Source of the DNA: Acidimicrobiia bacterium | GTDB lineage: Bacteria > Actinomycetota > Acidimicrobiia > IMCC26256 > PALSA-610 | Length of the DNA: 64,000 nt | Reading direction: 5' to 3' | Assembly: GCA_036271555.1 (NCBI GenBank) | Contig: DATBAK010000002.1 | Location: forward strand, 1 to 64,000 | Shown here: positions 1 through 64,000 of the stretch, piece after piece | How positions within the stretch are numbered: position 1 is the first letter of the stretch | Layout of the letters: each line of letters starts with the position of its first letter | The notes under the pieces: model-generated | What the model was told of the DNA's origin: nothing | The model's database searches: none | Seen by the model: only the letters and a program-made list of their open reading frames with translations | Made by a program: the position numbers and the translations under genes

Positions 1-1481
1 CACAGCAGACGGCGCGTGTCGCGCGGATCGATGATCTCCTCGACGAGGAACGCCTCCGCGGTCTTGAACGGCGACTGCCGCGCGACGAGACGCGCCTCGA
101 TCTCCGCGCGCTTCGCCTCGCGGTCGGGTGCCGCGTCGAGCTCGGCGCGGTACGCGGCTTCGATGCCGCCTTCGAGCGGCAGGCTGCCCCACGCGCCCGA
201 CGGCCACGCGTAGCGATACGACAGACGCGACGCGTTCTGATGCGCGGCGCCCGCGACGCCGTACACCTTGCGCACGATCACCGAACACCAAGGGACGGTC
301 GCCTGGTAGATCGCGGCGAGCGCCCGCGCGCCGTAGCGGATCGTCGCGGCCTCCTCGGCGGCGCGACCGATCACGAAGCCGGGATTGTCGACGAGGCGCA
401 CCACCGGAAGACCGAAGGTGTCGGCGAGGTCGACGAAGCGCGTGACCTTCTGTGCCGCCGCCGCGGTCCAGCCCGCACCGTAGTGATACGGATCGCCCGC
501 GAGTAACGCGACCGGCCGGCCGTCGAGGCGCGCGAGTCCCGTGACCGCGGGGCCGCCGAAGTGCCGGCCGATCTCCATGAACGAGTCGCGGTCGACGAGC
601 GCGTCGATGATGGGCCGCACCTTGTAGACGCGGCGGCGATCGCGCGGGATCGCGTCAACGAGCCACTCGTCTCTTCGCTCGGGATCATCGGCGGGCTCGG
701 CGCGCGGCGGTCGCTCGTGCACCGACGACGGGAGATACGAGAGGAAGCGTCGTGCTCTCGCGATCGCGTCTTCCTCGCTCTCCGCCTCGTCGTCGACGAC
801 GCCGTTGCGCGTGTGGATCGCGCTGCCGCCGAGCGTCTCCTTGTCGGTCTCTTCGCCGAGGCGCGCGACGACCGGCGGACCCGCGACGAAGAGGTGCGAA
901 GTGCCCTTCACCATCACGCTGTAGTGACTCGTGACGACGCGCGCCGCGCCGAGACCGGCGACCGAGCCGAGGCAGAGCGACACGACGGGAACCGTCGAGA
1001 GGTTCGCGACGACCCACTCCCATCCGGGGTTGAACGGCACGAAGGAGCGGCGCTCGGTCTCGAGCGTCTTCACCGAGCCGCCGCCTCCCGAGCCGTCGAC
1101 GAGCCGCACGATCGGGAGCCGCAGGTCGTGGGCCGTGCGCTCTGCGTGCACCTGCTTCTGGAAGATCGACGCGTCGGCCGCGCCGCCGCGTACGGTGAAG
1201 TCGTCACCGCCGACGACGACCGTGCGCCCGTCGATGCGCCCACGCCCCATCACGAAGTTCGCGGGGACGACGTCGACGAGCTTGCCGTCCTCGTCGTAGG
1301 TCGCGCGTCCGGTCAGCGCGCCGATCTCGTGGAACGAGTCGTCGTCGAGCAGCCGCGCGATGCGCTCGCGCACCGGCAACTTGCCCAACGACCGGTGCTT
1401 GGCCACCTTCTCCTCGCCGCCCATGCGCGCGGCGAGCTCGATGCGTCTCCCGAGCTCCTCGAGCTCCGGTGACCAGTTCAT
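1..1481 (-). CDS. Acyl-CoA carboxylase carboxyltransferase (beta) subunit, C-terminus beyond the window
   Basis: Transfers carboxyl from carboxybiotin to an acyl-CoA (propionyl-, methylcrotonyl- or similar). Translation from ATG at 1481 gives MNWSPELEELGRRIELAARM, then about 490 residues of uninterrupted carboxyltransferase sequence to the window edge. Visible hallmarks are the N-terminal crotonase-like half with GGDDFTVRGGAADASIFQKQ, a glycine-rich VRLVDGSGGGGSVKTLE oxyanion region, and the second half with LVDNPGFVIG and a VRKVYGVAGAAH segment typical of AccD5/PccB proteins. The substrate cannot be told from sequence. It lies 121 bases downstream of the acyl-CoA dehydrogenase on the same strand, separated by a repeat, and the pairing suggests branched-chain or short-chain acyl-CoA breakdown. 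The frame has no stop before base 1, so it is truncated by the window only. Confidence 0.9.
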   Translation of the reverse strand, partial: MNWSPELEELGRRIELAARMGGEEKVAKHRSLGKLPVRERIARLLDDDSFHEIGALTGRATYDEDGKLVDVVPANFVMGRGRIDGRTVVVGGDDFTVRGGAADASIFQKQVHAERTAHDLRLPIVRLVDGSGGGGSVKTLETERRSFVPFNPGWEWVVANLSTVPVVSLCLGSVAGLGAARVVTSHYSVMVKGTSHLFVAGPPVVARLGEETDKETLGGSAIHTRNGVVDDEAESEEDAIARARRFLSYLPSSVHERPPRAEPADDPERRDEWLVDAIPRDRRRVYKVRPIIDALVDRDSFMEIGRHFGGPAVTGLARLDGRPVALLAGDPYHYGAGWTAAAAQKVTRFVDLADTFGLPVVRLVDNPGFVIGRAAEEAATIRYGARALAAIYQATVPWCSVIVRKVYGVAGAAHQNASRLSYRYAWPSGAWGSLPLEGGIEAAYRAELDAAPDREAKRAEIEARLVARQSPFKTAEAFLVEEIIDPRDTRRLL

Positions 1482-1540
1482 TCGCTCGCTCCTACGCCCG
1501 CTCCCCTCCGGGTCGCGGACTGGTTCGCTCGCTGGCGAGC
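1482..1540. repeat. 59 bp intergenic repeat, copy A
   Basis: This stretch between the carboxylase start and the acyl-CoA dehydrogenase stop is almost identical (2 mismatches in 59 bases) to 55698-55756. It is rich in CGCTCGCT and GGTCGCGGAC elements. The following bases to 1602 continue in similar GAGCG/CGCTC-rich sequence with no coding signal. Confidence 0.8.
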
Positions 1541-1602
1541 TCGACGCTCGCTCCGCTCGCGCCTTCGCCGCGCGGGGGAGAGCGCGGTCGGGAGCTTCAC
1601 CG

Positions 1603-2823
1603 TCAAAGCGGCAAGTTGCCGGTGGCAGCGCGCGTGGAGCCGTCGTCCTTGTACGCCGCGATCGTGCGTTGCGCGATGCGCATCTGGTGGACCTCGTCGG
1701 CGCCGTCGGCGAAGCGGGCCCACCGCGCGTGCTGGTACATGTCGGCCAGCGGCGTGTCCTTCGAGTAACCGAGCGCGCCGTGCACCTGGATCGCGCGGTC
1801 GATGATGCGGTTCAGTGAGTTGGCGACGAAGTGCTTCGCCATCGACACCTCGCTCTTGAAGTCCTCGCCGTTGTCGATCTTGTACGCGGCGTGCAGCACC
1901 ATCAGCTTCGACTGGTACAGCTCCATCGCGGAGTCGGCGATCATCCACTGGATGCCCTGCTTCTCCGCGAGCAGTGATCCGTGCGCGTAGCGGTTGAGCG
2001 AACGGTCGACCATCATGTCGAGCGCCATCTCCGCCTGCGCGATCCAGCGCATGCAGTGCGCGAGCCGCGCCGGACCGAGTCGGTACTGACCGAGTAGGTG
2101 GCCCTGCCCACGACCGCCGAGCATCTGGTCGTCGTGCACACGCAGATCCTCGATGCGGATCTCCGAGTGACCGGTCGAGCCGTGCATCGTCTCGATCTGC
2201 CGGACCTCCGTCCAACCGTCGGACGGGAGGTCGATGATGAACGCGGTGTTCGCAGCCTGAGGCAGGTCGGGATCGTCCTCGGTGCGGCAGAGCAGGATCG
2301 CGAAGTTGGCGCGGTGCGCGCCGCTGATGAACCACTTGTGGCCGTTGATCACCCACTCGTCGCCGTCGGGGTACGCGCGCGTGCGGATGAGCGTCGGGTC
2401 GGAGCCCGCAACCTCGGGCTCGGTCATCGCGAAGCACGAGCGCGCGGTTCCCTCGCACAGCGGCTTGAGATACTTCTGCTTCTGCTCGTCGGTGCCCCAA
2501 TGGAGCAGCGTGTGCATGTTGCCTTCGTCGGGCGCCTGCGCGTTGATCGCGAACGGACCGAAGCCGGTCTTCGCCGCTTCGGCCTGCACCATCGCGAGCT
2601 GCACGTGACCGAGGCCCATGCCGCCCCACTCTTTCGGCATGTGCGGTAGCCAGATGCCGCGCTCCTGCGCGGCCTTGCGCATCTCGATGATGCCGGTGAT
2701 GAGCGACTTGCGGTCGTTCGGGTCGATGCCCTTCTCGATCGGTTTCACGACGTTCTCGATGAAGTCGCGCGTCGTCGCGCGGATCTCTTCGAGCTCGGGC
2801 GAGAGGCTGAAGTCGATGGGCAC
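1603..2823 (-). CDS. Acyl-CoA dehydrogenase family protein
   Basis: A 406-residue FAD-dependent acyl-CoA dehydrogenase that introduces the alpha,beta double bond and passes electrons to ETF. The GTG at 2823 is chosen because GAAAGGAAG sits just upstream and the protein then begins VPIDFSLSPELEEIRATTRD, the usual helical N-terminus; an open frame continues upstream but is repeat sequence. The central FAD/substrate segment CFAMTEPEVAGSDPTLIRT and WVINGHKWFISGA is typical, and the C-terminus has QVHGALGYSKDTPLADMY. The family resembles the long-helix ACAD10/11-like actinobacterial enzymes, but the chain-length preference is not readable. The likely electron acceptor, etfBA, is 6.4 kb away. Confidence 0.93.
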   Translation of the reverse strand: MPIDFSLSPELEEIRATTRDFIENVVKPIEKGIDPNDRKSLITGIIEMRKAAQERGIWLPHMPKEWGGMGLGHVQLAMVQAEAAKTGFGPFAINAQAPDEGNMHTLLHWGTDEQKQKYLKPLCEGTARSCFAMTEPEVAGSDPTLIRTRAYPDGDEWVINGHKWFISGAHRANFAILLCRTEDDPDLPQAANTAFIIDLPSDGWTEVRQIETMHGSTGHSEIRIEDLRVHDDQMLGGRGQGHLLGQYRLGPARLAHCMRWIAQAEMALDMMVDRSLNRYAHGSLLAEKQGIQWMIADSAMELYQSKLMVLHAAYKIDNGEDFKSEVSMAKHFVANSLNRIIDRAIQVHGALGYSKDTPLADMYQHARWARFADGADEVHQMRIAQRTIAAYKDDGSTRAATGNLPL

Positions 2824-2836
2824 GGTGCTTCCTTTC

Positions 2837-2879
2837 GTCGGGCTCGCAAGCTCGCCCTCCGCGACGCGTGACGGGAATG
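2837..2879 (-). repeat. Intergenic repeat family member J (reverse orientation)
   Basis: This 43-base stretch matches 3338-3380 with about six differences, and its reverse complement matches the right-hand end of the repeats at 18.8, 20.9 and 26.6 kb (GGAGGGCGAGC then TGCGAGC). It sits directly upstream of the acyl-CoA dehydrogenase start. Confidence 0.6.
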
Positions 2880-2974
2880 GACGAGGTCGCTTGCTCGCTG
2901 TGCTCGCCGCTGTGGGCGCGCAACGCTGCGCGGAAGTGTCACCGCGCCTTGACCACGTGGTCAAGAATGGCGGC

Positions 2975-3334
2975 GTGCTGCAGATCGGGACGACGGTGAT
3001 GGGCGTCGGCGATCTCGGGCGCGCGGTCTCGTTCTGGATGCAGGTGCTCGACTACGTGCCGAAGCGACCCGTCGCCGCCGACGACGACTTCACGATCCTC
3101 GTGCCGCGCTCGGGTGACGGCGCGCACCTCGCGCTCGATCTGAGCGAGACGCCCGTGCAGCAATATCCGCGCGTCCACCTCGATCTGTACGCGGCCGACC
3201 AGAGCGTGGAGGTCGCGCGGTTGATCGGGCTCGGTGCGACGCGCGTCGACTGGGACCGGTATCCGCCCGACCCCGACTTCGTCGTGCTCGCCGACCCCGA
3301 GGGCAACAAGTTCTGCGTGATCGACAAGAGTTGA
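2975..3334 (+). CDS. VOC (glyoxalase/bleomycin resistance) family protein
   Basis: A 119-residue single-domain vicinal-oxygen-chelate protein. The sequence runs through both beta-alpha-beta-beta-beta modules: TTVMGVGDLGRAVSFWMQVL begins module one and VHLDLYAADQSVEVARLIGL begins module two, ending VVLADPEGNKFCVID, a very characteristic VOC terminus. The GTG at 2975 is preferred because everything upstream is repeat sequence; no good Shine-Dalgarno is present, and AAGAAT lies 6 bases upstream as a possible weak leaderless promoter. Metal-ligand positions and substrate are not assignable. The gene is bracketed by two direct copies of a 43-base repeat. Confidence 0.85.
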   Translation: MLQIGTTVMGVGDLGRAVSFWMQVLDYVPKRPVAADDDFTILVPRSGDGAHLALDLSETPVQQYPRVHLDLYAADQSVEVARLIGLGATRVDWDRYPPDPDFVVLADPEGNKFCVIDKS

Positions 3335-3337
3335 CCG

Positions 3338-3380
3338 GTCGGGCTCCCAAGCTCGCCCTCCATGACGCGCGATGGGAGTG
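3338..3380 (-). repeat. Intergenic repeat family member K (reverse orientation)
   Basis: Near copy of 2837-2879, lying between the VOC stop codon and the alcohol dehydrogenase start. Together the two copies flank the VOC gene as direct repeats. Confidence 0.6.
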
Positions 3381-3434
3381 AGCGAGATCGCGTGCTGGCT
3401 TCGCTCGCGGCTCGCCGGCGCGAGACTGACCGCA

Positions 3435-4490
3435 ATGCGTGCCGCGGTCGCCAGGAATCGAGCCATCGTCGTCGACGACATCGACGATCCCGTTCCCGGT
3501 CCCGGCGAGGCGCTCGTCCGCGTGCGTGCGTGTGGCATCTGCGGTTCGGATCTGCACGCGCTCGTGCACGCCGACGAGCTCGTCGATGCCGCGCACGAGG
3601 TCGGCGTGCCGATGCGGTTCGATCCGCGACGCGACTACGTGATGGGTCACGAGTTCGCGGCGGAAGTGGTGGAGCTCGGGCCGTCGACCGCGGGGGTGCC
3701 GCTCGGCGCCGGTGATCTCGTCACGTCACTGCCCATCGCGTTGACGGCGAACGGGATGGAGCCCGTCGGCTCGTACAGCAACGCGTACAACGGCGGCTAC
3801 GCGGAGCTCATGCGGTTGACTGCGGGCATCTGTCTCAAGGTGCCGAACGGCCTCGAGGCGCGGCGCGCCGCGCTCACCGAGCCGATGGCGGTGGGGCGAC
3901 ACGCGGTCGCGCGCGGCGGTCTCGGCGAGCGGGATGCCGCGATCGTGCACGGTGCGGGTCCGGTTGGGCTCGCGGTGATCGCGGAGCTGCGCCGGCTCGG
4001 CGTGAGTGCGATCGTCGCGAGCGACTTCTCGCCGCGCCGGCGCGCGACCGCGCTGGCCATGGGCGCGACGGTCGCGGTCGATCCTGCGTCCGACGATCCG
4101 ATCGACGCCTGGCAGCGCGGCGGTGGCGGTGGCACGCCCGTGATCTTCGACGCGATCGGTGTGCCCGGCTCGCTCGGACTCGCGATCCGTTCGGCTCCCG
4201 CCATGGCGCGCGTCGTGGTGGTGGGCTCGTGCATGCAGCCGGACACGATTCGCCCGGTTCTCCCGCAGCTCAAGCAGCTGACGCTGATCTTCTCGTTCGC
4301 CTACGACCCGTTCGAGTTCGCCGACACGCTGCGCGCCATCGCGGAGGGCGAGATCGACGTCTCCCCGATGATCACGGGCGTCTGCGGTCTCGACGGTGTC
4401 GCCGACGCGTTCACTGCGCTCGGCTCACCCGACGACCACGTGAAGATCCTCGTCGAGCCGGACGCGCCGGCTGCGATCACGCCGGCCTGA
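3435..4490 (+). CDS. Zinc-dependent medium-chain alcohol/polyol dehydrogenase
   Basis: A 351-residue MDR-superfamily oxidoreductase. ATG at 3435 gives MRAAVARNRAIVVDD, the standard N-terminus; the open frame runs further up into repeat sequence and is not used. The catalytic zinc site is visible as VRACGICGSDLHAL followed by YVMGHEFAAEVVELG (Cys, His-Glu). The Rossmann nucleotide motif is VHGAGPVGLAVIAEL, and a threonine/sorbitol-dehydrogenase-like C-terminus follows. The four-cysteine structural zinc lobe is not evident, so this may be a one-zinc member. The substrate is unknown. Confidence 0.9.
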   Translation: MRAAVARNRAIVVDDIDDPVPGPGEALVRVRACGICGSDLHALVHADELVDAAHEVGVPMRFDPRRDYVMGHEFAAEVVELGPSTAGVPLGAGDLVTSLPIALTANGMEPVGSYSNAYNGGYAELMRLTAGICLKVPNGLEARRAALTEPMAVGRHAVARGGLGERDAAIVHGAGPVGLAVIAELRRLGVSAIVASDFSPRRRATALAMGATVAVDPASDDPIDAWQRGGGGGTPVIFDAIGVPGSLGLAIRSAPAMARVVVVGSCMQPDTIRPVLPQLKQLTLIFSFAYDPFEFADTLRAIAEGEIDVSPMITGVCGLDGVADAFTALGSPDDHVKILVEPDAPAAITPA

Positions 4491-4597
4491 GCCCGTCGCG
4501 CGCTCCTCTGGTCGTGTGGTGCTCCGTATCTGAAGCGCGCGCACGATCACGGTCGTCGCGCGATCGACGTACGCGCGTCGCTGCCCGTCGGTGTCGC

Positions 4598-5326
4598 CTA
4601 CTGGATCGGATCGATCGATTGCGTTCCGTGGTCCGAGACGTGCTCGGTCCATTGGCTGCCGTCCCAGTAACGCAGCTCATGACCCGCGGCCGGGTCGGCA
4701 TACCAACCGATTTCCGGCACCGCGCGCGGCCAGTCGCGCAACGGCGGCCAATACAGCCGGAGCACCACGATCGCGGGCGCCGCGCACACCAACGCGACGA
4801 TCGGACCCAGCGGGCTGGGCTGCCCGCCGCGCTGCGGGACGATCGATTCGACGACGATCCCGAGAAGGATGAACAGAAAGACGAAGCTCAGCAGCGTCCA
4901 GCCGCACCACCGCACGAACGCGCTCCCGCGGGGTAACGGCCGGCGGTCCAGCATCGCCTCCACGAACGCGGGGTCGGCGAGTTGGTCGGGTGTCGGGTGC
5001 TTCGTCGCCCACCGCCGGAACCGCCAGCGCGCCTTGGGGCGGTGCACCTTCCACACCCGCACCGCGGAGAAGCTCGCCGAGTACACCAGCGCGTACTGCC
5101 AAGGGCTCTGGTAGAGCTCGCGCGAGCCGCCGTCGATCCCGCGCAGAACGAGCCAGAGAATCGCCGCCATGATCACCGCGGAGATCGCTTGAAAGCGGAA
5201 CGGGTGCTCCTGCTCGTAGTAGACGCTGCGCACGTACTTCACGTACAGCCACGCTGTCGCGCGCCGACGTCTCGACGGCCCATCCATGGCCAACCCGACG
5301 CCACCCACGAGGCGATCGTAGGGCAC
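4598..5326 (-). CDS. Membrane protein with C-terminal DUF2510 domain
   Basis: A 242-residue protein of unknown function. Hydrophobic segments are visible near residues 45-65 (AVIMAAILWLVLRGI), around 75-90, and as a strong central pair (TLLSFVFLFILLGIVVESIV and LGPIVALVCAAPAIVVLRLY). It ends in EIGWYADPAAGHELRYWDGS, a clear DUF2510 domain, a short actinobacterial module usually attached to membrane proteins. The start is uncertain: GTG at 5326, or ATG at 5287 (MDGPSRRRR); neither has a strong ribosome site. It lies 9 bases downstream of the YdeI-like gene and is probably co-transcribed with it. Confidence 0.75.
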   Translation of the reverse strand: MPYDRLVGGVGLAMDGPSRRRRATAWLYVKYVRSVYYEQEHPFRFQAISAVIMAAILWLVLRGIDGGSRELYQSPWQYALVYSASFSAVRVWKVHRPKARWRFRRWATKHPTPDQLADPAFVEAMLDRRPLPRGSAFVRWCGWTLLSFVFLFILLGIVVESIVPQRGGQPSPLGPIVALVCAAPAIVVLRLYWPPLRDWPRAVPEIGWYADPAAGHELRYWDGSQWTEHVSDHGTQSIDPIQ

Positions 5327-5335
5327 CGCCGACCG

Positions 5336-5602
5336 CTACCTGCCGGTGCGCTCGCGGTGCTTGCAACCGGGCCAGCAGCACGGGCGGCGCATGCCGTCTT
5401 CGAGCTCTTCCTGCGTCCGGCGGATGCGACGCTCTCGCGTCTTCTCCTGCTTCGCGTCCTCGACCCAGCAGATGAACTCGTTGCGCGCGAGCGGCGTGAT
5501 GTCCTTCCACAGCGCGAGCGCGGTCGAGTTGGCGACGAGCGCGCTACGCAGGTCGGTCGGAAGCTCGTGCACGACCCCACCCGGCACCCGCGGGCTGCTC
5601 AT
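5336..5602 (-). CDS. YdeI/OmdA-like small protein
   Basis: An 88-residue protein with the core of the YdeI/OmpD-associated family: LPTDLRSALVANSTALALWK, then the helix NEFICWVEDAKQEKTRERRI, which matches the family signature. It ends in RRPCCWPGCKHRERTGR, with three cysteines and a histidine that could bind metal but are not part of the core family. The cellular role of this family is poorly defined. It precedes the DUF2510 membrane protein by 9 bases. Confidence 0.7.
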   Translation of the reverse strand: MSSPRVPGGVVHELPTDLRSALVANSTALALWKDITPLARNEFICWVEDAKQEKTRERRIRRTQEELEDGMRRPCCWPGCKHRERTGR

Positions 5603-5610
5603 CGGATTGC

Positions 5611-5654
5611 GATCAGCATTGGATCAGCGTTCGATCAGCGTTCGATCAGCCTTC
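5611..5654. repeat. Four 11-bp tandem units (GATCAGCNTTS)
   Basis: GATCAGC recurs at 5611, 5622, 5633 and 5644, an exact 11-base period. The last unit contains the stop codon of the SRPBCC gene. On the minus strand each unit carries TGATC. Confidence 0.85.
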
Positions 5655-6032
5655 GACGTGCGCCTTCAAGGCGTCGAGGCTCTGCTGGTAGATGCCGGTG
5701 AAGAGATCGAGCATCTCGTCGGGCGCGACGTCGACGCTCCACGTGACGTGCGAGCCCGCGCCCTTCGGCGTCACCGTGATGGTCGCCTCGTGATGCTCGA
5801 CCGGAGCGGGCCCGGAGACGATCGAGTACGTGATCGCGCGCGCCGCGTCGTCGCGCGCCACCAACTTCTCGCCGATCTCCATGCCGCTCATCTCGATCGT
5901 GCGGACATCGCCGTCGAGCGTGCACTTCTCGATCCCCGGCATCCACGACGCGAGGCCGGCGAAGTCGCCCGCGACCTTCCACACGTCGTCGGCGCTGCGG
6001 TCGATGTCGACTTCACTGATGCCACTGGCCAT
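5646..6032 (-). CDS. SRPBCC (START-like) family protein
   Basis: A 128-residue polyketide-cyclase/START-like ligand-binding fold. It starts MASGISEVDIDRSADDVWKV and contains VAGDFAGLASWMPGIEKCTL, the usual first-strand/helix signature, and a glycine-rich TVTPKGAGSHVTWSVDV strand pair. ATG at 6032 has GGAAGGAAGC just upstream. Ligand and role are unknown. It follows the flavoprotein gene by 28 bases on the same strand, so it may be in its operon. Confidence 0.85.
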   Translation of the reverse strand: MASGISEVDIDRSADDVWKVAGDFAGLASWMPGIEKCTLDGDVRTIEMSGMEIGEKLVARDDAARAITYSIVSGPAPVEHHEATITVTPKGAGSHVTWSVDVAPDEMLDLFTGIYQQSLDALKAHVEG

Positions 6033-6060
6033 GGAACGCTTCCTTCCGTCGATCGGCGGC

Positions 6061-7272
6061 TCAGACTGTCACGTCGGCCCCGTACGCGCCCGCTCCCACG
6101 AACATGCCCCGGTGCCAGCGGCGCGGCGTGAACAGCGCGGCGCGCGGATAGTCCTCGAACATCCAGCGCGCGAAGTTGCGCCGGGTCCAGTCGTTGATCG
6201 CGACCGTTCGGATCGCCCCGCGGGCCAGCGCGGGCCGCGCCAACACCCGCTGCAACATGCCCGCGAAGCGAAGATCGGTGCCGAGCGCACGCGCGACCGC
6301 GCGTCGGTATCGCGCGTCGACCAGCTCGGGATCATCGGGCGCATCCGCAACGGCAGTCGCCGCGAGCATGCCGGTCTCGAGCGCCTGCGCGATGCCTTCG
6401 CCGGTCATCGGGTCGACGACCGCGGCCGCGTCGCCCGCGAACAGCACGCGCCCGTCGGCGAGTGAAGCCGCGCGATACCGCGTGGGGATCGGCCACGCGC
6501 GCACGCGGTCTTCCGGAACCGCGGCCGGCCCGAGGATGTCGCGCAACACGGGACGCGCCAAGAGGTCGGGCCACAGCGCCTTGAGATCGCGACCCTTGCG
6601 GCCGTCGCGCAGGACGCCGAACCCAACATTGGCGCGCCCGCCGGGCAAGGGGAACACCCACGCGTACCCGGGTAACAGGTCGCGCTCGAAGTCGACCCAC
6701 AGCCGTCGATCGGTGACGCCACTGAAGTACTGGCGCGCCGCGTGCCACTCACCGAGCTCCGGCCCGGTTCCCTGCCACGCGCGGCGGACGGGGGAGAAGT
6801 GGCCGTCGCACGCGATCACGAAGCGCGCCGACAGCTCGGCCTCGGTGTCGCTGAGAACCCGTACGCCGCGCGACGTCGGCGAGACCGCGGCGACGCGCCA
6901 CGACTCGCGCACGTCGACACCTCGCGAGCGCGCGAGGTCTACCAACGCCTGATCGAGTTGCAGCCGCGAGATGACGCCGGCGCGCTCGCCGCCCGCACCG
7001 ATCGGCAGCGGCACGTGTCGACCCGACGGAGAGACCAGCACGACCTCGCGCACCGGTTCGTACGCGTCGCATCCGAGCGCCGCACGCGGCAGGCCGAGCT
7101 CCTCGAGCAACCGCAGCGCGTTCGTGGTGAGCCCATCACCGCACGTCTTGTCGCGCGGGAACGTCGCCGCGTCGAGCACGACGGTCGCGAGCCCGTGCTC
7201 GACCGCGCGGATCCCCGCAGCCACTCCCGCGGGTCCCGCGCCGATCACGATCACATCGAACGGCCGGTCCAT
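6061..7272 (-). CDS. Geranylgeranyl reductase family FAD-dependent oxidoreductase
   Basis: A 403-residue flavoprotein of the GGR/PHBH type, which reduce isoprenoid double bonds in quinone or lipid side chains or act as monooxygenases. It opens with the Rossmann FAD motif DVIVIGAGPAGVAAGIRAVE, has the family-specific PRDKTCGDGLTTNALRLLEE, and a second FAD motif LFAGDAAAVVDPMTGEGIAQ. No membrane segment is seen. It lies 15 bases after the ABC permease on the same strand; a TACCGT box in that gap may also give it its own transcript. Reductase versus hydroxylase cannot be decided from sequence. Confidence 0.88.
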   Translation of the reverse strand: MDRPFDVIVIGAGPAGVAAGIRAVEHGLATVVLDAATFPRDKTCGDGLTTNALRLLEELGLPRAALGCDAYEPVREVVLVSPSGRHVPLPIGAGGERAGVISRLQLDQALVDLARSRGVDVRESWRVAAVSPTSRGVRVLSDTEAELSARFVIACDGHFSPVRRAWQGTGPELGEWHAARQYFSGVTDRRLWVDFERDLLPGYAWVFPLPGGRANVGFGVLRDGRKGRDLKALWPDLLARPVLRDILGPAAVPEDRVRAWPIPTRYRAASLADGRVLFAGDAAAVVDPMTGEGIAQALETGMLAATAVADAPDDPELVDARYRRAVARALGTDLRFAGMLQRVLARPALARGAIRTVAINDWTRRNFARWMFEDYPRAALFTPRRWHRGMFVGAGAYGADVTV

Positions 7273-7280
7273 CGGGACCG

Positions 7281-7286
7281 ACGGTA
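7281..7286 (-). promoter_or_regulatory. Possible -10 box for the GGR-family gene
   Basis: TACCGT on the minus strand ends 8 bases before the ATG at 7272, consistent with a leaderless or nearly leaderless start. No Shine-Dalgarno is present. Confidence 0.35.
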
Positions 7287-7287
7287 C

Positions 7288-8196
7288 TCAGCGCACCTCG
7301 CGCCGCCCGAACACGAAGATGCCCAACACGCACAGGCCGACGGTCCACACGCAGGCCGACACGGCGGCGCCGCCCGTGGTGAGCGTGCGCGACCGGTCGG
7401 CGACGGCGAGACGCGGGTCGACGGCGACGATCACGAACGCGGTCGCCGGATTGAACTTGCCGACCCAGTGCCACGCGTGGAGATTGCCGATGATCGCGCT
7501 CACCCATCCGACGACGAGCAGGCCCGCGACCGCGGCCACCGTCCGGCGGGTCACGACGGTGATCGCGTAGGACGTCGCCGCGGCCAGCCCGACCGCGGCC
7601 GCGACCCGCACGATGTCGCCCGCGCGCGCCGCGAACCACGATCCGTCGAGTCCCGCGACGACGCCGCGCATCTCCGACCCGACGTATTGCAGGAGCCCGA
7701 TCCAGAGCAGGAGCACCACGGCCAACGACGCCGTGGCGATTCCGACCGCGACGGCTTTCGCGACGACCACGCGCGTTCGGCGCGGCTCGAACACGAGTTG
7801 GTTGCCGAGCGAGCCCGCGGCCATGTCGGCGCCGATGAACGACGCGCCGATCACGAACGCGACGAACACCATGGCGACGCCGGTTCCCTGGACGGTGCCG
7901 GAGAAGTTCGACCCGATCTTCAGACGATGATCCCGGCGCTGCGACACGTTGCTCGTGACGCAGCTCGCGCCGGGGTCCGTGGGCGCGATGGTGGCGGGGG
8001 CGGTGGCCGGGGCGCCCGGCGCGGCCGTCGGCGCCGGACATTGGGTGGTCCGACCCATCGTGTCGGTGCGGAAGTCGGAGCGGACCGTGAGGATCACGAG
8101 CACGAGCACCGATATCGCGATGCCGAACGCGAACGCGCCGTGCACGAGCCGGCGCGAGAAGAAGCGGCGGAGCTCCGTCGCGACCAGCGCGCTCAC
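7288..8196 (-). CDS. ABC-2 type transporter permease
   Basis: A 302-residue membrane subunit. TM1 is at residues 16-38 (LVHGAFAFGIAISVLVLVIL). An extracytoplasmic loop of about 70 residues with two cysteines (QCPAP, SCVTSN) follows, then a cluster of about five further helices, including GVAMVFVAFVIGASFIGADM followed by AAGSLGNQLVFEPRRTRVVV, the usual ABC-2 cytosolic motif. Its start overlaps the stop of the ATP-binding gene by 4 bases, so the two are translationally coupled and form one exporter or membrane-associated complex. Cargo is unknown. Confidence 0.85.
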   Translation of the reverse strand: MSALVATELRRFFSRRLVHGAFAFGIAISVLVLVILTVRSDFRTDTMGRTTQCPAPTAAPGAPATAPATIAPTDPGASCVTSNVSQRRDHRLKIGSNFSGTVQGTGVAMVFVAFVIGASFIGADMAAGSLGNQLVFEPRRTRVVVAKAVAVGIATASLAVVLLLWIGLLQYVGSEMRGVVAGLDGSWFAARAGDIVRVAAAVGLAAATSYAITVVTRRTVAAVAGLLVVGWVSAIIGNLHAWHWVGKFNPATAFVIVAVDPRLAVADRSRTLTTGGAAVSACVWTVGLCVLGIFVFGRREVR

Positions 8197-9125
8197 TGCT
8201 GTCCGCGATCTTCGTGCGTGATCTCGAGGAACGCCTCTTCGAGCGTGCGCTCGACCGGGCTCAGCTCGGCGAGGTAGATCGACGCCGCCGCGAGCGCGCG
8301 CGTCACCTCGTGCGCGCGATCGGAAGTGACCTCGACGACGAGCCGGCCGCGCTCGTCGTGTGTGCCGCGGAACCCCGCCGCGCTGAGCGCGTCGACCGCG
8401 TTCGAGAGCTCCTGCGGCCCGCCGGGGATGGCGACGCGGAAGCGGGCGACGGTTCCCTGCAACAGCTCGTGCACGGTGCCCGACGCGATCGTGCGGCCGT
8501 GCGCCACGATCGCGACGCGGTCACACGTCTGCTGCACCTCGGCCAGCAGGTGACTCGACACGAAGACGGTGCGCCCCTGCCCGGCGAGCTCCCGCAACAG
8601 GGTGCGCATCTCGAGGATGCCCTCGGGGTCGAGCCCGTTCGCCGGCTCGTCGAGGATCAAGAGCTCGGGCTCCTTCAACAGCACCGCGGCGACCCCGAGC
8701 CGCTGCTTCATGCCGAGTGAGTAGGTCGCGAACCGCGAGTCGGCGCGCGGCGCCAGGCCGACGGTCTCGAGCACCGAGTCGACCCGCGAGCGCGGGAACT
8801 TGCGGCTGCGCGCGAGCAGCTCGAGATTGCGGCGCCCGCTGAAGCCCGGGAAGAAGAGCGGCTGCTCCACGAGGGCGCCCACGCGGTCGATGATCTTCGG
8901 CAGGGCCTTCGGGATCTCGGCGCCGAGCACGCGCATCGTCCCGCCGTTGGCGACGAGATGGCCGACGACCGCGCGGATCGTCGTCGTCTTCCCCGCACCG
9001 TTGGCGCCGAGGAACCCGAAGACGCCGCCCTCGGGCACCTCGAGATCGAGCCCGTCGAGCGCCTTCACGGCGCCCCGCGAGCTCCGATACTCCTTGACGA
9101 GCCCCCGGGCTTCGATCGCCGCCAC
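8193..9125 (-). CDS. ABC transporter ATP-binding protein
   Basis: A 310-residue ATPase of the DrrA/CcmA-like type. Walker A is GANGAGKTTTI, the signature is YSLGMKQRLGVA, Walker B is LLILDEPANGLDPEG, and the H-loop is FVSSHLL. The C-terminal extension of about 80 residues (VARFRVAIPGGPQELSN onward) is the accessory domain common in ABC-2 ATPases. Partner is the overlapping permease. Start GTG at 9125 has no Shine-Dalgarno but a CAGGGT box 7 bases upstream. Confidence 0.93.
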   Translation of the reverse strand: MAAIEARGLVKEYRSSRGAVKALDGLDLEVPEGGVFGFLGANGAGKTTTIRAVVGHLVANGGTMRVLGAEIPKALPKIIDRVGALVEQPLFFPGFSGRRNLELLARSRKFPRSRVDSVLETVGLAPRADSRFATYSLGMKQRLGVAAVLLKEPELLILDEPANGLDPEGILEMRTLLRELAGQGRTVFVSSHLLAEVQQTCDRVAIVAHGRTIASGTVHELLQGTVARFRVAIPGGPQELSNAVDALSAAGFRGTHDERGRLVVEVTSDRAHEVTRALAAASIYLAELSPVERTLEEAFLEITHEDRGQQ

Positions 9126-9132
9126 GGGCGAA

Positions 9133-9138
9133 ACCCTG
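9133..9138 (-). promoter_or_regulatory. Possible leaderless -10 box for the ABC exporter operon
   Basis: CAGGGT on the minus strand lies 7 bases before GTG 9125. It differs from the TANNNT boxes elsewhere by C at the first position. Confidence 0.35.
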
Positions 9139-9259
9139 GCACGTCGCGACGCGACGAGCGTGTACCCACGGTCCGGACGGGCCGGCGGGCAGTTCGACGT
9201 TGGCGGGCCGCGCGGGCCAGAATCGTCGGCCGACTTCGTGCGATGAGGAGACCTCCGAC

Positions 9260-10036
9260 GTGAACGTCGTCGTCTGTGTGAAGCAGATTCCCGATCCCGC
9301 GGTGCCCGGTGCGCTCGACGCGGATCACACGTTGAAGCGCGAGGGCAAGCTCGTGCTCGACGAGTCCGACAGCTACGGCGTCGAGATGGCGCTGCAACTC
9401 GTCGACGCCGCGGGCGGCGGTGAGGTCACGCTCGTCTCGATGGCACCGAACAACGAGGTGTCGGGACTGCGCACCGCGCTCGCGATGGGCGCGGCGAAGG
9501 CCGTGCTCGTCTCCGATCCCGCGTGCGAGGGCACCGACGCGCTCGGCACCGCGAAGGTGATCGCGAAGTGCGTCGAGCGTCTCGGCGACACCGACCTCGT
9601 GCTCACCGCGACCGAGTCGACCGACGGGTACACCGGCACGATCCCCGGGCAGGTCGCGGAGATCCTCGGTTGGCCCGCGCTCACGTTCTCGAAGCACGTC
9701 GAGATCGCCGACGGCAAGGCGAAGGTGCAGCGCCAGACCGAAGCGGGCTACGACGTCGTCGAGGCGTCGCTCCCCGCGGTCGTGAGCGTGACGGCCGGTG
9801 TGGTCGAGCCGCGTTACCCCTCGTTCAAGGGGATCATGGCCGCGAAGAACAAGCCGGTGGACCAGGTCACCGCGAGCGACCTCGGTCTCGGTGACCAGGT
9901 CGGCTGGGCCGGCGCGCGCCAGGAGATCACGAACGTCGAGCCTGCGCCCGCGCGCCAGGCCGGCGAGAAGTTCGAGGACGACGGCACCGGCTTCGAGAAG
10001 GTCGTCGCGTTCCTCGAGAAGCTCAAGGTCATCTGA
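9260..10036 (+). CDS. etfB: Electron transfer flavoprotein beta subunit
   Basis: A 258-residue ETF beta subunit, carrying electrons from acyl-CoA dehydrogenases to the ETF:quinone oxidoreductase. GTG at 9260 has GAGGAG upstream and gives VNVVVCVKQIPDPAVPGALD, the family N-terminus. The AMP-binding region LVLTATESTDGYTGTIPGQV and a long, hydrophilic C-terminal tail that wraps the alpha subunit are present. It is followed 35 bases later by etfA, the usual actinobacterial order. Confidence 0.97.
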   Translation: MNVVVCVKQIPDPAVPGALDADHTLKREGKLVLDESDSYGVEMALQLVDAAGGGEVTLVSMAPNNEVSGLRTALAMGAAKAVLVSDPACEGTDALGTAKVIAKCVERLGDTDLVLTATESTDGYTGTIPGQVAEILGWPALTFSKHVEIADGKAKVQRQTEAGYDVVEASLPAVVSVTAGVVEPRYPSFKGIMAAKNKPVDQVTASDLGLGDQVGWAGARQEITNVEPAPARQAGEKFEDDGTGFEKVVAFLEKLKVI

Positions 10037-10071
10037 TCGACGCTGCGAACGACGAAGGGATATCGACTCCG

Positions 10072-11040
10072 ATGACGCTCTCGAAGGTCTGGGTCTTCGC
10101 CGAGACCGCGGGTGACAAGGTGACCTCGGCGACGCTCGAGCTCCTCACGAAGGCGCGTGAGCTCGGTTCGACGGTCGAGGTCGTGTACGCGGGCGACGAC
10201 GCGACCGCGGTCGCGACGCAGGTGGGCGAGTACGGCGCGACGAAGGTCTTCCACGTCGACCCCGCGGGCGCGTTGCCCGGCGCGGTCGCGGGTGTCGCGA
10301 TCGCCGGTCTCGTCTCCGAGCACCAGCCCGACGCGGTGCTGTTCGTCCAGAGCTACGACGGCCGCGACGCGCTCGCGCGCCTCTCCGTGCGGCTCGACGT
10401 GCCGGTGTTCACCAACGGAATGAGCCTCTCGCTCGCCGGCGACGACGTGCAGTTCGGCACCGCGATCTTCGGTGGCACGGTGAACGTCGACGCGAAGTCG
10501 AAGGCCGGCAAGCCGGCGCTCGTCGCGATCCGGCCGAAGTCGTTCGCGGCCGAGGCGTCCGGCGGCGGCGCGGCGGAAGTCGTCGAAGTCGGCGCGGTCG
10601 ACGCGGGGCGCGCGGCCGAAGCCAAGGTGCTCGAGCGCTTCGAAGAGGAGCAGACGGGCCCGAAGCTCGAGGAAGCGGCGGTCGTCGTCTCCGGCGGACG
10701 CGGCCTCGGCGCCGCCGAGAACTACAAGCCGCTCGTCGAGGAGCTCGCGAAGCTGCTCAAGGGCGCGTTCGGCGCGTCGCGCGCGATCGTCGACGCGGGC
10801 TGGGTGCCGTACGCGTTGCAGGTCGGTCAGACCGGCAAGACGGTCAAGCCGAAGGTCTACATCGCGATCGGCATCTCCGGCGCGACGCAGCACCTCGTCG
10901 GGATGAAGAACAGCGACAACATCATCGCGATCAACAAGGACTCGGAGGCGCCGATCTTCGGTGTCGCCGACCTCGGCATCGTCGGTGACGCGCACAAGGT
11001 CGTCCCCGCGCTCATCGAGGCCATCAAGGCACACGGCTAG
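10072..11040 (+). CDS. etfA: Electron transfer flavoprotein alpha subunit
   Basis: A 322-residue FAD-binding partner of EtfB. The N-terminal half begins LSKVWVFAETAGDKVTSATL. The C-terminal FAD domain is nearly canonical: VVSGGRGLGAAENYKPLVEE, VDAGWVPYALQVGQTGKTV, IAIGISGATQHLVGM and IIAINKDSEAPIFGVADLGI. Length is normal. The gene lies 35 bases after etfB; AAGGGA precedes the ATG. The pair most likely serves the acyl-CoA dehydrogenase at 1.6-2.8 kb and others outside the window. Confidence 0.97.
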   Translation: MTLSKVWVFAETAGDKVTSATLELLTKARELGSTVEVVYAGDDATAVATQVGEYGATKVFHVDPAGALPGAVAGVAIAGLVSEHQPDAVLFVQSYDGRDALARLSVRLDVPVFTNGMSLSLAGDDVQFGTAIFGGTVNVDAKSKAGKPALVAIRPKSFAAEASGGGAAEVVEVGAVDAGRAAEAKVLERFEEEQTGPKLEEAAVVVSGGRGLGAAENYKPLVEELAKLLKGAFGASRAIVDAGWVPYALQVGQTGKTVKPKVYIAIGISGATQHLVGMKNSDNIIAINKDSEAPIFGVADLGIVGDAHKVVPALIEAIKAHG

Positions 11041-11063
11041 CCCCGCGCCACGCCCGGTGGCGG

Positions 11064-11069
11064 TAGGTT
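11064..11069 (+). promoter_or_regulatory. Leaderless -10 box for the metallophosphoesterase
   Basis: TAGGTT lies 6 bases before GTG 11076. There is no Shine-Dalgarno in the 35-base gap after etfA, so this spacing suggests transcription begins at the start codon. Confidence 0.5.
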
Positions 11070-11075
11070 CGCGCC

Positions 11076-12575
11076 GTGCCGGGCTGCGATTTCACGCGTC
11101 GAGACCTCCTGCGCTGGACCGCGGTGGGGGCGGCTTCGCCCCTGCTCATGCAGCGGCTCCATTTCCTGAGCGGGGTCGCCGCGGCCGCGCCCAAGCGCGG
11201 CGCGATCACGCCGGTGAACCTCGAGCTCGTGACGCTCGCCGAGGACCGCGCCGTCATCACCTGGTACACGGGCCTCACCGGGACCGACGACGGCCTCGGG
11301 CGGATGGTGCCCGCGCCGACGCACGGTGAGGTGCACTGGGGCACGCATCCGGGGCGGCTGAACCACGTCGCGGGCAGCTTCCAGGACGACACGCCGTATC
11401 ACTACGTCGAGATCGACGGCCTCGAGCCCGGGCGCACGTACTACTACCGCGCCTGGTCGAACGGGCAGCCCGCGCTGCCGACGCAGTTCACGCTGATCGA
11501 CGGCAACGCGGTCGGCACGTCCGACTTCGGGATCGCGTCCGGCGGTCCGTACAGCTTCACGACGCCGCAGCCGCCGCCCGGCTCGTTCCTCTTCTCGATC
11601 GTGCTCTGCAACGACCTGCACATGGGCGAGCTCACCGCCGGACTCCTCGGCGGCACGAGCATCCCCGGCATCCAGCAGGAGCCCGGCCTCCCGAAGTACA
11701 CGCAGGTGATGCTCGCCGCGCTCGTGCAGGACGCGAGCCGGCTCAATGCCGACTACCTGCTCGCCGCGGGCGACATCTCGGCCGAGGCGGTGCCGCACGA
11801 TCTGAGTCATGCCGGGCAGCTGCTCGGCAAGTTCGGGAAGTACGGGAGCGACTATCTCGTCGTGCGCGGCAACCACGATCGCGCGCACGTCGGCGATCCG
11901 TACGCGAACTGCCGGGTCGGGCAGTGGCAGGGCAACGACTGCTTCCACGACCGGTTCTTCCCGGGCGACCAACCGACGTACTTCAGCCGCGACCTGCGCG
12001 GGCTGCGCGTCGTCGGCATCGACACCTACGACAAGCCCGGAGACGGCGGCGACGCGGGCGCGCTCTCGCCGGATCAATACGAGTGGTTCCGCAGTGAGCT
12101 CGCGACGCACCGCAACCAGCCGACGTTGGTGTTCGGCCATCATCCGCTCGTCGTCGAGGAGTCACCGTTCCCGGTCTCGGCGAGCAACACGCTCGACCCG
12201 ACGCAGGCGACGACGATCCTCCAGGACTACGACGCGATGCCGGGCATGTTCCTGCACCACGCCGGCCACACGCATCGCAACCACCGCACGATCAGCCCGC
12301 TCGCGCCGAGCGTCACGCACCAGGAGATCGCGGCGGGCAAGGAGTATCCGGGCGGCTTCTCGCTGCTGCGGCTGCACACCGGCGGCTTCGCGCTGAACTT
12401 CTACAAGACGCGGACCGATCTCGCGCGGCGATGGAGCGAACGGAGTCGGCAGGAGATCGCCGGGCTGTGGCCGCAGTTCGCGCTCGGCAACCACGTGTCG
12501 GATCGCAACACCGTCGTGGCCCACGACCTGTCGGACCTGAAGCGCGTGCGGGACGAGGAACCGGCGCATGCCTGA
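11076..12575 (+). CDS. Tat-exported metallophosphoesterase (purple-acid-phosphatase-like)
   Basis: A 499-residue calcineurin-like phosphoesterase. The first 37 residues look like a twin-arginine signal (DFTRRDLLRWTAVGAASPLL, then an AAAA cleavage region), predicting export of the folded metalloenzyme. A fibronectin-like N-terminal domain follows (VNLELVTLAEDRAVITWYTG and LEPGRTYYYRAWSNG). The metal motifs come in order: NDLHMGEL, AAGDISAE, VRGNHDRAH, VFGHHPL and HHAGHTHRNH. Substrate is unknown; phosphomonoesters or phosphodiesters are both possible. Its end overlaps the DUF2237 gene by 8 bases. Confidence 0.88.
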   Translation: MPGCDFTRRDLLRWTAVGAASPLLMQRLHFLSGVAAAAPKRGAITPVNLELVTLAEDRAVITWYTGLTGTDDGLGRMVPAPTHGEVHWGTHPGRLNHVAGSFQDDTPYHYVEIDGLEPGRTYYYRAWSNGQPALPTQFTLIDGNAVGTSDFGIASGGPYSFTTPQPPPGSFLFSIVLCNDLHMGELTAGLLGGTSIPGIQQEPGLPKYTQVMLAALVQDASRLNADYLLAAGDISAEAVPHDLSHAGQLLGKFGKYGSDYLVVRGNHDRAHVGDPYANCRVGQWQGNDCFHDRFFPGDQPTYFSRDLRGLRVVGIDTYDKPGDGGDAGALSPDQYEWFRSELATHRNQPTLVFGHHPLVVEESPFPVSASNTLDPTQATTILQDYDAMPGMFLHHAGHTHRNHRTISPLAPSVTHQEIAAGKEYPGGFSLLRLHTGGFALNFYKTRTDLARRWSERSRQEIAGLWPQFALGNHVSDRNTVVAHDLSDLKRVRDEEPAHA

Positions 12576-12960
12576 GCGCAACGTGATCGGCGGCGACCTG
12601 GAGCCGTGCGGAACCGAGCCGCTCACCGGCTTCTACCGCGACGGTTGCTGCAACACCGGACCGGAGGATCTCGGCAGCCACACGATCTGCGCGGTCGTGA
12701 GCGCCGAGTTCCTCGAGCATCAACGCAGCATCGGCAACGACCTCATCACGCCGATGCCGCAATACCGCTTTCCCGGCCTCGTGCCCGGTGACCGGTGGTG
12801 CGTCACCGCCGCGAACTGGTTGCGCGCGCACCTCGACGGCGCGGCCGCGCCGGTCGTGCTCGCGTCGACACACGAGCGCGCGCTCGAGATCGTTCCGCTC
12901 GGCGTGCTGCAGCAGCACGCGGTCGACGTGCCCGAGAGCCCCGGCGCGCTCGACGGCTGA
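12568..12960 (+). CDS. DUF2237 family protein
   Basis: A 130-residue conserved protein of unknown function. The match to DUF2237 is strong along the whole length: NVIGGDLEPCGTEPLTGFYR, DGCCNTGPEDLGSHTICAVV, LIGNDL-type TPMPQYRFPGLVPGDRWCVT and a C-terminal AAPVVLASTHERALEIVPL. Conserved cysteines occur near the N-terminus. The start overlaps the phosphoesterase stop by 8 bases, so translation is probably coupled. Confidence 0.85.
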   Translation: MPERNVIGGDLEPCGTEPLTGFYRDGCCNTGPEDLGSHTICAVVSAEFLEHQRSIGNDLITPMPQYRFPGLVPGDRWCVTAANWLRAHLDGAAAPVVLASTHERALEIVPLGVLQQHAVDVPESPGALDG

Positions 12961-12961
12961 G

Positions 12962-13684
12962 TCAGCCCGGCCGGCGCGGCGGGTACGGGCTCGGGTCGAT
13001 GAAGTCGTCGGAGCGACATGCGAGCACCTCGACGTCGGTGCTCGCGACCAGCGCGTCGATCGCGTCGGCGCTCGCGCCGACGTAGGAGCAGTACCCGTCG
13101 ACATCGGTCGCGACGAACCACGCGCGATCCGCCGGCCACCACGCGGTCGGCGACTGGAACCAGCCATCCCTCGATTCGACCGCGATCGCCGCAGTGATCG
13201 GCCCGCGGAAGACGTAGCAATCGCGGTGCTCGAGCCCGAGCTGGGGCTTGCGCTCGGTCTTGAGCTGCTGGATCTCTGACCATCCGTAGCCGACCCACAG
13301 CGCGAAGAAGCAGTCCTCGGGCGTCGCCGTGAAGCCGGCGAGGATCGTCGCGAGCGCGGCGCAGACGGATCGCGGCAGCGAGCCGTCGTCGGGCTGGTGC
13401 CACGGCGGCGGGAGCGTCGAGTGCCGGACGAAGTCGTCGGACAGGCCGACGAGCTCGTTGAACCGAATGTCGGAGTCCAACGCTCGCCCCGCGTACTGCG
13501 ACCAGCGGACCGAGCCCGTGTCGTCACGAAGCGGATGCAGGATGCGGCCGTGCGCGGCGAACGCGGCGGGCACGAGCGACGCGATCCGCAACGGAAGTGG
13601 GTGCCAGGGCCGCAGCGCGAACCGCACCCACACCACGGCGTGGGGATCGTCGTTCCAGTGCAAACCCGGGAAGGCCGCGACCAT
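12962..13684 (-). CDS. Conserved hypothetical protein
   Basis: A 240-residue protein not recognised as a named family. It is rich in aromatic residues (LHWNDDPHAVVWVRFALRPW, FFALWVGYGWSEIQQL, DGWFQSPTAWWPADRAWFVA) and ends in a low-complexity proline/arginine tail. No signal peptide or membrane segment is visible, suggesting a soluble cytoplasmic protein. ATG at 13684 overlaps the stop of the DUF429 gene by one base (TGATG), so the two are translationally coupled and may work together. Function is unknown. Confidence 0.7.
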   Translation of the reverse strand: MVAAFPGLHWNDDPHAVVWVRFALRPWHPLPLRIASLVPAAFAAHGRILHPLRDDTGSVRWSQYAGRALDSDIRFNELVGLSDDFVRHSTLPPPWHQPDDGSLPRSVCAALATILAGFTATPEDCFFALWVGYGWSEIQQLKTERKPQLGLEHRDCYVFRGPITAAIAVESRDGWFQSPTAWWPADRAWFVATDVDGYCSYVGASADAIDALVASTDVEVLACRSDDFIDPSPYPPRRPG

Positions 13685-14454
13685 CAGGCGATCGCACCTT
13701 CGATCGCGGTGATCGGGTCGCGCGCCGATTCGAGTGCGCGCAGCTCGACGCGTCGCTCCCACATCGCGAGCGCGCTCACGACGGCGTCGAAGGCGTCGTC
13801 GGTCGCGATCGCGGCTTCGCGCTCGCGCGCACCGAGCACATCGGCTCCGAACCGTTCGAGGTGACCGGCGCGACCCTCGGCGTCGTTCGTCGCGACCTTC
13901 GCGTAGAGCGACGGGTAGACCTCGAACACCGCGCGATCGCCCATGGCGTCGAAGGGCCACACCGCGATCCCGTCGGCGCGCAGTCGCGCGAGCCCGGGCA
14001 TGCCGCGCAGCGAGCCGGTCGCGACCGCGCCCGCGCCACGAAGTTGGAAGATCGACTTCGGCTGCCGGCCCTGCGCGCGCAACTGCGCCTCACACACGCG
14101 GAAGCGCGCGTCGACGGGGATCCCGCACCGCGTGCCCGCGGGGCCCCAGAACGGCCGTGGGCAATCGCGCAACCACGTCTCACCGTGCGCGGCGACGAGC
14201 GCCCACACGTCGTCGACCGTCGCGCACGCGTGCTCTCGCGCGAACCAGGCCGGGACCGAGAACGAGAAGTCGAGGCCGACGAGCGCGGGCCGGTTCACGT
14301 CTCGCAGCGCGTCGAACACCTCGGCGCGCGTCCGTCCGCCGCGCACCTCCACGACGCGGCCGTCGCGCACGGTCGCGGCGACGATGCGGGCCTGCTGTCC
14401 GCGCGGGGTCCGATCGCCCGACCAGTCGATCGCGATGCAGAGCGGGTCGACCAC
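13684..14454 (-). CDS. DUF429 domain protein (predicted RNase H-like fold)
   Basis: A 256-residue protein. The N-terminal strand CIAIDWSGDRTPRG, then RIVAATVRDGRVVEVRGG and VGLDFSFSVPAWFAREH, carry the acidic positions expected of DUF429, a family placed in the RNase H-like clan on fold grounds. Later acidic segments (AIATDDAFDAVVSALAMWE) fit the last catalytic helix of that fold. No activity has been shown that can be assigned here. Start GTG 14454 lacks a Shine-Dalgarno; a TACGGT box lies 7 bases upstream and overlaps that of the divergent gene. Confidence 0.75.
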   Translation of the reverse strand: MVDPLCIAIDWSGDRTPRGQQARIVAATVRDGRVVEVRGGRTRAEVFDALRDVNRPALVGLDFSFSVPAWFAREHACATVDDVWALVAAHGETWLRDCPRPFWGPAGTRCGIPVDARFRVCEAQLRAQGRQPKSIFQLRGAGAVATGSLRGMPGLARLRADGIAVWPFDAMGDRAVFEVYPSLYAKVATNDAEGRAGHLERFGADVLGAREREAAIATDDAFDAVVSALAMWERRVELRALESARDPITAIEGAIA

Positions 14455-14461
14455 GGTGCCG

Positions 14462-14467
14462 ACCGTA
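14462..14467 (-). promoter_or_regulatory. Leaderless -10 box for the DUF429 gene
   Basis: TACGGT on the minus strand, 7 bases before GTG 14454. It shares the central TA with the plus-strand box at 14466-14471. Confidence 0.5.
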
Positions 14468-14471
14468 GGCT
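14466..14471 (+). promoter_or_regulatory. Leaderless -10 box for the deoxyribosyltransferase gene
   Basis: TAGGCT, 6 bases before ATG 14478. The 23-base gap between the two divergent genes has room for little else. Confidence 0.5.
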
Positions 14472-14477
14472 CTGCCG

Positions 14478-14978
14478 ATGGCGTCGCGCCCGAAGGTGTA
14501 CGTGGCCGGTCCGCTCGGCTTCAGCGAGTCCGGCCGGCGTTATCACGAGTCCGTGGTGCTGCCCGCGCTCGTCGACGCGGGGTTCGAACCGCTCGACCCG
14601 TGGGTGCTCGAAGCCGCCGAGCTCGCAGTGTTCGCGCTCGAACGCGGTCATCGCGACCGCATCGCACGCCTGCCCGACGTGAATCGCGCGATCGGCGCGC
14701 GCAACGCGGAGCTCATCCGCGCCGCATCGTGTGTGCTCGCGATCCTCGACGGCTCCGATGTCGACAGCGGGACCGCCGCGGAGATCGGCTACGCGGCCGC
14801 GCGGTCGCGCCCCGTGGTCGGCCTCCGCACCGATCTGAGGCCGGGCGGTGACAACGAAGCGACGACGGTGAACCTGCAGGTCGAGTGGTTCGTCGAGTCG
14901 ACCGGCGGAACGATCTGCACGACGCTCGACCGCGCGATCCAAGCGCTGACCCGGCTCGTCGCGGCCGGCGGAAACTGA
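14478..14978 (+). CDS. Nucleoside 2-deoxyribosyltransferase family protein
   Basis: A 166-residue protein that would exchange bases on, or hydrolyse, 2-deoxynucleosides. It begins KVYVAGPLGFSESGRRYHES, the family's opening strand and loop, and carries RNAELIRAASCVLAILDGSD followed by VDSGTAAEIGYAAARSRPVV, matching the catalytic Asp/Glu region (the Glu in GTAAEIGYA). Length is normal. The C-terminal third keeps VNLQVEWFVESTGG. It is divergent from the DUF429 gene with a 23-base gap. Confidence 0.85.
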   Translation: MASRPKVYVAGPLGFSESGRRYHESVVLPALVDAGFEPLDPWVLEAAELAVFALERGHRDRIARLPDVNRAIGARNAELIRAASCVLAILDGSDVDSGTAAEIGYAAARSRPVVGLRTDLRPGGDNEATTVNLQVEWFVESTGGTICTTLDRAIQALTRLVAAGGN

Positions 14979-15017
14979 GTGGCAGCGCACGACCGCGGCG
15001 GGCGAGGATCGGCGGCG

Positions 15018-15785
15018 ATGGAATCCGAGGTCCTGGTCGCGCGCGGGCTCGTGAAGGATTTCAAACGCGCGCGGGCGGTCGACGGCGTCGACCTCGTCGT
15101 GCACGCGGGGGAACGACTCGGGCTGCTCGGCCCCAACGGCGCGGGCAAGACCACCACGCTGCTGATGATCCTCGGGGTGATCACGCCCGACATCGGGACG
15201 ATCGAGGTGTGCGGCTTCCGCATGGATCGTCAGCGCAGTCGCGCCGCCGCGCAGATCGGGTTCGCGGCCGGCTACTTGCCGCTCGCAGAACGCATGCGCG
15301 TGCGCGAGTACCTCCGGTTGTACGCGCAGCTCTACGGCATCGCCGACCCGACGCCGCAGATCGAGGAAGGCCTCGAACGCTTCCGCATCCCGCACCTCGC
15401 CGAGGCAATGGGCAACGAGCTGTCGTCGGGGCAGCGCACGCTCGTCGGCATCGTGCGCGCGATGCTGCACCGGCCCCGGCTGCTCGTGCTCGACGAGCCG
15501 ACCGCGTCGCTCGACCCCGACGTCGCCGGGCGCGTGCGCGACGGCCTTCGACAGTTCAGCGACGAAGACGGCACCGCGCTGCTCATCACGAGCCACGACA
15601 TGAACGAGGTCGCGAAGGTGTGCGATCGCGTCGTGTTCCTGTCGCACGGGCGCATCGTCGCCGACGGCACGCCCGACGAGATCGCCGAGCACTACGGGCA
15701 CGGTGACCTCGAAGGCGTGTTCCTCGAGCTCGCGCAGCAACGCCACGACATCCACGACGCGCAACAGACGGATCATCCGCTATGA
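15018..15785 (+). CDS. ABC transporter ATP-binding protein
   Basis: A 255-residue ATPase. Walker A is GPNGAGKTTTLL, the signature LSSGQRTLVGIVRAM, Walker B LLVLDEPTASLDPD and the switch ITSHDMNEV. ATG at 15018 (MESEVLVARGLVKDF) is preferred over GTG 14979, which would add 13 non-conserved residues; GAGGA lies 10 bases before the ATG. It overlaps the downstream permease by 4 bases and with it makes an ABC-2 exporter of the lipid/drug/polysaccharide type. It is 39 bases after the deoxyribosyltransferase stop. Confidence 0.92.
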   Translation: MESEVLVARGLVKDFKRARAVDGVDLVVHAGERLGLLGPNGAGKTTTLLMILGVITPDIGTIEVCGFRMDRQRSRAAAQIGFAAGYLPLAERMRVREYLRLYAQLYGIADPTPQIEEGLERFRIPHLAEAMGNELSSGQRTLVGIVRAMLHRPRLLVLDEPTASLDPDVAGRVRDGLRQFSDEDGTALLITSHDMNEVAKVCDRVVFLSHGRIVADGTPDEIAEHYGHGDLEGVFLELAQQRHDIHDAQQTDHPL

Positions 15786-16594
15786 GTACCGACTCGCGTT
15801 CCCTCGCCTCACTCCGCATGCGCGCGATCGCGCGCCGCCACGCGTACGTGATGGTGCGTAACCCGCACCGCCTCTTCGACGTGAGCCTCTGGCCGCTCGT
15901 CGACGTGCTGCTGTTCGGCTCGCTCGGCGCCTACGTCGGCACCGCGAACGTGAGCGGTCCGCAACGAGCCGCGGCCTACCTCACCGCCGGCATCATCATG
16001 TGGCACGTCGTGTACCAATCGCAGATCGCGCTCAGCACCGGTCTGCTGGAAGAGACCTGGACGCGCAACCTGCTCAACCTCATGGTGACCCCGCTCACCG
16101 AGATCGAGTACGTCGCCGGCGTCGCGCTCTTCGGCATGGTGAAGATGGTGATCGGGCTGAGCGTGATGGTGCTCGCCGCGCTCGCGTTCTTCAGCTTCCA
16201 CGCGTGGTCGCTCGGCTTCGGCCTGATCCCCGTCGCCGCGGTGCTACTCGTCGTCGGGTGGGCGATCTCGCTCTTCGTCATGGGCATCGTGCTGCGCTTC
16301 GGAACCGGGGCCGAAGCGCTCGCGTGGGGGATCATGTTCGTGGTCATGCCGCTCTCGGGCGTCTTCTATCCGGTAAGCGCGCTGCCCGCGTTCTTGCACC
16401 CGGTCGCGCTCGCGCTGCCGACGACGCACGCGTTCATCGCGCTACGCGGGCTCGTCAACGGCAACGGCCTCGACGGCGGTCAGCTCGTGCTCGGTGCGAT
16501 CAGCGCGGTCGTGCTGCTCGCGCTCGGCTTCGCATTCGTCACGCACATGCTGACGGTCTTCCGCAAGCGCGGCCTCGTCACGCGCTACAGCTGA
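15782..16594 (+). CDS. ABC-2 type transporter permease
   Basis: A 270-residue six-helix permease. Helices include FDVSLWPLVDVLLFGSLGAY, AAAYLTAGIIMWHVVYQSQI, VAGVALFGMVKMVIGLSVMV and a pair around LIPVAAVLLVVGWAISLFVM. The sequence GIMFVVMPLSGVFYPVSALP is the conserved ABC-2 loop before the last helices. Translation is coupled to the ATPase by ATGA. The 3' end overlaps the convergent exonuclease III gene by 10 bases. Confidence 0.9.
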   Translation: MSTDSRSLASLRMRAIARRHAYVMVRNPHRLFDVSLWPLVDVLLFGSLGAYVGTANVSGPQRAAAYLTAGIIMWHVVYQSQIALSTGLLEETWTRNLLNLMVTPLTEIEYVAGVALFGMVKMVIGLSVMVLAALAFFSFHAWSLGFGLIPVAAVLLVVGWAISLFVMGIVLRFGTGAEALAWGIMFVVMPLSGVFYPVSALPAFLHPVALALPTTHAFIALRGLVNGNGLDGGQLVLGAISAVVLLALGFAFVTHMLTVFRKRGLVTRYS

Positions 16595-17370
16595 TCGAAG
16601 TCGACGATCAACGGTGCGTGGTCCGAAGGTTGCGTGCCCTTGCGCGCGTTGCGATCGACGACGGCCCAGGTGACGCGATCGAGCACCGGCTTCGTCGCCA
16701 TCGCGAGGTCGATGCGCATGCCGCGGTGCTCGTGGAAGTCGCCGCGCCGGTAGTCCCAGTAGGTGAAGAGGCGGTCGGCGTCGGGATAGACGGCACGGAA
16801 GGTGTCGTGCAGACCCCAGTCCTCGAGCGCGGTGACGGCGGCGCGCTCGGGCGGGGTGACGTGCGTGGCGCCGATGAACGCCTCGGGATTCCAGAGGTCT
16901 TGGTCGGCGGGCGCGACGTTGTAGTCGCCGAGCACGACGAGGGGCTCCGACGGCTGGTGCTCCTGCTCGAGCCATTCGTGCAGGATGGCGAACCACGCGA
17001 GCTTGCGGTCGTAGAACTCGGTACCGACCTCGCGACCGTTCGGGCAGTACACCGAGATGAAGCGCACGCCGTCGCACGTCACACCGAGCATGCGCGCGTC
17101 GTTCTCGTACGGGTCGACGAACCCGTCGCCGAATCCGTAGCTCGGGTCCTTGATGCCGACGCGCGACAGCACGGCCACGCCGTTCCACTGCCCGTTGCCG
17201 AAGTGCGCGGACTCGTAGCCGAGCGCCGAGAACGTGAGGCTCGGGAACGTCTTGTCGCTCATCTTCGTCTCTTGCAGGCACAGCACGTCGACGTCGGCGT
17301 AGCCGAGGAACTCCTCGACGCGCGGCAGGCGCGCTTTCAACGAGTTCACGTTCCAGGTCGCGAACCTCAT
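16585..17370 (-). CDS. xthA: Exodeoxyribonuclease III (AP endonuclease)
   Basis: A 261-residue EEP-superfamily nuclease for abasic-site incision and 3'-end cleaning in base excision repair. Motifs are complete: MRFATWNVNSLKARLPRVEE, LCLQETKMSD (metal Glu), DVLG-type LGDYNVAPADQDLWNPE, MRIDLAMATKPVLDRV, and the catalytic Asp-His in QPSDHAPLIVDF. Its ATG overlaps the stop of the DUF6285 gene by 4 bases, so it is the third cistron of a phosphotransferase/DUF6285/xthA run. Confidence 0.95.
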   Translation of the reverse strand: MRFATWNVNSLKARLPRVEEFLGYADVDVLCLQETKMSDKTFPSLTFSALGYESAHFGNGQWNGVAVLSRVGIKDPSYGFGDGFVDPYENDARMLGVTCDGVRFISVYCPNGREVGTEFYDRKLAWFAILHEWLEQEHQPSEPLVVLGDYNVAPADQDLWNPEAFIGATHVTPPERAAVTALEDWGLHDTFRAVYPDADRLFTYWDYRRGDFHEHRGMRIDLAMATKPVLDRVTWAVVDRNARKGTQPSDHAPLIVDFDQL

Positions 17371-17759
17371 CGGTCCGGAGCCTCCTCGGTGGTCGTGTCG
17401 CGCGCGTAGCCGGGGTGCGCGATGTCGAGCTGGATTCGAAGTGTCGCGCGCAGGTAGTCGATCAGCTCGGGTCGCCGTGCGTCGAGCCCGCCGGCGCGGA
17501 CGCGGCGCGCGAGCTCGACGTCGAGGTCGCGCAGCGGCGCGGAGTCCGCGGGCACGTCGAGGAGGCGGGGGAGTCCGTCGCGTCGGGTCGCGTCGAGCGC
17601 GGGGCCGAGCTCCAGCTCGCGGCGCGCGATGCGGAGCGCGTTGACGGCGACTCGGGTGTGGAACGCGAGCCGTCCGTCGAGCGCGGGTTGGAGCTCGTCG
17701 GCGAGAAACTCGGTCACCGCGTCGAGCAGTTCCGGAGCGGTCGGCCGGTCGTCGGGCAT
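17367..17759 (-). CDS. DUF6285 domain protein
   Basis: A 130-residue helical protein: PTAPELLDAVTEFLADELQP, RLAFHTRVAVNALRIARREL and ELARRVRAGGLDARRPELID. This arrangement matches DUF6285, which is regularly found next to an aminoglycoside-phosphotransferase-like gene in actinobacteria, as here. ATG at 17759 shares one base with the phosphotransferase stop (TGATG). A longer open frame extends far upstream but is antisense-type noise. Role is unknown; it may form a complex with the phosphotransferase. Confidence 0.8.
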   Translation of the reverse strand: MPDDRPTAPELLDAVTEFLADELQPALDGRLAFHTRVAVNALRIARRELELGPALDATRRDGLPRLLDVPADSAPLRDLDVELARRVRAGGLDARRPELIDYLRATLRIQLDIAHPGYARDTTTEEAPDR

Positions 17760-18745
17760 CACCATCTCCCTTCGATGGCGTCGAGCGTGTCCCACTCCAT
17801 CTCGACGACCCGGCGGCCGAGCGTCGCGAGCTCCACGGAGCGCACGGTGCCCGAGAGGTGCGCGTGCGCCTGGAGGATCGTGATCACGCCCCACTTCACG
17901 GTGCCGAACACCATCCAGTAGTGGACGAGCTCGGGTGTGGGCGCGACACCACCCGCGCTCGTGTAGCCGGCGAGCAGCTCGTCGAGGTCGCCGAAGCCGC
18001 CGACGACGCGCTCGTCGACACCGAAGCGCCACGAGCGCACGCACAACCAGCCGAGGTCCTCGACGGGGTCGCCGAGATGCGCGAGCTCCCAGTCGAGCGC
18101 GGCGCGTACGCCGTCGGGACCGACGACGAGGTTGCCGTTGCGGAAGTCGCCGTGCACGAGGCGCGCCGGCGTCGGCGCGGGCGGCACGCGCTCGTCGAGC
18201 CAGCGCAGACCGAGCTCGAGCGCGGGACGGGGTTCGCCGACGAGGTCGAGGACGCCGCGCCACTGCGCGATCTGCGCGGCCGCGTCGAGCGTCGGGAGAT
18301 GCGGGAGCGACGCGGTGTCGGTCGCGTGGATCGCGGCCGCGATCGCGCCGCACTGACGCGCGAGCTGCGGACGCGCGGCTTCGTACTCGGCGTCGCGCAA
18401 GATGCGGCGGGGGATCGTCTCGCCCTCGATGCGCTCCATCACGAAGCCGGTGCCCAGCCCATCGGCCGTGGTCAAGAGGAGCCGCGGGCGCGGCACCGCG
18501 ACGCCGGCGTTCGCGGTGGCCTCGAGCAGGGCGTACTCCGTCGCCCGGTCGCTCTGTCCGCCGTGGCCGCCGGGGTCGCGGCGTAGCACGAGCCCGTGAC
18601 GGGTGCCGTCGCCGGCGACCGCGTCGAAGAGCCAGGTCTCGCGCGAGGCCCCGCCCGACACCCGGGTGAGGCCCTCGATCGTCAGCCCCGCACCGAGCAC
18701 CGGCCCGAGCGCGGTCGCCAGTCGCTGGGCGTCGGGCGCGGCCAT
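17759..18745 (-). CDS. Phosphotransferase family protein (APH/ACAD10-like kinase fold)
   Basis: A 328-residue protein with the aminoglycoside-phosphotransferase kinase fold. Visible features are the nucleotide-lobe strand LTRVSGGASRETWLFDAV, the catalytic loop LVHGDFRNGNLVVGPDGV with the catalytic Asp, and the metal-binding LDWELAHLGDPVEDLGWLCV. In this branch (relatives of the kinase domain of ACAD10/11) the likely substrates are hydroxyacyl-CoAs rather than antibiotics; that is an inference from family, not from this sequence. ATG at 18745 has a TAGGGT box 6 bases upstream. Confidence 0.88.
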   Translation of the reverse strand: MAAPDAQRLATALGPVLGAGLTIEGLTRVSGGASRETWLFDAVAGDGTRHGLVLRRDPGGHGGQSDRATEYALLEATANAGVAVPRPRLLLTTADGLGTGFVMERIEGETIPRRILRDAEYEAARPQLARQCGAIAAAIHATDTASLPHLPTLDAAAQIAQWRGVLDLVGEPRPALELGLRWLDERVPPAPTPARLVHGDFRNGNLVVGPDGVRAALDWELAHLGDPVEDLGWLCVRSWRFGVDERVVGGFGDLDELLAGYTSAGGVAPTPELVHYWMVFGTVKWGVITILQAHAHLSGTVRSVELATLGRRVVEMEWDTLDAIEGRW

Positions 18746-18751
18746 GCGGTG

Positions 18752-18757
18752 ACCCTA
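18752..18757 (-). promoter_or_regulatory. Leaderless -10 box for the phosphotransferase operon
   Basis: TAGGGT on the minus strand, 6 bases before ATG 18745, without any Shine-Dalgarno. Confidence 0.5.
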
Positions 18758-18987
18758 GAACGGGCGGGTCGCTTCGCGGCCCGGCCGAGCCGGTGACTGA
18801 GGCGTCAGGAGCGGCGAGCGGTGGTTCCCGCCAGAACGGGCGGGTCGCTTCGCGGCCCGGCCGAGCTGCTCCCATCCCGCGTCGAGGAGGGCGAGCGGTG
18901 GTTCCCGCCAGAGCGGGCGGGTCGCTTCGCGGCCCGGCCGAGCCGGTGACTGAGGCGTCGAGGAGGGCGAGCGGAGCGAGTGCGACC
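18758..18987 (+). repeat. Intergenic repeat family, cluster C (three tandem units)
   Basis: Three copies of a 30-base segment (starting CGGGCGGGTCGCTTCGCGGC) begin at 18761, 18837 and 18914, spaced 76 and 77 bases. Between them run GGTGGTTCCCGCCAGA and either TGAGGCGTCAGGAGCGGCGA or a CCCATCCCGCGTCGAGGAGG variant. Single copies of the same family occur elsewhere in the window. Confidence 0.85.
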
Positions 18988-19039
18988 AAAACACGCAGTA
19001 TCTCCACAGGGCGGGTGCGACTCCGGGACAGGCCGTCCC

Positions 19040-19045
19040 TATCCT
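19040..19045 (+). promoter_or_regulatory. Leaderless -10 box for the two-component system
   Basis: TATCCT, 7 bases before GTG 19053; no Shine-Dalgarno precedes the start. Confidence 0.55.
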
Positions 19046-19052
19046 GAAATAC

Positions 19053-19754
19053 GTGGTTGACGCCCCGCCGCGGCCCCGGACGATCGCCGTCATCGAAGAC
19101 GAGGCCTCCATCGCCTCGGCCGTGGCGGCCCGGCTGCGGAGCGAGGGATACCAGGTCGAGGTGGCCGCCGACGGCGCCTCCGGCGTCGAGCTCTGCGAGC
19201 GCACCCGCCCCGATCTCGTCGTCCTCGACCTCATGCTCCCCGGGCTCGACGGCCTCGAGGTGTGCCGCCGGATCCAACGCGAGCGCGCCACGCCGGTCCT
19301 CATGCTCACCGCGCGCGATTCGGAGACGGACCTCGTGATCGGCCTCGGCGTCGGCGCCGACGACTACATGACGAAGCCGTTCAGCGCGCGCGAGCTCGTC
19401 GCGCGCGTCGGCGCGATCCTGCGGCGCGCGGATCGGAACGAGTCGGACGACCTCGACGGCCGCGCCGTGGTGCGGCTCGGCGAAGTCGAGATCGACACCG
19501 CGAGCCGGCGGGTCCGGCTCGATGGTGAGCTCGTGCACCTCACGCCGACCGAGTTCGACCTCCTCGTCTATCTCGCGGCCCGCCCGTCGCGCGTCGCGAC
19601 GCGTGAGGAGCTGCTGGAGCAGGTGTGGGGCTACGACGTGCCTTCGGGCGCGCGCACGGTCGACTCGCACGTGCGCTCGTTGCGCCGCAAGCTCGGATCG
19701 CCGGTCGTGCGCACCGTGCACGGTGTCGGGTACGCGGCGCAGGACCAGCGGTGA
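19053..19754 (+). CDS. OmpR-family response regulator
   Basis: A 233-residue DNA-binding regulator. The receiver domain (residues 10-125) has the acidic pocket IEDEAS, the phospho-acceptor Asp59 in LVVLDLMLPGLDG and the switch lysine in DDYMTKPFSARELVARV. The winged-helix output domain (about 140-230) contains VHLTPTEFDLLVYLA and ends RTVDSHVRSLRRKLGSPVVR TVHGVGYAA. It overlaps the histidine kinase gene by 4 bases (GTGA), so both are made together. Target genes are unknown; the two-gene operon has no linked transporter. Confidence 0.95.
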   Translation: MVDAPPRPRTIAVIEDEASIASAVAARLRSEGYQVEVAADGASGVELCERTRPDLVVLDLMLPGLDGLEVCRRIQRERATPVLMLTARDSETDLVIGLGVGADDYMTKPFSARELVARVGAILRRADRNESDDLDGRAVVRLGEVEIDTASRRVRLDGELVHLTPTEFDLLVYLAARPSRVATREELLEQVWGYDVPSGARTVDSHVRSLRRKLGSPVVRTVHGVGYAAQDQR

Positions 19755-20857
19755 AGCGTCCCGCCGCGGAGCGGCCCCTCGACCAGCTGCCGACGCTGAA
19801 GCTGAAGCTCGGCGTCGTCATCCTCTCCGCGGTCGCGGTGACGGTCGTCGTCTTCTTCGTCGGCATCAAGCTCGGACTCTGGGCTTCCGAGAGCGGTGTC
19901 GTCGCGGGCACGGTCGCGCTGGTCGTCGTGTGGTTCCTCGCGCGCGGCATGACCTCGCCGCTACGCGAGATGGTCGAGGCGACCGATGCGATGGCGCGCG
20001 GCGACTTCAGTCGCCGCGTCACCGCGACCTCGCGCGACGAGATCGGCGCGCTCGCGCGTTCGTTCAACGCGATGGCCTCGGAGCTCGCGGAGACCGACCG
20101 GCTGCGGCGTGACCTCGTCGCGAACGTGAGCCACGAGCTGCGTACGCCGATCACCGCGCTGCAGGTCGTGCTCGAGAACCTCGTCGACGGGGTCGAGCCT
20201 CCCGACCCCGCGACGCTGCGGACGATGCTCACCCAGGTCGAGCGATTGGGTCGGCTCGTGAAGCAGTTGCTCGATCTCTCGCGCCTCGAAGCCGGTGTCG
20301 TCCCCCTCGATCGCGAGCCGTTCGACGTCGAGGTGCTGCTGAACCAGGCGGTGCGCGAGTCGCAGTTGAGCGCACCGAGCGTGACGATGACGGTCTCGGT
20401 CGAGCCGCCCGACCTCGAATTGCGCGCCGACCAGGAGCGTCTGCACCAGGTCGTCGCGAACCTCGTCGAGAACGCGGTGCGGCACTCGCCCGACGGCGGC
20501 ACGGTCGCGGTGACCGCGCGGCGCGGCGGCGATCACGTGACGATCGACGTGAGCGACGAGGGTCCCGGCATCCCCGAGGAAGAGGTCGCGCGCGTCTTCG
20601 AGCGCTTCTACCGGCACGACTCCGCGCGCTCGTCGCGCGACGGCGGTGCCGGGCTCGGCCTTGCGATCGCCAAGTGGATCGTCGACCTGCACGGCGGCGA
20701 CATCCAGCCCGAGCGCCGCCAGCCGCACGGCTGTCGCATGGTCGTGACGCTGCCCGCGGGTCCGACCCTCGCGGCGCGCCCGCCCGCGACCCGCACGCCT
20801 CCCGTTCGCACGACGTCGCCGCGCGGCGAGCCCGCGCCGTCGACCACGACGTCGTGA
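19751..20857 (+). CDS. Sensor histidine kinase
   Basis: A 368-residue membrane kinase, partner of the upstream regulator. Two helices (residues about 20-42 and 48-65) are joined by a loop of only a few residues, so there is almost no external sensor domain; the signal may be sensed in the membrane. A HAMP domain follows (about 63-115, TSPLREMVEATDAMARGDFS). His128 in VSHELRTPITALQ is the phosphorylation site. The ATPase domain shows the N box VANLVENAVRHS, G1 DEGPGIPEEE, F box RVFERFYRH and G2 GGAGLGLAIAKWIV. A proline/threonine-rich tail of about 40 residues ends it. Start GTG 19751 overlaps the regulator. Confidence 0.95.
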   Translation: MKRPAAERPLDQLPTLKLKLGVVILSAVAVTVVVFFVGIKLGLWASESGVVAGTVALVVVWFLARGMTSPLREMVEATDAMARGDFSRRVTATSRDEIGALARSFNAMASELAETDRLRRDLVANVSHELRTPITALQVVLENLVDGVEPPDPATLRTMLTQVERLGRLVKQLLDLSRLEAGVVPLDREPFDVEVLLNQAVRESQLSAPSVTMTVSVEPPDLELRADQERLHQVVANLVENAVRHSPDGGTVAVTARRGGDHVTIDVSDEGPGIPEEEVARVFERFYRHDSARSSRDGGAGLGLAIAKWIVDLHGGDIQPERRQPHGCRMVVTLPAGPTLAARPPATRTPPVRTTSPRGEPAPSTTTS

Positions 20858-20865
20858 TCGCACCC

Positions 20866-20949
20866 GAACGGGCCGAGCCGCGGTGCGGCCGACCCGACCC
20901 GCAACCTGAGGCGTCGAGGAGAGCGAGCTTGCGAGCTCGACCAGAGAAC
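20866..20949 (+). repeat. Intergenic repeat family member D
   Basis: Runs from a GAACGGGCCGAGC segment through CCTGAGGCGTCGAGGAGAGC to TGCGAGCTCGACCAGAGAA, directly before the ribB ribosome site. It fills most of the gap after the kinase gene. Confidence 0.65.
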
Positions 20950-20965
20950 CGCGAGAGGAACCTTC

Positions 20966-21616
20966 ATGGCACTGACGCACATCGATGAAGCGCTGCGGCG
21001 GATCCGCCGGGGCGAGATGGTGCTCGTCGTCGACGACGAGGATCGCGAGAACGAGGGCGACCTCCAGATGGCGGGCGAGTGGGTGACCGGTGAATCGATC
21101 AACTTCATGTTGCGCTGGGCGCGCGGGCTCGTGTGCATGCCGTGCGCGTCGGACCGGCTCGACGCGCTCGAGATCGGACCGATCCTGCCGGCCGGATCCG
21201 AGACCGGCGACACCCCGTTCTGCGTGCCGATCGACCACCATGCGGCGGGCAGCGGCATCGGCGCGTCGGATCGCGCGCTCACCATCCGGCGCGTGCTCGA
21301 CCCTGCGTCGCGTCCGCACGACTTCGTGCGTCCGGGGCACGTCTTCCCACTGCGCGCGCGCAAGGGCGGCGTGCTCGAGCGACGCGGGCACACCGAATCC
21401 GCCGTCGACCTCGCGGTGCTCGCCGGCTGCGCGCCGGTCGCGATCACGTGCGAGATCCTTCACGACGACGGCTCGCCCGCGCGGCTCCCGTACCTCGAGC
21501 TGTTCGCGCAGGAGCACCGCATCGTGATGATCACGGTGCACCAGCTCGTCGAGCACCGGCTCGCGCTCGCCGAGCGGGGCGACGACACCTCGCCGGTGCC
21601 GCAGCTCTTGCTGTGA
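20966..21616 (+). CDS. ribB: 3,4-dihydroxy-2-butanone-4-phosphate synthase
   Basis: A 216-residue single-domain RibB, making the four-carbon riboflavin precursor from ribulose 5-phosphate. The acidic metal/substrate loop VVDDEDRENEGDLQMAGEWV, the GIGASDRALTIRR segment, RPHDFVRPGHVFPLRARKGG and RRGHTESAVDLAVLAG are all present, with the C-terminal EHRIVMITVHQLVEHR. There is no GTP cyclohydrolase II domain, unlike the RibBA fusions common in actinobacteria, so ribA must be elsewhere. GAGAGGAA precedes the ATG. No FMN riboswitch is visible; the upstream region is repeat. Confidence 0.93.
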   Translation: MALTHIDEALRRIRRGEMVLVVDDEDRENEGDLQMAGEWVTGESINFMLRWARGLVCMPCASDRLDALEIGPILPAGSETGDTPFCVPIDHHAAGSGIGASDRALTIRRVLDPASRPHDFVRPGHVFPLRARKGGVLERRGHTESAVDLAVLAGCAPVAITCEILHDDGSPARLPYLELFAQEHRIVMITVHQLVEHRLALAERGDDTSPVPQLLL

Positions 21617-21619
21617 TTC

Positions 21620-21717
21620 GTTCTCGCCAGAGTGGCCGGGTCGCTCTGCGGCCCGGCCGGGCCGAGGTCTGAGGCGTCAGGAGCGGCGAGCGCAGCGAGC
21701 GCAGCGAGCGCGACCGG
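21620..21717 (+). repeat. Intergenic repeat family member E
   Basis: Contains CCGGGTCGCTCTGCGGCCCG and, at 21669-21715, CTGAGGCGTCAGGAGCGGCG followed by GAGCGCAGC units. Compared with member H it has one extra 9-base GCGCAGCGA unit. Confidence 0.75.
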
Positions 21718-21724
21718 AAGGTGA

Positions 21725-21730
21725 CAGGCT
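21725..21730 (+). promoter_or_regulatory. Possible leaderless -10 box for the SMP-30 family gene
   Basis: CAGGCT, 6 bases before ATG 21737. Same spacing as the TANNNT boxes, with C in place of the first T. Confidence 0.35.
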
Positions 21731-21736
21731 CCGGCG

Positions 21737-22663
21737 ATGGACACGCCCGAGACCACGCTCGTCGCCTCCGATCTGTTCTTTCCCGAAGGTCCCGTCGCGA
21801 TGGACGACGGGACCTTGCTCTGTGTCGAGCTCGGTCGCCGCTCGGTCGATCGCGTGCATCCGGACGGACGCGTCGAGATGGTGTCGGAGAACGGCGGCAG
21901 TCCGAACGGGCTCGCGATCGGTCCCGACGGCGCGGTCTACGTGTGCAACAGCGGTGGTTGGGAGTTCACGGAGATCATGGGGATGCGCATCACCGCGATC
22001 CACCAGCCCGAGGACTACTCCGGCGGTCGCATCGAGCGCGTCGATCTCGCGACCGGCGAGGTGCGGGTGCTCTACACCGAGTGCGACGGCCATCCGTTGA
22101 TGGGACCGAACGACATCGTGTTCGACGCACACGGCGGCATGTGGTTCACCGATCACGGCAAGATCCGGCCGCGGGAGCGCGATCACGGCGGTGTCTATTA
22201 CGCGCAGCCCGACGGCTCGTCGATCCGCGAGGTGATCTATCCGCTCGAGTCGCCGAACGGCATCGGATTGTCACCCGACGGTTCGAAGCTCTACGTCGCG
22301 GAGACGCATACGGGCCGGCTGTGGTCGTGGGACGTCACCGCGCCGGGCGAGGTCAACCCGCCCGGTCCCGTCGGCAGCGGCGGCTCGTTGCTCGCGGGTG
22401 TGCCCGGCATGCAGTTGTTCGACTCGCTCGCGGTCGACTCGGAGGGTTACGTCGTCGTCGGCACGCTCGTGAACGGCGGGCTCACGATCGTCTCGCCCGA
22501 CGGCTCGTCGGTCGACCACCTGGCGCTCCCGGACTTCATGGTGACGAACGTCTGCTTCGGCGGTCCCGACCTGCGCACCGCGTTCGCGACATGTTCGGCC
22601 GGCGGCACGATCCTGTCGTTCGAGTGGCCGCGCCCGGGGCTCCGCCTCGCGTACAACGCGTAG
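21737..22663 (+). CDS. SMP-30/gluconolactonase/LRE family protein
   Basis: A 308-residue six-bladed beta-propeller, a family of calcium-dependent lactonases and related hydrolases. The metal Glu is in DLFFPEGPVAMDDG; the blade motifs SPNGLAIGPDGAVYVCNSGG, GPNDIVFDAHGGMWFTDHGK and SPNGIGLSPDGSKLYVAETH carry the Asn and Asp ligands expected of the family. No signal peptide is seen. Substrate is not assignable. It is followed 6 bases later by a pentapeptide-repeat gene. Confidence 0.88.
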   Translation: MDTPETTLVASDLFFPEGPVAMDDGTLLCVELGRRSVDRVHPDGRVEMVSENGGSPNGLAIGPDGAVYVCNSGGWEFTEIMGMRITAIHQPEDYSGGRIERVDLATGEVRVLYTECDGHPLMGPNDIVFDAHGGMWFTDHGKIRPRERDHGGVYYAQPDGSSIREVIYPLESPNGIGLSPDGSKLYVAETHTGRLWSWDVTAPGEVNPPGPVGSGGSLLAGVPGMQLFDSLAVDSEGYVVVGTLVNGGLTIVSPDGSSVDHLALPDFMVTNVCFGGPDLRTAFATCSAGGTILSFEWPRPGLRLAYNA

Positions 22664-22669
22664 GCATCC

Positions 22670-23056
22670 GTGGCGATCATCGTTCGGCGCAAGACGAGGG
22701 CCGCGCGTCGCGCGGTGATGGCCACGCACGATCACGGCGGCGCGCGGCTTGCGGGCGCAAAGCTCTTCGACCTCGACCTGCACGGCATGCGTTTCCGCGA
22801 CGCCGACCTGCAGGGCGCGGATCTCACAGGCTGCAATCTCGTCGGCGCCGACCTCGCGGGCGCGAACCTCCGGAACGCGTTCCTCACCGGCGCCCAGCTC
22901 GCTCGCGCGAACCTGACGCGCGCCGATCTCACGGGCGCGTACGCGATCGCGACCGACTTCGGCGACGCGGTGTTCACCGACGCGAAGCTCGACGACGTGG
23001 TGTACGACCAGGCGACGACGTGGCCCGCCGGCGTGCGCCCACCGGGCCGGGCGTAG
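22670..23056 (+). CDS. Pentapeptide-repeat protein
   Basis: A 128-residue protein whose residues about 24-105 are pentapeptide repeats of the A(D/N)LXX type: GARLAGAKLFDLDLHGMRFR, DADLQGADLTGCNLVGADLA, GANLRNAFLTGAQLARANLT, RADLTGAYAI. This makes a right-handed quadrilateral helix. The short basic N-terminus (VAIIVRRKTRAARRAVMATH) could extend beyond the true start, since an ATG lies at residue 17. Role is unknown; some family members mimic DNA and bind gyrase, but nothing here shows that. Confidence 0.85.
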   Translation: MAIIVRRKTRAARRAVMATHDHGGARLAGAKLFDLDLHGMRFRDADLQGADLTGCNLVGADLAGANLRNAFLTGAQLARANLTRADLTGAYAIATDFGDAVFTDAKLDDVVYDQATTWPAGVRPPGRA

Positions 23057-23083
23057 GACCTGACACCCTCGTCAGGCCCCGCG

Positions 23084-23089
23084 TAAGGT
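23084..23089 (+). promoter_or_regulatory. Leaderless -10 box for the CoA transferase
   Basis: TAAGGT, 7 bases before ATG 23097, no Shine-Dalgarno. Confidence 0.5.
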
Positions 23090-23096
23090 CCGCCCG

Positions 23097-24236
23097 ATGG
23101 GACCACTGCAGGGTGTGAAGATCGTCGAGCTCGCGGGCATCGGCCCCGGTCCGTTCGCGGGCATGTTGCTCTCCGACATGGGCGCCGACATCGTGCGCAT
23201 CGATCGCGCGCAGCAGGTGAGCGGCGACTTCTCGAAGCCGAACCTCGAGGCGATGTACCGCGGCCGGCGCTCGATCGGTGTCGACCTCAAGAACCCCGAG
23301 GGCGTCGAGACCGTGCTCACGTTGGTCGAGCAGGCCGACGGGCTGATCGAGGGCTACCGGCCCGGTGTGACCGAGCGGCTCGGCATCGGGCCCGACGCGT
23401 GCCTCGCGCGCAACCCGAAGCTCGTGTACGGGCGCATGACGGGCTGGGGCCAGGACGGGCCGTACGCGCAGGCCGCGGGGCACGACATCAACTACATCGC
23501 GCTCGCCGGTGCGCTCGCGCACTTCGGCCGTGAGGGCGCGAAGCCGACGCCGCCGATCAACCTGGTCGGCGACTTCGGCGGCGGCGCGATGTTCCTCGCG
23601 TTCGGGGTCGTGTGCGCGTTGCTCGAGGCGCAGCGGTCGGGCAAGGGCCAGGTGATCGACGCCGCGATGGTCGACGGCAGCGCGCTGCTCATGACGATGA
23701 TGTGGGGGCTGAAGGCGATCGGGTTCTGGGACGAGCAGCTCGGCGTGAACGTGCTCGACAGCGGCGCGCCGTTCTACGACACCTACGAGACGAAGGACGG
23801 CAAGTTCGTCTCGCTCGGTTCGCTCGAGCCGCAGTTCTACGCGGAGCTGATCAACCGGCTCGGCCTCGCGGACGCGGGGCTGCCCGCGCAGATGGACCGG
23901 GGGAGCTGGCCGGTGCTGCGCGACACGTTCACCGAGCTGTTCAAGACGAAGACGCGCGACGAGTGGAGCGAGATCCTCGAGCACTCCGACGCCTGCTTCG
24001 CGCCGGTGCTCACGATGTCCGAAGCGACGAACCACCCGCACATCACGGCCCGTTCGACCGTCATCAACCGCGACGGTGTGGATCAGCCGGCTCCCGCACC
24101 GCGGTTCTCGCGCACGGCCGCCGAGGTGCAGCGCAGCGCGCCCTGGCCCGGCCAGCACACCGACGAGGCGCTCGCCGACTGGGGCTTCGCCCCCGACGCC
24201 GTCGCCAAGCTGCGCGAGCTCGGCGCGATCAAGTAG
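23097..24236 (+). CDS. CaiB/BaiF family CoA transferase (alpha-methylacyl-CoA racemase-like)
   Basis: A 379-residue class III CoA transferase fold. It starts MGPLQGVKIVELAGIGPGPF and has the CoA/substrate elements LLSDMGADIVRIDR, RGRRSIGVDLKNPEGVETVL, EGYRPGVTERLGIGP and LVYGRMTGWGQDGPYAQAAG with HDINYIALAGALAHFG. This pattern, including the His and Asp in GHDINY, is that of alpha-methylacyl-CoA racemases, which epimerise 2-methyl branched acyl-CoAs before beta-oxidation. A true CoA transferase remains possible. Confidence 0.92.
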   Translation: MGPLQGVKIVELAGIGPGPFAGMLLSDMGADIVRIDRAQQVSGDFSKPNLEAMYRGRRSIGVDLKNPEGVETVLTLVEQADGLIEGYRPGVTERLGIGPDACLARNPKLVYGRMTGWGQDGPYAQAAGHDINYIALAGALAHFGREGAKPTPPINLVGDFGGGAMFLAFGVVCALLEAQRSGKGQVIDAAMVDGSALLMTMMWGLKAIGFWDEQLGVNVLDSGAPFYDTYETKDGKFVSLGSLEPQFYAELINRLGLADAGLPAQMDRGSWPVLRDTFTELFKTKTRDEWSEILEHSDACFAPVLTMSEATNHPHITARSTVINRDGVDQPAPAPRFSRTAAEVQRSAPWPGQHTDEALADWGFAPDAVAKLRELGAIK

Positions 24237-24264
24237 CGCGTCGACGGTTCCGCGGAGCCGTTCT

Positions 24265-25365
24265 TCAGCCGTCGATCACCCGCAGCAGCGCTTCGAGACG
24301 CGGCGCCAACGCGGCTTCGTCGGCCGCGGTGATCGTGACGTGCCCGACCTTCCGGCCCGGCCGCGCCTGCTTGCCGTAGTCGTGCAGGTGCGCGCCTTCG
24401 ATCGCGAGCACGGTCGCGGTGTCGGGCATGGAACCCAGACAGTTCACCATCGCGCTGGCGCCGCGCGGCGCGGTCGAACCGAGCGGCCGGTCGAGGATTG
24501 CGCGCAGATGGTTCTCGAACTGACTCGTCTGCGCGCCCTCGATCGTCCAGTGGCCCGAGTTGTGCACGCGCGGCGCGAGCTCGTTGGCCACGAGCGCATC
24601 GGTGGTCTCGAACAGCTCGACGCAGCCGACACCGACGAAGTCGAGCGCGTCGAGCACCGCGGTGCCGATACCCGCGGCCGCGGCCTGCAGCCGCGGTGAC
24701 CAGCCGGGGGCGGGCGCGCGTGTGATGTGCAGGACGCCGTCGCGGTGCACGTTCTCGACGACCGGCCAGCACACGGTCGTGCCGTCGGTTGCGCGCGCCG
24801 CAACGATCGACAGCTCCCGCCGGAAGTCGACGAGCGACTCGAGGATCAACGGCACGCCGCCGAGCTCCGTCCACGCGCGCTCGACGTCGGCGGCGGCGCG
24901 CAGCATGCACTGGCCCTTGCCGTCGTAGCCGCCGCGGCGCGTCTTCAAGATCGACGGCAGACCGACCTTCTCCACCGCCGCGTCGAGCTCGGCGCGGGTG
25001 TCGACGTTCGCGACCGTCGCCGTCGCGATCCCGAGCGATTGGAACAGCGCCTTCTCCGACGCGCGGTCCTGCGACACCTCGAGCGCGCGGACGCCCGGTG
25101 CGAGCCGGTGCGTCCGCGCGAGATGGCGCGCGGAGTCGGCGGGCACGCCCTCCCATTCGTAGGTCACGACGTCGGCACCCTGCGCGACCTCGTCGAGCGC
25201 CGGGGTCGAGTCGAGCGCGCCGGTGACGAGCGCGCCGACCGCGCCGGCCGGTGCCTCGACTCCGGGATCGAGGAACCGGAATCGCAGGCCGCTCGCGATT
25301 CCGGCGAGCCCGAGCATGCGCCCGAGCTGGCCGCCTCCGAGCACGGCGACGATGGGTTCGCTCAC
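24265..25365 (-). CDS. purK: N5-carboxyaminoimidazole ribonucleotide synthase
   Basis: A 366-residue ATP-grasp enzyme of purine synthesis, making N5-CAIR from AIR, bicarbonate and ATP. It begins VAVLGGGQLGRMLGLAGIAS and has SQDRASEKALFQSLGIATAT, the ATP-grasp loop LKTRRGGYDGKGQCMLR, FRRELSIVAARATDG and NELAPRVHNSGHWTIEGAQT SQFENHLRA, all canonical. purE is not in the window. It lies 10 bases downstream of rmuC. Confidence 0.95.
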   Translation of the reverse strand: MSEPIVAVLGGGQLGRMLGLAGIASGLRFRFLDPGVEAPAGAVGALVTGALDSTPALDEVAQGADVVTYEWEGVPADSARHLARTHRLAPGVRALEVSQDRASEKALFQSLGIATATVANVDTRAELDAAVEKVGLPSILKTRRGGYDGKGQCMLRAAADVERAWTELGGVPLILESLVDFRRELSIVAARATDGTTVCWPVVENVHRDGVLHITRAPAPGWSPRLQAAAAGIGTAVLDALDFVGVGCVELFETTDALVANELAPRVHNSGHWTIEGAQTSQFENHLRAILDRPLGSTAPRGASAMVNCLGSMPDTATVLAIEGAHLHDYGKQARPGRKVGHVTITAADEAALAPRLEALLRVIDG

Positions 25366-25375
25366 GCGCGCCGGG

Positions 25376-26560
25376 TCACGCCTCGAGCGCCAGCGGGTCG
25401 TCGTCGACCAGCGTGAGCTCCTGCGACTCGCGCAGCGCGGCGATCCGGTCGAGCGGACGCTCCAGCGCCCGGTGGCGACGACCCATCAGCAGCTCGTACT
25501 CCTTGTGCACGCTCTCGAACTTCCGCTGCACACTCTCCATCGAGTCCGTGTACCGGCGCCACTGCTGCTCGAACTGCGAGAGCAGGCCGAGGATCTCGTT
25601 CGTCGTCCGCTCGAGGCGGAAGTTGTCGACCGACTGGCGGATGACCGCGAGCACCGCGTAGAGCGTGAGCGGCGAGCACAGCACGATCTTGTTCCGCAGC
25701 GCGTTCTCCAGGATCCCCGAGTCCTGCTCCTGGATGAAGGCGTAGACCTGCTCGTTCGGGATGAACAGCAGCAGGCAGTCGACGGTCTGGTCGGCCGCGT
25801 CGAGGTAGCCGCGACCCGTGAGCTCCTTGACGCGCTGGCGCACGTCCCGCAGGAAGGCGTCGCGCGCAGCGCGTTGCTCGACCTCGGACGCCGACTCGAT
25901 GTACCGCACGTAGTTGTCGAGCGGGAACTTCACGTCCATGTGCAGCACGAGGTCGTTGGGCATGAGGAAGGTGAAGTCGGGACGGCCACCGGACTCGGCG
26001 AGCGTGCGTTGGCGCCGGTAGTTCACCCCTTCGATGAAGCCCGCGAGGCGCAGCACGTCCTCCGCCATGCGCTCGCCCCATTGGCCGCGCACCTTCGTGC
26101 TCACGAGCGCTTCGCGCAGATCCTGTGTGCTCGTGCGCAACTGGTCGACGCCCTCGCGCTGGCGGGCGAGCTCGCTCGACAGCGCGCCGAACTTGCGTTG
26201 CCGATCCGCCTCGAGCTCGCGCACGAGCGCGTCGACCTTGTCGATCCGGCTCGCGATGCCGTCGCGCGTCGCCAGCAGCTCCTGGTCGATGAGCGCCTTG
26301 CGGCCGTCGAGCTCCGCGCTGGCCCGCGCGCGGTCGCCTTCGAGCAGGATCTCGTGCAGCTCGCGGAACTGATGCACCGCGGCCTGCATCGCGGCCTCGC
26401 GTCCTTCGTCGCTGACGCGCCGTTGTTCCTCGGACAACTTGCGCATCTCACGAGCGAGGGAGTGATCGCGGGCGCGTGCCTGCAGCATGGAACCGCCGAT
26501 CAGGCCCGCGAGCGCGCCGATGACGAGGCCGATGCCGAGCCCGGCGATCACCGGAAGCAC
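25376..26560 (-). CDS. rmuC: DNA recombination protein RmuC
   Basis: A 394-residue RmuC. An N-terminal membrane helix (VIAGLGIGLVIGALAGLIGG) is followed by a coiled coil of about 110 residues rich in Glu, Arg and Gln, then the RmuC nuclease-like domain: VRGQWGERMAEDVLRLAGFI, GRPDFTFLMPNDLVLHMDVK, PLDNYVRY and LLLFIPNEQVYAFI. The Asp/Lys cluster (PDFTF, DVKFPLDN) resembles a PD-(D/E)XK core. Start GTG 26560 immediately follows a repeat element. It is known to limit recombination between inverted repeats in E. coli. Confidence 0.93.
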   Translation of the reverse strand: MLPVIAGLGIGLVIGALAGLIGGSMLQARARDHSLAREMRKLSEEQRRVSDEGREAAMQAAVHQFRELHEILLEGDRARASAELDGRKALIDQELLATRDGIASRIDKVDALVRELEADRQRKFGALSSELARQREGVDQLRTSTQDLREALVSTKVRGQWGERMAEDVLRLAGFIEGVNYRRQRTLAESGGRPDFTFLMPNDLVLHMDVKFPLDNYVRYIESASEVEQRAARDAFLRDVRQRVKELTGRGYLDAADQTVDCLLLFIPNEQVYAFIQEQDSGILENALRNKIVLCSPLTLYAVLAVIRQSVDNFRLERTTNEILGLLSQFEQQWRRYTDSMESVQRKFESVHKEYELLMGRRHRALERPLDRIAALRESQELTLVDDDPLALEA

Positions 26561-26562
26561 CC

Positions 26563-26646
26563 GAACGCGCGGGTCGCGGTGCGGCCTGCGCGACTCGATC
26601 CCATCCCGCGCCGGGGAGGGCGAAGCGTGCGAGCCCGAACAGAGAA
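26563..26646 (+). repeat. Intergenic repeat family member F
   Basis: CGAACGCGCGGGTCGCGG at the left, CCCATCCCGCGCCGGGGAGG in the middle and GCGAGCCCGAACAGAGAA at the right correspond to unit 2 of cluster C and the end of member D. The rest of the gap to 26726 shows nothing else. Confidence 0.65.
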
Positions 26647-26726
26647 TTCAGTCATGCGACGACTGTGCCAGGCGGGTGTGACACTCATCGGTGATCCCCG
26701 CCCGGAAACGGCGTCGGGAAACGGCG

Positions 26727-27278
26727 TCAGGAGCCGGTCGCGAGGTCCAAACGGGGGATCGCGTGGTAGCCGAGCGGGCCGGCGACGAGGCGCCGCAGGG
26801 CACCGCCGCGGTCCTTCTCGTATTTCGCGATCGCGTCCTCGAGCGGCGTGACGGACTCGGGGATCGGCTGCTTCGTCATCGCGCTCAGCGCGGCCGCGAC
26901 GGTGTGATCGCCGTGGAGCAGGGTCGAGCGCGCGACCGTCACCTCCAGCCGGCGCATGAGGCCCTCGAGCGTGTTCGCAGTCGCGATCGCGTCGCCCACG
27001 GGCGCATCCGACTGTGAGCGCCACGTCGAATACGTGTCGTCGACCTGGCTGACGAGCGGGTTCGACGGTCCACCGGCGCCGTCGATGTCGCGCGCGAGCG
27101 CGTCCGCGAGGCGATAGCGCGCGTCGAGTCCTCCACGGGCTGCGCGCCAGTCACGTTCGACGGCGCTGCGATCGGACGAGAGCTTCGGCCGGCTCGTCAG
27201 CGCGAGCGTCGCCGCCGCGACGATTGCCAGCACCACGAACGCGCCGACCAATCGCCGCGCGACGTGCACCATGACCAC
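26727..27278 (-). CDS. Membrane-anchored hypothetical protein, weakly LemA-like
   Basis: A 183-residue protein with one N-terminal helix (ARRLVGAFVVLAIVAAATLAL) and a helical outer domain. The segment SAVERDWRAARGGLDARYRL ADALARDI faintly recalls the LemA pattern of paired arginines in long helices, but the match is too weak for a family call. The remainder is alpha-helical with no cysteines or obvious catalytic residues. GTG 27278 or ATG 27272 may be the start; a TAGCTT sequence lies just upstream. It is divergent from the nuclease gene. Confidence 0.6.
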   Translation of the reverse strand: MVMVHVARRLVGAFVVLAIVAAATLALTSRPKLSSDRSAVERDWRAARGGLDARYRLADALARDIDGAGGPSNPLVSQVDDTYSTWRSQSDAPVGDAIATANTLEGLMRRLEVTVARSTLLHGDHTVAAALSAMTKQPIPESVTPLEDAIAKYEKDRGGALRRLVAGPLGYHAIPRLDLATGS

Positions 27279-27350
27279 GACAAGCTAGCCGTGCGCCCCC
27301 GATCTCCGGCCGATGGTCACCGCCCGGCGTTGCCTGTCACACCCCGTTGC

Positions 27351-27356
27351 TACCTT
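27351..27356 (+). promoter_or_regulatory. Leaderless -10 box for the secreted nuclease
   Basis: TACCTT, 6 bases before ATG 27363, no Shine-Dalgarno. A TTGCCT about 15 bases further upstream could serve as a -35. Confidence 0.5.
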
Positions 27357-27362
27357 CTCCGC

Positions 27363-27863
27363 ATGGTCCGTTCCCGGGCCGTGGTCGTGGCCACCGTGGC
27401 CGCCACCCTGCTCGGGAGCATCGCGGGCGGGTGGTGGCTCGGCGGCGCCGCCCCGGCTTCCGTTCCCGTCTCGGTCGTGCACGTCGTCGACGGCGACACG
27501 CTGGTCGCCGCGTTCGCCAACGGTCACACGGAGACCGTGCGCGTGCTCGGCATCGACACGCCCGAGACCGTCGACCCGCGCAAGCCCGTGCAGTGCTTCG
27601 GGCCCGAGGCGTCCGCGTACGCCAAGGCCACGCTCACCGGGCGCTCGATCCGGCTCCAGTTCGACGTCCAACGTCGCGACATCTACGGCCGGTTGCTCGC
27701 GTACGTGCTCGTCGACGGGCACCGCTACGAGGACGACGTGCTGCGACGCGGCCTCGCGCGTCTGCTCATCATTCCGCCGAACGGCGCGTACGCGCGCACG
27801 ATGCTCGCCGAGGAGCTCGCGGCTCGCCGTGCGCGCCGCGGACTGTGGGGTGCGTGCGAATGA
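27363..27863 (+). CDS. Thermonuclease (SNase) family protein, exported
   Basis: A 166-residue staphylococcal-nuclease fold. Residues 1-30 form a signal peptide or anchor (VVVATVAATLLGSIAGGWWL). The OB-fold begins VVHVVDGDTLVAAFANGHTE. The catalytic triad is visible: Arg and Glu in RVLGIDTPETVDP and the second Arg in RDIYGRLLAYVLVDG. The Asp ligand for calcium is in VDGDTL. The start at 27363 is chosen over an upstream GTG because it begins the signal sequence and has a promoter box at the right distance. Confidence 0.9.
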   Translation: MVRSRAVVVATVAATLLGSIAGGWWLGGAAPASVPVSVVHVVDGDTLVAAFANGHTETVRVLGIDTPETVDPRKPVQCFGPEASAYAKATLTGRSIRLQFDVQRRDIYGRLLAYVLVDGHRYEDDVLRRGLARLLIIPPNGAYARTMLAEELAARRARRGLWGACE

Positions 27864-27964
27864 ACGCCCGGAGGAAGGAGCTATGCGAGCGCGACCTCGT
27901 CGGAATCGTTCTTCGTCCCGTTCTCCTCCATGGCGCACACACTGTCCGAGGGATCGGCCGGGCG

Positions 27965-29329
27965 CTACTGCATCGTCTGGAGGATCTCGTCGACGAGCTC
28001 CAGGGTCGTGCCGGGATGCAGGAACGCGAAGCGCGCCACGGTCTCGCCGTGCCAGCTCGACGGGGTGACGAACGCGAGTTGCGCGGCGAGCAGGTCGTCG
28101 GACCAGCGCTGGTAGTCCGCGGCGCTCCAACCGACCCGGCGGAAGACGACGATCGACAGCTCGGGCTCGCGTACCAGCTCGACGTTGGGCGCGGCCGTGA
28201 TCCGTGCCGCCGCGGCGCGGGCGGTCGCGAGCACGGTCTCGATCGCGTCGCGGTAGGCGTCGGTGCCGTGCACCGCGAGCGAGAACCACAACGGCAGCCC
28301 GCGCGCGCGGCGGGTCAGGTGGAACGCGTAGTCGCTCGGGTTCCACTCGTCCGTGCGCTCGTGGATCACGTCGAGATACGACGCGTCCTGCGCGTGGACC
28401 GAGCGTGCGAGCTCGGGATCGCGGTAGAGGAGCGCGGCGCAGTCGAACGGCGCGTACAGCCACTTGTGCGGGTCGACCACGAGCGAATCCGCGCGCTCGA
28501 TGCCGCGGAACCGATCGCGCACACTCGGGGCGAGCAGCGCCGCACCGCCGTAGGCCGCGTCGACGTGCAGCCACATGCCCCGCTCCTGCGCGACGCGTCC
28601 CGCGCCGTCGACGTCCTCGACGATGCCCGCGTTCGTCGTGCCCGCGGTGACGACCACCGCGCAGACCGACGACGGATCCGGGTCGGCTTCGAGCGCGGCT
28701 GCGAGCGCGGGGCCGGTGAGCCGCTCGTCGACCGTCGGGACCGGGAACGGGTCGACGTCCATGATGTGCAACGCGTTGCGGACCGACGCATGCGTCTGGT
28801 CGCTGACCGCGACCCGCCACCGTGCCGGCCGGTCGCCACCGCGAGCGCGGGCCGCGCGCTCGCGCGCGACGACGAGTGCCGACAGGTTCGCGGCCGAGCC
28901 GCCCGCGACGAAGCAACCGCCGGCCTCGGGCGGCAGTCCCGCGAGATCCGCGAGGAACCGCAGCGTCTGGTTCTCCGCGTAGACCGCGCCCGCAGCCTCG
29001 AGCCACGAGATGGCCTGCAACGACGACGCCGACACGACCATGTCGAAGAGCAGCGCGGCCTTGGTCGGCGCCGCGGGGATGAACGCGAGGAATCGCGGGC
29101 TGTCGCAGGAGATGACCGCGGGCGCGAGCGTCTCCGCGAAGATCTGCATGACCGTCTCGGGATCGTTGCCCGCCGCGGTGATGAGGTTGCCGACGCGCGC
29201 GTCGAGGTCGTCGCGCGGCACGGCGTGGTCGAGCGGCACGGGCTGGAGCGCGAGCCGCTCGCGCGTGTACTCGAGGATCAGGTCGATGAGCCGCGCGGTG
29301 GAGTCGTCGTAGTCGTGCACGGCGAGCAT
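27965..29329 (-). CDS. Pyridoxal-dependent (group II) decarboxylase
   Basis: A 454-residue PLP enzyme of the aromatic-L-amino-acid/glutamate decarboxylase family. The cofactor lysine is Lys289 in DSLVVDPHKWLYAPFDCAAL; the PLP-binding Asp is in HVDAAYGGAAL (255-265) and the phosphate loop is VAGGSAANLSALVVARERA. The substrate cannot be fixed; the sequence resembles tyrosine/DOPA-type enzymes of actinobacteria. The 101-base gap to the nuclease gene is convergent. Confidence 0.9.
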   Translation of the reverse strand: MLAVHDYDDSTARLIDLILEYTRERLALQPVPLDHAVPRDDLDARVGNLITAAGNDPETVMQIFAETLAPAVISCDSPRFLAFIPAAPTKAALLFDMVVSASSLQAISWLEAAGAVYAENQTLRFLADLAGLPPEAGGCFVAGGSAANLSALVVARERAARARGGDRPARWRVAVSDQTHASVRNALHIMDVDPFPVPTVDERLTGPALAAALEADPDPSSVCAVVVTAGTTNAGIVEDVDGAGRVAQERGMWLHVDAAYGGAALLAPSVRDRFRGIERADSLVVDPHKWLYAPFDCAALLYRDPELARSVHAQDASYLDVIHERTDEWNPSDYAFHLTRRARGLPLWFSLAVHGTDAYRDAIETVLATARAAAARITAAPNVELVREPELSIVVFRRVGWSAADYQRWSDDLLAAQLAFVTPSSWHGETVARFAFLHPGTTLELVDEILQTMQ

Positions 29330-29386
29330 GCTGGCACCCAGGACGGCCCGCCGCGAGCGCCGGCGAGTCGACGGGCGCGGCGCGCC

Positions 29387-31366
29387 TCAGGCGGTTTGGT
29401 GCTGCGCGACGAGCGCCAGGACGTCGTCGCCGTAGAGCTCGGCCTTGGTGGGGCCGATCCCCGTGACGTCGAGGAGCCCGCCGCGGGTCGTCGGGCGTGC
29501 GCTGGCGAGCTCCATGAGCGTGGCGTCGCGGAACACGACGTAGGCCGGCACGCCGCGCGCTCGCGCGAGGTCGCGCCGCCAGTCCTTGAGCGCACAGAAC
29601 AGCGCGTTGTCGGCCTCGGGCAGGTCGTCGGGGCGGCGCGAGCGGAGGCCGGCGCGCACCGTGGCGAGCCGTTCGGACGCCGGCACCGGCGCGCCGGGGT
29701 GGACCGCGGCCTCGATGACGGCGAGCCACGGGCTCGGCGAGCGTTTGGCGTCGCGACCGCCGACCGTGCGCCGCCGCGCCCACGACACGTGCAGGTACTG
29801 ACCGGCCCGGCTCAGCGCGACGTGCAGCAGGCGGCGCTCCTCGTCGAGCGCGTCGGCCTCGGTCGCGTACGAGATCGGCACGAGCCCGCGCTCGGCGCCG
29901 GCGACGCACACGAGCTCCCACTCGAGGCCCTTGGCGCGGTGGAACGACACGAGCTGTACCGAGTCGTCGGTCGAGCCCGGCACCACGTCGTCGTCGCCGC
30001 GCATCGTCATCTCGAGCCACGCGACGAAGCCGCCGACCGAGCCGCGCCCACCGTCGGCCGCGAGGAAGTCCTGACCGAGCCGCAGGATCGCGTCGAGATG
30101 CTCGCGTCGCTCTTCGCCTCCGATCGGGTCACCCGTCGCGAGATCGGCGAGCTGGTCGGCGAGCGCGCGGTCGGGCGCTCGTCGCTCGCCGTTGCGGAGC
30201 TCGTCGAGCACCGCGCGCACTTCGGGACGCTGCGCGAAACCGCCCGCACCCGGCACGCGCACGGGCACACCCGCGCGCGGCAGCGCGGTCTCGAACGGCA
30301 CCGACTGCGCGTTCGTGCGGTAGAGCACCGCCATCTGCGACCACGCGAGACCGCGCGTGTGCGCCAGCCGCAGTCGACGCGCGACGCCCGCGGCCTCCGC
30401 GTCCTCGTCGTCGAACGGGACGATCTCCGGCGCGGGTCCCTCGCCGCGCGGCGTTGCGATCGGTCCGCGCGGCCGGTCGAGCACCGCCGACGATGCCGCG
30501 ACGATCGGCGCGGTCGATCGGTAGTTCGTGTCGAGCCGCACCGAGACGCCGCCGGGAAACTCGGTCGCGAACTCGCGCAGCGGCGTGGGATCGGCGCCCG
30601 CGAACGAGTAGATCGCCTGCGAGTCGTCGCCGACGACGCAGAGGTCGGGGCGATCACCGAGCCACGCGCGCACGAGCCGGAGCTGGGCCGCGCTCGCGTC
30701 CTGGAACTCGTCGACGAACAACGAGCGGAAGCGGAAGCGCTGCGCGGCGGCGAACGTCTCGTCGTGCTCGATCGTGTACACGCACCAGCGGAGCAGGTCG
30801 TCGAAGTCGAAGAGGTTGCGACGCCGCTTCTCCTGCTCGTAGCGCTCGTAGACGTCGGCGATCTCGGGCGCGGGTCGCGGCGTGATGCGGCCCGAGGCGG
30901 TCGCGGCGGCGGCGTAGCTGCTCGGCCCGATCAGCCGGGCCTTGGCCCACTCGATCTCGCCCGCGATCTCGAGCACCGCGACCCGCGCGGACGCGCCCCG
31001 GCCGCCCATGATCGGACCGAGGATCCGGCCCTTCACGGCCAGGATGGCCGGTGCCTCGCGGCCGTTCTCCAGCGCGTGCCGACGCAGCTGGGTGAGCGCC
31101 AGCGAGTGGAACGTGCCCGCGGTGACCTGACGGACACCGAGGCGCGCGAGCCGTTGCGCGAGCTCGCCCGCGGCCTTGCGCGTGAACGTGACGGCGAGCA
31201 CGTGCGGCGCCGACACGCGTCGCTGCTCGACGAGCCACGCGATCCGGCGCGTGAGCACGCGCGTCTTGCCCGAGCCCGCGGGCGCGAGGATCGCGAGCGT
31301 CGGCGCGTCGTGCGTGACCGCGGCGCGCTGCGACGCGTCGAGGTCGGCGAGGAGCGGATCGGTCAC
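29387..31366 (-). CDS. uvrD2: UvrD/PcrA-type ATP-dependent DNA helicase with C-terminal HRDC domain
   Basis: A 659-residue superfamily 1A helicase. Motif Q/I is LDASQRAAVTHDAPTLAILA then APAGSGKTRVLTRRI, motif Ia is ALAVTFTRKAAGEL, motif II is LFVDEFQDASAAQLRLV, motif III GDDSQAIYSFAGAD, motif IV RLDTNYRS, motif V LVSFHRAKGLEWELV and motif VI RRLLHVALSRA. The last 70 residues (NALFCALKDWRRDLARARGV to GIGPTKAELYGDDVLALV) are an HRDC domain. That layout is the UvrD2 branch of actinobacteria, so the symbol follows it. Start GTG 31366 has a TAGGGT box 7 bases upstream. Confidence 0.92.
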   Translation of the reverse strand: MTDPLLADLDASQRAAVTHDAPTLAILAPAGSGKTRVLTRRIAWLVEQRRVSAPHVLAVTFTRKAAGELAQRLARLGVRQVTAGTFHSLALTQLRRHALENGREAPAILAVKGRILGPIMGGRGASARVAVLEIAGEIEWAKARLIGPSSYAAAATASGRITPRPAPEIADVYERYEQEKRRRNLFDFDDLLRWCVYTIEHDETFAAAQRFRFRSLFVDEFQDASAAQLRLVRAWLGDRPDLCVVGDDSQAIYSFAGADPTPLREFATEFPGGVSVRLDTNYRSTAPIVAASSAVLDRPRGPIATPRGEGPAPEIVPFDDEDAEAAGVARRLRLAHTRGLAWSQMAVLYRTNAQSVPFETALPRAGVPVRVPGAGGFAQRPEVRAVLDELRNGERRAPDRALADQLADLATGDPIGGEERREHLDAILRLGQDFLAADGGRGSVGGFVAWLEMTMRGDDDVVPGSTDDSVQLVSFHRAKGLEWELVCVAGAERGLVPISYATEADALDEERRLLHVALSRAGQYLHVSWARRRTVGGRDAKRSPSPWLAVIEAAVHPGAPVPASERLATVRAGLRSRRPDDLPEADNALFCALKDWRRDLARARGVPAYVVFRDATLMELASARPTTRGGLLDVTGIGPTKAELYGDDVLALVAQHQTA

Positions 31367-31373
31367 GGCGGTG

Positions 31374-31379
31374 ACCCTA
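31374..31379 (-). promoter_or_regulatory. Leaderless -10 box for the UvrD2-like helicase
   Basis: TAGGGT on the minus strand, 7 bases before GTG 31366. Confidence 0.5.
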
Positions 31380-31456
31380 TCGATGCGCGCCGACAGTCAT
31401 GCGCGCGACGCGCGGCGCGATCGCATCAACGCCGGCACGCAACGCACACGCGAGGA

Positions 31457-31505
31457 GGCCCCGAGTAGTCATCCCCGCCGAAGCGGTTCCGATCTCCTCG
31501 GGGCC
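31457..31505. repeat. Inverted repeat, 9-base arms
   Basis: GGCCCCGAG at 31457-31465 pairs with CTCGGGGCC at 31497-31505 around a 31-base loop. No T-run follows. Confidence 0.6.
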
Positions 31506-31841
31506 CCTGCGTCACTGCGTTCGGTCCGCCCTGCCGGTCCCTTGCGGGCCCTGCGTGAGCCTTCCTCCCACGGTGACTGGAGTGACCGACCCGAAGGCCT
31601 GTCCTCCACCGAATCACCTCGAGCCTGCTCCGGTTCGCGTCGCTCGGTCGCCCGTGCGCTGCATTCCGGGAGTGTGCCCGCTGTGCTCCGGCGGGGTCAC
31701 AGTACGACCGCGTTCGCGCAGGGTCAAGAAGAATAATCCGCGCACGACCGTTGCGCGCGAGACAGCCGCGAGCTACATCGCGCGACGCGTGGAACGCGCG
31801 TCGACTCGGCGCGCGCGACGGGCACACGCGCGCGAAACCGG

Positions 31842-31847
31842 TACGTT
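31842..31847 (+). promoter_or_regulatory. Possible -10 box for the DUF45 gene
   Basis: TACGTT, 9 bases before ATG 31857. No Shine-Dalgarno; the leader would be at most a few bases. Confidence 0.35.
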
Positions 31848-31856
31848 TCTTCGACG

Positions 31857-32417
31857 ATGGAAGTCGAGCTCGTAGTCGGGACGCGTCGGCGTCGACATGT
31901 GGAAGGCACGCTCATCGGTGACGTGCTGCGCGTGTCGTATCCGCCGCGCATGAGTCGCACGGAAGCGGAGCAGATCGCGCAGGAGCTGCGCGCGCGCATG
32001 GAGCGTCGCGTCGCTGCGGATCGTCTCGACATCGCGGCGCGCGCACGCGCGCTCGCGCGTCGTTACGAGTTGCCGTTGCCGCGGCGCGTCGAGTGGTCCG
32101 ATCGCCAGCAGTCGCGCTGGGGGAGCTGCGATCCCGCCGACGGCCACATCCGCATCTCGCGCCGGCTCGCCGCGTTCCCGATCTGGGTTCTCGACTACGT
32201 GCTCGTGCACGAGCTCGCCCATCTCGCGGTGCCCGACCACGGGCCGCGGTTCCATGCGCTCGTGGCGCGCTATCCGCGCACCGAGCGGGCCGTCGGGTTC
32301 CTCATCGCCAAGGACCTTGCGCCCGACAACGAAGACGGGCTCGCGCCCGTCGTGGCGGTCGACGACACCGACGACGCGCCCGGCGACGACGCGGCGGACG
32401 AGGACGTCGCCATCTAG
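31857..32417 (+). CDS. DUF45 (YgjP-like) zinc metallopeptidase
   Basis: A 186-residue protein. The active site is VLVHELAHLAVPDHGPRFHA (HELAH with a downstream His in HGPRFH), typical of the WLM/DUF45 family. The upstream QQSRWGSCDPADGHIRISRR is the other family signature. An acidic tail of about 30 residues (DNEDGLAPVVAVDDTDDAPG) follows the catalytic domain. No signal peptide, so it acts inside the cell. Substrate is unknown. Its TAG stop forms the first three bases of the next gene's promoter box. Confidence 0.87.
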   Translation: MEVELVVGTRRRRHVEGTLIGDVLRVSYPPRMSRTEAEQIAQELRARMERRVAADRLDIAARARALARRYELPLPRRVEWSDRQQSRWGSCDPADGHIRISRRLAAFPIWVLDYVLVHELAHLAVPDHGPRFHALVARYPRTERAVGFLIAKDLAPDNEDGLAPVVAVDDTDDAPGDDAADEDVAI

Positions 32418-32420
32418 CAT
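32415..32420 (+). promoter_or_regulatory. Leaderless -10 box overlapping the DUF45 stop codon
   Basis: TAGCAT, 7 bases before GTG 32428. The TAG is the stop codon of the upstream gene. Confidence 0.5.
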
Positions 32421-32427
32421 TCGGCCC

Positions 32428-33090
32428 GTGCCGTTCCCACGCCGCCTGCTCAACGAAGGCGAAGAGGTCAGCCTCGATCTCCGGCCGCACTGGTGGTACT
32501 TCGCGAATCACATCTTCACGGGCATCCCGTTGCTCGTGATCTTCTTCGTCATCGTCGCCGAGACCTCGGGCGACGCGCAGCGCGTCCTGCTCGACGTCTG
32601 GGGCGTCATCACCTTGATCTGGGCCGTGTGGCTCGTGCTCCAGTACCTGAAGTGGAACTTCACGCACTTCGTCGTCACGACCGATCGCGTGATCTACCGG
32701 ACCGGCGTGCTGTCGAAGCACAGTGTCGAGATCCCGCTCGAGCGCGTGAACAACATCAACTTCAACCAGAGCATCTGGGAGCGCATGATCGGCGCGGGCG
32801 ACCTCGAGATCGAGTCGGCCGGCCGCGACGGTCAGTCGAAGTTCGACGACGTGCAACACCCGCCGATCGTTCAGCAGGAGATCTACAAGCAGATGGAGCT
32901 CGTCTCGCGCCGGCGCGCACAGTGGTTGCAGCCACAGGCGAGCGGAGCCGCGCCGGCGACGGTACCGACGACGAAGTCCGAGGCCTCGATTCCCGAGCAG
33001 CTCGACCAGCTCGCCAGTCTGCGCGATCGCGGTGTGATCAGCGACGCGGAGTTCGAGGCGAAGAAGGCACAACTGCTCGAGCGTATGTAG
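32428..33090 (+). CDS. PH-domain membrane protein with C-terminal SHOCT domain
   Basis: A 220-residue protein. Two helices near residues 25-45 (HIFTGIPLLVIFFVIVAETS) and 55-75 (VWGVITLIWAVWLVLQYLKW) precede a bacterial PH domain of the YdbS type: FVVTTDRVIYRTGVLSKHSV then EIPLERVNNINFNQSIWERM and GAGDLEIESAGRDGQ. The C-terminal 35 residues (IPEQLDQLASLRDRGVISDA then EFEAKKAQLLERM) are a SHOCT oligomerisation motif. GTG 32428 gives VPFPRRLLNEGEEVSLDLRP, a typical beginning. Role is probably membrane-associated scaffolding, but is unknown. Confidence 0.9.
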   Translation: MPFPRRLLNEGEEVSLDLRPHWWYFANHIFTGIPLLVIFFVIVAETSGDAQRVLLDVWGVITLIWAVWLVLQYLKWNFTHFVVTTDRVIYRTGVLSKHSVEIPLERVNNINFNQSIWERMIGAGDLEIESAGRDGQSKFDDVQHPPIVQQEIYKQMELVSRRRAQWLQPQASGAAPATVPTTKSEASIPEQLDQLASLRDRGVISDAEFEAKKAQLLERM

Positions 33091-33173
33091 CGCGTCGTGA
33101 GATGCGGAGCGGATGCGCGGTCAGCCTCGGGCAGCGGGCGAAGCCCCGTGCCGGGAAGCGCAAGCACGCGACC

Positions 33174-33887
33174 GTGAGAGTCGTCTCGCTCGTCCCGTCG
33201 GTGACCGAGACGCTCCTCGCGCTCGGCATCACCCCGATCGCGTGCACGCGCTTCTGCGAACAGCCTGGCATCGCGACGGTCGGCGGCACGAAGGATCCCG
33301 ATGTCGCCGCGATCGTCGCGCTCGAACCCGACCTCGTCGTCGTGAACGACGAGGAGAACCGGCGCGCCGATGCCGATGCCTTGGTGTCGGCGGGTGTCGC
33401 CGTGCACTCGATGTCGCCGCGTTCGGTCGAGCACGTGGGGGCGGAAGTTGTCGCACTCGCAGCACGCGTCGGTGTCGCCGTGCCGGACGAGTTCACGCCC
33501 GACCCGTGGACCGCGTGGCTCGCGGCGATGCTCACCCCGCGCTGGTACGAGGCGTTCGTCGCGGTGTGGCGCCGGCCGTGGATGTCGCTCGCGTCGAACA
33601 CGTACGGATCGTCGCTGCTCGACCTCGTCGGCGTCGGCAACGTGTGCGCGGGTGCGATCGTGCGCTACCCGGAGCTCACCCTCGACGACGTCGCCACCCT
33701 CGCGCCGAACGTCGTCGTGCTGCCGAGCGAGCCGTACCCCTTCAAGCCGCGCCACGCCGTCGAGATCGAACGCGCCGTACCCGGCGTGCCGTGCGTGCTC
33801 GTCGACGGGCGCGACCTGTTCTGGTGGGGCATCCGCACGCCTGCCGCGGCGCAGCGTCTGCGCGCCGCGCTGCCCGGCCTGGCCTAG
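33174..33887 (+). CDS. BtuF-like helical-backbone metal-receptor protein without export signal
   Basis: A 237-residue protein with the fold of cobalamin/iron-siderophore binding proteins: VRVVSLVPSVTETLLALGIT, VGGTKDPDVAAIVALEPDLV, SLASNTYGSSLLDLVGVGNV and LAPNVVVLPSEPYPFKPRHA. GTG 33174 begins at the first strand; an upstream in-frame ATG at 33102 would add a basic stretch (MRSGCAVSLGQRAKPRAGKR) that does not look like a signal peptide. No lipobox is seen, so it appears cytoplasmic, and no permease or ATPase is adjacent. It may be a corrinoid-related enzyme rather than a transporter part. Confidence 0.82.
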   Translation: MRVVSLVPSVTETLLALGITPIACTRFCEQPGIATVGGTKDPDVAAIVALEPDLVVVNDEENRRADADALVSAGVAVHSMSPRSVEHVGAEVVALAARVGVAVPDEFTPDPWTAWLAAMLTPRWYEAFVAVWRRPWMSLASNTYGSSLLDLVGVGNVCAGAIVRYPELTLDDVATLAPNVVVLPSEPYPFKPRHAVEIERAVPGVPCVLVDGRDLFWWGIRTPAAAQRLRAALPGLA

Positions 33888-34306
33888 TCGCCGACCTCGC
33901 TCCGACCCATTGCGCGCAGCTGCTCGCGGATCGCATCGGCTGCGGCGTCGAGTGCGGCCGCATCGGGACTGCGATCGACGTTCGCGAAGCTCAGCTCGCC
34001 TGCGTGGTTGATCGGCACGAGATGCAGGTGCGCGTGCGGCACCTCGTCGCCGACGATCAGGAGACCGACGCGACGGGGCTTGAAGGCCGCGTTCTGCGCG
34101 CGGCCGACGACGCGCGCGACCTCGAACAGGTGCTCGCACGTCGCGGTGTCGAGGTCGACCCAGTGGTCGACCTCTTCGCGTGGCACGACGAGCGTGTGTC
34201 CCGGGCGCATCGGCTCGATCGTGAGGAACGCGACGCAGACGTCGTCCTTCCACACGAACCGGCCGGGGATCTCACCGTCGATGATGCGTGTGAACACGGT
34301 CGGCAT
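33884..34306 (-). CDS. HIT family hydrolase
   Basis: A 140-residue histidine-triad protein acting on nucleotidyl phosphoesters. It starts MPTVFTRIIDGEIPGRFVWK and carries DVCVAFLTIEPMRPGHTLVV, the Hint/HinT pattern, and the triad HAHLHLVPI. GGAGGACGACC precedes ATG 34306. It is 13 bases downstream of galK1 on the same strand, so it is probably the last gene of the galactose operon. GalT belongs to the same superfamily but is a separate gene here. Confidence 0.92.
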   Translation of the reverse strand: MPTVFTRIIDGEIPGRFVWKDDVCVAFLTIEPMRPGHTLVVPREEVDHWVDLDTATCEHLFEVARVVGRAQNAAFKPRRVGLLIVGDEVPHAHLHLVPINHAGELSFANVDRSPDAAALDAAADAIREQLRAMGRSEVGD

Positions 34307-34319
34307 GGTCGTCCTCCGT

Positions 34320-35339
34320 TCAGCTGACGAGGCCCGCGCCGTCGACTGCGTGCACGCGGAACGCCGTCGCCTCGCGGCCCGTCTGCGCACGGTAGCGGTC
34401 GATGGTCGGGCCGACCATCGCGTCGACGCGCGCCGACTCGACGAACGCGACGACACAGCCGCCGAAGCCCGCGCCGGTGAGCCGCGCACCGAACGCGCCG
34501 TGCGCGACCGCGAGGTCGACGAGCAGATCGAGCTCGGGGGTCGAGACCGCGAAGTCGTCGGCGAGTGAACGGTGGCTCTCGAGCGCGAGCGCGCCGAGCG
34601 TGTCGAGGTCGCCGGCGCGCAGTGCGTCGGCGAAGCGCACGACGCGCGCGTTCTCGTTCACGACGTGGCGCGCGATCGGGTCGTCGGCGACCTGCGCGAT
34701 CGACGCGTCGCGAAGCGAACGCAGACCGAGCCGCGCCGCCGCGGCCTCGCACGCGGCGCGCCGCGCGCCGTACTCGCTCGCTGCAAGCGCGCGCGGCAGG
34801 CCGCTGTGCAGCACGACGATCGCGAGCGACTCCGGAATCGCGATCGCGGCGACGGCGAGCGTCCGGCAGTCGAGAAGCACGGCGTGGTGAGCGCGACCGT
34901 GCACGGCGGCCATCTGGTCCATCACGCCACACGGCGTGCCCGTACCGGCGTGCTCGGCCGCCTGCGCTGCGAGCGCGAGATCGGTGCCGGCCAACGACCA
35001 CTCGGCCGCGGCGGCGAGCGCGCCACCGAGCGCGACTGCGAACGCGGCGCTCGACGACAGGCCCGCGCCGATCGGCACGGTCGAGGTGATGTCGGCGTCG
35101 ACGCCGACCGCCGGTCGGCCCCGAGCTTCGAGCACCCGTACGACACCGCCGGCGAGCCCGTGTCCCGAATCCACGGGCTCGCCCTCCGACGTGAGCCGCA
35201 CACGCGCGTCGGCGCGCGCGACGAACGAGACGCGCACGTCGCGGTCGATTGCGACGGGGAGGCAGAGGCCTTCCTGGTAGTCGGTGTGGTCGCCGATGAG
35301 GTTGACGCGCCCGGGCGCGCGCCACACCCTGCGCTTCAC
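34320..35339 (-). CDS. galK: Galactokinase (copy 1)
   Basis: A 339-residue GHMP kinase. Motif 1 is RAPGRVNLIGDHTDYQEGLC (residues 7-26), the ATP loop is PIGAGLSSSAAFAVALG, the catalytic Asp141 is in GVMDQMAAVHG, and the C-terminal motif is GARLTGAGFGGCVVAFV. The sugar-contact positions are near canonical: Asp17 where human GALK1 has Glu43, His18, Asp20 and Tyr190 in SEYGARR. It is the better candidate for the true galactokinase. Start GTG 35339 overlaps the galK2 stop by 4 bases. Confidence 0.9.
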   Translation of the reverse strand: MKRRVWRAPGRVNLIGDHTDYQEGLCLPVAIDRDVRVSFVARADARVRLTSEGEPVDSGHGLAGGVVRVLEARGRPAVGVDADITSTVPIGAGLSSSAAFAVALGGALAAAAEWSLAGTDLALAAQAAEHAGTGTPCGVMDQMAAVHGRAHHAVLLDCRTLAVAAIAIPESLAIVVLHSGLPRALAASEYGARRAACEAAAARLGLRSLRDASIAQVADDPIARHVVNENARVVRFADALRAGDLDTLGALALESHRSLADDFAVSTPELDLLVDLAVAHGAFGARLTGAGFGGCVVAFVESARVDAMVGPTIDRYRAQTGREATAFRVHAVDGAGLVS

Positions 35340-36460
35340 GCCGGCGACGCCACCGCGCCCGCGCCGCTCGCGGCGCGCACGAGGAACGGCCGCGGTTCGC
35401 GATGCGTGCGCGTGCGGTACGCGGCGCTGGCGCGCTCCGCGATCGACGGGCCCCGTTCCTCGGGCACGAGCGCGACCGCGCACCCGCCGAACCCGCCGCC
35501 CGTGAGGCGCGCGCCGATCGCGCCGGCGTCGACGAGACACTCGACGAGCGCGTCGAGCTCGGGCGTCGACACCTCCATGTCGTCGCGCAGCGAGGCGTGA
35601 CCGGCGAGCATGAGGCGCCCGAGCGCGTCGATGTCGACGCGTCGCAGCGCGTCCGCGAATGCGTCGACGCGCGCGATCTCGGCGACGACGTGGCGTGCAC
35701 GCGGATGATCGGCGACGTCTTCCGCGCGCGCGTCGCGCAGCACGCGCAACCCCAGCGCCGCGGCCGCGGCTTCCGACTCCGCGCGCCGGGCCGCCCACTG
35801 GCTGCCCGCGAGCGTGCGGGGCACGCCCGAGTGCACGACGAGCACCGCAACACCGGTGGGCAGCGGCAGCGGCTCGATCGCGAGATCGCGGCAGTCGATG
35901 ACGAGCGCGTGCCCGTCGATTCCCGCGAGCGACACGAGCTGGTCCTGGATCCCGCAGGGCACACCCGTCGCCTCGTGCTCCGCCTGCTGACACGCGAGCG
36001 CGAGCGACCGGACGTCGGTCGTCCACTCGGCCGCGTGTCCGAGCGCGAGCGCGATCGCGACCTCGAACGCCGCGCTCGACGACAGGCCCGCGCCGATCGC
36101 GAGGTTCGTCGACACGGCGCCGTCGAAGCCGACCGGTGGGCGTCCCGAGCGCGCCAACGTCGCGACGACGCCGGCGACCGACCGGCCCCACGCGGGCTCG
36201 ACCGTGAGGGGGTCGGTCGAGCCATCGGCCGCGACGTCGACGGTGCCCGCGAGGTCGAGCGACTGCACGGTCACGCGTCCGGTTGTGTTCACCCGCAGGC
36301 CGATCAGCACGTCGCGGTCGATCGCCATCGCGACGACCGGACCTTCGTGATAGTCGACGTGTCCGCCGAGCAGGTTCACGCGTCCGGGCGCGCGCACGAC
36401 CGCGTCGGGTGCCGCGCCGAGCGCGGCGCGCACGGCGGCGAGACGCGCGTCGTCGCTCAT
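35336..36460 (-). CDS. Galactokinase-like GHMP kinase (copy 2, altered sugar pocket)
   Basis: A 374-residue paralogue of galK1. The ATP loop AIGAGLSSSAAFEVAIALAL, catalytic Asp173 (GIQDQLVSLAG) and motif GARLTGGGFGGCAVALV are intact, so it is probably an active kinase. Motif 1 reads APGRVNLLGGHVDYHEGPVV: Gly33 stands where human GALK1 has Glu43, and Val35 replaces Thr. The Tyr equivalent to GALK1 Tyr236 is Trp222 (SQWAARR). The sugar accepted may therefore differ from galactose. It overlaps galT and galK1 by 4 bases each. Confidence 0.85.
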   Translation of the reverse strand: MSDDARLAAVRAALGAAPDAVVRAPGRVNLLGGHVDYHEGPVVAMAIDRDVLIGLRVNTTGRVTVQSLDLAGTVDVAADGSTDPLTVEPAWGRSVAGVVATLARSGRPPVGFDGAVSTNLAIGAGLSSSAAFEVAIALALGHAAEWTTDVRSLALACQQAEHEATGVPCGIQDQLVSLAGIDGHALVIDCRDLAIEPLPLPTGVAVLVVHSGVPRTLAGSQWAARRAESEAAAAALGLRVLRDARAEDVADHPRARHVVAEIARVDAFADALRRVDIDALGRLMLAGHASLRDDMEVSTPELDALVECLVDAGAIGARLTGGGFGGCAVALVPEERGPSIAERASAAYRTRTHREPRPFLVRAASGAGAVASPA

Positions 36461-37452
36461 CGGGATCCCGCGGCGCGTAGCGCGCCGGCCGCGGCCTCGG
36501 GCGACACGGGGTTCGCGAGCAGGCCGCCGCCGACCTCGCCCGACGCGACGTACCGCAACACGCCCGGCGCGCGCAGCGGTGGCGCGATGTGCGCGTGCAG
36601 GTGGTACTCGCCGTCGTGGTGCGCGGGCGCCTGGTGGAACCACATGAGATACGGGAACGGTCCGTCGGCCGGCGCGCGTTCCCACAGCCGGTCGTAGCGC
36701 GCGAGCACGTCCGACAACAGCGTGGCGAGCGCGCGGCGACCGCGCGCGTCGAGGTCGGGCAACCCGCCGATGTGCGTGCGCGGCGCGAGCCGCAAACCGT
36801 AGGAGTACGCCGACGCGTACGGCACCCACGCGATCCACTCGCCGTCGTCGTACACGACGCGACTCGCGTCCGCGGTCTCCGACGCGACCTCCGCGCACAC
36901 CGGGCAGCCGCCGCGTGACGCGGCCGCGGCCATCTCGCGCGCCGGCGTCGGCGGCACGAAGGGATAGCCGTAGATCTGACCGTGCGGGTGGTGGATCGTC
37001 GAGCCGACCGCGGCGCCCCGGTTTTCGAACACGAGCACGTATTCGATCTCGGGACGCGCAAGGAGCGCTGCCGTGCGCTCGGACCAGAGCTCCACGACGC
37101 GCGTCACGGCATCCACCTGCATCGTCGCGAGTGACGCAGTGTGATCGGGCGAGAAGAGCACGACCTCGGCCGCGCCGCGCGCTTCCACTCGTCGACCCGA
37201 GGCGACCGCGTCGATCTGCGGACCGGGGACGAGCGGCGGCCAGCGATTCGGGAACGCGAGCACGTCGTAGACCTCGGGCGCCTCGAGCCCGCCGACGCAG
37301 AACGGGCAACCGCTCGCGGGCAGGTTCGGACGGCCTTGCCGGTGCGCGGCGATGAGCACCCACTCGCCGGAGAGCGCGTCGAACCGCAGCTCGTGGGTCT
37401 CCGCGTCGGCGGGTGCGCCGTCCGCCGACGATTGGCCCTCGTCGCGTGCCAT
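36457..37452 (-). CDS. galT: Galactose-1-phosphate uridylyltransferase
   Basis: A 331-residue GalT of the Leloir pathway. It has the N-terminal zinc-site sequence SGCPFCVGGLEAPEVYDVLA, FPNRWPPLVPG, VVLFSPDHTASLATM, the FENRGAAVGSTIHHPHGQIY active site with nucleophilic His (HPHGQ), and GCPVCAEV; the C-terminal half repeats the HIT fold with WFHQAPAHHDGEYHLHAHI. ATG 37452 is used; GTG 37455 is an alternative. A CAGTAT box lies 6 bases upstream. First gene of galT-galK2-galK1-HIT; no galE or sugar transporter is linked. Confidence 0.93.
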   Translation of the reverse strand: MARDEGQSSADGAPADAETHELRFDALSGEWVLIAAHRQGRPNLPASGCPFCVGGLEAPEVYDVLAFPNRWPPLVPGPQIDAVASGRRVEARGAAEVVLFSPDHTASLATMQVDAVTRVVELWSERTAALLARPEIEYVLVFENRGAAVGSTIHHPHGQIYGYPFVPPTPAREMAAAASRGGCPVCAEVASETADASRVVYDDGEWIAWVPYASAYSYGLRLAPRTHIGGLPDLDARGRRALATLLSDVLARYDRLWERAPADGPFPYLMWFHQAPAHHDGEYHLHAHIAPPLRAPGVLRYVASGEVGGGLLANPVSPEAAAGALRAAGSR

Positions 37453-37457
37453 CACGT

Positions 37458-37463
37458 CATACT
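37458..37463 (+). promoter_or_regulatory. Possible leaderless -10 box for the GNAT gene
   Basis: CATACT, 6 bases before GTG 37470. Confidence 0.35.
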
Positions 37464-37464
37464 G
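37459..37464 (-). promoter_or_regulatory. Possible leaderless -10 box for the gal operon
   Basis: CAGTAT on the minus strand, 6 bases before ATG 37452. It lies almost exactly on the opposite face of the plus-strand box in a 17-base gap. Confidence 0.35.
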
Positions 37465-37469
37465 CCTCG

Positions 37470-38090
37470 GTGACGCCGACCATCCGGGCCCTGCGCGCCG
37501 ACGACGTCGTGCCGCTCGCGGCCACGGAAGCACGCGCGTTCTTCGACGACCCGCTGCAGGAATGGGTGTTCCCCGACGCGTCGACGCGGCTCGACATCCT
37601 GCGCCGCATGTTCGAGATCACGATCCGCGAGATGTCGCTGCCGCTCGGCGAGTCGTACACCGACGACAGCCGGTCGGTCGCCGCGCTGTGGGCGCCGCCC
37701 GGGCGCTGGTTCGTGGTGCCCGAGCCCGGCTCCGACCTCGAGACGATGGGATCGATCGTCGGTGACCGCATGCAGTGGATGCGCGACTGCTGGGAGGCGA
37801 TGTTCGGCGTGCATCCCGAGGAGCCGCACTTCTACCTGTCGGGCCTCGGCACCGACCCGCCGATGCAGGGTCGGGGCTACGGGTCGGCCGCGCTCGCGCC
37901 GGTGCTCGCGCGCTGCGACGCGGAAGGTATCCCCGCGTACCTCGAGAGCACGAAGGAGAAGAACGTGCGCTTCTACGAGCACCACGGCTTCGTGGTGACG
38001 CGCACGCTCGCGATCCCGCACGACGGTCCGAGACTCTGGGCGATGTGGAGAGATCCGCGACCGGTGGAGCGATCGCAACCGCCGAGCTGA
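37470..38090 (+). CDS. GNAT family N-acetyltransferase
   Basis: A 206-residue acetyltransferase. N-terminal strands (TIRALRADDVVPLAATEARA) lead to a long helical insert, then the acetyl-CoA loop FYLSGLGTDPPMQGRGYGSA with the Q-x-x-G-x-G/A signature and the terminal motif YLESTKEKNVRFYEHHGFVV. GTG 37470 is chosen because the conserved domain begins at once. Substrate is unknown. It is divergent from galT with a 17-base gap. Confidence 0.88.
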   Translation: MTPTIRALRADDVVPLAATEARAFFDDPLQEWVFPDASTRLDILRRMFEITIREMSLPLGESYTDDSRSVAALWAPPGRWFVVPEPGSDLETMGSIVGDRMQWMRDCWEAMFGVHPEEPHFYLSGLGTDPPMQGRGYGSAALAPVLARCDAEGIPAYLESTKEKNVRFYEHHGFVVTRTLAIPHDGPRLWAMWRDPRPVERSQPPS

Positions 38091-38131
38091 ACCGACGAGA
38101 CCACGAAGCGCACGCGAGCGCGACCGTGTGA

Positions 38132-39037
38132 TCAGCCGAGCTGAGGGAGCACTTCGCTCGCGAAGCGCTCGAGCCCGTCGTGGTCGAACGGCGCGCGCAT
38201 CGCGAGGATGACCCAATCGGCACCCGCGTCCGCGTACGCGCCGACGCGGTCGACCATCTCCTGCACGCTGCCGGTCAGCACGCCCGGTTTCACGTACTCG
38301 GCGAGCTTCCCGAACTGGCGGCTCAGCTCCTCGTCGGTGAAGGCCATGCCGACGTTCGCGCCGCGCTCGATCGTCGACGGATCACGGCCGAGTCGCTCGC
38401 AGTGCGCGTCGAGCACTTCCGACTTGTGCGCCCACGCGTCGGGTGCCGTGAACGGCACGTTCCACCCGTCGGCGTACTGCGCGGCGAGGCGCAACGTGAC
38501 CTTCTCGCCGCCGCCACCGACCCAGATCGGCAGGGGCGTCTGCAACGGCTTCGGTTCGCACTGCGCGTCGGTGAGCGTGAAGTGCTCGCCCGCGAAGTCG
38601 GTGCGCGTGTCGCGCAGCAGCCCGCGGATGCAGACGAGGCTCTCTTCGAGGATCTTCAGCCGCGCGCCGGCCGACGGGTACGGGATGCCGTACGCGTCGT
38701 ACTCGAGCTGCGCCCAGCCCGCGCCCATGCCGAGCGTGACGCGCCCGCCCGACAGCTCGTCGAGCGTCGCCATCGCGTTCGCGAGCACGGCCGGGTGTCG
38801 ATAGCCCGCGCAGTACACGAGGCTGCCGCAGCGCACGCGCTCGGTCGCGGCCGCGAGCGCGGCGTGACTCACGATCGCTTCGAGGCACGACGGATCGCCC
38901 GTGTTGTCGGCCGCGTAGAAGTGGTCCCAGATGCTGATCCAGTCGAAGCCGAGCTCCTCGATGCGCTTCCACATCGGTGTGAGCTCGCGCAGGCTCGTGT
39001 TCTGCAGACCGGTGTGCACCCCGAAGCGAACGGTCAT
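38132..39037 (-). CDS. LLM-class oxidoreductase, F420-dependent type (1)
   Basis: A 301-residue luciferase-like TIM barrel. The pattern is that of F420-using actinobacterial enzymes: FGVHTGLQNTSLRELTPMWK, RIEELGFDWISIWDHFY, RVRCGSLVYCAGYRHPAVLA, GRVTLGMGAGWAQLEYDAYG and PIWVGGGGEKVTLRLAAQYA. Substrate is not identifiable. Its ATG overlaps the stop of the second LLM gene by 4 bases. Use of F420 rather than FMN is inferred from family. Confidence 0.9.
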   Translation of the reverse strand: MTVRFGVHTGLQNTSLRELTPMWKRIEELGFDWISIWDHFYAADNTGDPSCLEAIVSHAALAAATERVRCGSLVYCAGYRHPAVLANAMATLDELSGGRVTLGMGAGWAQLEYDAYGIPYPSAGARLKILEESLVCIRGLLRDTRTDFAGEHFTLTDAQCEPKPLQTPLPIWVGGGGEKVTLRLAAQYADGWNVPFTAPDAWAHKSEVLDAHCERLGRDPSTIERGANVGMAFTDEELSRQFGKLAEYVKPGVLTGSVQEMVDRVGAYADAGADWVILAMRAPFDHDGLERFASEVLPQLG

Positions 39038-39957
39038 GACGCGCTCGCGACCTCGGCCGCGATCAGACGGACGTGGTCGTGATCGGCGATGTCGAGCACC
39101 TGGAGGTACACGGTGTCGGCGCCGGCCTCGCCGTACGCGCCGATGCGGTCGACGATCTCGTTGGGCAACCCTCCGAGATTGTTCGCGCGCAGGCTCGCGG
39201 GGTCCTGTCCGATCGCCGACGCGCGCCGCGCGAACTCCGCCTCGTCGGCACCGCAGCACACCGTCTGCGCGACCGTCATGCGGAGCGTCGCGGGATCGCG
39301 TCCCGCGGCGTCGCATGCGGCGCGCACGCGCTGCACCGCGCTGCCGAACAGCTCGACCGGTGCGAACGGCAGGTTGAACTCGCTCGCGTACTGCGCCGCG
39401 AGTCGCGGCGTGCGCTTCTCGCCCCAGCCGCCGACGATCACGGGAATCGGGCTCTGCACCGGCTTCGGCAGCGCGGGGGAGTCCTTGATCGTGTAGTGCG
39501 CGCCTTCGTAGTCGAAGGTCTCGCCGGTGGGCGTCGACCAGAGCCCGGTGACGATCGCGAGCTGCTCCTCCAGCCGCGCGAAGCGCTCGCCGATCGGTGG
39601 GAACGGGATGCCGTACGCGGCGTGCTCGCCGTCGTGCCAACCGGTGCCGAGCCCGAGCTCGACGCGTCCGTCGCTCATCTCGTCGACCTGCGCAACCGAG
39701 ATCGCGAGCGGTCCCGGGTTGCGGAACGTCACGGGTGTGACGAGCGTGCCGAGGCGGATGCGCGTCGTGTCACGCGCGAGTGCCGCGAGCGTGAGCCACG
39801 CGTCGGTCGGGCCGGGAAGTCCGTCGCCGTCGAACGCCATGTAGTGGTCGGAGCGGAAGAAGGCGTCGAAGCCGAGATCCTCGCTGAGCCGGGCGAGCGC
39901 CGCGAGATCCGAGTACCGCGCGCCCTGCTGGGGTTCGGTGAAGATGCGCAACCGCAT
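39034..39957 (-). CDS. LLM-class oxidoreductase, F420-dependent type (2)
   Basis: A 307-residue paralogue of the downstream gene. It has MRLRIFTEPQQGARYSDLAA, LGFDAFFRSDHYMAFDGDGL, RIRLGTLVTPVTFRNPGPLA, GRVELGLGTGWHDGEHAAYG and IPVIVGGWGEKRTPRLAAQY. ATG 39957 is selected because of a TAGCGT box 7 bases upstream; the frame extends 15 residues further without conservation. The two may act on related substrates or as alternative enzymes. Confidence 0.9.
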   Translation of the reverse strand: MRLRIFTEPQQGARYSDLAALARLSEDLGFDAFFRSDHYMAFDGDGLPGPTDAWLTLAALARDTTRIRLGTLVTPVTFRNPGPLAISVAQVDEMSDGRVELGLGTGWHDGEHAAYGIPFPPIGERFARLEEQLAIVTGLWSTPTGETFDYEGAHYTIKDSPALPKPVQSPIPVIVGGWGEKRTPRLAAQYASEFNLPFAPVELFGSAVQRVRAACDAAGRDPATLRMTVAQTVCCGADEAEFARRASAIGQDPASLRANNLGGLPNEIVDRIGAYGEAGADTVYLQVLDIADHDHVRLIAAEVASAS

Positions 39958-39964
39958 GGGCGGG

Positions 39965-39970
39965 ACGCTA
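39965..39970 (-). promoter_or_regulatory. Leaderless -10 box for the LLM gene pair
   Basis: TAGCGT on the minus strand, 7 bases before ATG 39957. Confidence 0.5.
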
Positions 39971-40012
39971 CCGCGCGCCTTCGGTGCGGCGGCCGGGCGC
40001 ACGTACGAGCCC

Positions 40013-40018
40013 TAAGGT
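40013..40018 (+). promoter_or_regulatory. Leaderless -10 box for the PAC2 gene
   Basis: TAAGGT, 6 bases before ATG 40025. Confidence 0.5.
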
Positions 40019-40024
40019 TCACGG

Positions 40025-40858
40025 ATGCTTCGCGTCGACACGTGGCCCGAGTTGCGCACGCCGGTGATGGTGTTCGCGTTCACGGGATGGGTCGACGCCG
40101 GCTTCGCGGGCACGGGCGCGGTCGCCGCCCTCAGCGACGCGCTCGAATCGGCGCGCCGCTTCGGCGAGGTCGACCTCAGCGAGCTGCTCGACCTCCAGCA
40201 GACCCGGCCGACCGTGCGCATCGCCGAAGGTGGCGTGCGCGCGATCGACTGGCCGCGAGTGGAGCTCTGGGCCGGCACCGCGGGACGCGACGTCGTGCTC
40301 GTGCACGGACCCGAACCGTCGCTGCGGTGGGCGTCGTTCGCCGCCGAGATCGCCGACGCCGCGACGCGTTTGGGCGTCACGCTCGCGATGTCGCTCGGCG
40401 GCATGCCGGTGCTCGCGTCGCACCGCCGGCCGGTTGCGGTGCTCGCGACCGCGACGTCGCGGTCGTTCGCGCAGGAGCTCGGCGACCTGCGCCCCGACTA
40501 CACCGGACCGACCGGGCTCAACACGGTCCTCCAGTACCAGCTCGGTCAGGCCGGCATCCCGACCTTCGGGCTCTGGGCGCAGGTGCCGCAGTACGTGTCG
40601 GGCTCGCCGTCGCCGCCCGCGACGCTGGCCCTGCTCGCGCGCGTCGCGCAGCTCGGGCAGGTCACGATCGACCTCACGGAGCTCGAAGCGCGCTGCACGG
40701 AGTACACGACGCGTGTCGAAGAGGGACTCTCGCAGCGGCAGGACGTGCTCGAGATGGTGAACCGGCTCGAGGCCGCGACGGGAACCGTGCCGTCGGGCGA
40801 CGAGCTCGTGTCCGAGATCGAGCGCTTCCTCCGCTCGCAGCCCGACCAGGACGAGTAA
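40025..40858 (+). CDS. PAC2 family protein
   Basis: A 277-residue protein with the PAC2 fold: PVMVFAFTGWVDAGFAGTGA, VLVHGPEPSLRWASFAAEIA, LGGMPVLASHRRPVAVLATA and GPTGLNTVLQYQLGQAGIPT FGLWAQVPQYV. The family includes archaeal and eukaryotic proteasome-assembly chaperones, and actinobacterial members of unconfirmed role. No proteasome gene is in the window. The C-terminal 80 residues are helical and charged. A PNPOx-like gene starts 3 bases later. Confidence 0.88.
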   Translation: MLRVDTWPELRTPVMVFAFTGWVDAGFAGTGAVAALSDALESARRFGEVDLSELLDLQQTRPTVRIAEGGVRAIDWPRVELWAGTAGRDVVLVHGPEPSLRWASFAAEIADAATRLGVTLAMSLGGMPVLASHRRPVAVLATATSRSFAQELGDLRPDYTGPTGLNTVLQYQLGQAGIPTFGLWAQVPQYVSGSPSPPATLALLARVAQLGQVTIDLTELEARCTEYTTRVEEGLSQRQDVLEMVNRLEAATGTVPSGDELVSEIERFLRSQPDQDE

Positions 40859-40861
40859 CCC

Positions 40862-41365
40862 GTGCACGAGACCGCCGACGATCTCCGCGCGCTCCAGTCG
40901 CTTCTCGACACGAGCCTCGCGGCCGGCGGCGAGCACTTGCGCTCGATCCTCACCACCGATCGTCAAGTACCGGCGGAGACCCTCGCGTCGCGACTCACGG
41001 GGATGACGCTGCTCAACCTCGCGACCGTGAGCCGCGACTGCCGCCCGTTCGTCGGTCCCGTCGACGGCGTCTTCTACCGCGGCGCATTCCACTTCGGTTC
41101 GTCACCGGATTCACTGCGCTTCCGCCACATCGCGACGCGCCCGCAGGTGAGCGCGACCCACTTGCCGCGCGAAGAGTTCGCGGTCACCGTGCACGGCACG
41201 GCAACCTCCGTCGACGTGCGCGCGCCCGAGCACGCGGGTTTCCGGGCGACGCTGCTCGAGGTGTACACGCCGCGCTACGGCGAGGAGTGGGAGCAGTTCC
41301 TCGACTCCGGCCCCGTCTACGCGCGCATCGACGCGCAGAAGATGTTCGTCCTCAGTATGGAGTAG
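40862..41365 (+). CDS. Pyridoxamine 5'-phosphate oxidase-like flavin-fold protein
   Basis: A 167-residue split-barrel protein. Features are GMTLLNLATVSRDCRPFVGP VDGVFYRGAFHFGSSPDSLR, and KARHI-type RFRHIATRPQVSATHLPREE, matching the FMN/F420-binding split-barrel family. The C-terminus VYTPRYGEEWEQFLDSGPVY ARIDAQKMFVL is typical. Whether the cofactor is FMN, F420 or haem is not decidable. Its stop abuts the stop of the convergent ATPase-fold gene. Confidence 0.82.
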   Translation: MHETADDLRALQSLLDTSLAAGGEHLRSILTTDRQVPAETLASRLTGMTLLNLATVSRDCRPFVGPVDGVFYRGAFHFGSSPDSLRFRHIATRPQVSATHLPREEFAVTVHGTATSVDVRAPEHAGFRATLLEVYTPRYGEEWEQFLDSGPVYARIDAQKMFVLSME

Positions 41366-42058
41366 CTACTCCGGACGCGAGTCCACCGTGCGCTGTTGAG
41401 GCAGGCGCACCCAGAGGCCCGCGTTCGTGTCGGGGTGACCGATCACGTCGAGCCGACCGCCGAGCGATCGCGCGAGCTCGTGCAGATGCATCTGGTCCGA
41501 GACCGACAGCGAGTCGGACCGGTCGGTGCACGGCACGATGATGACGACCTCGCCGTCGCGGCGTTGCACGTCGATGCGCACGTTCCACGATGCCGGTTGC
41601 AACCGGCTGGCGAGCGCGAGCACGTGCACGAGCAGCTCGTGCAAGCGCGGTGCATGGCTCGTGACGACGAACGTCGGTGGCGCGTCGACGACGACGCTGC
41701 GACCCGCGAGCGCGTCCTTCGCCGACGCGGCCGCGTCTTCGAACGCGCTGCGCATCGACAACGTGTCGTGCCACTCGCGCGGGTCGGTCGGTGCGACCGG
41801 CCGGTCGAGCAGCTCCGCGAGCACGTGCTCGAGATCGCGCACGAGCGAACGGGCCCGTCCGAGCAGCTCCGAGTCGGGCGGATCGACCTCGCCGACGAGC
41901 TGATAGAGCTGGCGCCGCTGGAGCGCACGCACGAGTTCGCCCAAGGGCTCTTCGAGCTCGTGGACGATGGCGTCGTTGCGGGCGTCGCGCGGGGTCAACA
42001 GCGGACGGGTCGTATCCCCGGCCGTCGCCGCCACGTCGCTCGTCTCCGTTGCGCCCAC
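41366..42058 (-). CDS. Degenerate histidine-kinase-ATPase-fold protein
   Basis: A 230-residue soluble protein. A helical N-terminal part (NDAIVHELEEPLGELVRALQ RRQLYQLVGE) resembles a dimerisation domain but its His sits in IVHELEEP, and the second half (RLHELLVHVLALASRLQPAS to LARSLGGRLDVIGHPDTNAG LWVRLP) follows the ATPase fold of histidine kinases. The glycine-rich G1 and G2 boxes are absent and the N-box asparagine is not found. GTG 42058 has GGAAGGAAGAGC upstream; a further open frame of 63 residues above it is not conserved-looking. It may be a non-catalytic sensor or scaffold. Confidence 0.6.
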   Translation of the reverse strand: MGATETSDVAATAGDTTRPLLTPRDARNDAIVHELEEPLGELVRALQRRQLYQLVGEVDPPDSELLGRARSLVRDLEHVLAELLDRPVAPTDPREWHDTLSMRSAFEDAAASAKDALAGRSVVVDAPPTFVVTSHAPRLHELLVHVLALASRLQPASWNVRIDVQRRDGEVVIIVPCTDRSDSLSVSDQMHLHELARSLGGRLDVIGHPDTNAGLWVRLPQQRTVDSRPE

Positions 42059-42212
42059 GCTCTTCCTTCCCGCACACGCTCTCCCGCCAATTCCCTGATC
42101 GGCCGGGTCGTCGGGCCACTTGAGCCAACCCGCCGACGCCCGCCCCGGGCGGTTGCGCATCGGGGGTCCCGGCCGGTGAGAATGGGCCCGTCCGCCCGTC
42201 CCGGAGGTGCCG

Positions 42213-43934
42213 TTGCGCGAGCCCGATCCCGTCATCGCCCAGCTCACGGGCCCCGAGGGCCCCTTCGAGATCGTCGTGGAGGACGTGCTGGGCGTCCCGA
42301 CCCAGGTCTACAAGCAGCGGATGCGGGCGCTCGGGGAGCTGCTCGCGCAGAGCGCGGGCCGGGCCGACGTCACCTGGCTGGTCCAGGGCGACCGCCGGCT
42401 CACGTTCGGTGAGCACGACACCCTCGTGCGCCAGTCGGCTCGGGCGCTGCGCGCGCACGGCATCGCCCGCGGCGACCGGGTCGCGATCGTGTCGGCGAAC
42501 TGCCCCGAGTGGGTCGTCATGTTCTGGGCCTGCGCGCTCGTCGGTGCGATCGCGGTGCCGCTCAACGCCTGGTGGAAGACCGAGGAGCTCGAGTTCGGTC
42601 TCTCCGACTCGGGCGCGCGCCTGCTCATTGCCGACGCGAAGCGTCTCGCGCTGATCGCACCCGCGCTCGACTCGCTGCCCGCGCTCGAGCACGTCTTCGT
42701 GGTCGGTGAGGGCGGCCCCGGCGCGCGGCCGTTCTCCGAGTTCGTCGCGGCCGGCGGTCCCGACGACGCCCGCGCGGTCGGCGGCGACGTCGACGAGGAC
42801 GACATCTTCGCGATCCTCTACACGTCGGGCACGACCGGGCGTCCGAAGGGCGCGACGATCACGCACCGTCAGATCATCGCCAACCTCCAGAACATCATCG
42901 TGCTCGGCGTCGCACAGGCGATGCGCGGCACTCCGCCGCCCGAGGCGAACGCGAAGGTCCAGGCGGCGTCGCTCCTCGTCGTGCCGCTGTTCCACGTGAC
43001 CGGGTGCCTGTCGACGATGACCGTCGGCTATGCAACCGGTGCCAAGCTCGTGCTCATGCCACCGGGTCGTTTCGATCCGGTCGCGGCGATGCAGGTGATC
43101 GAGCGCGAGAAGGTCACGGCGATCGGCGGCGTGCCCACGATCATGTGGCGGATCATCGAGGCGCCCGAGCGGTCGCAGTACGACCTGTCGTCGGTGCAGC
43201 GCGCGAGCTACGGCGGCGCGCCCGCCGCGCCCGAGCTCGTCGATCGCATCGCGGACGCGTTCCCGAACCTGCGCAAGACGCTCACGACCGCGTACGGACT
43301 CACCGAGACCGCGTCGGTCGCGACCGCGCACGGCGGCGACGACTACTTCGCGCATCCGGGTTCCGTCGGGCGCGCCGCGCCGACGGTCGAGCTCAAGATC
43401 GTCGACGACGACGGCAAGGAGCAGCCGCCGGACACCGCCGGCGAGATCTGGATCCACGGCCCGAACGTGATGGCGCACGGCTACTGGAACCGGCCCGACG
43501 CGAACGCGGCGGCGTTCACCGACGGTTGGTTCCACACCGGCGACATCGGCAAGCTCGATGACGACGGCTTCGTCTACATCGTCGACCGCGCGAAGGACAT
43601 GATCATCCGCGCCGGCGAGAACATCGCGTGCGTCGAGATCGAGAACGTGCTCTTCGAGCACTCCGACGTCGTCGATGCGGCCGTCGTCGGCGTCGCGCAC
43701 CCGGTGCTCGGCGAAGAGGTGAAGGCGGTCGTGCAGCTGCGCACGGGATCCGCGGTCACGCCCGACGAGCTGCGCGACTTCTGCCGGCAGCACCTCGCGA
43801 ACTTCAAGGTGCCCGAGTACGTCGAGCTGCGCGACGAGCCGCTGCCGCGCAATCCCGCGGGCAAGGTGCTGAAGAACCTGCTGCGCGGCGGTGAGTCCGC
43901 GTTCGCGGCGGCCGCCGACGACTCCGCGCTGTAG
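42213..43934 (+). CDS. Class I adenylate-forming enzyme (acyl-CoA synthetase)
   Basis: A 573-residue acyl-CoA ligase. AMP-binding motifs are complete: FAILYTSGTTGRPKGATITH, the TTAYGLTETASVAT motif, TDGWFHTGDIGKLDDDGFVY IVDRAKDMIIRAGENI, and the catalytic lysine in PRNPAGKVLKNLL. TTG 42213 is preferred: GGAGG (42203-42207) is 5 bases upstream of it but overlaps the alternative GTG 42207. The substrate is a carboxylic acid, probably a fatty or aryl acid. A small membrane protein gene follows 3 bases later. Confidence 0.93.
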   Translation: MREPDPVIAQLTGPEGPFEIVVEDVLGVPTQVYKQRMRALGELLAQSAGRADVTWLVQGDRRLTFGEHDTLVRQSARALRAHGIARGDRVAIVSANCPEWVVMFWACALVGAIAVPLNAWWKTEELEFGLSDSGARLLIADAKRLALIAPALDSLPALEHVFVVGEGGPGARPFSEFVAAGGPDDARAVGGDVDEDDIFAILYTSGTTGRPKGATITHRQIIANLQNIIVLGVAQAMRGTPPPEANAKVQAASLLVVPLFHVTGCLSTMTVGYATGAKLVLMPPGRFDPVAAMQVIEREKVTAIGGVPTIMWRIIEAPERSQYDLSSVQRASYGGAPAAPELVDRIADAFPNLRKTLTTAYGLTETASVATAHGGDDYFAHPGSVGRAAPTVELKIVDDDGKEQPPDTAGEIWIHGPNVMAHGYWNRPDANAAAFTDGWFHTGDIGKLDDDGFVYIVDRAKDMIIRAGENIACVEIENVLFEHSDVVDAAVVGVAHPVLGEEVKAVVQLRTGSAVTPDELRDFCRQHLANFKVPEYVELRDEPLPRNPAGKVLKNLLRGGESAFAAAADDSAL

Positions 43935-43937
43935 CTC

Positions 43938-44306
43938 ATGGTCGCGCTGTTCGACTTCCACCGCGTCTGGGGCTACGTCGCGATCGTGGCCAACGCGCTC
44001 GCAGGCATCTACGCGCTCGTCGCGTGGAAGAAGACGCGCGTGCGCGGGCGCTCGGTGTGGATCGCGACGATCGCGGCCGAGGGCGCGATCATGCTGCAGG
44101 TGTTCACGGGCGTGATCCTCGTGTCGAGCAAGCAGTACACCGCGCCGCGGTTCCACATGTTCTACGGCTTCGTCGCGTTCATCACCGTCGGACTCGCGTA
44201 CTCGTACCGCTACGCGATGAAGGGGAAACTGGAGATGTGGTACGGCTTCGTGGGGCTGTTCCTCATGGGCGTCGGCATCCGCGCGGTGCTACAGGTGGTG
44301 CACTGA
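43938..44306 (+). CDS. Small four-helix membrane protein
   Basis: A 122-residue protein of unknown function with four predicted helices: VWGYVAIVANALAGIYALVA, WIATIAAEGAIMLQVFTGVI, FHMFYGFVAFITVGLAYSYR and MWYGFVGLFLMGVGIRAVLQ. Several histidines and aromatics sit in the membrane segments. It is co-transcribed with the acyl-CoA ligase and shares one base with the ddl start (TGATG), so all three are likely one operon. Confidence 0.7.
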   Translation: MVALFDFHRVWGYVAIVANALAGIYALVAWKKTRVRGRSVWIATIAAEGAIMLQVFTGVILVSSKQYTAPRFHMFYGFVAFITVGLAYSYRYAMKGKLEMWYGFVGLFLMGVGIRAVLQVVH

Positions 44307-45442
44307 TGGCGCCGGCGCGCCGGCGCGTGATGCTGCTCTTCGGCGGGCGCTCCGCCGAGCACGACGTCTCGTGCGTCACCGCGGTCGCCGTCGCGCGCGC
44401 GTTGGATCCGGAGCGCTACGAGGTCGTTCCGATCGCGATCACGACGGAAGGGGAGTGGCTCCTCGCCGGCGAAGCGCGCGCCGCACTCGAGAAGGGCACG
44501 CACGCGCTGCCGAGCGCGTTCGCGGTGGAGGGCGAGCCCGTGTTGCCGCCGAGCGTGCCGGCGCACCAGGAGATCGTGCCCGCGAGCGCGGCGGGCGACG
44601 ACGGCGTCGACGGTCTCGCGCCCGACGTCGTGCTGCCGTTGTTGCACGGTCCGTACGGCGAGGACGGCACGGTGCAGGGACTGCTCGAGCTCGCGGGCCT
44701 CGCGTACGTCGGCTCGGGTGTCGTCGGCTCCGCGGTCGGCATGGACAAGGTGATGATGAAGCGCGCGTTCGCCGCGGCCGGGTTGCCGCAGGCACGCGCC
44801 CTCGCGCGGCGCGACGGCGTCGACCACGCAGCCGACCCCGGCGCGTTCGCGACGCGTGTCGTCGACGAGCTCGGTCTCCCCGCGTTCGTGAAGCCCGCGA
44901 ACATGGGCTCGTCGGTCGCGGTCACGAAGGCGCACGACCGCGCCGAGCTCGACGCCGCGATCGCGCTCGCGTTCGATTACGACGAGTGGTGCATTGCCGA
45001 AGAGGCCGTGAGCGGGCGCGAGATCGAGGTCGGCGTGCTCGGCGACGACCCACCCGAGGCGTCGGTGCCCGGCGAGATCGTGCCCGGCGACGAGTTCTAC
45101 TCGTACGCCGACAAGTACGAGAACGGCGACGCGCAGCTGCTCGTGCCCGCGCCGCTGTCGGCCGACGGGACGGCCGAGGTGCGCGGGCTCGCGGTGCGCG
45201 CGTTCGAGGCGTGCCGCTGCGAGGCGATGGCGCGCGTCGACTTCTTCTACGAGGACGGGCCCGGCGGCCGCGGCTTCCTCGTCAACGAGCTCAACACGAT
45301 CCCGGGCTTCACGCCGATCTCGATGTACCCGAAGCTCTGGGACGCGTCGGGCGTGCCCTATCCCGAGCTGCTCGACCGCCTCATCGACCTCGCCATCGCG
45401 CGCCGCGATCGCCGCGCCCGCCGCGCCGGCCGCCAGCGCTGA
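44306..45442 (+). CDS. ddl: D-alanine--D-alanine ligase
   Basis: A 378-residue ATP-grasp ligase making D-Ala-D-Ala for peptidoglycan. Motifs are VMLLFGGRSAEHDVSCVTAV, LPLLHGPYGEDGTVQGLLEL, YVGSGVVGSAVGMDKVMMKR, PAFVKPANMGSSVAVTKAHD, the omega-loop GDEFYSYADKYENG and ARVDFFYEDGPGGRGFLVNE LNTIPGFTPISMYPKL. ATG 44306 overlaps the upstream stop. Tyr-Ser-Tyr in the omega loop suggests D-Ala rather than D-Lac specificity. This is the only cell-wall gene here. Confidence 0.96.
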   Translation: MAPARRRVMLLFGGRSAEHDVSCVTAVAVARALDPERYEVVPIAITTEGEWLLAGEARAALEKGTHALPSAFAVEGEPVLPPSVPAHQEIVPASAAGDDGVDGLAPDVVLPLLHGPYGEDGTVQGLLELAGLAYVGSGVVGSAVGMDKVMMKRAFAAAGLPQARALARRDGVDHAADPGAFATRVVDELGLPAFVKPANMGSSVAVTKAHDRAELDAAIALAFDYDEWCIAEEAVSGREIEVGVLGDDPPEASVPGEIVPGDEFYSYADKYENGDAQLLVPAPLSADGTAEVRGLAVRAFEACRCEAMARVDFFYEDGPGGRGFLVNELNTIPGFTPISMYPKLWDASGVPYPELLDRLIDLAIARRDRRARRAGRQR

Positions 45443-45476
45443 CGCCCGCCTGGCGGAACCTTCCTCCCGCGTACCT

Positions 45477-45515
45477 TGCGACATCGGAGAGCCCTGCAGG
45501 GCACTGCGTGTCGCA
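45477..45515. terminator. Nested inverted repeat between convergent genes
   Basis: TGCGACA (45477-45483) pairs with TGTCGCA (45509-45515) around a perfect 12-base palindrome, GCCCTGCAGGGC (45491-45502). It lies 34 bases after the ddl stop and before the convergent Lrp-domain stop, so it could end transcription from both sides. No T-run is present. Confidence 0.4.
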
Positions 45516-45539
45516 CAATGCGGAGGCGTCGGTTCGTCG

Positions 45540-45776
45540 CTACAAGTTGACGACGGGGCAGGTCAGCGTGCGGGTGATGCCCTCGACGAGCTGGATCTGC
45601 GAGACGACCATCTTGCCCAGCTCGTCCATCGTGTCGGCCTGGGCCTTCACGATCACGTCGTAGGGCCCGGTCACGTCGTCGGCTTCGACGATGCCGCCGA
45701 GCCCGCGGATCTCATCCACCACGTTCGACGCCTTGCCGACCTCGGTCTGGATGAGGATGTACGCGCTGACGGCCAT
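45540..45776 (-). CDS. Stand-alone Lrp/AsnC effector-binding (RAM) domain
   Basis: A 78-residue protein consisting only of the ligand-binding/oligomerisation domain of Lrp-type regulators: [40 protein letters not shown] and [20 protein letters not shown]. There is no helix-turn-helix. Similar stand-alone domains in actinobacteria form oligomers that bind amino acids. GAGGAGG precedes ATG 45776. A TACGAT box lies 28 bases further upstream. Confidence 0.9.
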
Positions 45777-45804
45777 GCCGGCCTCCTCGGTGCGGGGGTC
45801 GCGA

Positions 45805-45810
45805 ATCGTA
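45805..45810 (-). promoter_or_regulatory. Possible -10 box for the Lrp-domain gene
   Basis: TACGAT on the minus strand, giving a leader of about 20 bases that contains the Shine-Dalgarno. Confidence 0.35.
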
Positions 45811-45887
45811 ACGGTCGATCGGCGCGACCGCTCGGGTAGGACGCGAGGTGGAGCGGCCCGCTTGGACCGATCCGGGAGGGTCGGGCC

Positions 45888-45893
45888 TACACT
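45888..45893 (+). promoter_or_regulatory. Possible -10 box for pckG
   Basis: TACACT. A TTGGAC at 45862-45867 could be a -35, though the 20-base spacing is long. Confidence 0.3.
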
Positions 45894-45951
45894 CACTTTC
45901 CCTCCCGAACGCCACAACGGACGGACACGGAAGTCGACGAGGACGGCCCTG

Positions 45952-47757
45952 ATGAGCTCGACCAATCCTCCGACCCGGCACGCCGAGCTGCTCGACTGGG
46001 TCGAGCACTGGCGGGCGATCCTCGAACCGGATCGGGTCGAATGGTGCGACGGTTCCGACGAGGAATACGACCGGTTCTGCCGGCTGCTCGTCGACGGCGG
46101 CACACTCCAACCGCTGAACGACGCGCGGCGCCCGCACTCCTACATCGCGCGGAGCGACCCCGCCGACGTCGCGCGCGTCGAGGACCGCACGTTCATCTGC
46201 TCCGAGCGCGAGGTCGACGCGGGACCGACGAACAACTGGCGGGCTCCGGCCGAGATGCGCGAAGAGCTGGGCGCGCACTACAAGGGCGCGATGCACGGCC
46301 GCACGATGTACGTCGTGCCGTTCTCGATGGGCCCGCTGCGCTCACCGATCGCGCACATCGGCGTCGAGCTCACCGACTCCGCGTACGTCGCCGCGAACAT
46401 GAAGATCATGACCCGCATGGGTCGCGAAGCGCTCGCAGTGCTCGGCGACGACGGCGAGTTCGTGCCCTGCGTCCACTCGGTCGGCGCGCCGCTCGAGAAC
46501 GGCGCGGCCGATGTGGCGTGGCCGTGTAACCCCGACCACAAGTACATCGTGCACTACCCCGAGACGCGCGAGATCTGGTCGTACGGATCGGGCTACGGCG
46601 GCAACGCGTTGCTCGGCAAGAAGTGCTTCGCGCTGCGCATCGCGTCGACGATGGCGCGCGACGACGGCTGGCTCGCCGAGCACATGCTCATCCTCAAGCT
46701 CACGAACCCGACGGGTGAGACCCGCTACGTCGCCGGCGCGTTCCCGTCGGCGTGCGGCAAGACGAATCTCGCGATGCTCGTGCCGACGATCCCCGGTTGG
46801 AAGGCCGAGACGATCGGTGACGACATCTGCTGGATGAAGTACGCCGACGACGGTCGTCTGCACGCGATCAACCCCGAGTTCGGCATGTTCGGTGTCGCGC
46901 CGGGCACGAGCGAGAAGACGAACCCGAACGCGCTCGCCGCGCTCCGCAGCAACACGCTCTTCACGAACGTCGCGCTCACCGACGAGAACGACATCTGGTG
47001 GGAGGGCCTCACCGACGAGGCGCCCGCGCACCTCATCGACTGGCACGGCGACGACTGGGCCCCCGGCGCCGACCACGCGGCCGCGCACCCGAACAGCCGC
47101 TTCACCGCGCCGCTGTCGCAGGTGCCGTCGGTCGCGCCGGAGTGGGAGGATCCCGCGGGCGTGCCGATCTCCGCGATCCTCTTCGGCGGCCGACGCGCCA
47201 GCGTCGTGCCGCTCGTCACCGAGGCCTTCGACTGGGAGCACGGCGTGTTCCTCGGATCGATCATGGCGTCGGAGACGACGGCCGCCGCGGCCGGCGCGGT
47301 CGGCAACCTGCGCCGCGATCCGTTCGCGATGCTGCCGTTCTGCGGCTACCACATGGGCGACTACTTCGGACACTGGCTCGAGGTCGGCGCGCAGACGGAA
47401 GCCGCGAAGCTGCCCCGCTTCTTCTACGTGAACTGGTTCCGCAAGAATGCCGACGGCAAGTTCCTCTGGCCCGGCTTCGGCGAGAACAGCCGCGTGCTCG
47501 CATGGATCTTCGAGCGCGTCTCCGGTGGTGGCGACGCGATCGACACGCCGATCGGGCGGGTGCCGGCCGCGGGTGCGCTCGAGACCGACGGGCTCGACGT
47601 GACCGCCGACGCGCTCGCCGAGCTGCTCGACGTCGACATCGAGGCGTGGCGACTCGAGATCCCGCTCATCGAGGAGCACTTCGCGAAGTTCGGCGACCGG
47701 CTTCCCGATGCCTTGCACGAGCAGCTCGAGCAGCTCGAGAAGCGCCTGTCCGAGTAG
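45952..47757 (+). CDS. pckG: Phosphoenolpyruvate carboxykinase (GTP)
   Basis: A 601-residue GTP-dependent PEPCK, interconverting oxaloacetate and PEP at the gluconeogenesis/TCA junction. Canonical parts are FGSGYGGN-type [20 protein letters not shown], the kinase-1a loop [16 protein letters not shown] with its active Cys, GDDICWMKY metal site, and [24 protein letters not shown]. Length is normal. ACGAGGACG precedes ATG 45952. It is divergent from the Lrp-domain gene across 175 bases, and the NAT frame overlaps its 3' end. Confidence 0.97.
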
Positions 47758-48637
47758 GGAGCGCGTCCTGCACGACGACGACCTCCGTGCCTATCTCGCG
47801 CGCCTCGAGGTCGAGGTCGAGCCGCCGTCGGCGGACGCGTTGTTCCGTCTGCACCGCGCGCAGGTCGAGCGCGTGCCGTACGAGACCGTCTGGCTGCACC
47901 TCGGGGAACGCTGGACGATCGACCCGACCGAGTCGGTCACGCGCGTCGCGCGCCGCAACCGCGGCGGTTACTGCTTCCACGTGAACGGCGCGTTCAGCGA
48001 GTTGCTGCGCGCGCTGGGCTACGACGTCACGCGTCATGTAGGCGGCGTGCACGGAGACGACGGTCCGACCGAGGACTCGATGGCGAATCACCTCGTGCTC
48101 TCCGTCGCGGGGCTACCGAACGCCGACAATCCCGACGGCGCCTGGTACGTCGATGCCGGTCTCGGCGACGCGCTGCACGAGCCGCTACCGCTGCGCGCGG
48201 GCGAGTACCACCAGGGTCCGTTCACGTATCGACTCGCGGCGACGCCCGGTGAGATCGCCGACTGGCGCTTCACGCACGACGCGCGCGGCTCGTTCCGCGC
48301 GATGAGCTGGCGTGCGGCGCCCGCGGAGATCCCGGCGTTCGAAGCGCAGCACACGCGACTGTCGACCGCGCCCGACTCGCTGTTCGTGCAGTACCTGATC
48401 GTGCAGCGGCGCGACGCGACCGGCGTCGACATCATGGTCGGCCTCGGGCTCCGGCGCGTCGACGAGACGCAGAGCGCAGTGCGCGTGCTCACCGAACGGG
48501 CCGACTGGTTCGCCGCGCTGCACGACCAGTTCGGCCTGCGCTTCGACGGCATCGAGCCCGCCGCGCTCGATCGCCTGTGGAACGCGCAGCTCGCGGCGTA
48601 CCGGAAGGCCGAGGCCGATCGGGCAGTCGCTCAGTAG
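47708..48637 (+). CDS. Arylamine N-acetyltransferase
   Basis: A NAT-family acetyl-CoA transferase of about 290-309 residues. The triad is visible: Cys in [20 protein letters not shown], His in [10 protein letters not shown] and Asp in [15 protein letters not shown]. The conserved N-terminus ([16 protein letters not shown]) begins near 47770, where no ATG, GTG or TTG is available. The listed start is ATG 47708, which overlaps pckG by 50 bases and adds about 20 serine-rich residues; CTG 47768, with GGAG six bases upstream, is the other candidate. Confidence 0.85.
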
Positions 48638-48640
48638 GGT
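48635..48640 (+). promoter_or_regulatory. Leaderless -10 box overlapping the NAT stop codon
   Basis: TAGGGT, 6 bases before GTG 48647; its TAG is the NAT stop codon. Confidence 0.5.
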
Positions 48641-48646
48641 GACGCC

Positions 48647-48928
48647 GTGGGTGTCATCGGCTGGATCGTCGTCGGGTTCGTCGCCGGGGCATTGGCGCGT
48701 GGGCTGACGGGCACCGGCAGCCGCCTCGGCTGCCTCGGCACGATCCTCGTCGGCATCGTCGGCGGCCTGCTCGGTGGCGCGATCTTCAACGCGGCGGGCG
48801 ACGACGGCATCGGACACTTCGGTCTGCGGTCGATGTTCGTCGCGTTCGTCGGCGCGTGCGTGCTCCTCATCGTGGTCGGCATGCTCACCGGTGACCGTCG
48901 CGGCGCGCGCCGTCGCCACCGCCGATGA
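48647..48928 (+). CDS. GlsB/YeaQ/YmgE family membrane protein
   Basis: A 93-residue protein with three helices and the glycine-rich family pattern: VIGWIVVGFVAGALARGLTG, LGCLGTILVGIVGGLLGGAI and SMFVAFVGACVLLIVVGMLT, ending in a basic tail. The family is associated with stress and is sometimes called transglycosylase-associated, but its molecular role is not established. It overlaps the following GNAT gene by 4 bases. Confidence 0.88.
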   Translation: MGVIGWIVVGFVAGALARGLTGTGSRLGCLGTILVGIVGGLLGGAIFNAAGDDGIGHFGLRSMFVAFVGACVLLIVVGMLTGDRRGARRRHRR

Positions 48929-49458
48929 ACGGCTTCGATATTCGACAAGAGCGCGCGGGCGACGAGCCCGCGATCACCGCGATCCACGCGGCCGCGTTCC
49001 GCCGTCCCGATCAACCCGATGTCGAGCCGCCCGAGGCTCAGCTCGTCACGGATCTCCGCGCGGGTGACGCGTGGATCCCCGAGCTCTCCATCGTCGCGGT
49101 CGACGGTGACACCATCGTCGGTCACGTCGTCTGCACGCGCGCCACGATCGCGAGATCGATCCCCGTGCTCGGTCTCGGACCGATCGGTGTCGTGCCCGCG
49201 CGGCAGGGCCACGGCATCGGCATCGCGCTCGTGCGCGCGGCGCTCGCCACCGCCGACGCGCGCGGCGAGCGACTCGTCGCGCTGCTCGGCAGTCCTGCGT
49301 ACTACTCGCGGTTCGGCTTCGGACCCGCGAGCGCGCACGGGATCGAACCGCCGCGCGAATGGTACGGCGAGGACTTCCAGGTCTTCCCGCTCACCGCGGC
49401 CACCGGCACCGAGCGCGGCAAGTTCGCCTACGCGAAGCCCTTCGACCAGGTCCCGTAG
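48925..49458 (+). CDS. GNAT family N-acetyltransferase
   Basis: A 177-residue acetyltransferase of the YhbS type. It begins FDIRQERAGDEPAITAIHAA and has the acetyl-CoA loop GLGPIGVVPARQGHGIGIAL with the Q/R-x-x-G-x-G pattern, then LVALLGSPAYYSRFGFGPAS AHGIEPP, which matches YhbS proteins closely. Translation is coupled to the upstream gene by ATGA. Substrate is unknown. Confidence 0.9.
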   Translation: MNGFDIRQERAGDEPAITAIHAAAFRRPDQPDVEPPEAQLVTDLRAGDAWIPELSIVAVDGDTIVGHVVCTRATIARSIPVLGLGPIGVVPARQGHGIGIALVRAALATADARGERLVALLGSPAYYSRFGFGPASAHGIEPPREWYGEDFQVFPLTAATGTERGKFAYAKPFDQVP

Positions 49459-49463
49459 ATCTC

Positions 49464-49560
49464 GGTGGTTCCCGCAGGAACGCCCGGGTCGCTCTGCGGC
49501 CCGGGCGACTCGCGCGCTGAGGCGTCAGGAGCGGCGAGCGCAGCGAGCGCGACCAGAAAG
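49464..49560 (+). repeat. Intergenic repeat family member H
   Basis: GGTGGTTCCCGCAGGAACGC at the left, GGGTCGCTCTGCGGCCCGG in the middle and CTGAGGCGTCAGGAGCGGCG at 49517 onward, ending GCGACCAGAAAG. It fills the convergent gap between the GNAT stop and the cold-shock-like gene stop. Confidence 0.75.
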
Positions 49561-49561
49561 C

Positions 49562-49789
49562 TCAGACCTGGGCGGTGGGGAGTCCCATGTCGGGCTCGGC
49601 GCCGCTGCGGACCTTCATCGCGCGGCCGTCGGCGTCGAGGTCGAAGTTCACGCGCTGGCCCTGGCGCAGCATGCGGAACACGGAGCCTTCGAGCGCGCCC
49701 GCCGCGAGCACGTACTCGGAACGGTCGCGGTCGGACACGATCACGCCTTCGGACGTGAGCGGGTCGAACATCTTCACGACGCCCTGCAT
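49562..49789 (-). CDS. Cold-shock-like OB-fold protein
   Basis: A 75-residue protein: MQGVVKMFDPLTSEGVIVSD, then RDRSEYVLAAGALEGSVFRM and LRQGQRVNFDLDADGRAMKV. This follows the CspA strand pattern (GxVKxFxxxxGxGxI, then GQ-V-F), but the aromatic RNP motifs KGFGFI and VFVH are changed to EGVIVSD and EYVL, so nucleic-acid binding may be weaker. GAGGAGCGGGCG precedes ATG 49789. It sits 24 bases downstream of rpmB and could be in its transcript. Confidence 0.75.
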   Translation of the reverse strand: MQGVVKMFDPLTSEGVIVSDRDRSEYVLAAGALEGSVFRMLRQGQRVNFDLDADGRAMKVRSGAEPDMGLPTAQV

Positions 49790-49813
49790 CGCCCGCTCCT
49801 CAGCGCGCCGCGG

Positions 49814-50002
49814 TCACGGCTTGACGACCTTGCCCGCCTTGATGCACGACGTGCACACGTGCAGCCGGCGCGGCGAGCCGTTCACGACCGCGCGCACCTT
49901 CTGGATGTTCGGGTTCCAGCGCCGCTTCGTGCGGCGGTGCGAGTGACTGAGCCGCATGCCGAAGTTCGGACGCTTCCCACACACTTCGCACACGGACGCC
50001 AT
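49814..50002 (-). CDS. rpmB: 50S ribosomal protein L28
   Basis: A 62-residue L28 of the zinc-binding type, with CEVCGKRPNFGMRLSHSHRR, the basic core TKRRWNPNIQKVRAVVNGSP, and the second pair in CTSCIKAGKVVKP. The four cysteines would hold one zinc. Start ATG 50002 is preceded by GAGGGTG. It is divergent from the DAK2 gene; its own TATCGT box is about 39 bases upstream. Confidence 0.96.
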   Translation of the reverse strand: MASVCEVCGKRPNFGMRLSHSHRRTKRRWNPNIQKVRAVVNGSPRRLHVCTSCIKAGKVVKP

Positions 50003-50041
50003 GTCGACACACCCTCTGATTCCCGACGGAAAAGCCTGGGC

Positions 50042-50047
50042 ACGATA
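50042..50047 (-). promoter_or_regulatory. Possible -10 box for rpmB
   Basis: TATCGT on the minus strand; the transcript would carry a short leader with a Shine-Dalgarno. Confidence 0.4.
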
Positions 50048-50056
50048 GCAGCCGGG

Positions 50057-50062
50057 TAGTGT
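50057..50062 (+). promoter_or_regulatory. Leaderless -10 box for the DAK2/recG operon
   Basis: TAGTGT, 7 bases before GTG 50070, with no Shine-Dalgarno. It lies 10 bases from the divergent rpmB box. Confidence 0.5.
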
Positions 50063-50069
50063 CGATCTC

Positions 50070-51713
50070 GTGCCCGGCCTGACGAGCCTCGGCCCGGCCG
50101 ATCTGCGGCGGGTGGTGCTGCGCTTCCGCGACGCCCTCCGCGATCACCAGGAGGAGCTCAACCGCCTCAACGTCTATCCCGTGCCCGACGGCGACACCGG
50201 CACGAACATGGCGTTGACCCTCGAATCGGTCGCGCACGAGCTCGGCACCGCCGAGGCGATGGGGGAGGTGTGCACCGCGATGTCGCGCGGCTCGCTCATG
50301 GGCGCGCGCGGCAACTCGGGGGTGATCCTCTCGCAGATCCTGCGGGGCGTCGCCGACGTGTGTGCGCCGCTGGCCGCGCTCGGACCCGCAGACCTCGCGG
50401 TCGCGATTCGGCGCGCCGCCGACGCTGCGTACGAAGCCGTGCTGCGTCCGGTCGAGGGCACGATCCTCACGGTGGTGCGGGAGACGGCCGAGGCGATCGA
50501 GTCGGTCCCGAACCTCGACCTCGCGGCGCTGCTCGCGCACGCGGCCGAAGCCGCCGATCGCGCGGTCGCGCGCACGCCCGAGCTGTTGCCGGTGCTGCGC
50601 GACGCGGGTGTCGTCGACGCGGGCGGCAAGGGCTTCACCCTGTTGATCGCCGCGTTCCTCGAAGTCGTCGCGGGCCGCCCGATTCCCGAGCCCGCGACGG
50701 TGAGCACGCCGCCGTCGGTGGAGGCGCACCTGCGCGGCGACGACATCGCGGGACTGCGCTACGAGGTCATGTACCTGCTCGACGCCCACGACTCGACCAT
50801 CCCCGCGTTCAAGGACACGTGGGGCGCGCTCGGCGACTCGATCGTCGTCGTCGGCGGATCGGGTCTGTGGAACTGCCACGTGCACACGAACGACGTCGGC
50901 GCCGCGATCGAAGCCGGCATCGATGCGGGCCGTCCGCATCAGATCCGCGTGACCGATCTCTTCGACCAGGTCGCGCACGGCGCGCACGATCACGCGGCGC
51001 ACGAGCCGGAGTGGGTCGAGCAGGGCGGCGGTGTCGCGACCGTGGTCGCGGAGCCGGTCGAGACCGCGGTCGTCGCGGTCGCGGTGGGCGGCGGCGTCCG
51101 CCGCTTGCTGACGAGCCTCGGTGTGCAGGTCGTCGTCGCGGGCGGTCAGTCGATGAACCCGTCGACCGCGCAGATCCTCGAAGCGGTCGATTCGACGTCG
51201 GCCGACAATGTCATCGTGCTGCCGAACAACAAGAACATCGTTCCGGTCGCGCAGCAGGTCGACGCGTTGAGCGCGCGCAACGTCGAGGTCGTGCCGACGA
51301 CGAGCATGGTCGAAGCGCTGAGCGCGCTCGTCGGCTACGACCCGCGCGCCGAGCTCGGCGCGAATGTCGCCGCGCTCACCGAAGCCGCGGCGCGCGTCCG
51401 CACCGGTGAGGTGACGCGAGCCGTACGCGACGCGGCCGCCGACTTCGGACCGGTGCACGAAGGCGACTGGATCGCGATCGACGGCTTCGGCATCTGCGCG
51501 TCGGCGAAGGATCCGGTCGGGGCGGTGACCGCGCTGCTCGAACGGCTGGTCGACGACGAGAGCGAGATCGTCACCGTGCTCGTCGGCGCGGAAGCGCAGG
51601 CGTCCGACACCGCGCGCATCCGCGAGCATCTCGCCGACGCGCATCCGGAAGTCGAGGCCGAGTTCCACGACGGCGGCCAGCCGCTGTACCCGTATCTCGT
51701 CGGCGTGGAGTAG
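50070..51713 (+). CDS. DAK2 domain protein (FakA/YloV-like)
   Basis: A 547-residue protein. The DAK2 kinase domain (residues 1-210) has NVYPVPDGDTGTNMALTLES, whose Asp residues bind ATP-Mg, and MSRGSLMGARGNSGVILSQI. The middle domain contains MYLLDAHDSTIPAFKDTWGA LGDSIVVVGGSGLWNCHVHT with a conserved Cys-His-His cluster, and the C-terminal half is DegV-like (VVAGGQSMNPSTAQILEAVD, VIVLPNNKNIVPVAQQVDAL). In Firmicutes FakA phosphorylates fatty acids bound to FakB. No FakB gene is visible here. It is 10 bases upstream of recG. Confidence 0.9.
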   Translation: MPGLTSLGPADLRRVVLRFRDALRDHQEELNRLNVYPVPDGDTGTNMALTLESVAHELGTAEAMGEVCTAMSRGSLMGARGNSGVILSQILRGVADVCAPLAALGPADLAVAIRRAADAAYEAVLRPVEGTILTVVRETAEAIESVPNLDLAALLAHAAEAADRAVARTPELLPVLRDAGVVDAGGKGFTLLIAAFLEVVAGRPIPEPATVSTPPSVEAHLRGDDIAGLRYEVMYLLDAHDSTIPAFKDTWGALGDSIVVVGGSGLWNCHVHTNDVGAAIEAGIDAGRPHQIRVTDLFDQVAHGAHDHAAHEPEWVEQGGGVATVVAEPVETAVVAVAVGGGVRRLLTSLGVQVVVAGGQSMNPSTAQILEAVDSTSADNVIVLPNNKNIVPVAQQVDALSARNVEVVPTTSMVEALSALVGYDPRAELGANVAALTEAAARVRTGEVTRAVRDAAADFGPVHEGDWIAIDGFGICASAKDPVGAVTALLERLVDDESEIVTVLVGAEAQASDTARIREHLADAHPEVEAEFHDGGQPLYPYLVGVE

Positions 51714-51723
51714 CCGGGCGCGA

Positions 51724-53895
51724 ATGGTCGAGCCGGCGAAGTCGCCGCTGACGCTGCGCGAGCTGCGCGCCCTTCCCGTCGCGCGCCTCGCGGGCGTCGG
51801 CAACGCGCTCGAGGAACGGCTCGCGATCATGGGCATCGAGTCGGTGCTCGACGTGCTCCAGCACTACCCACGTCGCTACATCGACCGCACGCACAAATCC
51901 GAGATCGCGGCGCTCGAGGTCGGCGAGGAAGCGACGGTGTTCGGCGAGGTGCTGCGCGCGCACGGTCGGCGCACGCGCAACGGACGCGCGCTCGTGGAGG
52001 TCGTCGTGAGCGACGGCACGTCGAACCTCACGTGCACGTTCTTCAACCAAGCGTGGCGCGAGCGCCAGATGAGCGCGGGTACCGAGGTTGCGCTGTTCGG
52101 CAAGGTCGACGTGTACCGCGGCAAACGGCAGATGACCAACCCGGTCGTCGACGTGGTCGGCCGGTCGGGCGAGACCAACAAGACGGGCCGGGTCGTGTCG
52201 ATCTACCCCGCGTCGGGCAAGGCCGACATCGCGACGTGGCAGATGGCGAAGCTCGCCGAGAACGCGCTGCATCGCTCCGAGAACCGCGGGCTCGCCGATC
52301 CCGTGCCGCGCGCTGCGCGCGACGACCTCGACCTCGTGCCGCGCGACGATGCGTACCGGAACATCCACCTGCCCGACAATCTCGGAGTCGTCGGTGCGGC
52401 ACGTCGCCGGCTCATCTTCGACGAGTTCCTGCGCATGCAGGTCGGCCTGGTCGCACGCAAGCGCGCGGTCGAGGCCGAGCAGTCGGGCATCGAGCACGTC
52501 GTCGACGGGCCGCTCGTCTCCGCGTTCCACGCGCGCCTGCCGTTCGAGCTGACCCACGATCAGCGCGCCGCGATCAGCGAGATCGAACGCGACCTCGCGA
52601 GCGCGGCGCCGATGCATCGCTTGCTGCAGGGCGACGTCGGCTCCGGCAAGACCGTCATCGCGCTGAGCGCGCTGCTCGTCGCGGTGCAGGGTGGCTACCA
52701 GGGCGCGTTCATGGCGCCGACCGAAGTGCTCGCCGAGCAACACCATCTCTCCGCGACGGCGATGCTCGCCGACCTCACCGTGCCGAGCGAGGGCGGTCTC
52801 TTCGCCGAGCGCCCGGTGCGCGTCGAGTTGCTGACGAACCGCACGACGGCTGCGGAGCGCCGCAAGCTCGTCGCGGGCCTCGAGCGGGGCGAGGTCGACA
52901 TCCTCGTCGGGACCCACGCGCTGCTCTACGGCGACGCGCCGTTCTCGCGGCTCGGCGTCGTCGTCATCGACGAGCAGCACCGCTTCGGAGTCGAGCAACG
53001 TGCGCTGCTCACCGGCCGCTCCGGCGGTGACGGCGACGACTCCGGACCGCAGCCCGACGTGCTCGTGATGACGGCGACGCCGATCCCGCGCACCGCGGCG
53101 ATGCTCATCTACGGCGACCTCGACAAGTCGGAGCTGCGCGAGATGCCGCCCGGGCGCACGCCGATCACGACGAGTGTCGTCGGCCCGAACCCGCTCGATC
53201 GCGAAGCGGCCTACGTGACGTTGCGTTCGGAGATCGCGGCCGGCCGGCAGGCGTACGTCGTGTGCCCGCTCGTCGAGGGCAGCGCCAAGATCGAGGCCAA
53301 GGCCGCGACCGAGGAGCTCGAACGGCTCGAGCACGAGGACCTCGCGGGCCTCCGCCTCGCGCTGCTCACGGGCCAGATGCCCGCGCGCGACAAGGAGAGC
53401 GTCATGCACGCGTTCCGGAGCGGCGACATCGACGTGCTCGTCGCGACGACCGTGATCGAGGTCGGTGTCGACGTGCCGAACGCGAGCGTGATGATCGTCG
53501 AGGACGCGGACCGCTTCGGTCTGTCGCAGCTGCATCAGCTGCGCGGTCGCGTCGGCCGCGGTGGTGGGGAGTCGTGGTGCTTCCTCTTCGCGGATCCGAC
53601 GACGACCGACTCGGAAGAGCGCATGGCCGCGATGGCCGCGTCGACCGACGGCTTCCTCCTCGCCGAGCGCGACCTCGAGATCCGCGGGTCGGGCGAGGTG
53701 TTCGGCGACCGGCAGTCGGGGTTCTCCGATCTCAAGCTCGGTCGTATTCCGCGCGACGAGGAGCTCGTGCTGCTCGCGCGCGGATTCGCGGAGCGCCTGC
53801 TCGACGAGGATCCCGACCTCACGCGCGCCGCGCAGCTTCGCGAGGAGGTCGAGGACCTTCTCGGCGACTCCGTCGACTTCCTCTTCAAGAGCTGA
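51724..53895 (+). CDS. recG: ATP-dependent DNA helicase RecG
   Basis: A 723-residue RecG that remodels stalled forks and branched DNA. The wedge OB-fold domain (about 60-180) includes FGEVLRAHGRRTRNGRALVE. The helicase has Walker A LLQGDVGSGKTVIALSALL, DEQH in VVIDEQHRFGVEQRALLTG, TATPIPRTAAMLIYGDLDKS, and the helicase-C QLHQLRGRVGRGGGESWC. Length is normal. Gene order DAK2-recG-rsmD-coaD matches other actinobacteria. Confidence 0.97.
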   Translation: MVEPAKSPLTLRELRALPVARLAGVGNALEERLAIMGIESVLDVLQHYPRRYIDRTHKSEIAALEVGEEATVFGEVLRAHGRRTRNGRALVEVVVSDGTSNLTCTFFNQAWRERQMSAGTEVALFGKVDVYRGKRQMTNPVVDVVGRSGETNKTGRVVSIYPASGKADIATWQMAKLAENALHRSENRGLADPVPRAARDDLDLVPRDDAYRNIHLPDNLGVVGAARRRLIFDEFLRMQVGLVARKRAVEAEQSGIEHVVDGPLVSAFHARLPFELTHDQRAAISEIERDLASAAPMHRLLQGDVGSGKTVIALSALLVAVQGGYQGAFMAPTEVLAEQHHLSATAMLADLTVPSEGGLFAERPVRVELLTNRTTAAERRKLVAGLERGEVDILVGTHALLYGDAPFSRLGVVVIDEQHRFGVEQRALLTGRSGGDGDDSGPQPDVLVMTATPIPRTAAMLIYGDLDKSELREMPPGRTPITTSVVGPNPLDREAAYVTLRSEIAAGRQAYVVCPLVEGSAKIEAKAATEELERLEHEDLAGLRLALLTGQMPARDKESVMHAFRSGDIDVLVATTVIEVGVDVPNASVMIVEDADRFGLSQLHQLRGRVGRGGGESWCFLFADPTTTDSEERMAAMAASTDGFLLAERDLEIRGSGEVFGDRQSGFSDLKLGRIPRDEELVLLARGFAERLLDEDPDLTRAAQLREEVEDLLGDSVDFLFKS

Positions 53896-53985
53896 TTCTT
53901 CTCGCTGCGCTCGCCGCTCCTGACGCCTCAGCCGCCGACCGAGGGCGCGCGGCTCGCTTCGCTCGCGCGCGGCCGCGGGCACGTG
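53893..53985 (-). repeat. Intergenic repeat family member I (reverse orientation)
   Basis: The reverse complement of 53901-53931 gives CTGAGGCGTCAGGAGCGGCG then AGCGCAGCGAG, identical over 31 bases to members E and H. It lies between recG and rsmD. Confidence 0.75.
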
Positions 53986-54004
53986 CGTGCGCGAACATCG
54001 GCGC

Positions 54005-54574
54005 ATGGCTCAGCACTTGCGCGTCATCGCGGGCTCCGCGGGCGGACGCCGTTTGTTCGCACCGCGCGGCGAGACGATCCGCCCGACGACCGGTCGCGTG
54101 AAGGAAGCGGTGTTCTCCGCGCTGACGGCGCGTGACCGGTTGCTCGGCGCGCACGTCCTCGACCTGTACGCGGGGACCGGCGCGCTCGCGATCGAGGCGC
54201 TCTCGCGCAACGCGTCGCGCGCGGTGCTCGTCGAACGCGAACCGACCGCGATCGACGCGCTCCGTCGCAACCTGTCGGTCACGGGGACCGCGCCGGTCGC
54301 GTCGATCGTGACGACCGACGTCGCCGCGTTCCTCGGCGCGCCACCACCCGCGGACGCGCCCTTCGATCTCGTGCTCTGCGATCCGCCGTACGACCTCGCC
54401 GCCGACGCGCTCGACAAGGTGCTGGCGCCGCTGGCGCGCCGCGACTGGACGAACGAGGACGCGTTGATCGTGCTCGAGCGGGCGGCCGGCAGCGACGAGC
54501 CGCGCGTCGAGGGCATGCGGATCGACTGGGAGCGCAAGTTCGGGGATACGCTCGTGTTCTTCCTGTCCGCGTGA
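54005..54574 (+). CDS. rsmD: 16S rRNA (guanine(966)-N(2))-methyltransferase RsmD
   Basis: A 189-residue SAM-dependent methyltransferase. It starts MAQHLRVIAGSAGGRRLFAP and has RPTTGRVKEAVFSAL, the SAM motif VLDLYAGTGALAIEALSRNA, and the catalytic DPPY in FDLVLCDPPYDLAADALDKV. ATG 54005 is used; six extra upstream codons are not conserved. It precedes coaD by 42 bases. Confidence 0.94.
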   Translation: MAQHLRVIAGSAGGRRLFAPRGETIRPTTGRVKEAVFSALTARDRLLGAHVLDLYAGTGALAIEALSRNASRAVLVEREPTAIDALRRNLSVTGTAPVASIVTTDVAAFLGAPPPADAPFDLVLCDPPYDLAADALDKVLAPLARRDWTNEDALIVLERAAGSDEPRVEGMRIDWERKFGDTLVFFLSA

Positions 54575-54616
54575 CGACTTGGTGGAGTCGTCCGACCTGC
54601 GTCACGGAGTCGCATC

Positions 54617-55105
54617 GTGTCGACCGCTCTCTGTCCGGGTTCGTTCGATCCGGTCACCCTGGGCCACATCGACATCATCGAGCGATCGGCGGGGCACTTC
54701 GAGCAAGTGATCGTCGCGGTGATCCGCAACCCGCAGAAGACGCAGTCGCTCTTCACACTCCAAGAGCGTCAGGAGATGCTCGCCGAGTGCACCGCGCACC
54801 TGCCGAACATCAGCATCGCGTTCTTCAAAGGTCTGCTCGTCGACTTCGCGCGCGAGCACGGCGCCGACGCGATCGTGAAGGGCCTGCGCGCGGTCACGGA
54901 CTTCGATTACGAGATCCAGATGGCGCAGATGAACCAGCGCCTGTCGGGGATCGACACCTTCTTCCTCTCCACGAGCCCGAACTATTCGTTCCTCTCTTCC
55001 AGCCTCGTCCGCGAGGTCGCGCGCTATGGCGGTGACGTGACCAGCATGGTCCCGCCCGTCGTCGCCAAGCGCCTTGCGGATCGCTTCCACGGGGAGGCTT
55101 CATGA
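54617..55105 (+). CDS. coaD: Pantetheine-phosphate adenylyltransferase
   Basis: A 162-residue PPAT, the penultimate step of coenzyme A synthesis. Canonical elements: ALCPGSFDPVTLGHIDIIER (nucleotidyltransferase motif with T/H-x-G-H), NPQKTQSLFTLQERQEML, IVKGLRAVTDFDYEIQMAQM NQRLSG and FLSTSPNYSFLSSSLVREVA. GTG start. It overlaps the next gene by 4 bases. Confidence 0.97.
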   Translation: MSTALCPGSFDPVTLGHIDIIERSAGHFEQVIVAVIRNPQKTQSLFTLQERQEMLAECTAHLPNISIAFFKGLLVDFAREHGADAIVKGLRAVTDFDYEIQMAQMNQRLSGIDTFFLSTSPNYSFLSSSLVREVARYGGDVTSMVPPVVAKRLADRFHGEAS

Positions 55106-55641
55106 TCGACAACGACGCGCGCACCGAGGACACGGAGGGCTCGTTGCTCAAGATGCGCGAGCTGCTGGAGAGCTCGGGCACGGTTCCGTTCTCGTCGTCG
55201 CCGCGCGTCAACCGCGACGACTTGCTCACGCTCATCGACGACGCGCTCGAAGGATTGCCCGAGGAGCTCAAGCAAGCGCGCTGGTTGCTGAAGGAGCGCA
55301 ACGAGTTCCTCGCGCGTGCCGAGCGCGAGGCGCAGCAGATCATCGAGTCCGCGCGCGTGCAGGCGGAACGGATGGTCGAGCGCGACGAGGTCGTGCGCGC
55401 GGCGCGCCGACATGCGGACGCGCTCATCGAGGACGCGGAGGCGCGTTCGCGCGCGCTGCAGCACGAGGCCGAGGACTACGTCGACCAGCGGCTCGCGGCG
55501 TTCGAGGTCGTGCTCGACCGCACCATGGCGACGGTCCGGCGCGGACGCGAGCAGTTGCAGGTCCACACCGGCACTCCCGCGCTCGAGGAGACCGAGATCC
55601 TCGCCGACGACGAGCCCGGCTTCTTCGACCAGGACGTGTAG
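55102..55641 (+). CDS. DivIVA-like coiled-coil protein (SepIVA-type)
   Basis: A 179-residue protein dominated by one long coiled coil from about residue 60 to 150 (KQARWLLKERNEFLARAERE, QAERMVERDEVVRAARRHAD). The N-terminal 50 residues end in VNRDDLLTLIDDALEGLPEE, resembling the short N-terminal region of SepIVA-type proteins. In mycobacteria a SepIVA gene lies next to the DUF177/rnc/mutM/smc block, as here, so the equivalence is supported by context. Expected role is septation or membrane-curvature scaffolding. Confidence 0.75.
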   Translation: MIDNDARTEDTEGSLLKMRELLESSGTVPFSSSPRVNRDDLLTLIDDALEGLPEELKQARWLLKERNEFLARAEREAQQIIESARVQAERMVERDEVVRAARRHADALIEDAEARSRALQHEAEDYVDQRLAAFEVVLDRTMATVRRGREQLQVHTGTPALEETEILADDEPGFFDQDV

Positions 55642-55655
55642 CGGCCTTCGGCCGC
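55641..55655. terminator. Short hairpin with CTTCGG loop
   Basis: GCGGCCTTCGGCCGC folds into a stem closed by a C(UUCG)G tetraloop, beginning on the last base of the DivIVA-like stop codon. No T-run follows. Confidence 0.45.
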
Positions 55656-55713
55656 TCCATTCCGTCTCGCTCGCTCCTGCGCCCGCTCCATTCCGTCTCG
55701 CTCGCTCCTGCGC
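55652..55713. repeat. 31-bp tandem duplication
   Basis: CCGCTCCATTCCGTCTCGCT begins at 55652 and again at 55683. The second unit runs into the 59 bp repeat. Confidence 0.8.
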
Positions 55714-55756
55714 CCGCTCCCCTCCGGGTCGCGGACTTGTTCGCTCGCTGGCGAGC
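55698..55756. repeat. 59 bp intergenic repeat, copy B
   Basis: Matches 1482-1540 with 2 mismatches, same orientation. It fills the convergent gap between the DivIVA-like and metallopeptidase genes. Confidence 0.8.
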
Positions 55757-55781
55757 GTGGGAGTGCGGTGATCGGAGTCCT

Positions 55782-57425
55782 CTATTTGTTGTCGATCTCG
55801 TCGGGCGGGACGATCGTCGACAGGGTGGATCGACAGCTCACGGCGAGCGACTGCATCGCGGCGGCGTTCCGCGCGAATGCAGGGCCGTTCGGCGAGTTCG
55901 CCTCGGCGACCGAGGTGTGGTCGGTGACGCCGTCCGACAGGCACGTCGCCGCCGCGGGCGCCACGCCCTCCTGCACGGCCGCGCCGATCAGGCTCGTGCG
56001 GAACACGAGCAGCTGATACGCGCCGAGGCTGCGGTTCGTCACGGTCTTCGCCGCGCTCCCGGGATCGCACGACCGCAACGAGAGCGTGTTGTCGGAGTTC
56101 GCCGTCACGCGGGCCATGCCGTGCGGCAACGCCGCGATCCACTGGCGCAGCGCGCCGAGCATCTGCGTGTTGTCGCGCTTCGTCTCGCCGCGGTAGTGCA
56201 CCTCGAGACACGTCTGCGAACCCTCACGCGCGATCGCGTACGAGTCGGCGCCCCAACCCAACGCCGCGTGCATCGCGACGTGCGGGTCGATGCGCTCCGA
56301 CAGCATGAGGTACCACATCAGCACCCCGAACTCCTTGCCGCTGTCGAGCTTCTTCGCGCCCTTCGGAAGCTTCGGCGCGGAGATCGCGCCGGGCTCGTCG
56401 TTGTCGAGATAGCTGAGCGGATCGATCACCTGCTCTTCGTCGATCGGCGGGTTCTTGAACGCGGCGTCGACCTTGGCCTGGCCGCCGACCTTGCGCAGCA
56501 GGTCGACGTACACCGGGCCGAAGTCGTAGGCCCACTCCTGGAGCAGCCCGAGCACCTGCGGCACACCCTTCAGGTCCGCGCCGGAGGCCGCAGTGTCCTG
56601 CGAACGCTCGTACGCGCGCCGGTCGCTCGGGGAGAGCTTCGCGATGTAGTCGTTCTCGACCGCTTCCGCGTCGCCCTCGATGAGCGCCTCGGTGGCGTCG
56701 GTGTCGTGCTTGTCGCCGATCTTCTCGACCTTGTCGAGGTCGTAGTGCTGATCGTCGAGCGTGTGCGTCAGCTCGTGCGCGAGCGTCACCTTCTGCGCGA
56801 CGTCGATCGCGCCCTCGGGCACCACGACCTGCTTCTTCTCGAAGTCGTAGAACGCCTCGGTGGTCTCGCCCGTGAGCTGGTTCAGCTTCTTGAAGAGGTC
56901 GACGTTCCCTTGGACCATGCCCATCGCGCGCAGCGCCTCGAGCGTCGCCTGGATCTCGCGCTTGTCCTTCGCGCTGAGCTTCTGGTCGCCGAGCAGCCGC
57001 TTCTTGAACGCGGCGGGGGAGAGGAACAGCACCTGCACCGGGTGGAGGTAGTGGAGGTCGCGCTGCTTCTGGTCGAACTGCACGAGGCTGCTGACGCGCG
57101 GGTCCCAGTTCGTCGGGAACGTCGTGGTCGGGGCGCCGGCCTTGTCCTTCGAGCCGACCATGGTGAGCCCGACGACGGCGGCGGCGACGATCGCGGCGGT
57201 CACCACCAGTGCGATGGCGACCGTCTTCGGCGAGTTGCCGGTGCGGGGTGGGCGCGGTGCCTTGCCCCGCGCGTCGAGCGCGCCCGGACCGAGCGGCGGG
57301 GCCATCCCCGGCGGGGGGGTACCGAGGACGGGTTCGGCCGCCGCGCCCGAGTAGGACGCGCCGCACTTCACGCACATCGGCCGCCAGTCGTCGTTCTCGG
57401 TGCCGCAGGCCGCGCAGCGCTTCAT
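55782..57425 (-). CDS. Zinc-ribbon, membrane-anchored HExxH metallopeptidase-like protein
   Basis: A 547-residue protein of no recognised family name. The N-terminal 21 residues form a zinc ribbon (Cys4, Cys7, Cys18, Cys21). A proline-rich linker leads to one membrane helix (about 67-91). The outer part holds an HExxH at 217-221 (AHELTHTLDDQH) with further acidic residues at Glu250 and Glu254 (EALIEGDAEAVEN) that could be the third zinc ligand, the gluzincin layout. About 290 helical residues follow, with cysteines at the end. With N-in topology the ribbon is cytoplasmic and the peptidase outside. It is inserted, on the opposite strand, into the coaD-to-smc block. Confidence 0.7.
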   Translation of the reverse strand: MKRCAACGTENDDWRPMCVKCGASYSGAAAEPVLGTPPPGMAPPLGPGALDARGKAPRPPRTGNSPKTVAIALVVTAAIVAAAVVGLTMVGSKDKAGAPTTTFPTNWDPRVSSLVQFDQKQRDLHYLHPVQVLFLSPAAFKKRLLGDQKLSAKDKREIQATLEALRAMGMVQGNVDLFKKLNQLTGETTEAFYDFEKKQVVVPEGAIDVAQKVTLAHELTHTLDDQHYDLDKVEKIGDKHDTDATEALIEGDAEAVENDYIAKLSPSDRRAYERSQDTAASGADLKGVPQVLGLLQEWAYDFGPVYVDLLRKVGGQAKVDAAFKNPPIDEEQVIDPLSYLDNDEPGAISAPKLPKGAKKLDSGKEFGVLMWYLMLSERIDPHVAMHAALGWGADSYAIAREGSQTCLEVHYRGETKRDNTQMLGALRQWIAALPHGMARVTANSDNTLSLRSCDPGSAAKTVTNRSLGAYQLLVFRTSLIGAAVQEGVAPAAATCLSDGVTDHTSVAEANSPNGPAFARNAAAMQSLAVSCRSTLSTIVPPDEIDNK

Positions 57426-57663
57426 GGCCTCTCCTGCTCGCGCGTCGGATCCGATGCCTCTGGAGCCTCATCGGCAGCGTCGACCCGACGGTAAGCCCCG
57501 GTTCCACCCCGGCCCCGGATGCCCGGATCGCCCCGCCGAGCCGCCCGTCCGCCACCATCGGTGCAGGCCGGTGGCCTGCTACGATGCGCGTTCTGCCGCT
57601 CGGCATCGGCTTCGCCGCATCGCCGCGGCCCCTCCGCCTGCCGCGCCGCGGCGACCCTCCTGA

Positions 57664-58185
57664 ATGATTAGTCCACTGATGACCGTTTCTTCCGGTTTGC
57701 GAATCATGGTCACCGACCTTCTGCGCCGGCCCGGAGCGAAACGGGCCGTGCATCTCGAGGGCGCGGTGCCGGATCTCGGCGCGGGCACGGTCGTGGTCGG
57801 GCCCGACGACTTGGTGCGCATCGACGCCGTGCTCGAGCGGATCCCGGAGGGGATCGTCGTCCGCGGCGAGGTCGACGTCGCCTGGACGGCCGAGTGCAAC
57901 CGCTGCCTCGGCCCGATGCGGGGCGAGCTCGCGATCGGTATCGACGAGCTGTTCGAGACCGACCCGATCGACGGCGAGACCTATCGCCTCGACGGCGACA
58001 GCATCGACCTCGAGCAGATCGTGCGCGACCACGTCGTGCTCGAGCTGCCGACCGCCCCCCGCTGCCGCGACGACTGTCGCGGCCTGTGCCCCACCTGCGG
58101 CGCCGACCGGAACGACGTCGACTGCGGCTGCGTCGAAGAAGTCGGCGATCCCCGTTGGGCGGCCCTCGGGTCGCTCGAGCTGTGA
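57664..58185 (+). CDS. DUF177 family protein (YceD-like)
   Basis: A 173-residue protein. Family features: LRIMVTDLLRRPGAKRAVHL at the start, WTAECNRCLGPMRGELAIGI, and the four-cysteine end CRDDCRGLCPTCGADRNDVD CGC. Start is ATG 57664, or 57679 or 57706 (MVTDLLRRP, where the domain begins). DUF177 genes sit upstream of rpmF widely; in E. coli YceD is linked to 23S rRNA maturation and plant relatives act in rRNA processing. rpmF starts 45 bases later. Confidence 0.88.
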   Translation: MISPLMTVSSGLRIMVTDLLRRPGAKRAVHLEGAVPDLGAGTVVVGPDDLVRIDAVLERIPEGIVVRGEVDVAWTAECNRCLGPMRGELAIGIDELFETDPIDGETYRLDGDSIDLEQIVRDHVVLELPTAPRCRDDCRGLCPTCGADRNDVDCGCVEEVGDPRWAALGSLEL

Positions 58186-58230
58186 GCCGGGCCTCCCACC
58201 CGTTCGTCCTCGATCTGCAAGGAGCCTCCG

Positions 58231-58410
58231 TTGGCCGTCCCGAAGCGCAAGACCAGCCGGTCCCGGACGCGGTCCCGGCGTTCGGCGAACTACGCCATCA
58301 CGCCGGCCGCCCACTCGCTCTGTCCGAACTGCGGCGCGTCGCGGCTGCCTCACACCGTCTGCGTGAACTGCGGCTGGTACCGCGGACGGCAGGTCGTGGA
58401 GGTCGAGTAA
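58231..58410 (+). CDS. rpmF: 50S ribosomal protein L32
   Basis: A 59-residue L32, too short for many gene callers. It reads LAVPKRKTSRSRTRSRRSAN YAITPA then the zinc pair LCPNCGASRLPHTVCVNCGW YRGRQVVEVE (C-x2-C, C-x2-C). The start is TTG 58231, with AAGGAG 9 bases upstream. Four bases separate it from plsX. Confidence 0.95.
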   Translation: MAVPKRKTSRSRTRSRRSANYAITPAAHSLCPNCGASRLPHTVCVNCGWYRGRQVVEVE

Positions 58411-58414
58411 CCGA

Positions 58415-59428
58415 GTGAGCGAGGGGCCGCCGGGCACCGATCCGGCCTCGGTCACGGTCGCCGTCGACGCGATGGGCGGCGACCGCGCGCCCGACGCCAT
58501 CGTCGCGGGCGCGCTCCAGGCCGCGGCGACCCTCGACGTCGACATCCTCCTCGTCGGTTCCGAGGCCCGGCTGCGGCCGCTCGTCGGAGACGCCGCGCGC
58601 GTCGCGCTGCTCGACGCGTCCGAGGTCGTCGAGATGCACGAGCCCGCGACCGCGGTACGTACGAAGCGCGACGCGTCGGTCGTCCGTTGCGCGGAAGCGG
58701 TGCGCGACGGCCGCGCGGCCGCGATGGTCGGGGCGGGAAACACCGGCGCGACGATGGCCGCGGCGCTGCTGCGCTTCGGCCGGCTGCCGGGCGTGAGCCG
58801 TCCCGCGATCGCGATCCCGGTGCCGGTCGCCGGCACGCAGACGCGACAGCTTCTCGTCGACGGTGGCGCGACCGTCGACCCCGAGCCCGAATGGCTCGTG
58901 CAGTGGGCGCGTCTCGCGCGTGAGTACGCGCGCGTCCGTCTCGGCGTCGACGAACCGACGGTCGGGCTGCTGTCGAACGGCGAAGAGCCCGGCAAGGGCG
59001 ACGCGCTGCGCAAGGACGCGTTCGCGCGGCTGTCTTCGGTGAAGGGCTTCATCGGCAACGTCGAAGGGCGCGATCTCTCGCGCGTCGCCGCCGACGTGAT
59101 CGTCACCGACGGCTTCACCGGCAACGTCGCGCTGAAGACGCTCGAAGGCGCGATGCTCGGTCTCGCGGGCCTCGTGTTCTCGATCCTCGACGAGCCCGAG
59201 TTCGCCGCCGTGAGCGAGCCGATCAAGCTGCGCCTGCTCGCGGCGGCCGCCGACCTGATGCCCGACGAGACCGGCGGTGCGATGCTGCTCGGCGTCGACG
59301 GCGTGTGCGTGATCTCGCACGGTTCGTCGGGCGAGCGCGCGATCGTCAACGCCGTTTCGGTGGCCGCCGCGTGCGCGCGGGCCGACGTCGTGAGTCGGCT
59401 GCGCGGGGTGATGGCCGATGCCGGCTGA
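58415..59428 (+). CDS. plsX: Phosphate acyltransferase PlsX
   Basis: A 337-residue PlsX, converting acyl-ACP and phosphate to acyl-phosphate for phospholipid synthesis. Motifs: VTVAVDAMGGDRAPDAIVAG, KRDASVVRCAEAVRDGRAAA MVGAGNTGATMAAA, GLLSNGEEPGKGDALRKDA, FIGNVEGRDLSRVAADVIVT DGFTGNVALKTLEGA. GTG 58415 has no Shine-Dalgarno but follows rpmF by 4 bases. It overlaps the next gene by 11 bases, in the place where acpP normally sits in bacteria. Confidence 0.96.
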   Translation: MSEGPPGTDPASVTVAVDAMGGDRAPDAIVAGALQAAATLDVDILLVGSEARLRPLVGDAARVALLDASEVVEMHEPATAVRTKRDASVVRCAEAVRDGRAAAMVGAGNTGATMAAALLRFGRLPGVSRPAIAIPVPVAGTQTRQLLVDGGATVDPEPEWLVQWARLAREYARVRLGVDEPTVGLLSNGEEPGKGDALRKDAFARLSSVKGFIGNVEGRDLSRVAADVIVTDGFTGNVALKTLEGAMLGLAGLVFSILDEPEFAAVSEPIKLRLLAAAADLMPDETGGAMLLGVDGVCVISHGSSGERAIVNAVSVAAACARADVVSRLRGVMADAG

Positions 59429-60458
59429 GACCCACAGCCACCGCAGTCCCGTGGCGCGCGACGAGGTGAGCCGGCTCGTGCGCGAGCGACTCGCCGAGAT
59501 CCTCGAGGTCGACGACGACGCCGTGCGCGCCGATGCGCGCCTGCGCGACGACCTGCACGCCGACGACTTCGCGCTGATCGAGTGGGCCGAGGCGATCGAG
59601 GACGAGCTCGGCGAGCGCACCGTCGGCTTCAAGCTCGCCGACGACGACCTCGCGGAGCTCGACACCGTCGCCGACGCGATCGACTGTGTCGTCGCGCGGC
59701 TCGAGTCCGGTGGAAGCGCGGCGCCCGTCGCGGACACACCCCCGCCCGAGCCCGATCCCACGCTCGACGCGCTCGAGGCGCGCATCACCTATGCCTTCCG
59801 CGACCGCGCGCTGTTGCGGCGCGCACTGTCGCACCGGTCGTGGTGCGCGGAGAACGGCGGGCACGAGTCCAACGAGCGCTTCGAGTTCCTCGGCGACTCG
59901 GTGCTCGGTGTGGTCGTCACCGACGACGTCTTCCGCCGCTTCCCCCACCTTCCCGAAGGCCAGCTCTCGGAGGTGCGCGCGGGGGTCGTGAACGCGCGTG
60001 CGCTCGCCGAGATCGCGGCCGAGATCGGCCTCGGCGCGTGCCTGCTGCTCGGCAAGGGCGAGGACGCGGGTGGCGGTCGTGCGAAGCAGTCGATCCTCGC
60101 CGACGGGTTCGAGGCGTTGATCGCCGCGGTGTATCTCGACGGCGGGCTCGAGGCCGCGACCCGTCTCGTGCTCGATCACGTGGGCCACCGCATCGGTGTG
60201 TCCGCCGACGGTCCCGGTGGACGTGACTACAAGACCCGCCTCCAGGAGCTCGCCGCGGCGCGCAGCTTGGGGCGGCCGCGGTACGTCGTGCGCGACGAGG
60301 GGCCCGACCACGCGAAGAAGTTCTTCGCGGTCGTGCTGCTCGACGGCGAGGAGTCCGGCACGGGGACGGGCAATTCGAAGAAGGAAGCCGAGCAGGAGGC
60401 CGCGTGGTACGCCTGGTCGGGCCTGCAGGAGGGGGGCCAAGGTGCCGGAGCTACCTGA
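59418..60458 (+). CDS. rnc: Fusion of a degenerate acyl-carrier-protein domain to ribonuclease III
   Basis: A 346-residue protein. Residues about 15-96 have the ACP four-helix pattern (VSRLVRERLAEILEVDDDAV, LRDDLHADDFALIEWAEAIE, LDTVADAIDCVVARLE), but the phosphopantetheine Ser in DSL is Asp50 (HADDF). A Ser/Ala/Pro linker (97-115) leads to RNase III. Its signature is NERFEFLGDSVL (152-163) with catalytic Glu153, Glu156, Asp160, and LADGFEALIAAVYLD with Asp229 and Glu232. A dsRNA-binding domain is at about 269-334. RNase III processes rRNA and cuts double-stranded RNA. No ATG, GTG or TTG lies in frame between the ACP part and the first RNase III helix. It overlaps the Fpg-like gene by 17 bases. 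Confidence 0.93.
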   Translation: MPAETHSHRSPVARDEVSRLVRERLAEILEVDDDAVRADARLRDDLHADDFALIEWAEAIEDELGERTVGFKLADDDLAELDTVADAIDCVVARLESGGSAAPVADTPPPEPDPTLDALEARITYAFRDRALLRRALSHRSWCAENGGHESNERFEFLGDSVLGVVVTDDVFRRFPHLPEGQLSEVRAGVVNARALAEIAAEIGLGACLLLGKGEDAGGGRAKQSILADGFEALIAAVYLDGGLEAATRLVLDHVGHRIGVSADGPGGRDYKTRLQELAAARSLGRPRYVVRDEGPDHAKKFFAVVLLDGEESGTGTGNSKKEAEQEAAWYAWSGLQEGGQGAGAT

Positions 60459-61284
60459 GATCGAGGTCTTGCGTCGAGATCTCGAGCGCGACCTCGTCGG
60501 TCGCAAGATCAAGAGCGTCGAGGTCGACGGGCTGAAGCCGATTCGCCGTCACCGCACGAAGAAGGCGTTCACCGGCCTGCTCGACGGCCACAAGATCACG
60601 GGCGTCGAGCGGCGCGGCCGTTACCTGCTCATCCGCCTCGACGGTCCCGACGTGCTGCTCGTCGATCTCGGCCCGACGGGCTCGCTCGTACGCGCGAAGA
60701 CCGCGCGCACCGCGGTGACGAAGGGCACGCACGTCGTCATCACGTTCACCCAGGGCGGGCAGTTGCGCTACTCCGACCCGAAGGTGACGGGCGAGATGTT
60801 CGTCACGCCCCTCGAGGGCATCGCCGACGAGGTGAGCGAGATCGCCGCGAAGGGTCTCGACCCGCTCGAAGCGTCGATCTCGTGGATCGACTTCGGGCGC
60901 CTCATCGCGGGCCGGCACGCGAAGTTGAAGGCGCTGCTGATGGACGCGAGCGTCCTCACCGGGATCGGTCCCGTGTACAGCGACGAGATCCTGTTCGCGG
61001 CGGGACTGCGGTGGGATCGCGAGAGCGACTCGCTCACCGACCAGGAGATTCGTCGTCTCTATCGCGCGATCGTCGAGACCGTGCAGGAGGCCGTGAAGTA
61101 CGCGGGCTCACGCGCCGCCAACAACAGCGACGGCGACGGTGTCGACCACACGGGTAGCGGCGAGAACCACCGCTTCAAGGTCTACGAGCGCGAAGGCGAG
61201 GCGTGCCGGCGGTGCCGGCGCCCGCTCGTGAAGCTGCGCGTCGGCAATCGCCCGGTCTTCTTCTGCGAAGCGTGCCAGGTGTAG
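60442..61284 (+). CDS. mutM: Fpg/Nei family DNA glycosylase, divergent
   Basis: A 280-residue protein. It starts VPELPEIEVLRRDLERDLVG (the catalytic Pro-Glu after Met removal), contains the helix-two-turn-helix region LTGIGPVYSDEILFAAGLRW, and ends with the zinc finger CRRCRRPLVKLRVGNRPVFF CEACQ, which keeps the Arg equivalent to E. coli Arg258. Differences from canonical MutM: R60 for Lys57 (RRGRYLL), LGPTGSL for LGMSGSL, DPKVTG for DPRRFG, and GIGP for GVGN. An insert GDGVDHTGSGENHRF lies before the zinc finger. AGGAGG precedes GTG 60442. Locus position between rnc and smc is the usual mutM one. Confidence 0.8.
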   Translation: MPELPEIEVLRRDLERDLVGRKIKSVEVDGLKPIRRHRTKKAFTGLLDGHKITGVERRGRYLLIRLDGPDVLLVDLGPTGSLVRAKTARTAVTKGTHVVITFTQGGQLRYSDPKVTGEMFVTPLEGIADEVSEIAAKGLDPLEASISWIDFGRLIAGRHAKLKALLMDASVLTGIGPVYSDEILFAAGLRWDRESDSLTDQEIRRLYRAIVETVQEAVKYAGSRAANNSDGDGVDHTGSGENHRFKVYEREGEACRRCRRPLVKLRVGNRPVFFCEACQV

Positions 61285-61358
61285 GTGCATCCGCCGGAGC
61301 CGTGTAGGGCCGCGCGTACGCTCCTCGCCGGAGGAGGGGCCGCGCGGTCGGTCATCGC

Positions 61359-64000
61359 ATGTTCCTGAGGTCCTTGACCCTCAAAGGGTTCAAGTCGTTC
61401 GCCGAGAAGACGACGCTCGAGTTCGAGCCCGGTGTCATGGTCGTCGTCGGGCCGAACGGCTCGGGCAAGTCGAACCTCGTCGACGCGGTCGCGTGGGTGC
61501 TCGGCGCGCAGGGTGCGCGGGCGCTGCGCGGCGGGAAGATGGACGACGTCATCTTCGCGGGCACCGCCGATCGGCCCGCGCTCGGGCGCGCCGAGGTGTC
61601 GCTCACGATCGACAACGCGTCGCAGATGCTGCCGATCGAGTTCACCGAGGTGACGATCACCCGCACGCTCTTCCGCACGGGCGAGTCGGAGTACGCGATC
61701 AATGGCGCGTCGTGCCGACTGCTCGACATCCAAGAGCTCCTCTCGGACTCGGGCATCGGTCGCCAGCAGCACGTGATCGTCGGGCAGGGTCAGCTCGACG
61801 CGGTGCTGAACGCGCGCGCCGAGGACCGGCGGGCGATCATCGAAGAGGCTGCGGGCGTCCTCAAATACCGCAAGCGCAAGGAGAAGGCGGAGCGCCGGCT
61901 CGAGGCGACCGAGGCGAACCTGCTCCGGCTCACCGACCTGTTGCGTGAGGTGCGGCGCCAGCTGCGTCCACTCGAGCGGCAGGCCGACGCCGCCCGTCGT
62001 CACGACGGACTGCAGACAACGCTTCGCGAGATCCGGCTGCACCTCTCCGGCCGCGACATCGAGATGCTCACGACGCGGCTCGAACGACGCGGCCTGCGGC
62101 GGGGCGAGCTCGGAACATCCGAGGCCGAGGTGCGCGCGCGTCTGCGCGTGCTCGACGCCGATGTCGCGCGGGCCGAGCGCGAGCTCAGCCGCCCCGGCGA
62201 CGACGACGTCGCCGACTTGTTGATGCGCGTCGAAGCCGCTCGCGAACGCGGTCGCGGTCTGCAGGCACTCATTGCCGAGCGCGCGCGCGGCATCGAACGG
62301 GAGCTGCTCGCCGCCGCCGACGAAGGGGTCGTGGAGACGCTCGTCGCCGACGCCGCGTCGCTGCGCGACGAGCTCGCCTCGGTCGAGCTCGAACGCGAAG
62401 GACTGCGCCCGCTGCTCGACTCCGCGCGCATCGCCGCGGCGCGCGCCGAAGAGTGCCGCGCCGCGATCGACGACGCGTCAGGACCCGCGCCCGACGCGCG
62501 CGGCGCCGCGGAACAAGAGCTCGCGGAGGCGACGCAGCGCTGGAACGACGCGGTCGCGTCGCACGACGGCATCCGCGCGCGTATCGACGCGTTGAGCGCC
62601 GACGTGCCGTCGGTTCGCGAGCAGCTGGTCGCGGCCGCTGCCGCGCTCGCCGCGCTGGAGCCCGAGCGGACCCGTACGCACACCGCGCGCGCCGCCGCGG
62701 CCGAGGCGTTCCGCGCGATCGAGGCAACCGTCGAACCCGAGCACGCGGCCGAGGGCGACGAGCGTCGCGCCGCCGAGGAGGCACACGAGGCCGCGGTCGC
62801 GACGCTGCGGCACGACGAAGCCGAGGCCGCGCGCTGGCGCGCCCGTGCCGACGTGCTCGCGGCGGCCCTCGAAGAGGAGCACGCGACCGCGGGCGGCGAG
62901 GCCGTGCGCGACCTGCCGGGCGTGCTCGGACCGCTGCTCGACCACCTCGACATCTCGCCCGGCGCAGAGGCCGCGGTCGAGGCCGCGCTCGGTCCGCACC
63001 TGCGCGCGCTCGTCGTCGACGGCGGCGGCGCGGCGCGCGCCGCGGTGGAGCGGTTGCGCGACGGCGATGTCTCTGCGCTGCTGCTCGTCGCCGACCGGTT
63101 CGCGCGTCCGGCGGCGTCGGCGCTCACCCATCCCGCCGACAGCCGCCCGTTGTTGGAGATGGTGCGCACGCGGCGCCCCGATCTCGACGCGCTCGTGCGC
63201 GCGCTACTCGCACGCGTCGTGCTCGTGGAAGGCGACTGGCACGCCGCGCTCGATGTCGCGCTCGGCGATCCCGAGCTCGTGGTCGTCACGCGCGACGGTG
63301 ATCGCTTCGGTGGACCGACACCGTGGCGCGCCGGTCCCGCTGGTCGTTCCGCGGTCACACCGTCGACGCTCGCCGACGCGCAGGCGCGCGCCGACGATGC
63401 CGAAGGCGGTGCAGTCACGAGTCGCAACGCGCTTGCATCGGCGCGCCGGCGCCTCGATGCCGCACGCGACGCCGAGGCCAACGCGCGCCGCACGCGCCAG
63501 GTCGCGTACGACGCGGCGCGTCGCGAGCTCGCGGCGGCCGAGAGTGCGCTGCGCGACGTCGAGACCTCGTCGGCGGGCGCAACCGAACGGCGCGCGTCGC
63601 TCGACGCTCGCCTCGCGGAGCTCGAACCCCGACTCGCCGACCTGCCGGCGCGCGCGACCGAGGCCGAGCGCGCGGTCGAGGACACCGCCGCGCAGCGCAC
63701 GCGTGCGCGCCAGGCACTCGAGGTCGCGCTGACGGCCGAGCGCGAAGCGTCGGCGGCCCGGCGCGCCGCGCAGACCCGCTACGAGGAGGCGCGCGTCGAA
63801 GCCGACCGGCTGCGCCGCGAGACCGAGGTCCGTGCGGCCGGGGTCGACGAACGTCGTGGCCTGCTCGCTCGTCGCCTGTCCGACGTCGAGCGCCGGCTCG
63901 CCGCCCGTCCGGACGAGGAAGCCGCCGCGCAGCGCCGCCGCGCCGAGCTCGAGGAGCGCGCCGCGGCAGTACAGGCACTCGGCGAACGGCTGCGGGAACG
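61359..64000 (+). CDS. smc: Chromosome partition protein SMC, C-terminus beyond the window
   Basis: At least 880 residues of SMC, which loops and organises DNA together with ScpA/ScpB. ATG 61359 gives MFLRSLTLKGFKSFAEKTTL. The Walker A is GPNGSGKSNL (31-40), the Q-loop and R-loop regions are GGKMDDVIFAGTADRPALGR AEVSL and IGRQQHVIVGQGQLDAVLNA. Two coiled-coil stretches (about 150-510 and from 680 on) flank a hinge near 520-660 (GVLGPLLDHLDISPGAEAAV). The frame is open to base 64000. A GGAGGAGG lies 22 bases upstream, rather far, and a TACGCT could be a -10 before it. Confidence 0.95.
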   Translation, partial: MFLRSLTLKGFKSFAEKTTLEFEPGVMVVVGPNGSGKSNLVDAVAWVLGAQGARALRGGKMDDVIFAGTADRPALGRAEVSLTIDNASQMLPIEFTEVTITRTLFRTGESEYAINGASCRLLDIQELLSDSGIGRQQHVIVGQGQLDAVLNARAEDRRAIIEEAAGVLKYRKRKEKAERRLEATEANLLRLTDLLREVRRQLRPLERQADAARRHDGLQTTLREIRLHLSGRDIEMLTTRLERRGLRRGELGTSEAEVRARLRVLDADVARAERELSRPGDDDVADLLMRVEAARERGRGLQALIAERARGIERELLAAADEGVVETLVADAASLRDELASVELEREGLRPLLDSARIAAARAEECRAAIDDASGPAPDARGAAEQELAEATQRWNDAVASHDGIRARIDALSADVPSVREQLVAAAAALAALEPERTRTHTARAAAAEAFRAIEATVEPEHAAEGDERRAAEEAHEAAVATLRHDEAEAARWRARADVLAAALEEEHATAGGEAVRDLPGVLGPLLDHLDISPGAEAAVEAALGPHLRALVVDGGGAARAAVERLRDGDVSALLLVADRFARPAASALTHPADSRPLLEMVRTRRPDLDALVRALLARVVLVEGDWHAALDVALGDPELVVVTRDGDRFGGPTPWRAGPAGRSAVTPSTLADAQARADDAEGGAVTSRNALASARRRLDAARDAEANARRTRQVAYDAARRELAAAESALRDVETSSAGATERRASLDARLAELEPRLADLPARATEAERAVEDTAAQRTRARQALEVALTAEREASAARRAAQTRYEEARVEADRLRRETEVRAAGVDERRGLLARRLSDVERRLAARPDEEAAAQRRRAELEERAAAVQALGERLRE

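Follow-up and report, generated by a model that had tools for sequence, protein, structure and literature searches.

A 23-nt gap between divergent genes as a probable leaderless bidirectional promoter with a TA common to both -10 boxes

Main finding

The gap between a DUF429 gene and a divergent nucleoside 2-deoxyribosyltransferase-like gene in an Acidimicrobiia bacterium is, in all likelihood, a leaderless bidirectional promoter of the ~23-bp class, judging by its sequence and that of its relatives (the window, in what follows, is the whole stretch analyzed, 64,000 nt of contig DATBAK010000002.1 from assembly GCA_036271555.1). What we observe directly is the geometry of the sequence, its conservation and a genome-wide excess at exactly that spacing. 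Bacterial bidirectional promoters are already known, as are leaderless genes preceded by TANNNT; what is added here is their fusion into a gap that is all promoter, an order-wide excess at the exact spacing, and the survival of this arrangement with a changed partner gene.

Geometry of the gap

Read directly from the sequence, the 23 nt at 14455-14477 are GGTGCCGACCGTAGGCTCTGCCG, and the core ACCGTAGGCT (14462-14471) holds both hexamers, TACGGT on one strand and TAGGCT on the other (Table 1). The TA in the middle is its own reverse complement and its base pairs are used by both hexamers, so this gap shows what defines a bidirectional promoter, namely opposite-strand -10 boxes that share bases (14466-14467). 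It also shows what is expected of leaderless genes, with TANNNT 6-7 nt before the start codon on both sides (7 nt and 6 nt). The preliminary description of this DNA had already pointed to a 23-base gap with TACGGT and TAGGCT sharing two bases, which the direct reading reproduces, and it had placed both boxes at leaderless distance, in agreement with the peak seen across the window. Leaderless spacing is a real signal there, with TANNNT peaking at 6-7 nt: among 16 boxes found 0-19 nt upstream (372 candidate starts, 53 coding-like ORFs), five lie at 6 nt and six at 7 nt. Among 1,000,000 shuffled versions of the gap, 193 carried the core with a spacing of 6/7 or 7/6 nt, and the shared-TA arrangement is not a chance product. 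A sigma-70 scan for TTGACA/TATAAT gave no match, as would be expected of a promoter without a -35 box.

In alignment, the start of the DUF429 protein coincides with that of five homologues, and M1 is invariant. On the other side, an in-frame TAG (14466-14468), itself part of the shared box, is separated from ATG 14478 by three codons, so the deoxyribosyltransferase start cannot lie much further upstream.

Table 1. Features of the gap, of its flanking genes and of a second divergent pair in the window
Feature	Position	Strand	Remarks
Predicted -10 box TACGGT, DUF429 side	14462..14467	-	7 nt upstream of GTG 14454
Predicted -10 box TAGGCT, deoxyribosyltransferase side	14466..14471	+	6 nt upstream of ATG 14478
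TA common to both -10 boxes	14466..14467		Positions -12/-11 of each box; kept in own genome and five relatives
Probable leaderless bidirectional promoter, whole gap	14455..14477		Equivalent gaps in five relatives
DUF429 gene	13684..14454	-	Start GTG 14454; PF04250, E 1.9e-08; putatively leaderless
Nucleoside 2-deoxyribosyltransferase-like gene	14478..14978	+	Start ATG 14478; PF05014 (Nuc_deoxyrib_tr), E 9.7e-21; putatively leaderless
ABC-transporter ATPase gene	14979..15785	+	PF00005, E 5.4e-26; longest ORF, from GTG 14979
ABC-2 type membrane protein gene	15782..16594	+	PF12698/PF01061; the former operon's second gene
Luciferase-like monooxygenase gene	ATG 39957	-	TAGCGT 7 nt upstream
PAC2 gene	ATG 40025	+	TAAGGT 6 nt upstream

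We infer from this geometry transcription in both directions, the start codons as +1 and exclusive binding of polymerase. With outward-facing TANNNT boxes whose first two base pairs (TA) are common, polymerase could bind either way but only one at a time, and transcription would start 6-7 nt past each box, with the first base of a start codon as +1 (the A in ATG 14478, the G in GTG 14454), so that neither mRNA would carry a 5' leader. A -35-region contact, if either gene has one, would fall inside the opposite gene, and interference would be expected only when one direction is activated. The predicted separation of the start sites, as taken from the start codons, is 24 bp, against the 7-25 bp that characterize prokaryotic bidirectional promoters.

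The window also contains a second divergent leaderless pair (39957-40025, gap of 67 nt), in which a luciferase-like monooxygenase gene and a PAC2 gene each have a separate box (Table 1).

Conservation in relatives

Homologues of the DUF429 protein were found in seven of 60 relatives, while a profile run against 58 genomes from the order matched in nine, in one of them weakly (G002). In six of the seven relatives with a homologue, DUF429 is divergent to an ABC-transporter ATPase gene that is followed by an ABC-2 membrane gene, and these ABC genes are orthologous to the two that follow the deoxyribosyltransferase gene in the window. Across 41 DUF429 loci from all genome contigs, an ABC partner near DUF429 occurs only in the window's own family.

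When the gaps of relatives are compared by anchoring on the start codons, five of the seven (G001, G008, G011 and G013, all of one genus, and G003) keep the pattern CAY-N6/7-ANNNTANNNT-N6/7-RTG. In these five, which belong to two other genera, the gap measures 22-23 nt and an A-NNN-TA-NNN-T core lies 6-7 nt from both starts. The inner triplets vary by lineage (AGCCTACGGT in our genome, ACGGTACCTT in genus g2, ACCGTAGCGT in G003), whereas A, TA, T and the distances remain constant. The number of independent lineages is three including the window, four of the five conserving relatives being one genus.

The arrangement can evidently be lost, since in G007 the DUF429 gene faces the ABC gene over a 56-nt gap that lacks the shared core, and in G014 no divergent DUF429/ABC pair is present at the DUF429 locus. 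A Shine-Dalgarno-like GAGG precedes the ABC ATG in G007 (loci L002 and L137), as if one side had changed from leaderless to led. At the DUF429 locus of G014 (L005, around 2428-2650), direct repeats of TATTGGCACCAC reach into an N stretch beside the gene.

Spacing across genomes

The shared-TA geometry places 22-24 nt between start codons, in keeping with the spacing classes preferred by bidirectional promoters (10, 18, 23 bp), and its excess was tested in 61 genomes. All genome-wide figures are counts of pattern sites with spacing controls, not of annotated gene pairs, and the main set comprises 57 high-GC genomes, namely our own and its relatives minus four (G022, G033, G039 and G060) with very high counts that were taken as AT-rich. 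In these 57 genomes the pattern occurs at 273 sites, six of them in our own genome. With core and gap length unchanged but the core moved off-centre (3-4 and 9-10 nt), the counts fall to 29 and 36 according to orientation, and a 9-10/9-10 nt control gives 38. Our own genome holds none for any of the three controls (0, 0, 0), and, according to which control is taken, 52 to 54 of the 57 genomes have more main than control sites. The spacing signal is weak in the four AT-rich genomes (100 main sites vs. 72-86 in controls); over all 61 the figures are 373 against 115, 110 and 110.

The composition control lends no support and counts against the case. A core of equal composition, TNNNATNNNA, in which TA is replaced by AT, is not rarer than the main one (111 vs. 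92 in the family, 305 vs. 273 in the main set, rising to 469 when all 61 genomes are counted). We take AT to be much commoner than TA in coding DNA and attribute the high counts of TNNNATNNNA to this difference; the case was therefore rested on the spacing controls, in which the core is held fixed. The pattern read backwards, which occurs six times in our own genome and thus equals the main count of six, was dropped as a control because it is not bounded by start codons.

Sharing of the TA is also favored over separate boxes. The shared-TA form reaches 68 sites per spacing combination in the 57 genomes. Leaderless pairs whose two boxes stand apart, separated by 0-30 nt, have 365 forward sites spread across 62 combinations, or 5.9 each, and the ratio is approximate given that the two patterns fix unequal numbers of bases. 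The 18-bp geometry (TANNNTA) occurs at 74 sites in the same 57 genomes as a raw count, so that among leaderless pairs the 23-bp form leads by 273 to 74, whereas in E. coli the 18-bp class is in the lead (PMC12825309). Phylum-wide, among the matches listed, 14 of 74 typed sites fall at 6-7/6-7 vs. 4.6 expected (4 of 64 spacings); these sites come from four genomes, a single site in a fifth having been set aside, and the excess is suggestive only.

A check for genes at the pattern sites gave coding-like ORFs from both start codons at 15 of 25 evaluable sites of the main search and at seven of 26 for the 9-10 control. These evaluable sites derive from 30 main loci (five had been shortened and showed no site at their centre) and 29 control loci. 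Three further main loci (L032, L033 and L035), from genomes of 57-58% GC, have long ORFs on both sides that failed the third-position rule. By inspection, three of the six sites in our own genome have good ORFs on both sides: that of the window, a polyketide-cyclase-like/PHP pair and an SGL/2-hydroxyacid dehydrogenase pair.

In L032, L033, L034 and L035 (genomes G028, G046, G038 and G043), genes for a KaiC/RadA-like ATPase and a HAD-hydrolase apparently lie across a shared-TA gap. ORF lengths and gap sequences match in all four genomes, which are of one genus, and protein families were scanned for L032 only. This gap would appear to be an independent conserved case.

Expression of the two genes and alternative readings

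The preliminary description went on to argue that one polymerase site would exclude the other and that expression of the two genes should consequently be coupled or mutually exclusive. This argument is partly supported. Its first part agrees with what is accepted for bidirectional promoters in general, at which opposing polymerases are described as unable to bind simultaneously (PMC12825309). The second does not carry over, for in that study none of the five E. coli promoters examined had enough basal transcription for the two directions to compete, and the partner was repressed only under strong activation of one direction (PMC12825309). Basal expression of the DUF429 and deoxyribosyltransferase genes would probably be close to independent, since promoters of such weakness stand unoccupied most of the time; exclusivity may occur under activation but is not to be expected.

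A stronger claim, compatible with a bidirectional promoter, would be that the shared TA makes expression mutually exclusive, as a seesaw set by polymerase occupancy. Overlapping -10 boxes cannot hold two polymerases, at bidirectional promoters of E. coli the activated direction tends to repress its opposite (PMC12825309), and the shared-TA geometry is favored over separate boxes. The low basal activity of the five E. coli promoters, at which no rise of one direction upon loss of the other was observed (PMC12825309), speaks against it, however, as does the lack of any apparent opposed function of the DUF429 and deoxyribosyltransferase genes, and the preference for this geometry could equally reflect compaction or co-expression. 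We consider such a seesaw unlikely.

It is also conceivable, if quite improbable, that only one promoter is real and that the other hexamer is a by-product of TA symmetry, its gene being started inside the neighbor. TANNNT has just three fixed bases and the sigma-70 scan was without a match, both of which would fit this reading; however, both boxes lie at leaderless distance, five relatives keep both directions with each leading into a gene, and the excess needs correct spacing on both sides (29-36 sites off-centre vs. 273 in the 57 genomes). Instead of or besides forming -10 boxes, the core could be a palindromic operator recognized by a DNA-binding regulator, a reading that has very little chance of being right. 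The core is nearly palindromic in genus g2, but its inner triplets vary across lineages around an A, TA and T that are constant and lie at fixed distances to both starts, and operators are not expected genome-wide at 6-7 nt from start codons.

Relation to known promoters

Bidirectional promoters have been described in E. coli and Salmonella (Warman, Grainger; PMC12825309, PMC10268837), and they resemble the gap studied here in that -10 boxes on opposite strands overlap, one polymerase binds at a time and the promoters often lie between divergent genes. Their start-site separations are commonly 10, 18 and 23 bp, with small variations allowed (PMC12825309), so that the predicted 24 bp of the window are near their 23-bp class. 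If two boxes have the TA in common and each lies 6 nt from its start, the separation comes to 23, and equating the ~23-bp class with a shared TA is a geometric argument of ours. The earlier view that two -10 boxes here have two bases in common is well supported by the relatives, by the strong genome-wide spacing preference and by agreement with this class (PMC12825309). In contrast to the enterobacterial promoters, both mRNAs would here be leaderless, the promoter would be the intergenic region itself, and the boxes are TANNNT without a -35 element.

The gap likewise resembles the leaderless TANNNT genes of Actinobacteria, in which a -10 box lies at leaderless distance and the -35 element is weak or absent (Zheng, 2011, PMC3160421; Cortes, 2013, PMC3898074). 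In the parts of these studies available, single genes are treated and shared -10 bases are not described. The accessible text on M. tuberculosis gives TANNNT without a -35 motif as the main promoter, and reports closely juxtaposed divergent promoters, including the Rv1130/Rv1129c pair, which is leaderless on both sides (PMC3898074). Literature searches on leaderless and bidirectional or divergent promoters, which covered titles and abstract openings of mostly open-access papers, returned no description of shared-TA leaderless pairs.

The present arrangement would extend bidirectional promoters to about their most compact form, with two start codons and one promoter in ~23 bp. As a recurring class (six pattern sites in our own genome, three with good genes on both sides), such gaps without leaders or operators form a natural test set for steric competition and expression noise. 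The positions are separable, as 14466 and 14467 would belong to both promoters, 14462 to the DUF429 side only and 14471 to the deoxyribosyltransferase side only.

Change of partner gene

In the window, the deoxyribosyltransferase gene occupies the position held in relatives by the ABC ATPase gene, and the ABC operon comes after it. This placement between promoter and ABC operon was seen in our own genome only, among those examined, and the gene is absent at this place in the seven family members with a close homologue of the ABC-2 protein (69-71% identical). Nor was a link between the deoxyribosyltransferase and DUF429 found elsewhere: matches occur in eight of the 61 genomes (three of them weak), and only that of our own adjoins DUF429. 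The simplest reading of gene order, and the most likely, is that the deoxyribosyltransferase was inserted at the ABC side in the window's lineage. Its ATG would then have taken over the old start-site position of a promoter unit that formerly served DUF429 and the ABC-transporter operon. Trees of the two ABC proteins leave most inner forks open and do not discriminate between orders of gain and loss of the deoxyribosyltransferase.

More tentatively, the leaderless gap of 22-24 nt with its shared TA may be a selected standard unit across this actinobacterial order, one that links divergent genes so that both are available together or expressed with little noise, and whose core is kept while lineages swap the gene on one side; we regard this as possible but doubtful.

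The start of the displaced ABC ATPase gene deserves mention. Homologues begin at the equivalent of MESEVLVARGLVKDF, which leads to ATG 15019 as the likely start, ~40 nt past the deoxyribosyltransferase stop. GTG 14979 lies directly after that stop, and automatic annotation may pick the wrong ABC ATPase start.

Follow-up and report, generated by a model that had tools for sequence, protein, structure and literature searches.

Why is the RNase III of a bacterium joined to a domain resembling an acyl carrier protein (ACP), and can such a domain still act as a carrier? The question is raised by a gene in the window, the 64,000-nucleotide stretch of Acidimicrobiia DNA that was analysed. The locus was compared with a survey sample of 90 rnc loci (L007-L096) from the window's genome (G000) and its relatives.

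The fusion gene and its neighbourhood

The gene is a single frame with an ATG start that encodes 346 amino acids plus a stop. The genes and domains discussed below are as follows.

57664-58185, forward strand: yceD/DUF177 (PF02620, 93.9 bits)
58231-58410, forward strand: rpmF (ribosomal protein L32), a 59-residue open reading frame beginning MAVPKRKTSRSRTRSRRS (sequence reading)
58415-59428, forward strand: plsX (PF02504, 280.4 bits), whose last 11 bases lie within the fusion gene
59418-60458, forward strand: ACP-RNase III fusion gene (frame, Pfam, TIGR02191)
59418-59441, forward strand: N-terminal tail MPAETHSH, with the MPAETH that is near-invariant in this ACP group
59457-59711, forward strand: ACP-fold domain, residues 14-98, with helices 14-29, 50-65, 75-79 and 84-98 (PF00550, AlphaFold, Foldseek)
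59565-59567, forward strand: codon of Asp50, which opens helix II and takes the place of the phosphopantetheine-bearing Ser (alignment, AlphaFold)
59712-59756, forward strand: flexible linker of about 15 residues (99-113) with no start codon (codon scan, pLDDT)
59757-60221, forward strand: RNase III catalytic domain, residues 114-268 (PF14622/PF00636, TIGR02191, motifs)
60228-60404, forward strand: double-stranded RNA-binding domain (dsRBD), residues 271-329 (PF00035)
60442-61284, forward strand: mutM, beginning VPELPEIEVLRRDLERDLVG, whose first 17 bases lie within the end of the fusion gene (sequence reading)
61359-63998, forward strand: start of smc, which runs off the window (sequence reading)

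The gene order is therefore yceD, rpmF, plsX, fusion gene, mutM and smc, and the clustering of DUF177, rpmF, plsX, fab genes and rnc has already been documented (PMC5049393). The stretch upstream of yceD features a reverse-strand gene at 55782-57425 for a 547-residue, possibly metallopeptidase-like protein with a HELTH (HExxH) motif. It is preceded, a few genes upstream of the fusion gene, by a coaD-like gene (54617-55105, forward strand) that reads MSTALCPGSFDPVTLGHIDII; CoaD supplies CoA, the source of the phosphopantetheine for which the fused ACP has lost its attachment site.

The sequence-only reading had described one frame made of an ACP-like domain, a linker and a complete RNase III with its dsRBD, and the open reading frame, Pfam and AlphaFold all confirm this architecture. 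The PP-binding profile PF00550 matches residues 20-90 with 27.7 bits in the whole protein and 30.9 bits for the domain alone, above the curated cut-off of 20.8 bits. PF14622 matches residues 129-254 with 121.6 bits, PF00636 matches as well, PF00035 matches residues 271-329, and the NCBIfam RNase III model TIGR02191 scores 224.5 bits over residues 119-333 (cut-off 166.25). The protein carries NERFEFLGD from residue 152 and DGFEA from residue 229, and with this signature motif, the acidic catalytic residues and a C-terminal dsRBD it is, judged from its sequence, a bacterial class 1 RNase III. It shares the catalytic domain with NER-EFLGD and D-x-x-E motifs and the dsRBD with the enzymes of E. 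coli, Aquifex and M. tuberculosis, but differs from them in the 113-residue N-terminal stretch of ACP domain and linker. The fusion gene is the sole RNase III match in the genome. The full-length AlphaFold model has a mean pLDDT of 91 with a disordered linker, in which residues 100-106 fall under 50, and its pTM of 0.63 means that the mutual placement of the ACP and RNase III halves is poorly determined.

A codon scan found in-frame ATG, GTG or TTG codons at positions 1, 12, 17, 21 and 36, after which the next is TTG133, located within a predicted helix (130-137) and past the first RNase III helix (114-122) of the AlphaFold model. An internal start would thus cut into the RNase III, and production of RNase III alone from such a start was ruled out for the window's genome. 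The earlier argument that the enzyme cannot be started whole internally therefore stands, although TTG133 lies after the first helix and not inside it. Third-position GC is 0.94 in the ACP part, 0.82 in the linker and 0.90 in the RNase III part, as in one continuous coding frame.

The ACP-like domain and its relatives

The N-terminal domain is predicted to adopt the four-helix ACP fold. Foldseek matches to the model of this part are ACPs, the best being 6lvu (TM 0.90 on target), with 1x3o also matched. The domain scores below the NCBIfam acyl carrier cut-offs. Alignment with relatives, which read ADSL where the fusion protein reads HADDF, bears out the earlier proposal that Asp50 replaces the modified Ser. 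The domain thus has the fold and Pfam score of an ACP, as well as the plsX-acpP-rnc position, but it differs from bacterial AcpP in lacking the DSL Ser that takes 4'-phosphopantetheine, in its MPAETH tail, in a longer GERTVG loop and in being joined to RNase III. E. coli ACP with the S36T change is not modifiable and is non-functional (PMC3340395). By known chemistry a domain with Asp50 instead of Ser cannot carry phosphopantetheine, and on these residues the N-terminal domain is to be read as an ACP homologue that is no carrier. The separate canonical acpP that the sequence-only reading had proposed to look for was found on another contig (C26) of the window's genome; it encodes 80 amino acids with a DSL motif and is located in a fab cluster, between fabG-like and fabF-like genes. 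A canonical DSL acpP was found in 24 of the 26 genomes checked, and not in the other two (G006 and G013).

An ACP-like gene adjoins rnc or is fused to it in 70 of the 90 loci. About 20 are without such a gene, and in these plsX, where in view, is close to rnc (L020 is cut short). Most of the other Acidimicrobiia examined encode the ACP on its own, in a gene that stands between plsX and rnc and usually retains the Ser, and in most members plsX is directly upstream with the 11-base overlap. These free-standing proteins (L097 and L152 are Asp-type, most others Ser-type) are orthologues of the fused domain and share its position, MPAETH tail and GER loop; they differ in being separate genes and, mostly, in keeping the Ser. 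In the window's family, f1 (14 genomes, 8 genera), the residue is Asp in all 14 copies, 12 of which are free-standing. Only the window's genome and G002, from a second genus, are fused; the G002 protein has 345 residues and is 64% identical to that of the window. At 475006-475949 of contig C12 in G002, plsX seemingly lies in two frames beside the fusion gene, through a frameshift or a sequencing error. In the distant family f21 the whole motif is deleted and PF00550 no longer detects the domain, which is free in G060 and fused in G065, G070 and G074.

Other losses of the Ser are scattered through the sample. It is replaced by Glu in G016 and G020, by Asp in G031, G017 and G029 (and in G067, in a weak alignment), by Ala in G039 and by Lys in G033. 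A free-standing ACP at 3001-3312 of L109 has Pro there (DDLGADPMALF), so that this copy too lacks the attachment residue. In another locus (L156 1964-2260 / L064, genome G054) the Ser is kept while the preceding Asp has become Arg (DVRSTLLF), a possible decay step. The replacement is acidic in about five or six of the nine substitution lineages, in a protein that is already acidic, and the idea that the acidic residue mimics a phosphate is suggestive only.

Intact fused frames were found in five genomes of two families, and the partner was the immediate downstream gene in every case. Among 84,980 named species genomes scanned, 80 loci were recovered, the majority titled Acidimicrobiia or Actinomycetota; not one was fused, and no further intact full-length fusion was present among the matches listed in a larger class sample. 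Fusion as a general feature of Acidimicrobiia was ruled out on these counts. Outside the class, two ACP genes beside rnc were read in a phylum sample, and both are free, with the Ser kept and without MPAETH. One candidate from outside the class, in G543, turned out not to be fused, its canonical ACP being encoded separately in a different frame.

Across the plsX-rnc ACPs of Acidimicrobiia the MPAETH tail is near-invariant, and copies that are Ser-less, motif-deleted or fused have it as well; neither the canonical acpP nor the two ACPs examined from outside the class carry it. The tail is not a by-product of the 11-base plsX overlap, since it is kept where there is no overlap and its TH codons differ in the third base, which indicates conservation at the amino-acid level.

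Order of events and evolutionary constraint

In an RNase III tree built by a quick method, f1 forms one clade (14 rows, support 95) nested among Ser-bearing lineages and f21 forms a separate clade (4 rows, support 99); each includes unfused members. All 14 f1 copies have Asp and only two are fused, so loss of the Ser most likely preceded fusion. This order supports the earlier suggestion that the acpP of a plsX-acpP-rnc arrangement was fused to rnc after losing its carrier function. Fusion requires four changes on the tree and most likely arose at least twice. A sister relationship of G000 and G002, under which f1 may have had a single fusion, was not rejected by the AU test (p 0.34).

The ratio of ACP to RNase III distances is 1.54 in f1 and 2.14 in f21, compared with 0.58-0.90 in families that keep the Ser. 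At 1.5-2 times the rate of RNase III, the degenerate domain evolves under selection that is relaxed but still purifying. Close pairs within genus g2 (f1), whose Asp-type domains are free, give a dN/dS of 0.015-0.072; in fused pairs it is higher, 0.25-0.44, at dS values that are high and possibly saturated. Positions conserved in at least 93% of f1 copies are Asp50, MPAETHSH, R43, D45-L46, G65-E66-R67, D75, L78 and V84, and those that are invariant are PAETHS, D32, L42, R43, D45, L46, D50, E63, G65-E66-R67, D75, L78, V84 and L95. The MPAETH tail is itself invariant in the family except for one copy that starts with TTG. The helix-II face of ordinary ACPs contacts partner enzymes. In f1 this face (positions 53-61) is among the most relaxed parts of the domain, with E58 at 57% and E61 at 71% versus 100% for both in Ser-bearing homologues.

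Possible roles of the retained domain

The preferred reading, to which we give about an even chance, is that a carrier-dead accessory ACP has been retained as an adaptor whose probable client is RNase III. The domain is the accessory ACP whose gene stands between plsX and rnc in this class. With the change of Ser to Asp in f1 it can no longer take phosphopantetheine, and fatty-acid synthesis must rely on the canonical ACP of the fab cluster. Purifying selection would have kept the ACP-fold protein for another role. Most likely it serves as a small acidic adaptor that binds proteins and cooperates with RNase III, which is encoded next to it. In the window's genome, one other f1 genome and a separate family, fusion made the attachment covalent, which would give each RNase III dimer two adaptor domains on flexible linkers. 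We infer protein binding as the retained role, and RNase III as the client, because the f1 Asp-type copies are conserved while mostly free-standing, because two separate clades became fused to the same neighbour, because the domain persists in two genomes without detectable plsX, and because most genomes checked have a canonical acpP elsewhere. The two genomes without plsX are the fused G065 and G074 of genus g40, in which no PF02504 match was found anywhere; G065 is 98% complete, and its fusion gene (L067 208-1305, reverse strand) directly follows the yceD-rpmF region. The ACP domain thus outlived PlsX, and its retention in these two genomes does not depend on PlsX. Against an adaptor are the faster evolution of the Asp-type domain relative to its own RNase III, the higher dN/dS of fused pairs, the dispensability implied by the loci that have no such gene, and the fact that operon adjacency alone could favour fusion.

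Several of these observations would also suit a tolerated passenger, that is, an accessory ACP on its way out after carrier loss, joined to rnc by loss of a stop codon and persisting only because it stands in front of an important enzyme that has no start of its own, where it must stay folded and soluble. This is the main rival explanation, to which we give clearly less than an even chance. It accounts for the acceleration after Ser loss, which is much stronger in the motif-deleted f21, for the failure of PF00550 to detect the f21 domain, for the absence of the gene from many relatives and for a fusion partner that is always the next gene downstream. However, it does not explain why 12 genomes conserve free Asp-type genes, which are not shielded in this way, or why dN/dS between close pairs of these is low, and a passenger needs neither Asp50 nor MPAETH, both of which are invariant in f1 (bar the TTG-started copy). 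A regulator of PlsX is unlikely. A carrier-dead ACP could mimic acyl-ACP or apo-ACP, bind PlsX and tether RNase III to phospholipid synthesis, and the overlapping upstream plsX of most members would fit, as would acidic replacements if they mimic the phosphate of phosphopantetheine, but the two fused genomes with no plsX match and the relaxed helix-II recognition face argue against it. Least probable by far is an artefact, be it a sequencing or assembly error that joined two frames or internal initiation that yields RNase III separately. All the genomes are drafts, and the broken plsX frame of G002 suggests that indel errors may occur beside its fusion gene; this explanation is nevertheless largely refuted by intact fused frames in five genomes of two families, which led us to reject a false join, by the linkers of G000 and G002, neither of which has a start codon, and by continuous codon-phase composition.

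The sequence-only reading had also proposed docking to SMC or SpoT-like partners and a link to lipid state. Some docking or adaptor role is still the best interpretation, but the partners named are not supported, since mutM intervenes before smc, the helix-II face is relaxed and nothing ties the domain to SMC. The lipid link is weakened by the loss of acyl carriage expected from known chemistry and by the two fused genomes without detectable plsX. A broader and more doubtful extension of the adaptor reading is that throughout the class the ACP encoded between plsX and rnc also acts, independently of phosphopantetheine, as a partner of RNase III in rRNA processing, with the MPAETH tail and GER loop as the marks of this second function. 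A second acpP would have freed some copies from carrying, so that only this function was kept, often with an acidic residue in place of the Ser and with repeated fusion to RNase III.

A precedent is found in the mitochondrial ACP of Plasmodium falciparum, which lost its Ser (to Phe), is essential and binds Isd11-Nfs1 (PMC8547962). The fused domain is likewise kept under selection despite replacement of the Ser, by Asp in this case. The Plasmodium protein belongs to another lineage, has another partner and is not fused, and its phosphopantetheine-independent protein binding has been demonstrated, whereas in Acidimicrobiia such binding is the preferred reading. A search of an open-access collection of papers yielded none on a fusion of ACP with RNase III. 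The parts of the fusion are known, but their combination, which joins a carrier fold of lipid synthesis to RNA processing, appears to be undescribed. The Acidimicrobiia provide a natural bacterial series in which an ACP loses its carrier serine and is yet retained. Related genomes hold versions with the Ser, without it and joined to RNase III, and these offer a test for a carrier-independent ACP partner, set in the widely conserved yceD-rpmF-plsX-acpP-rnc cluster of ribosome and lipid genes.
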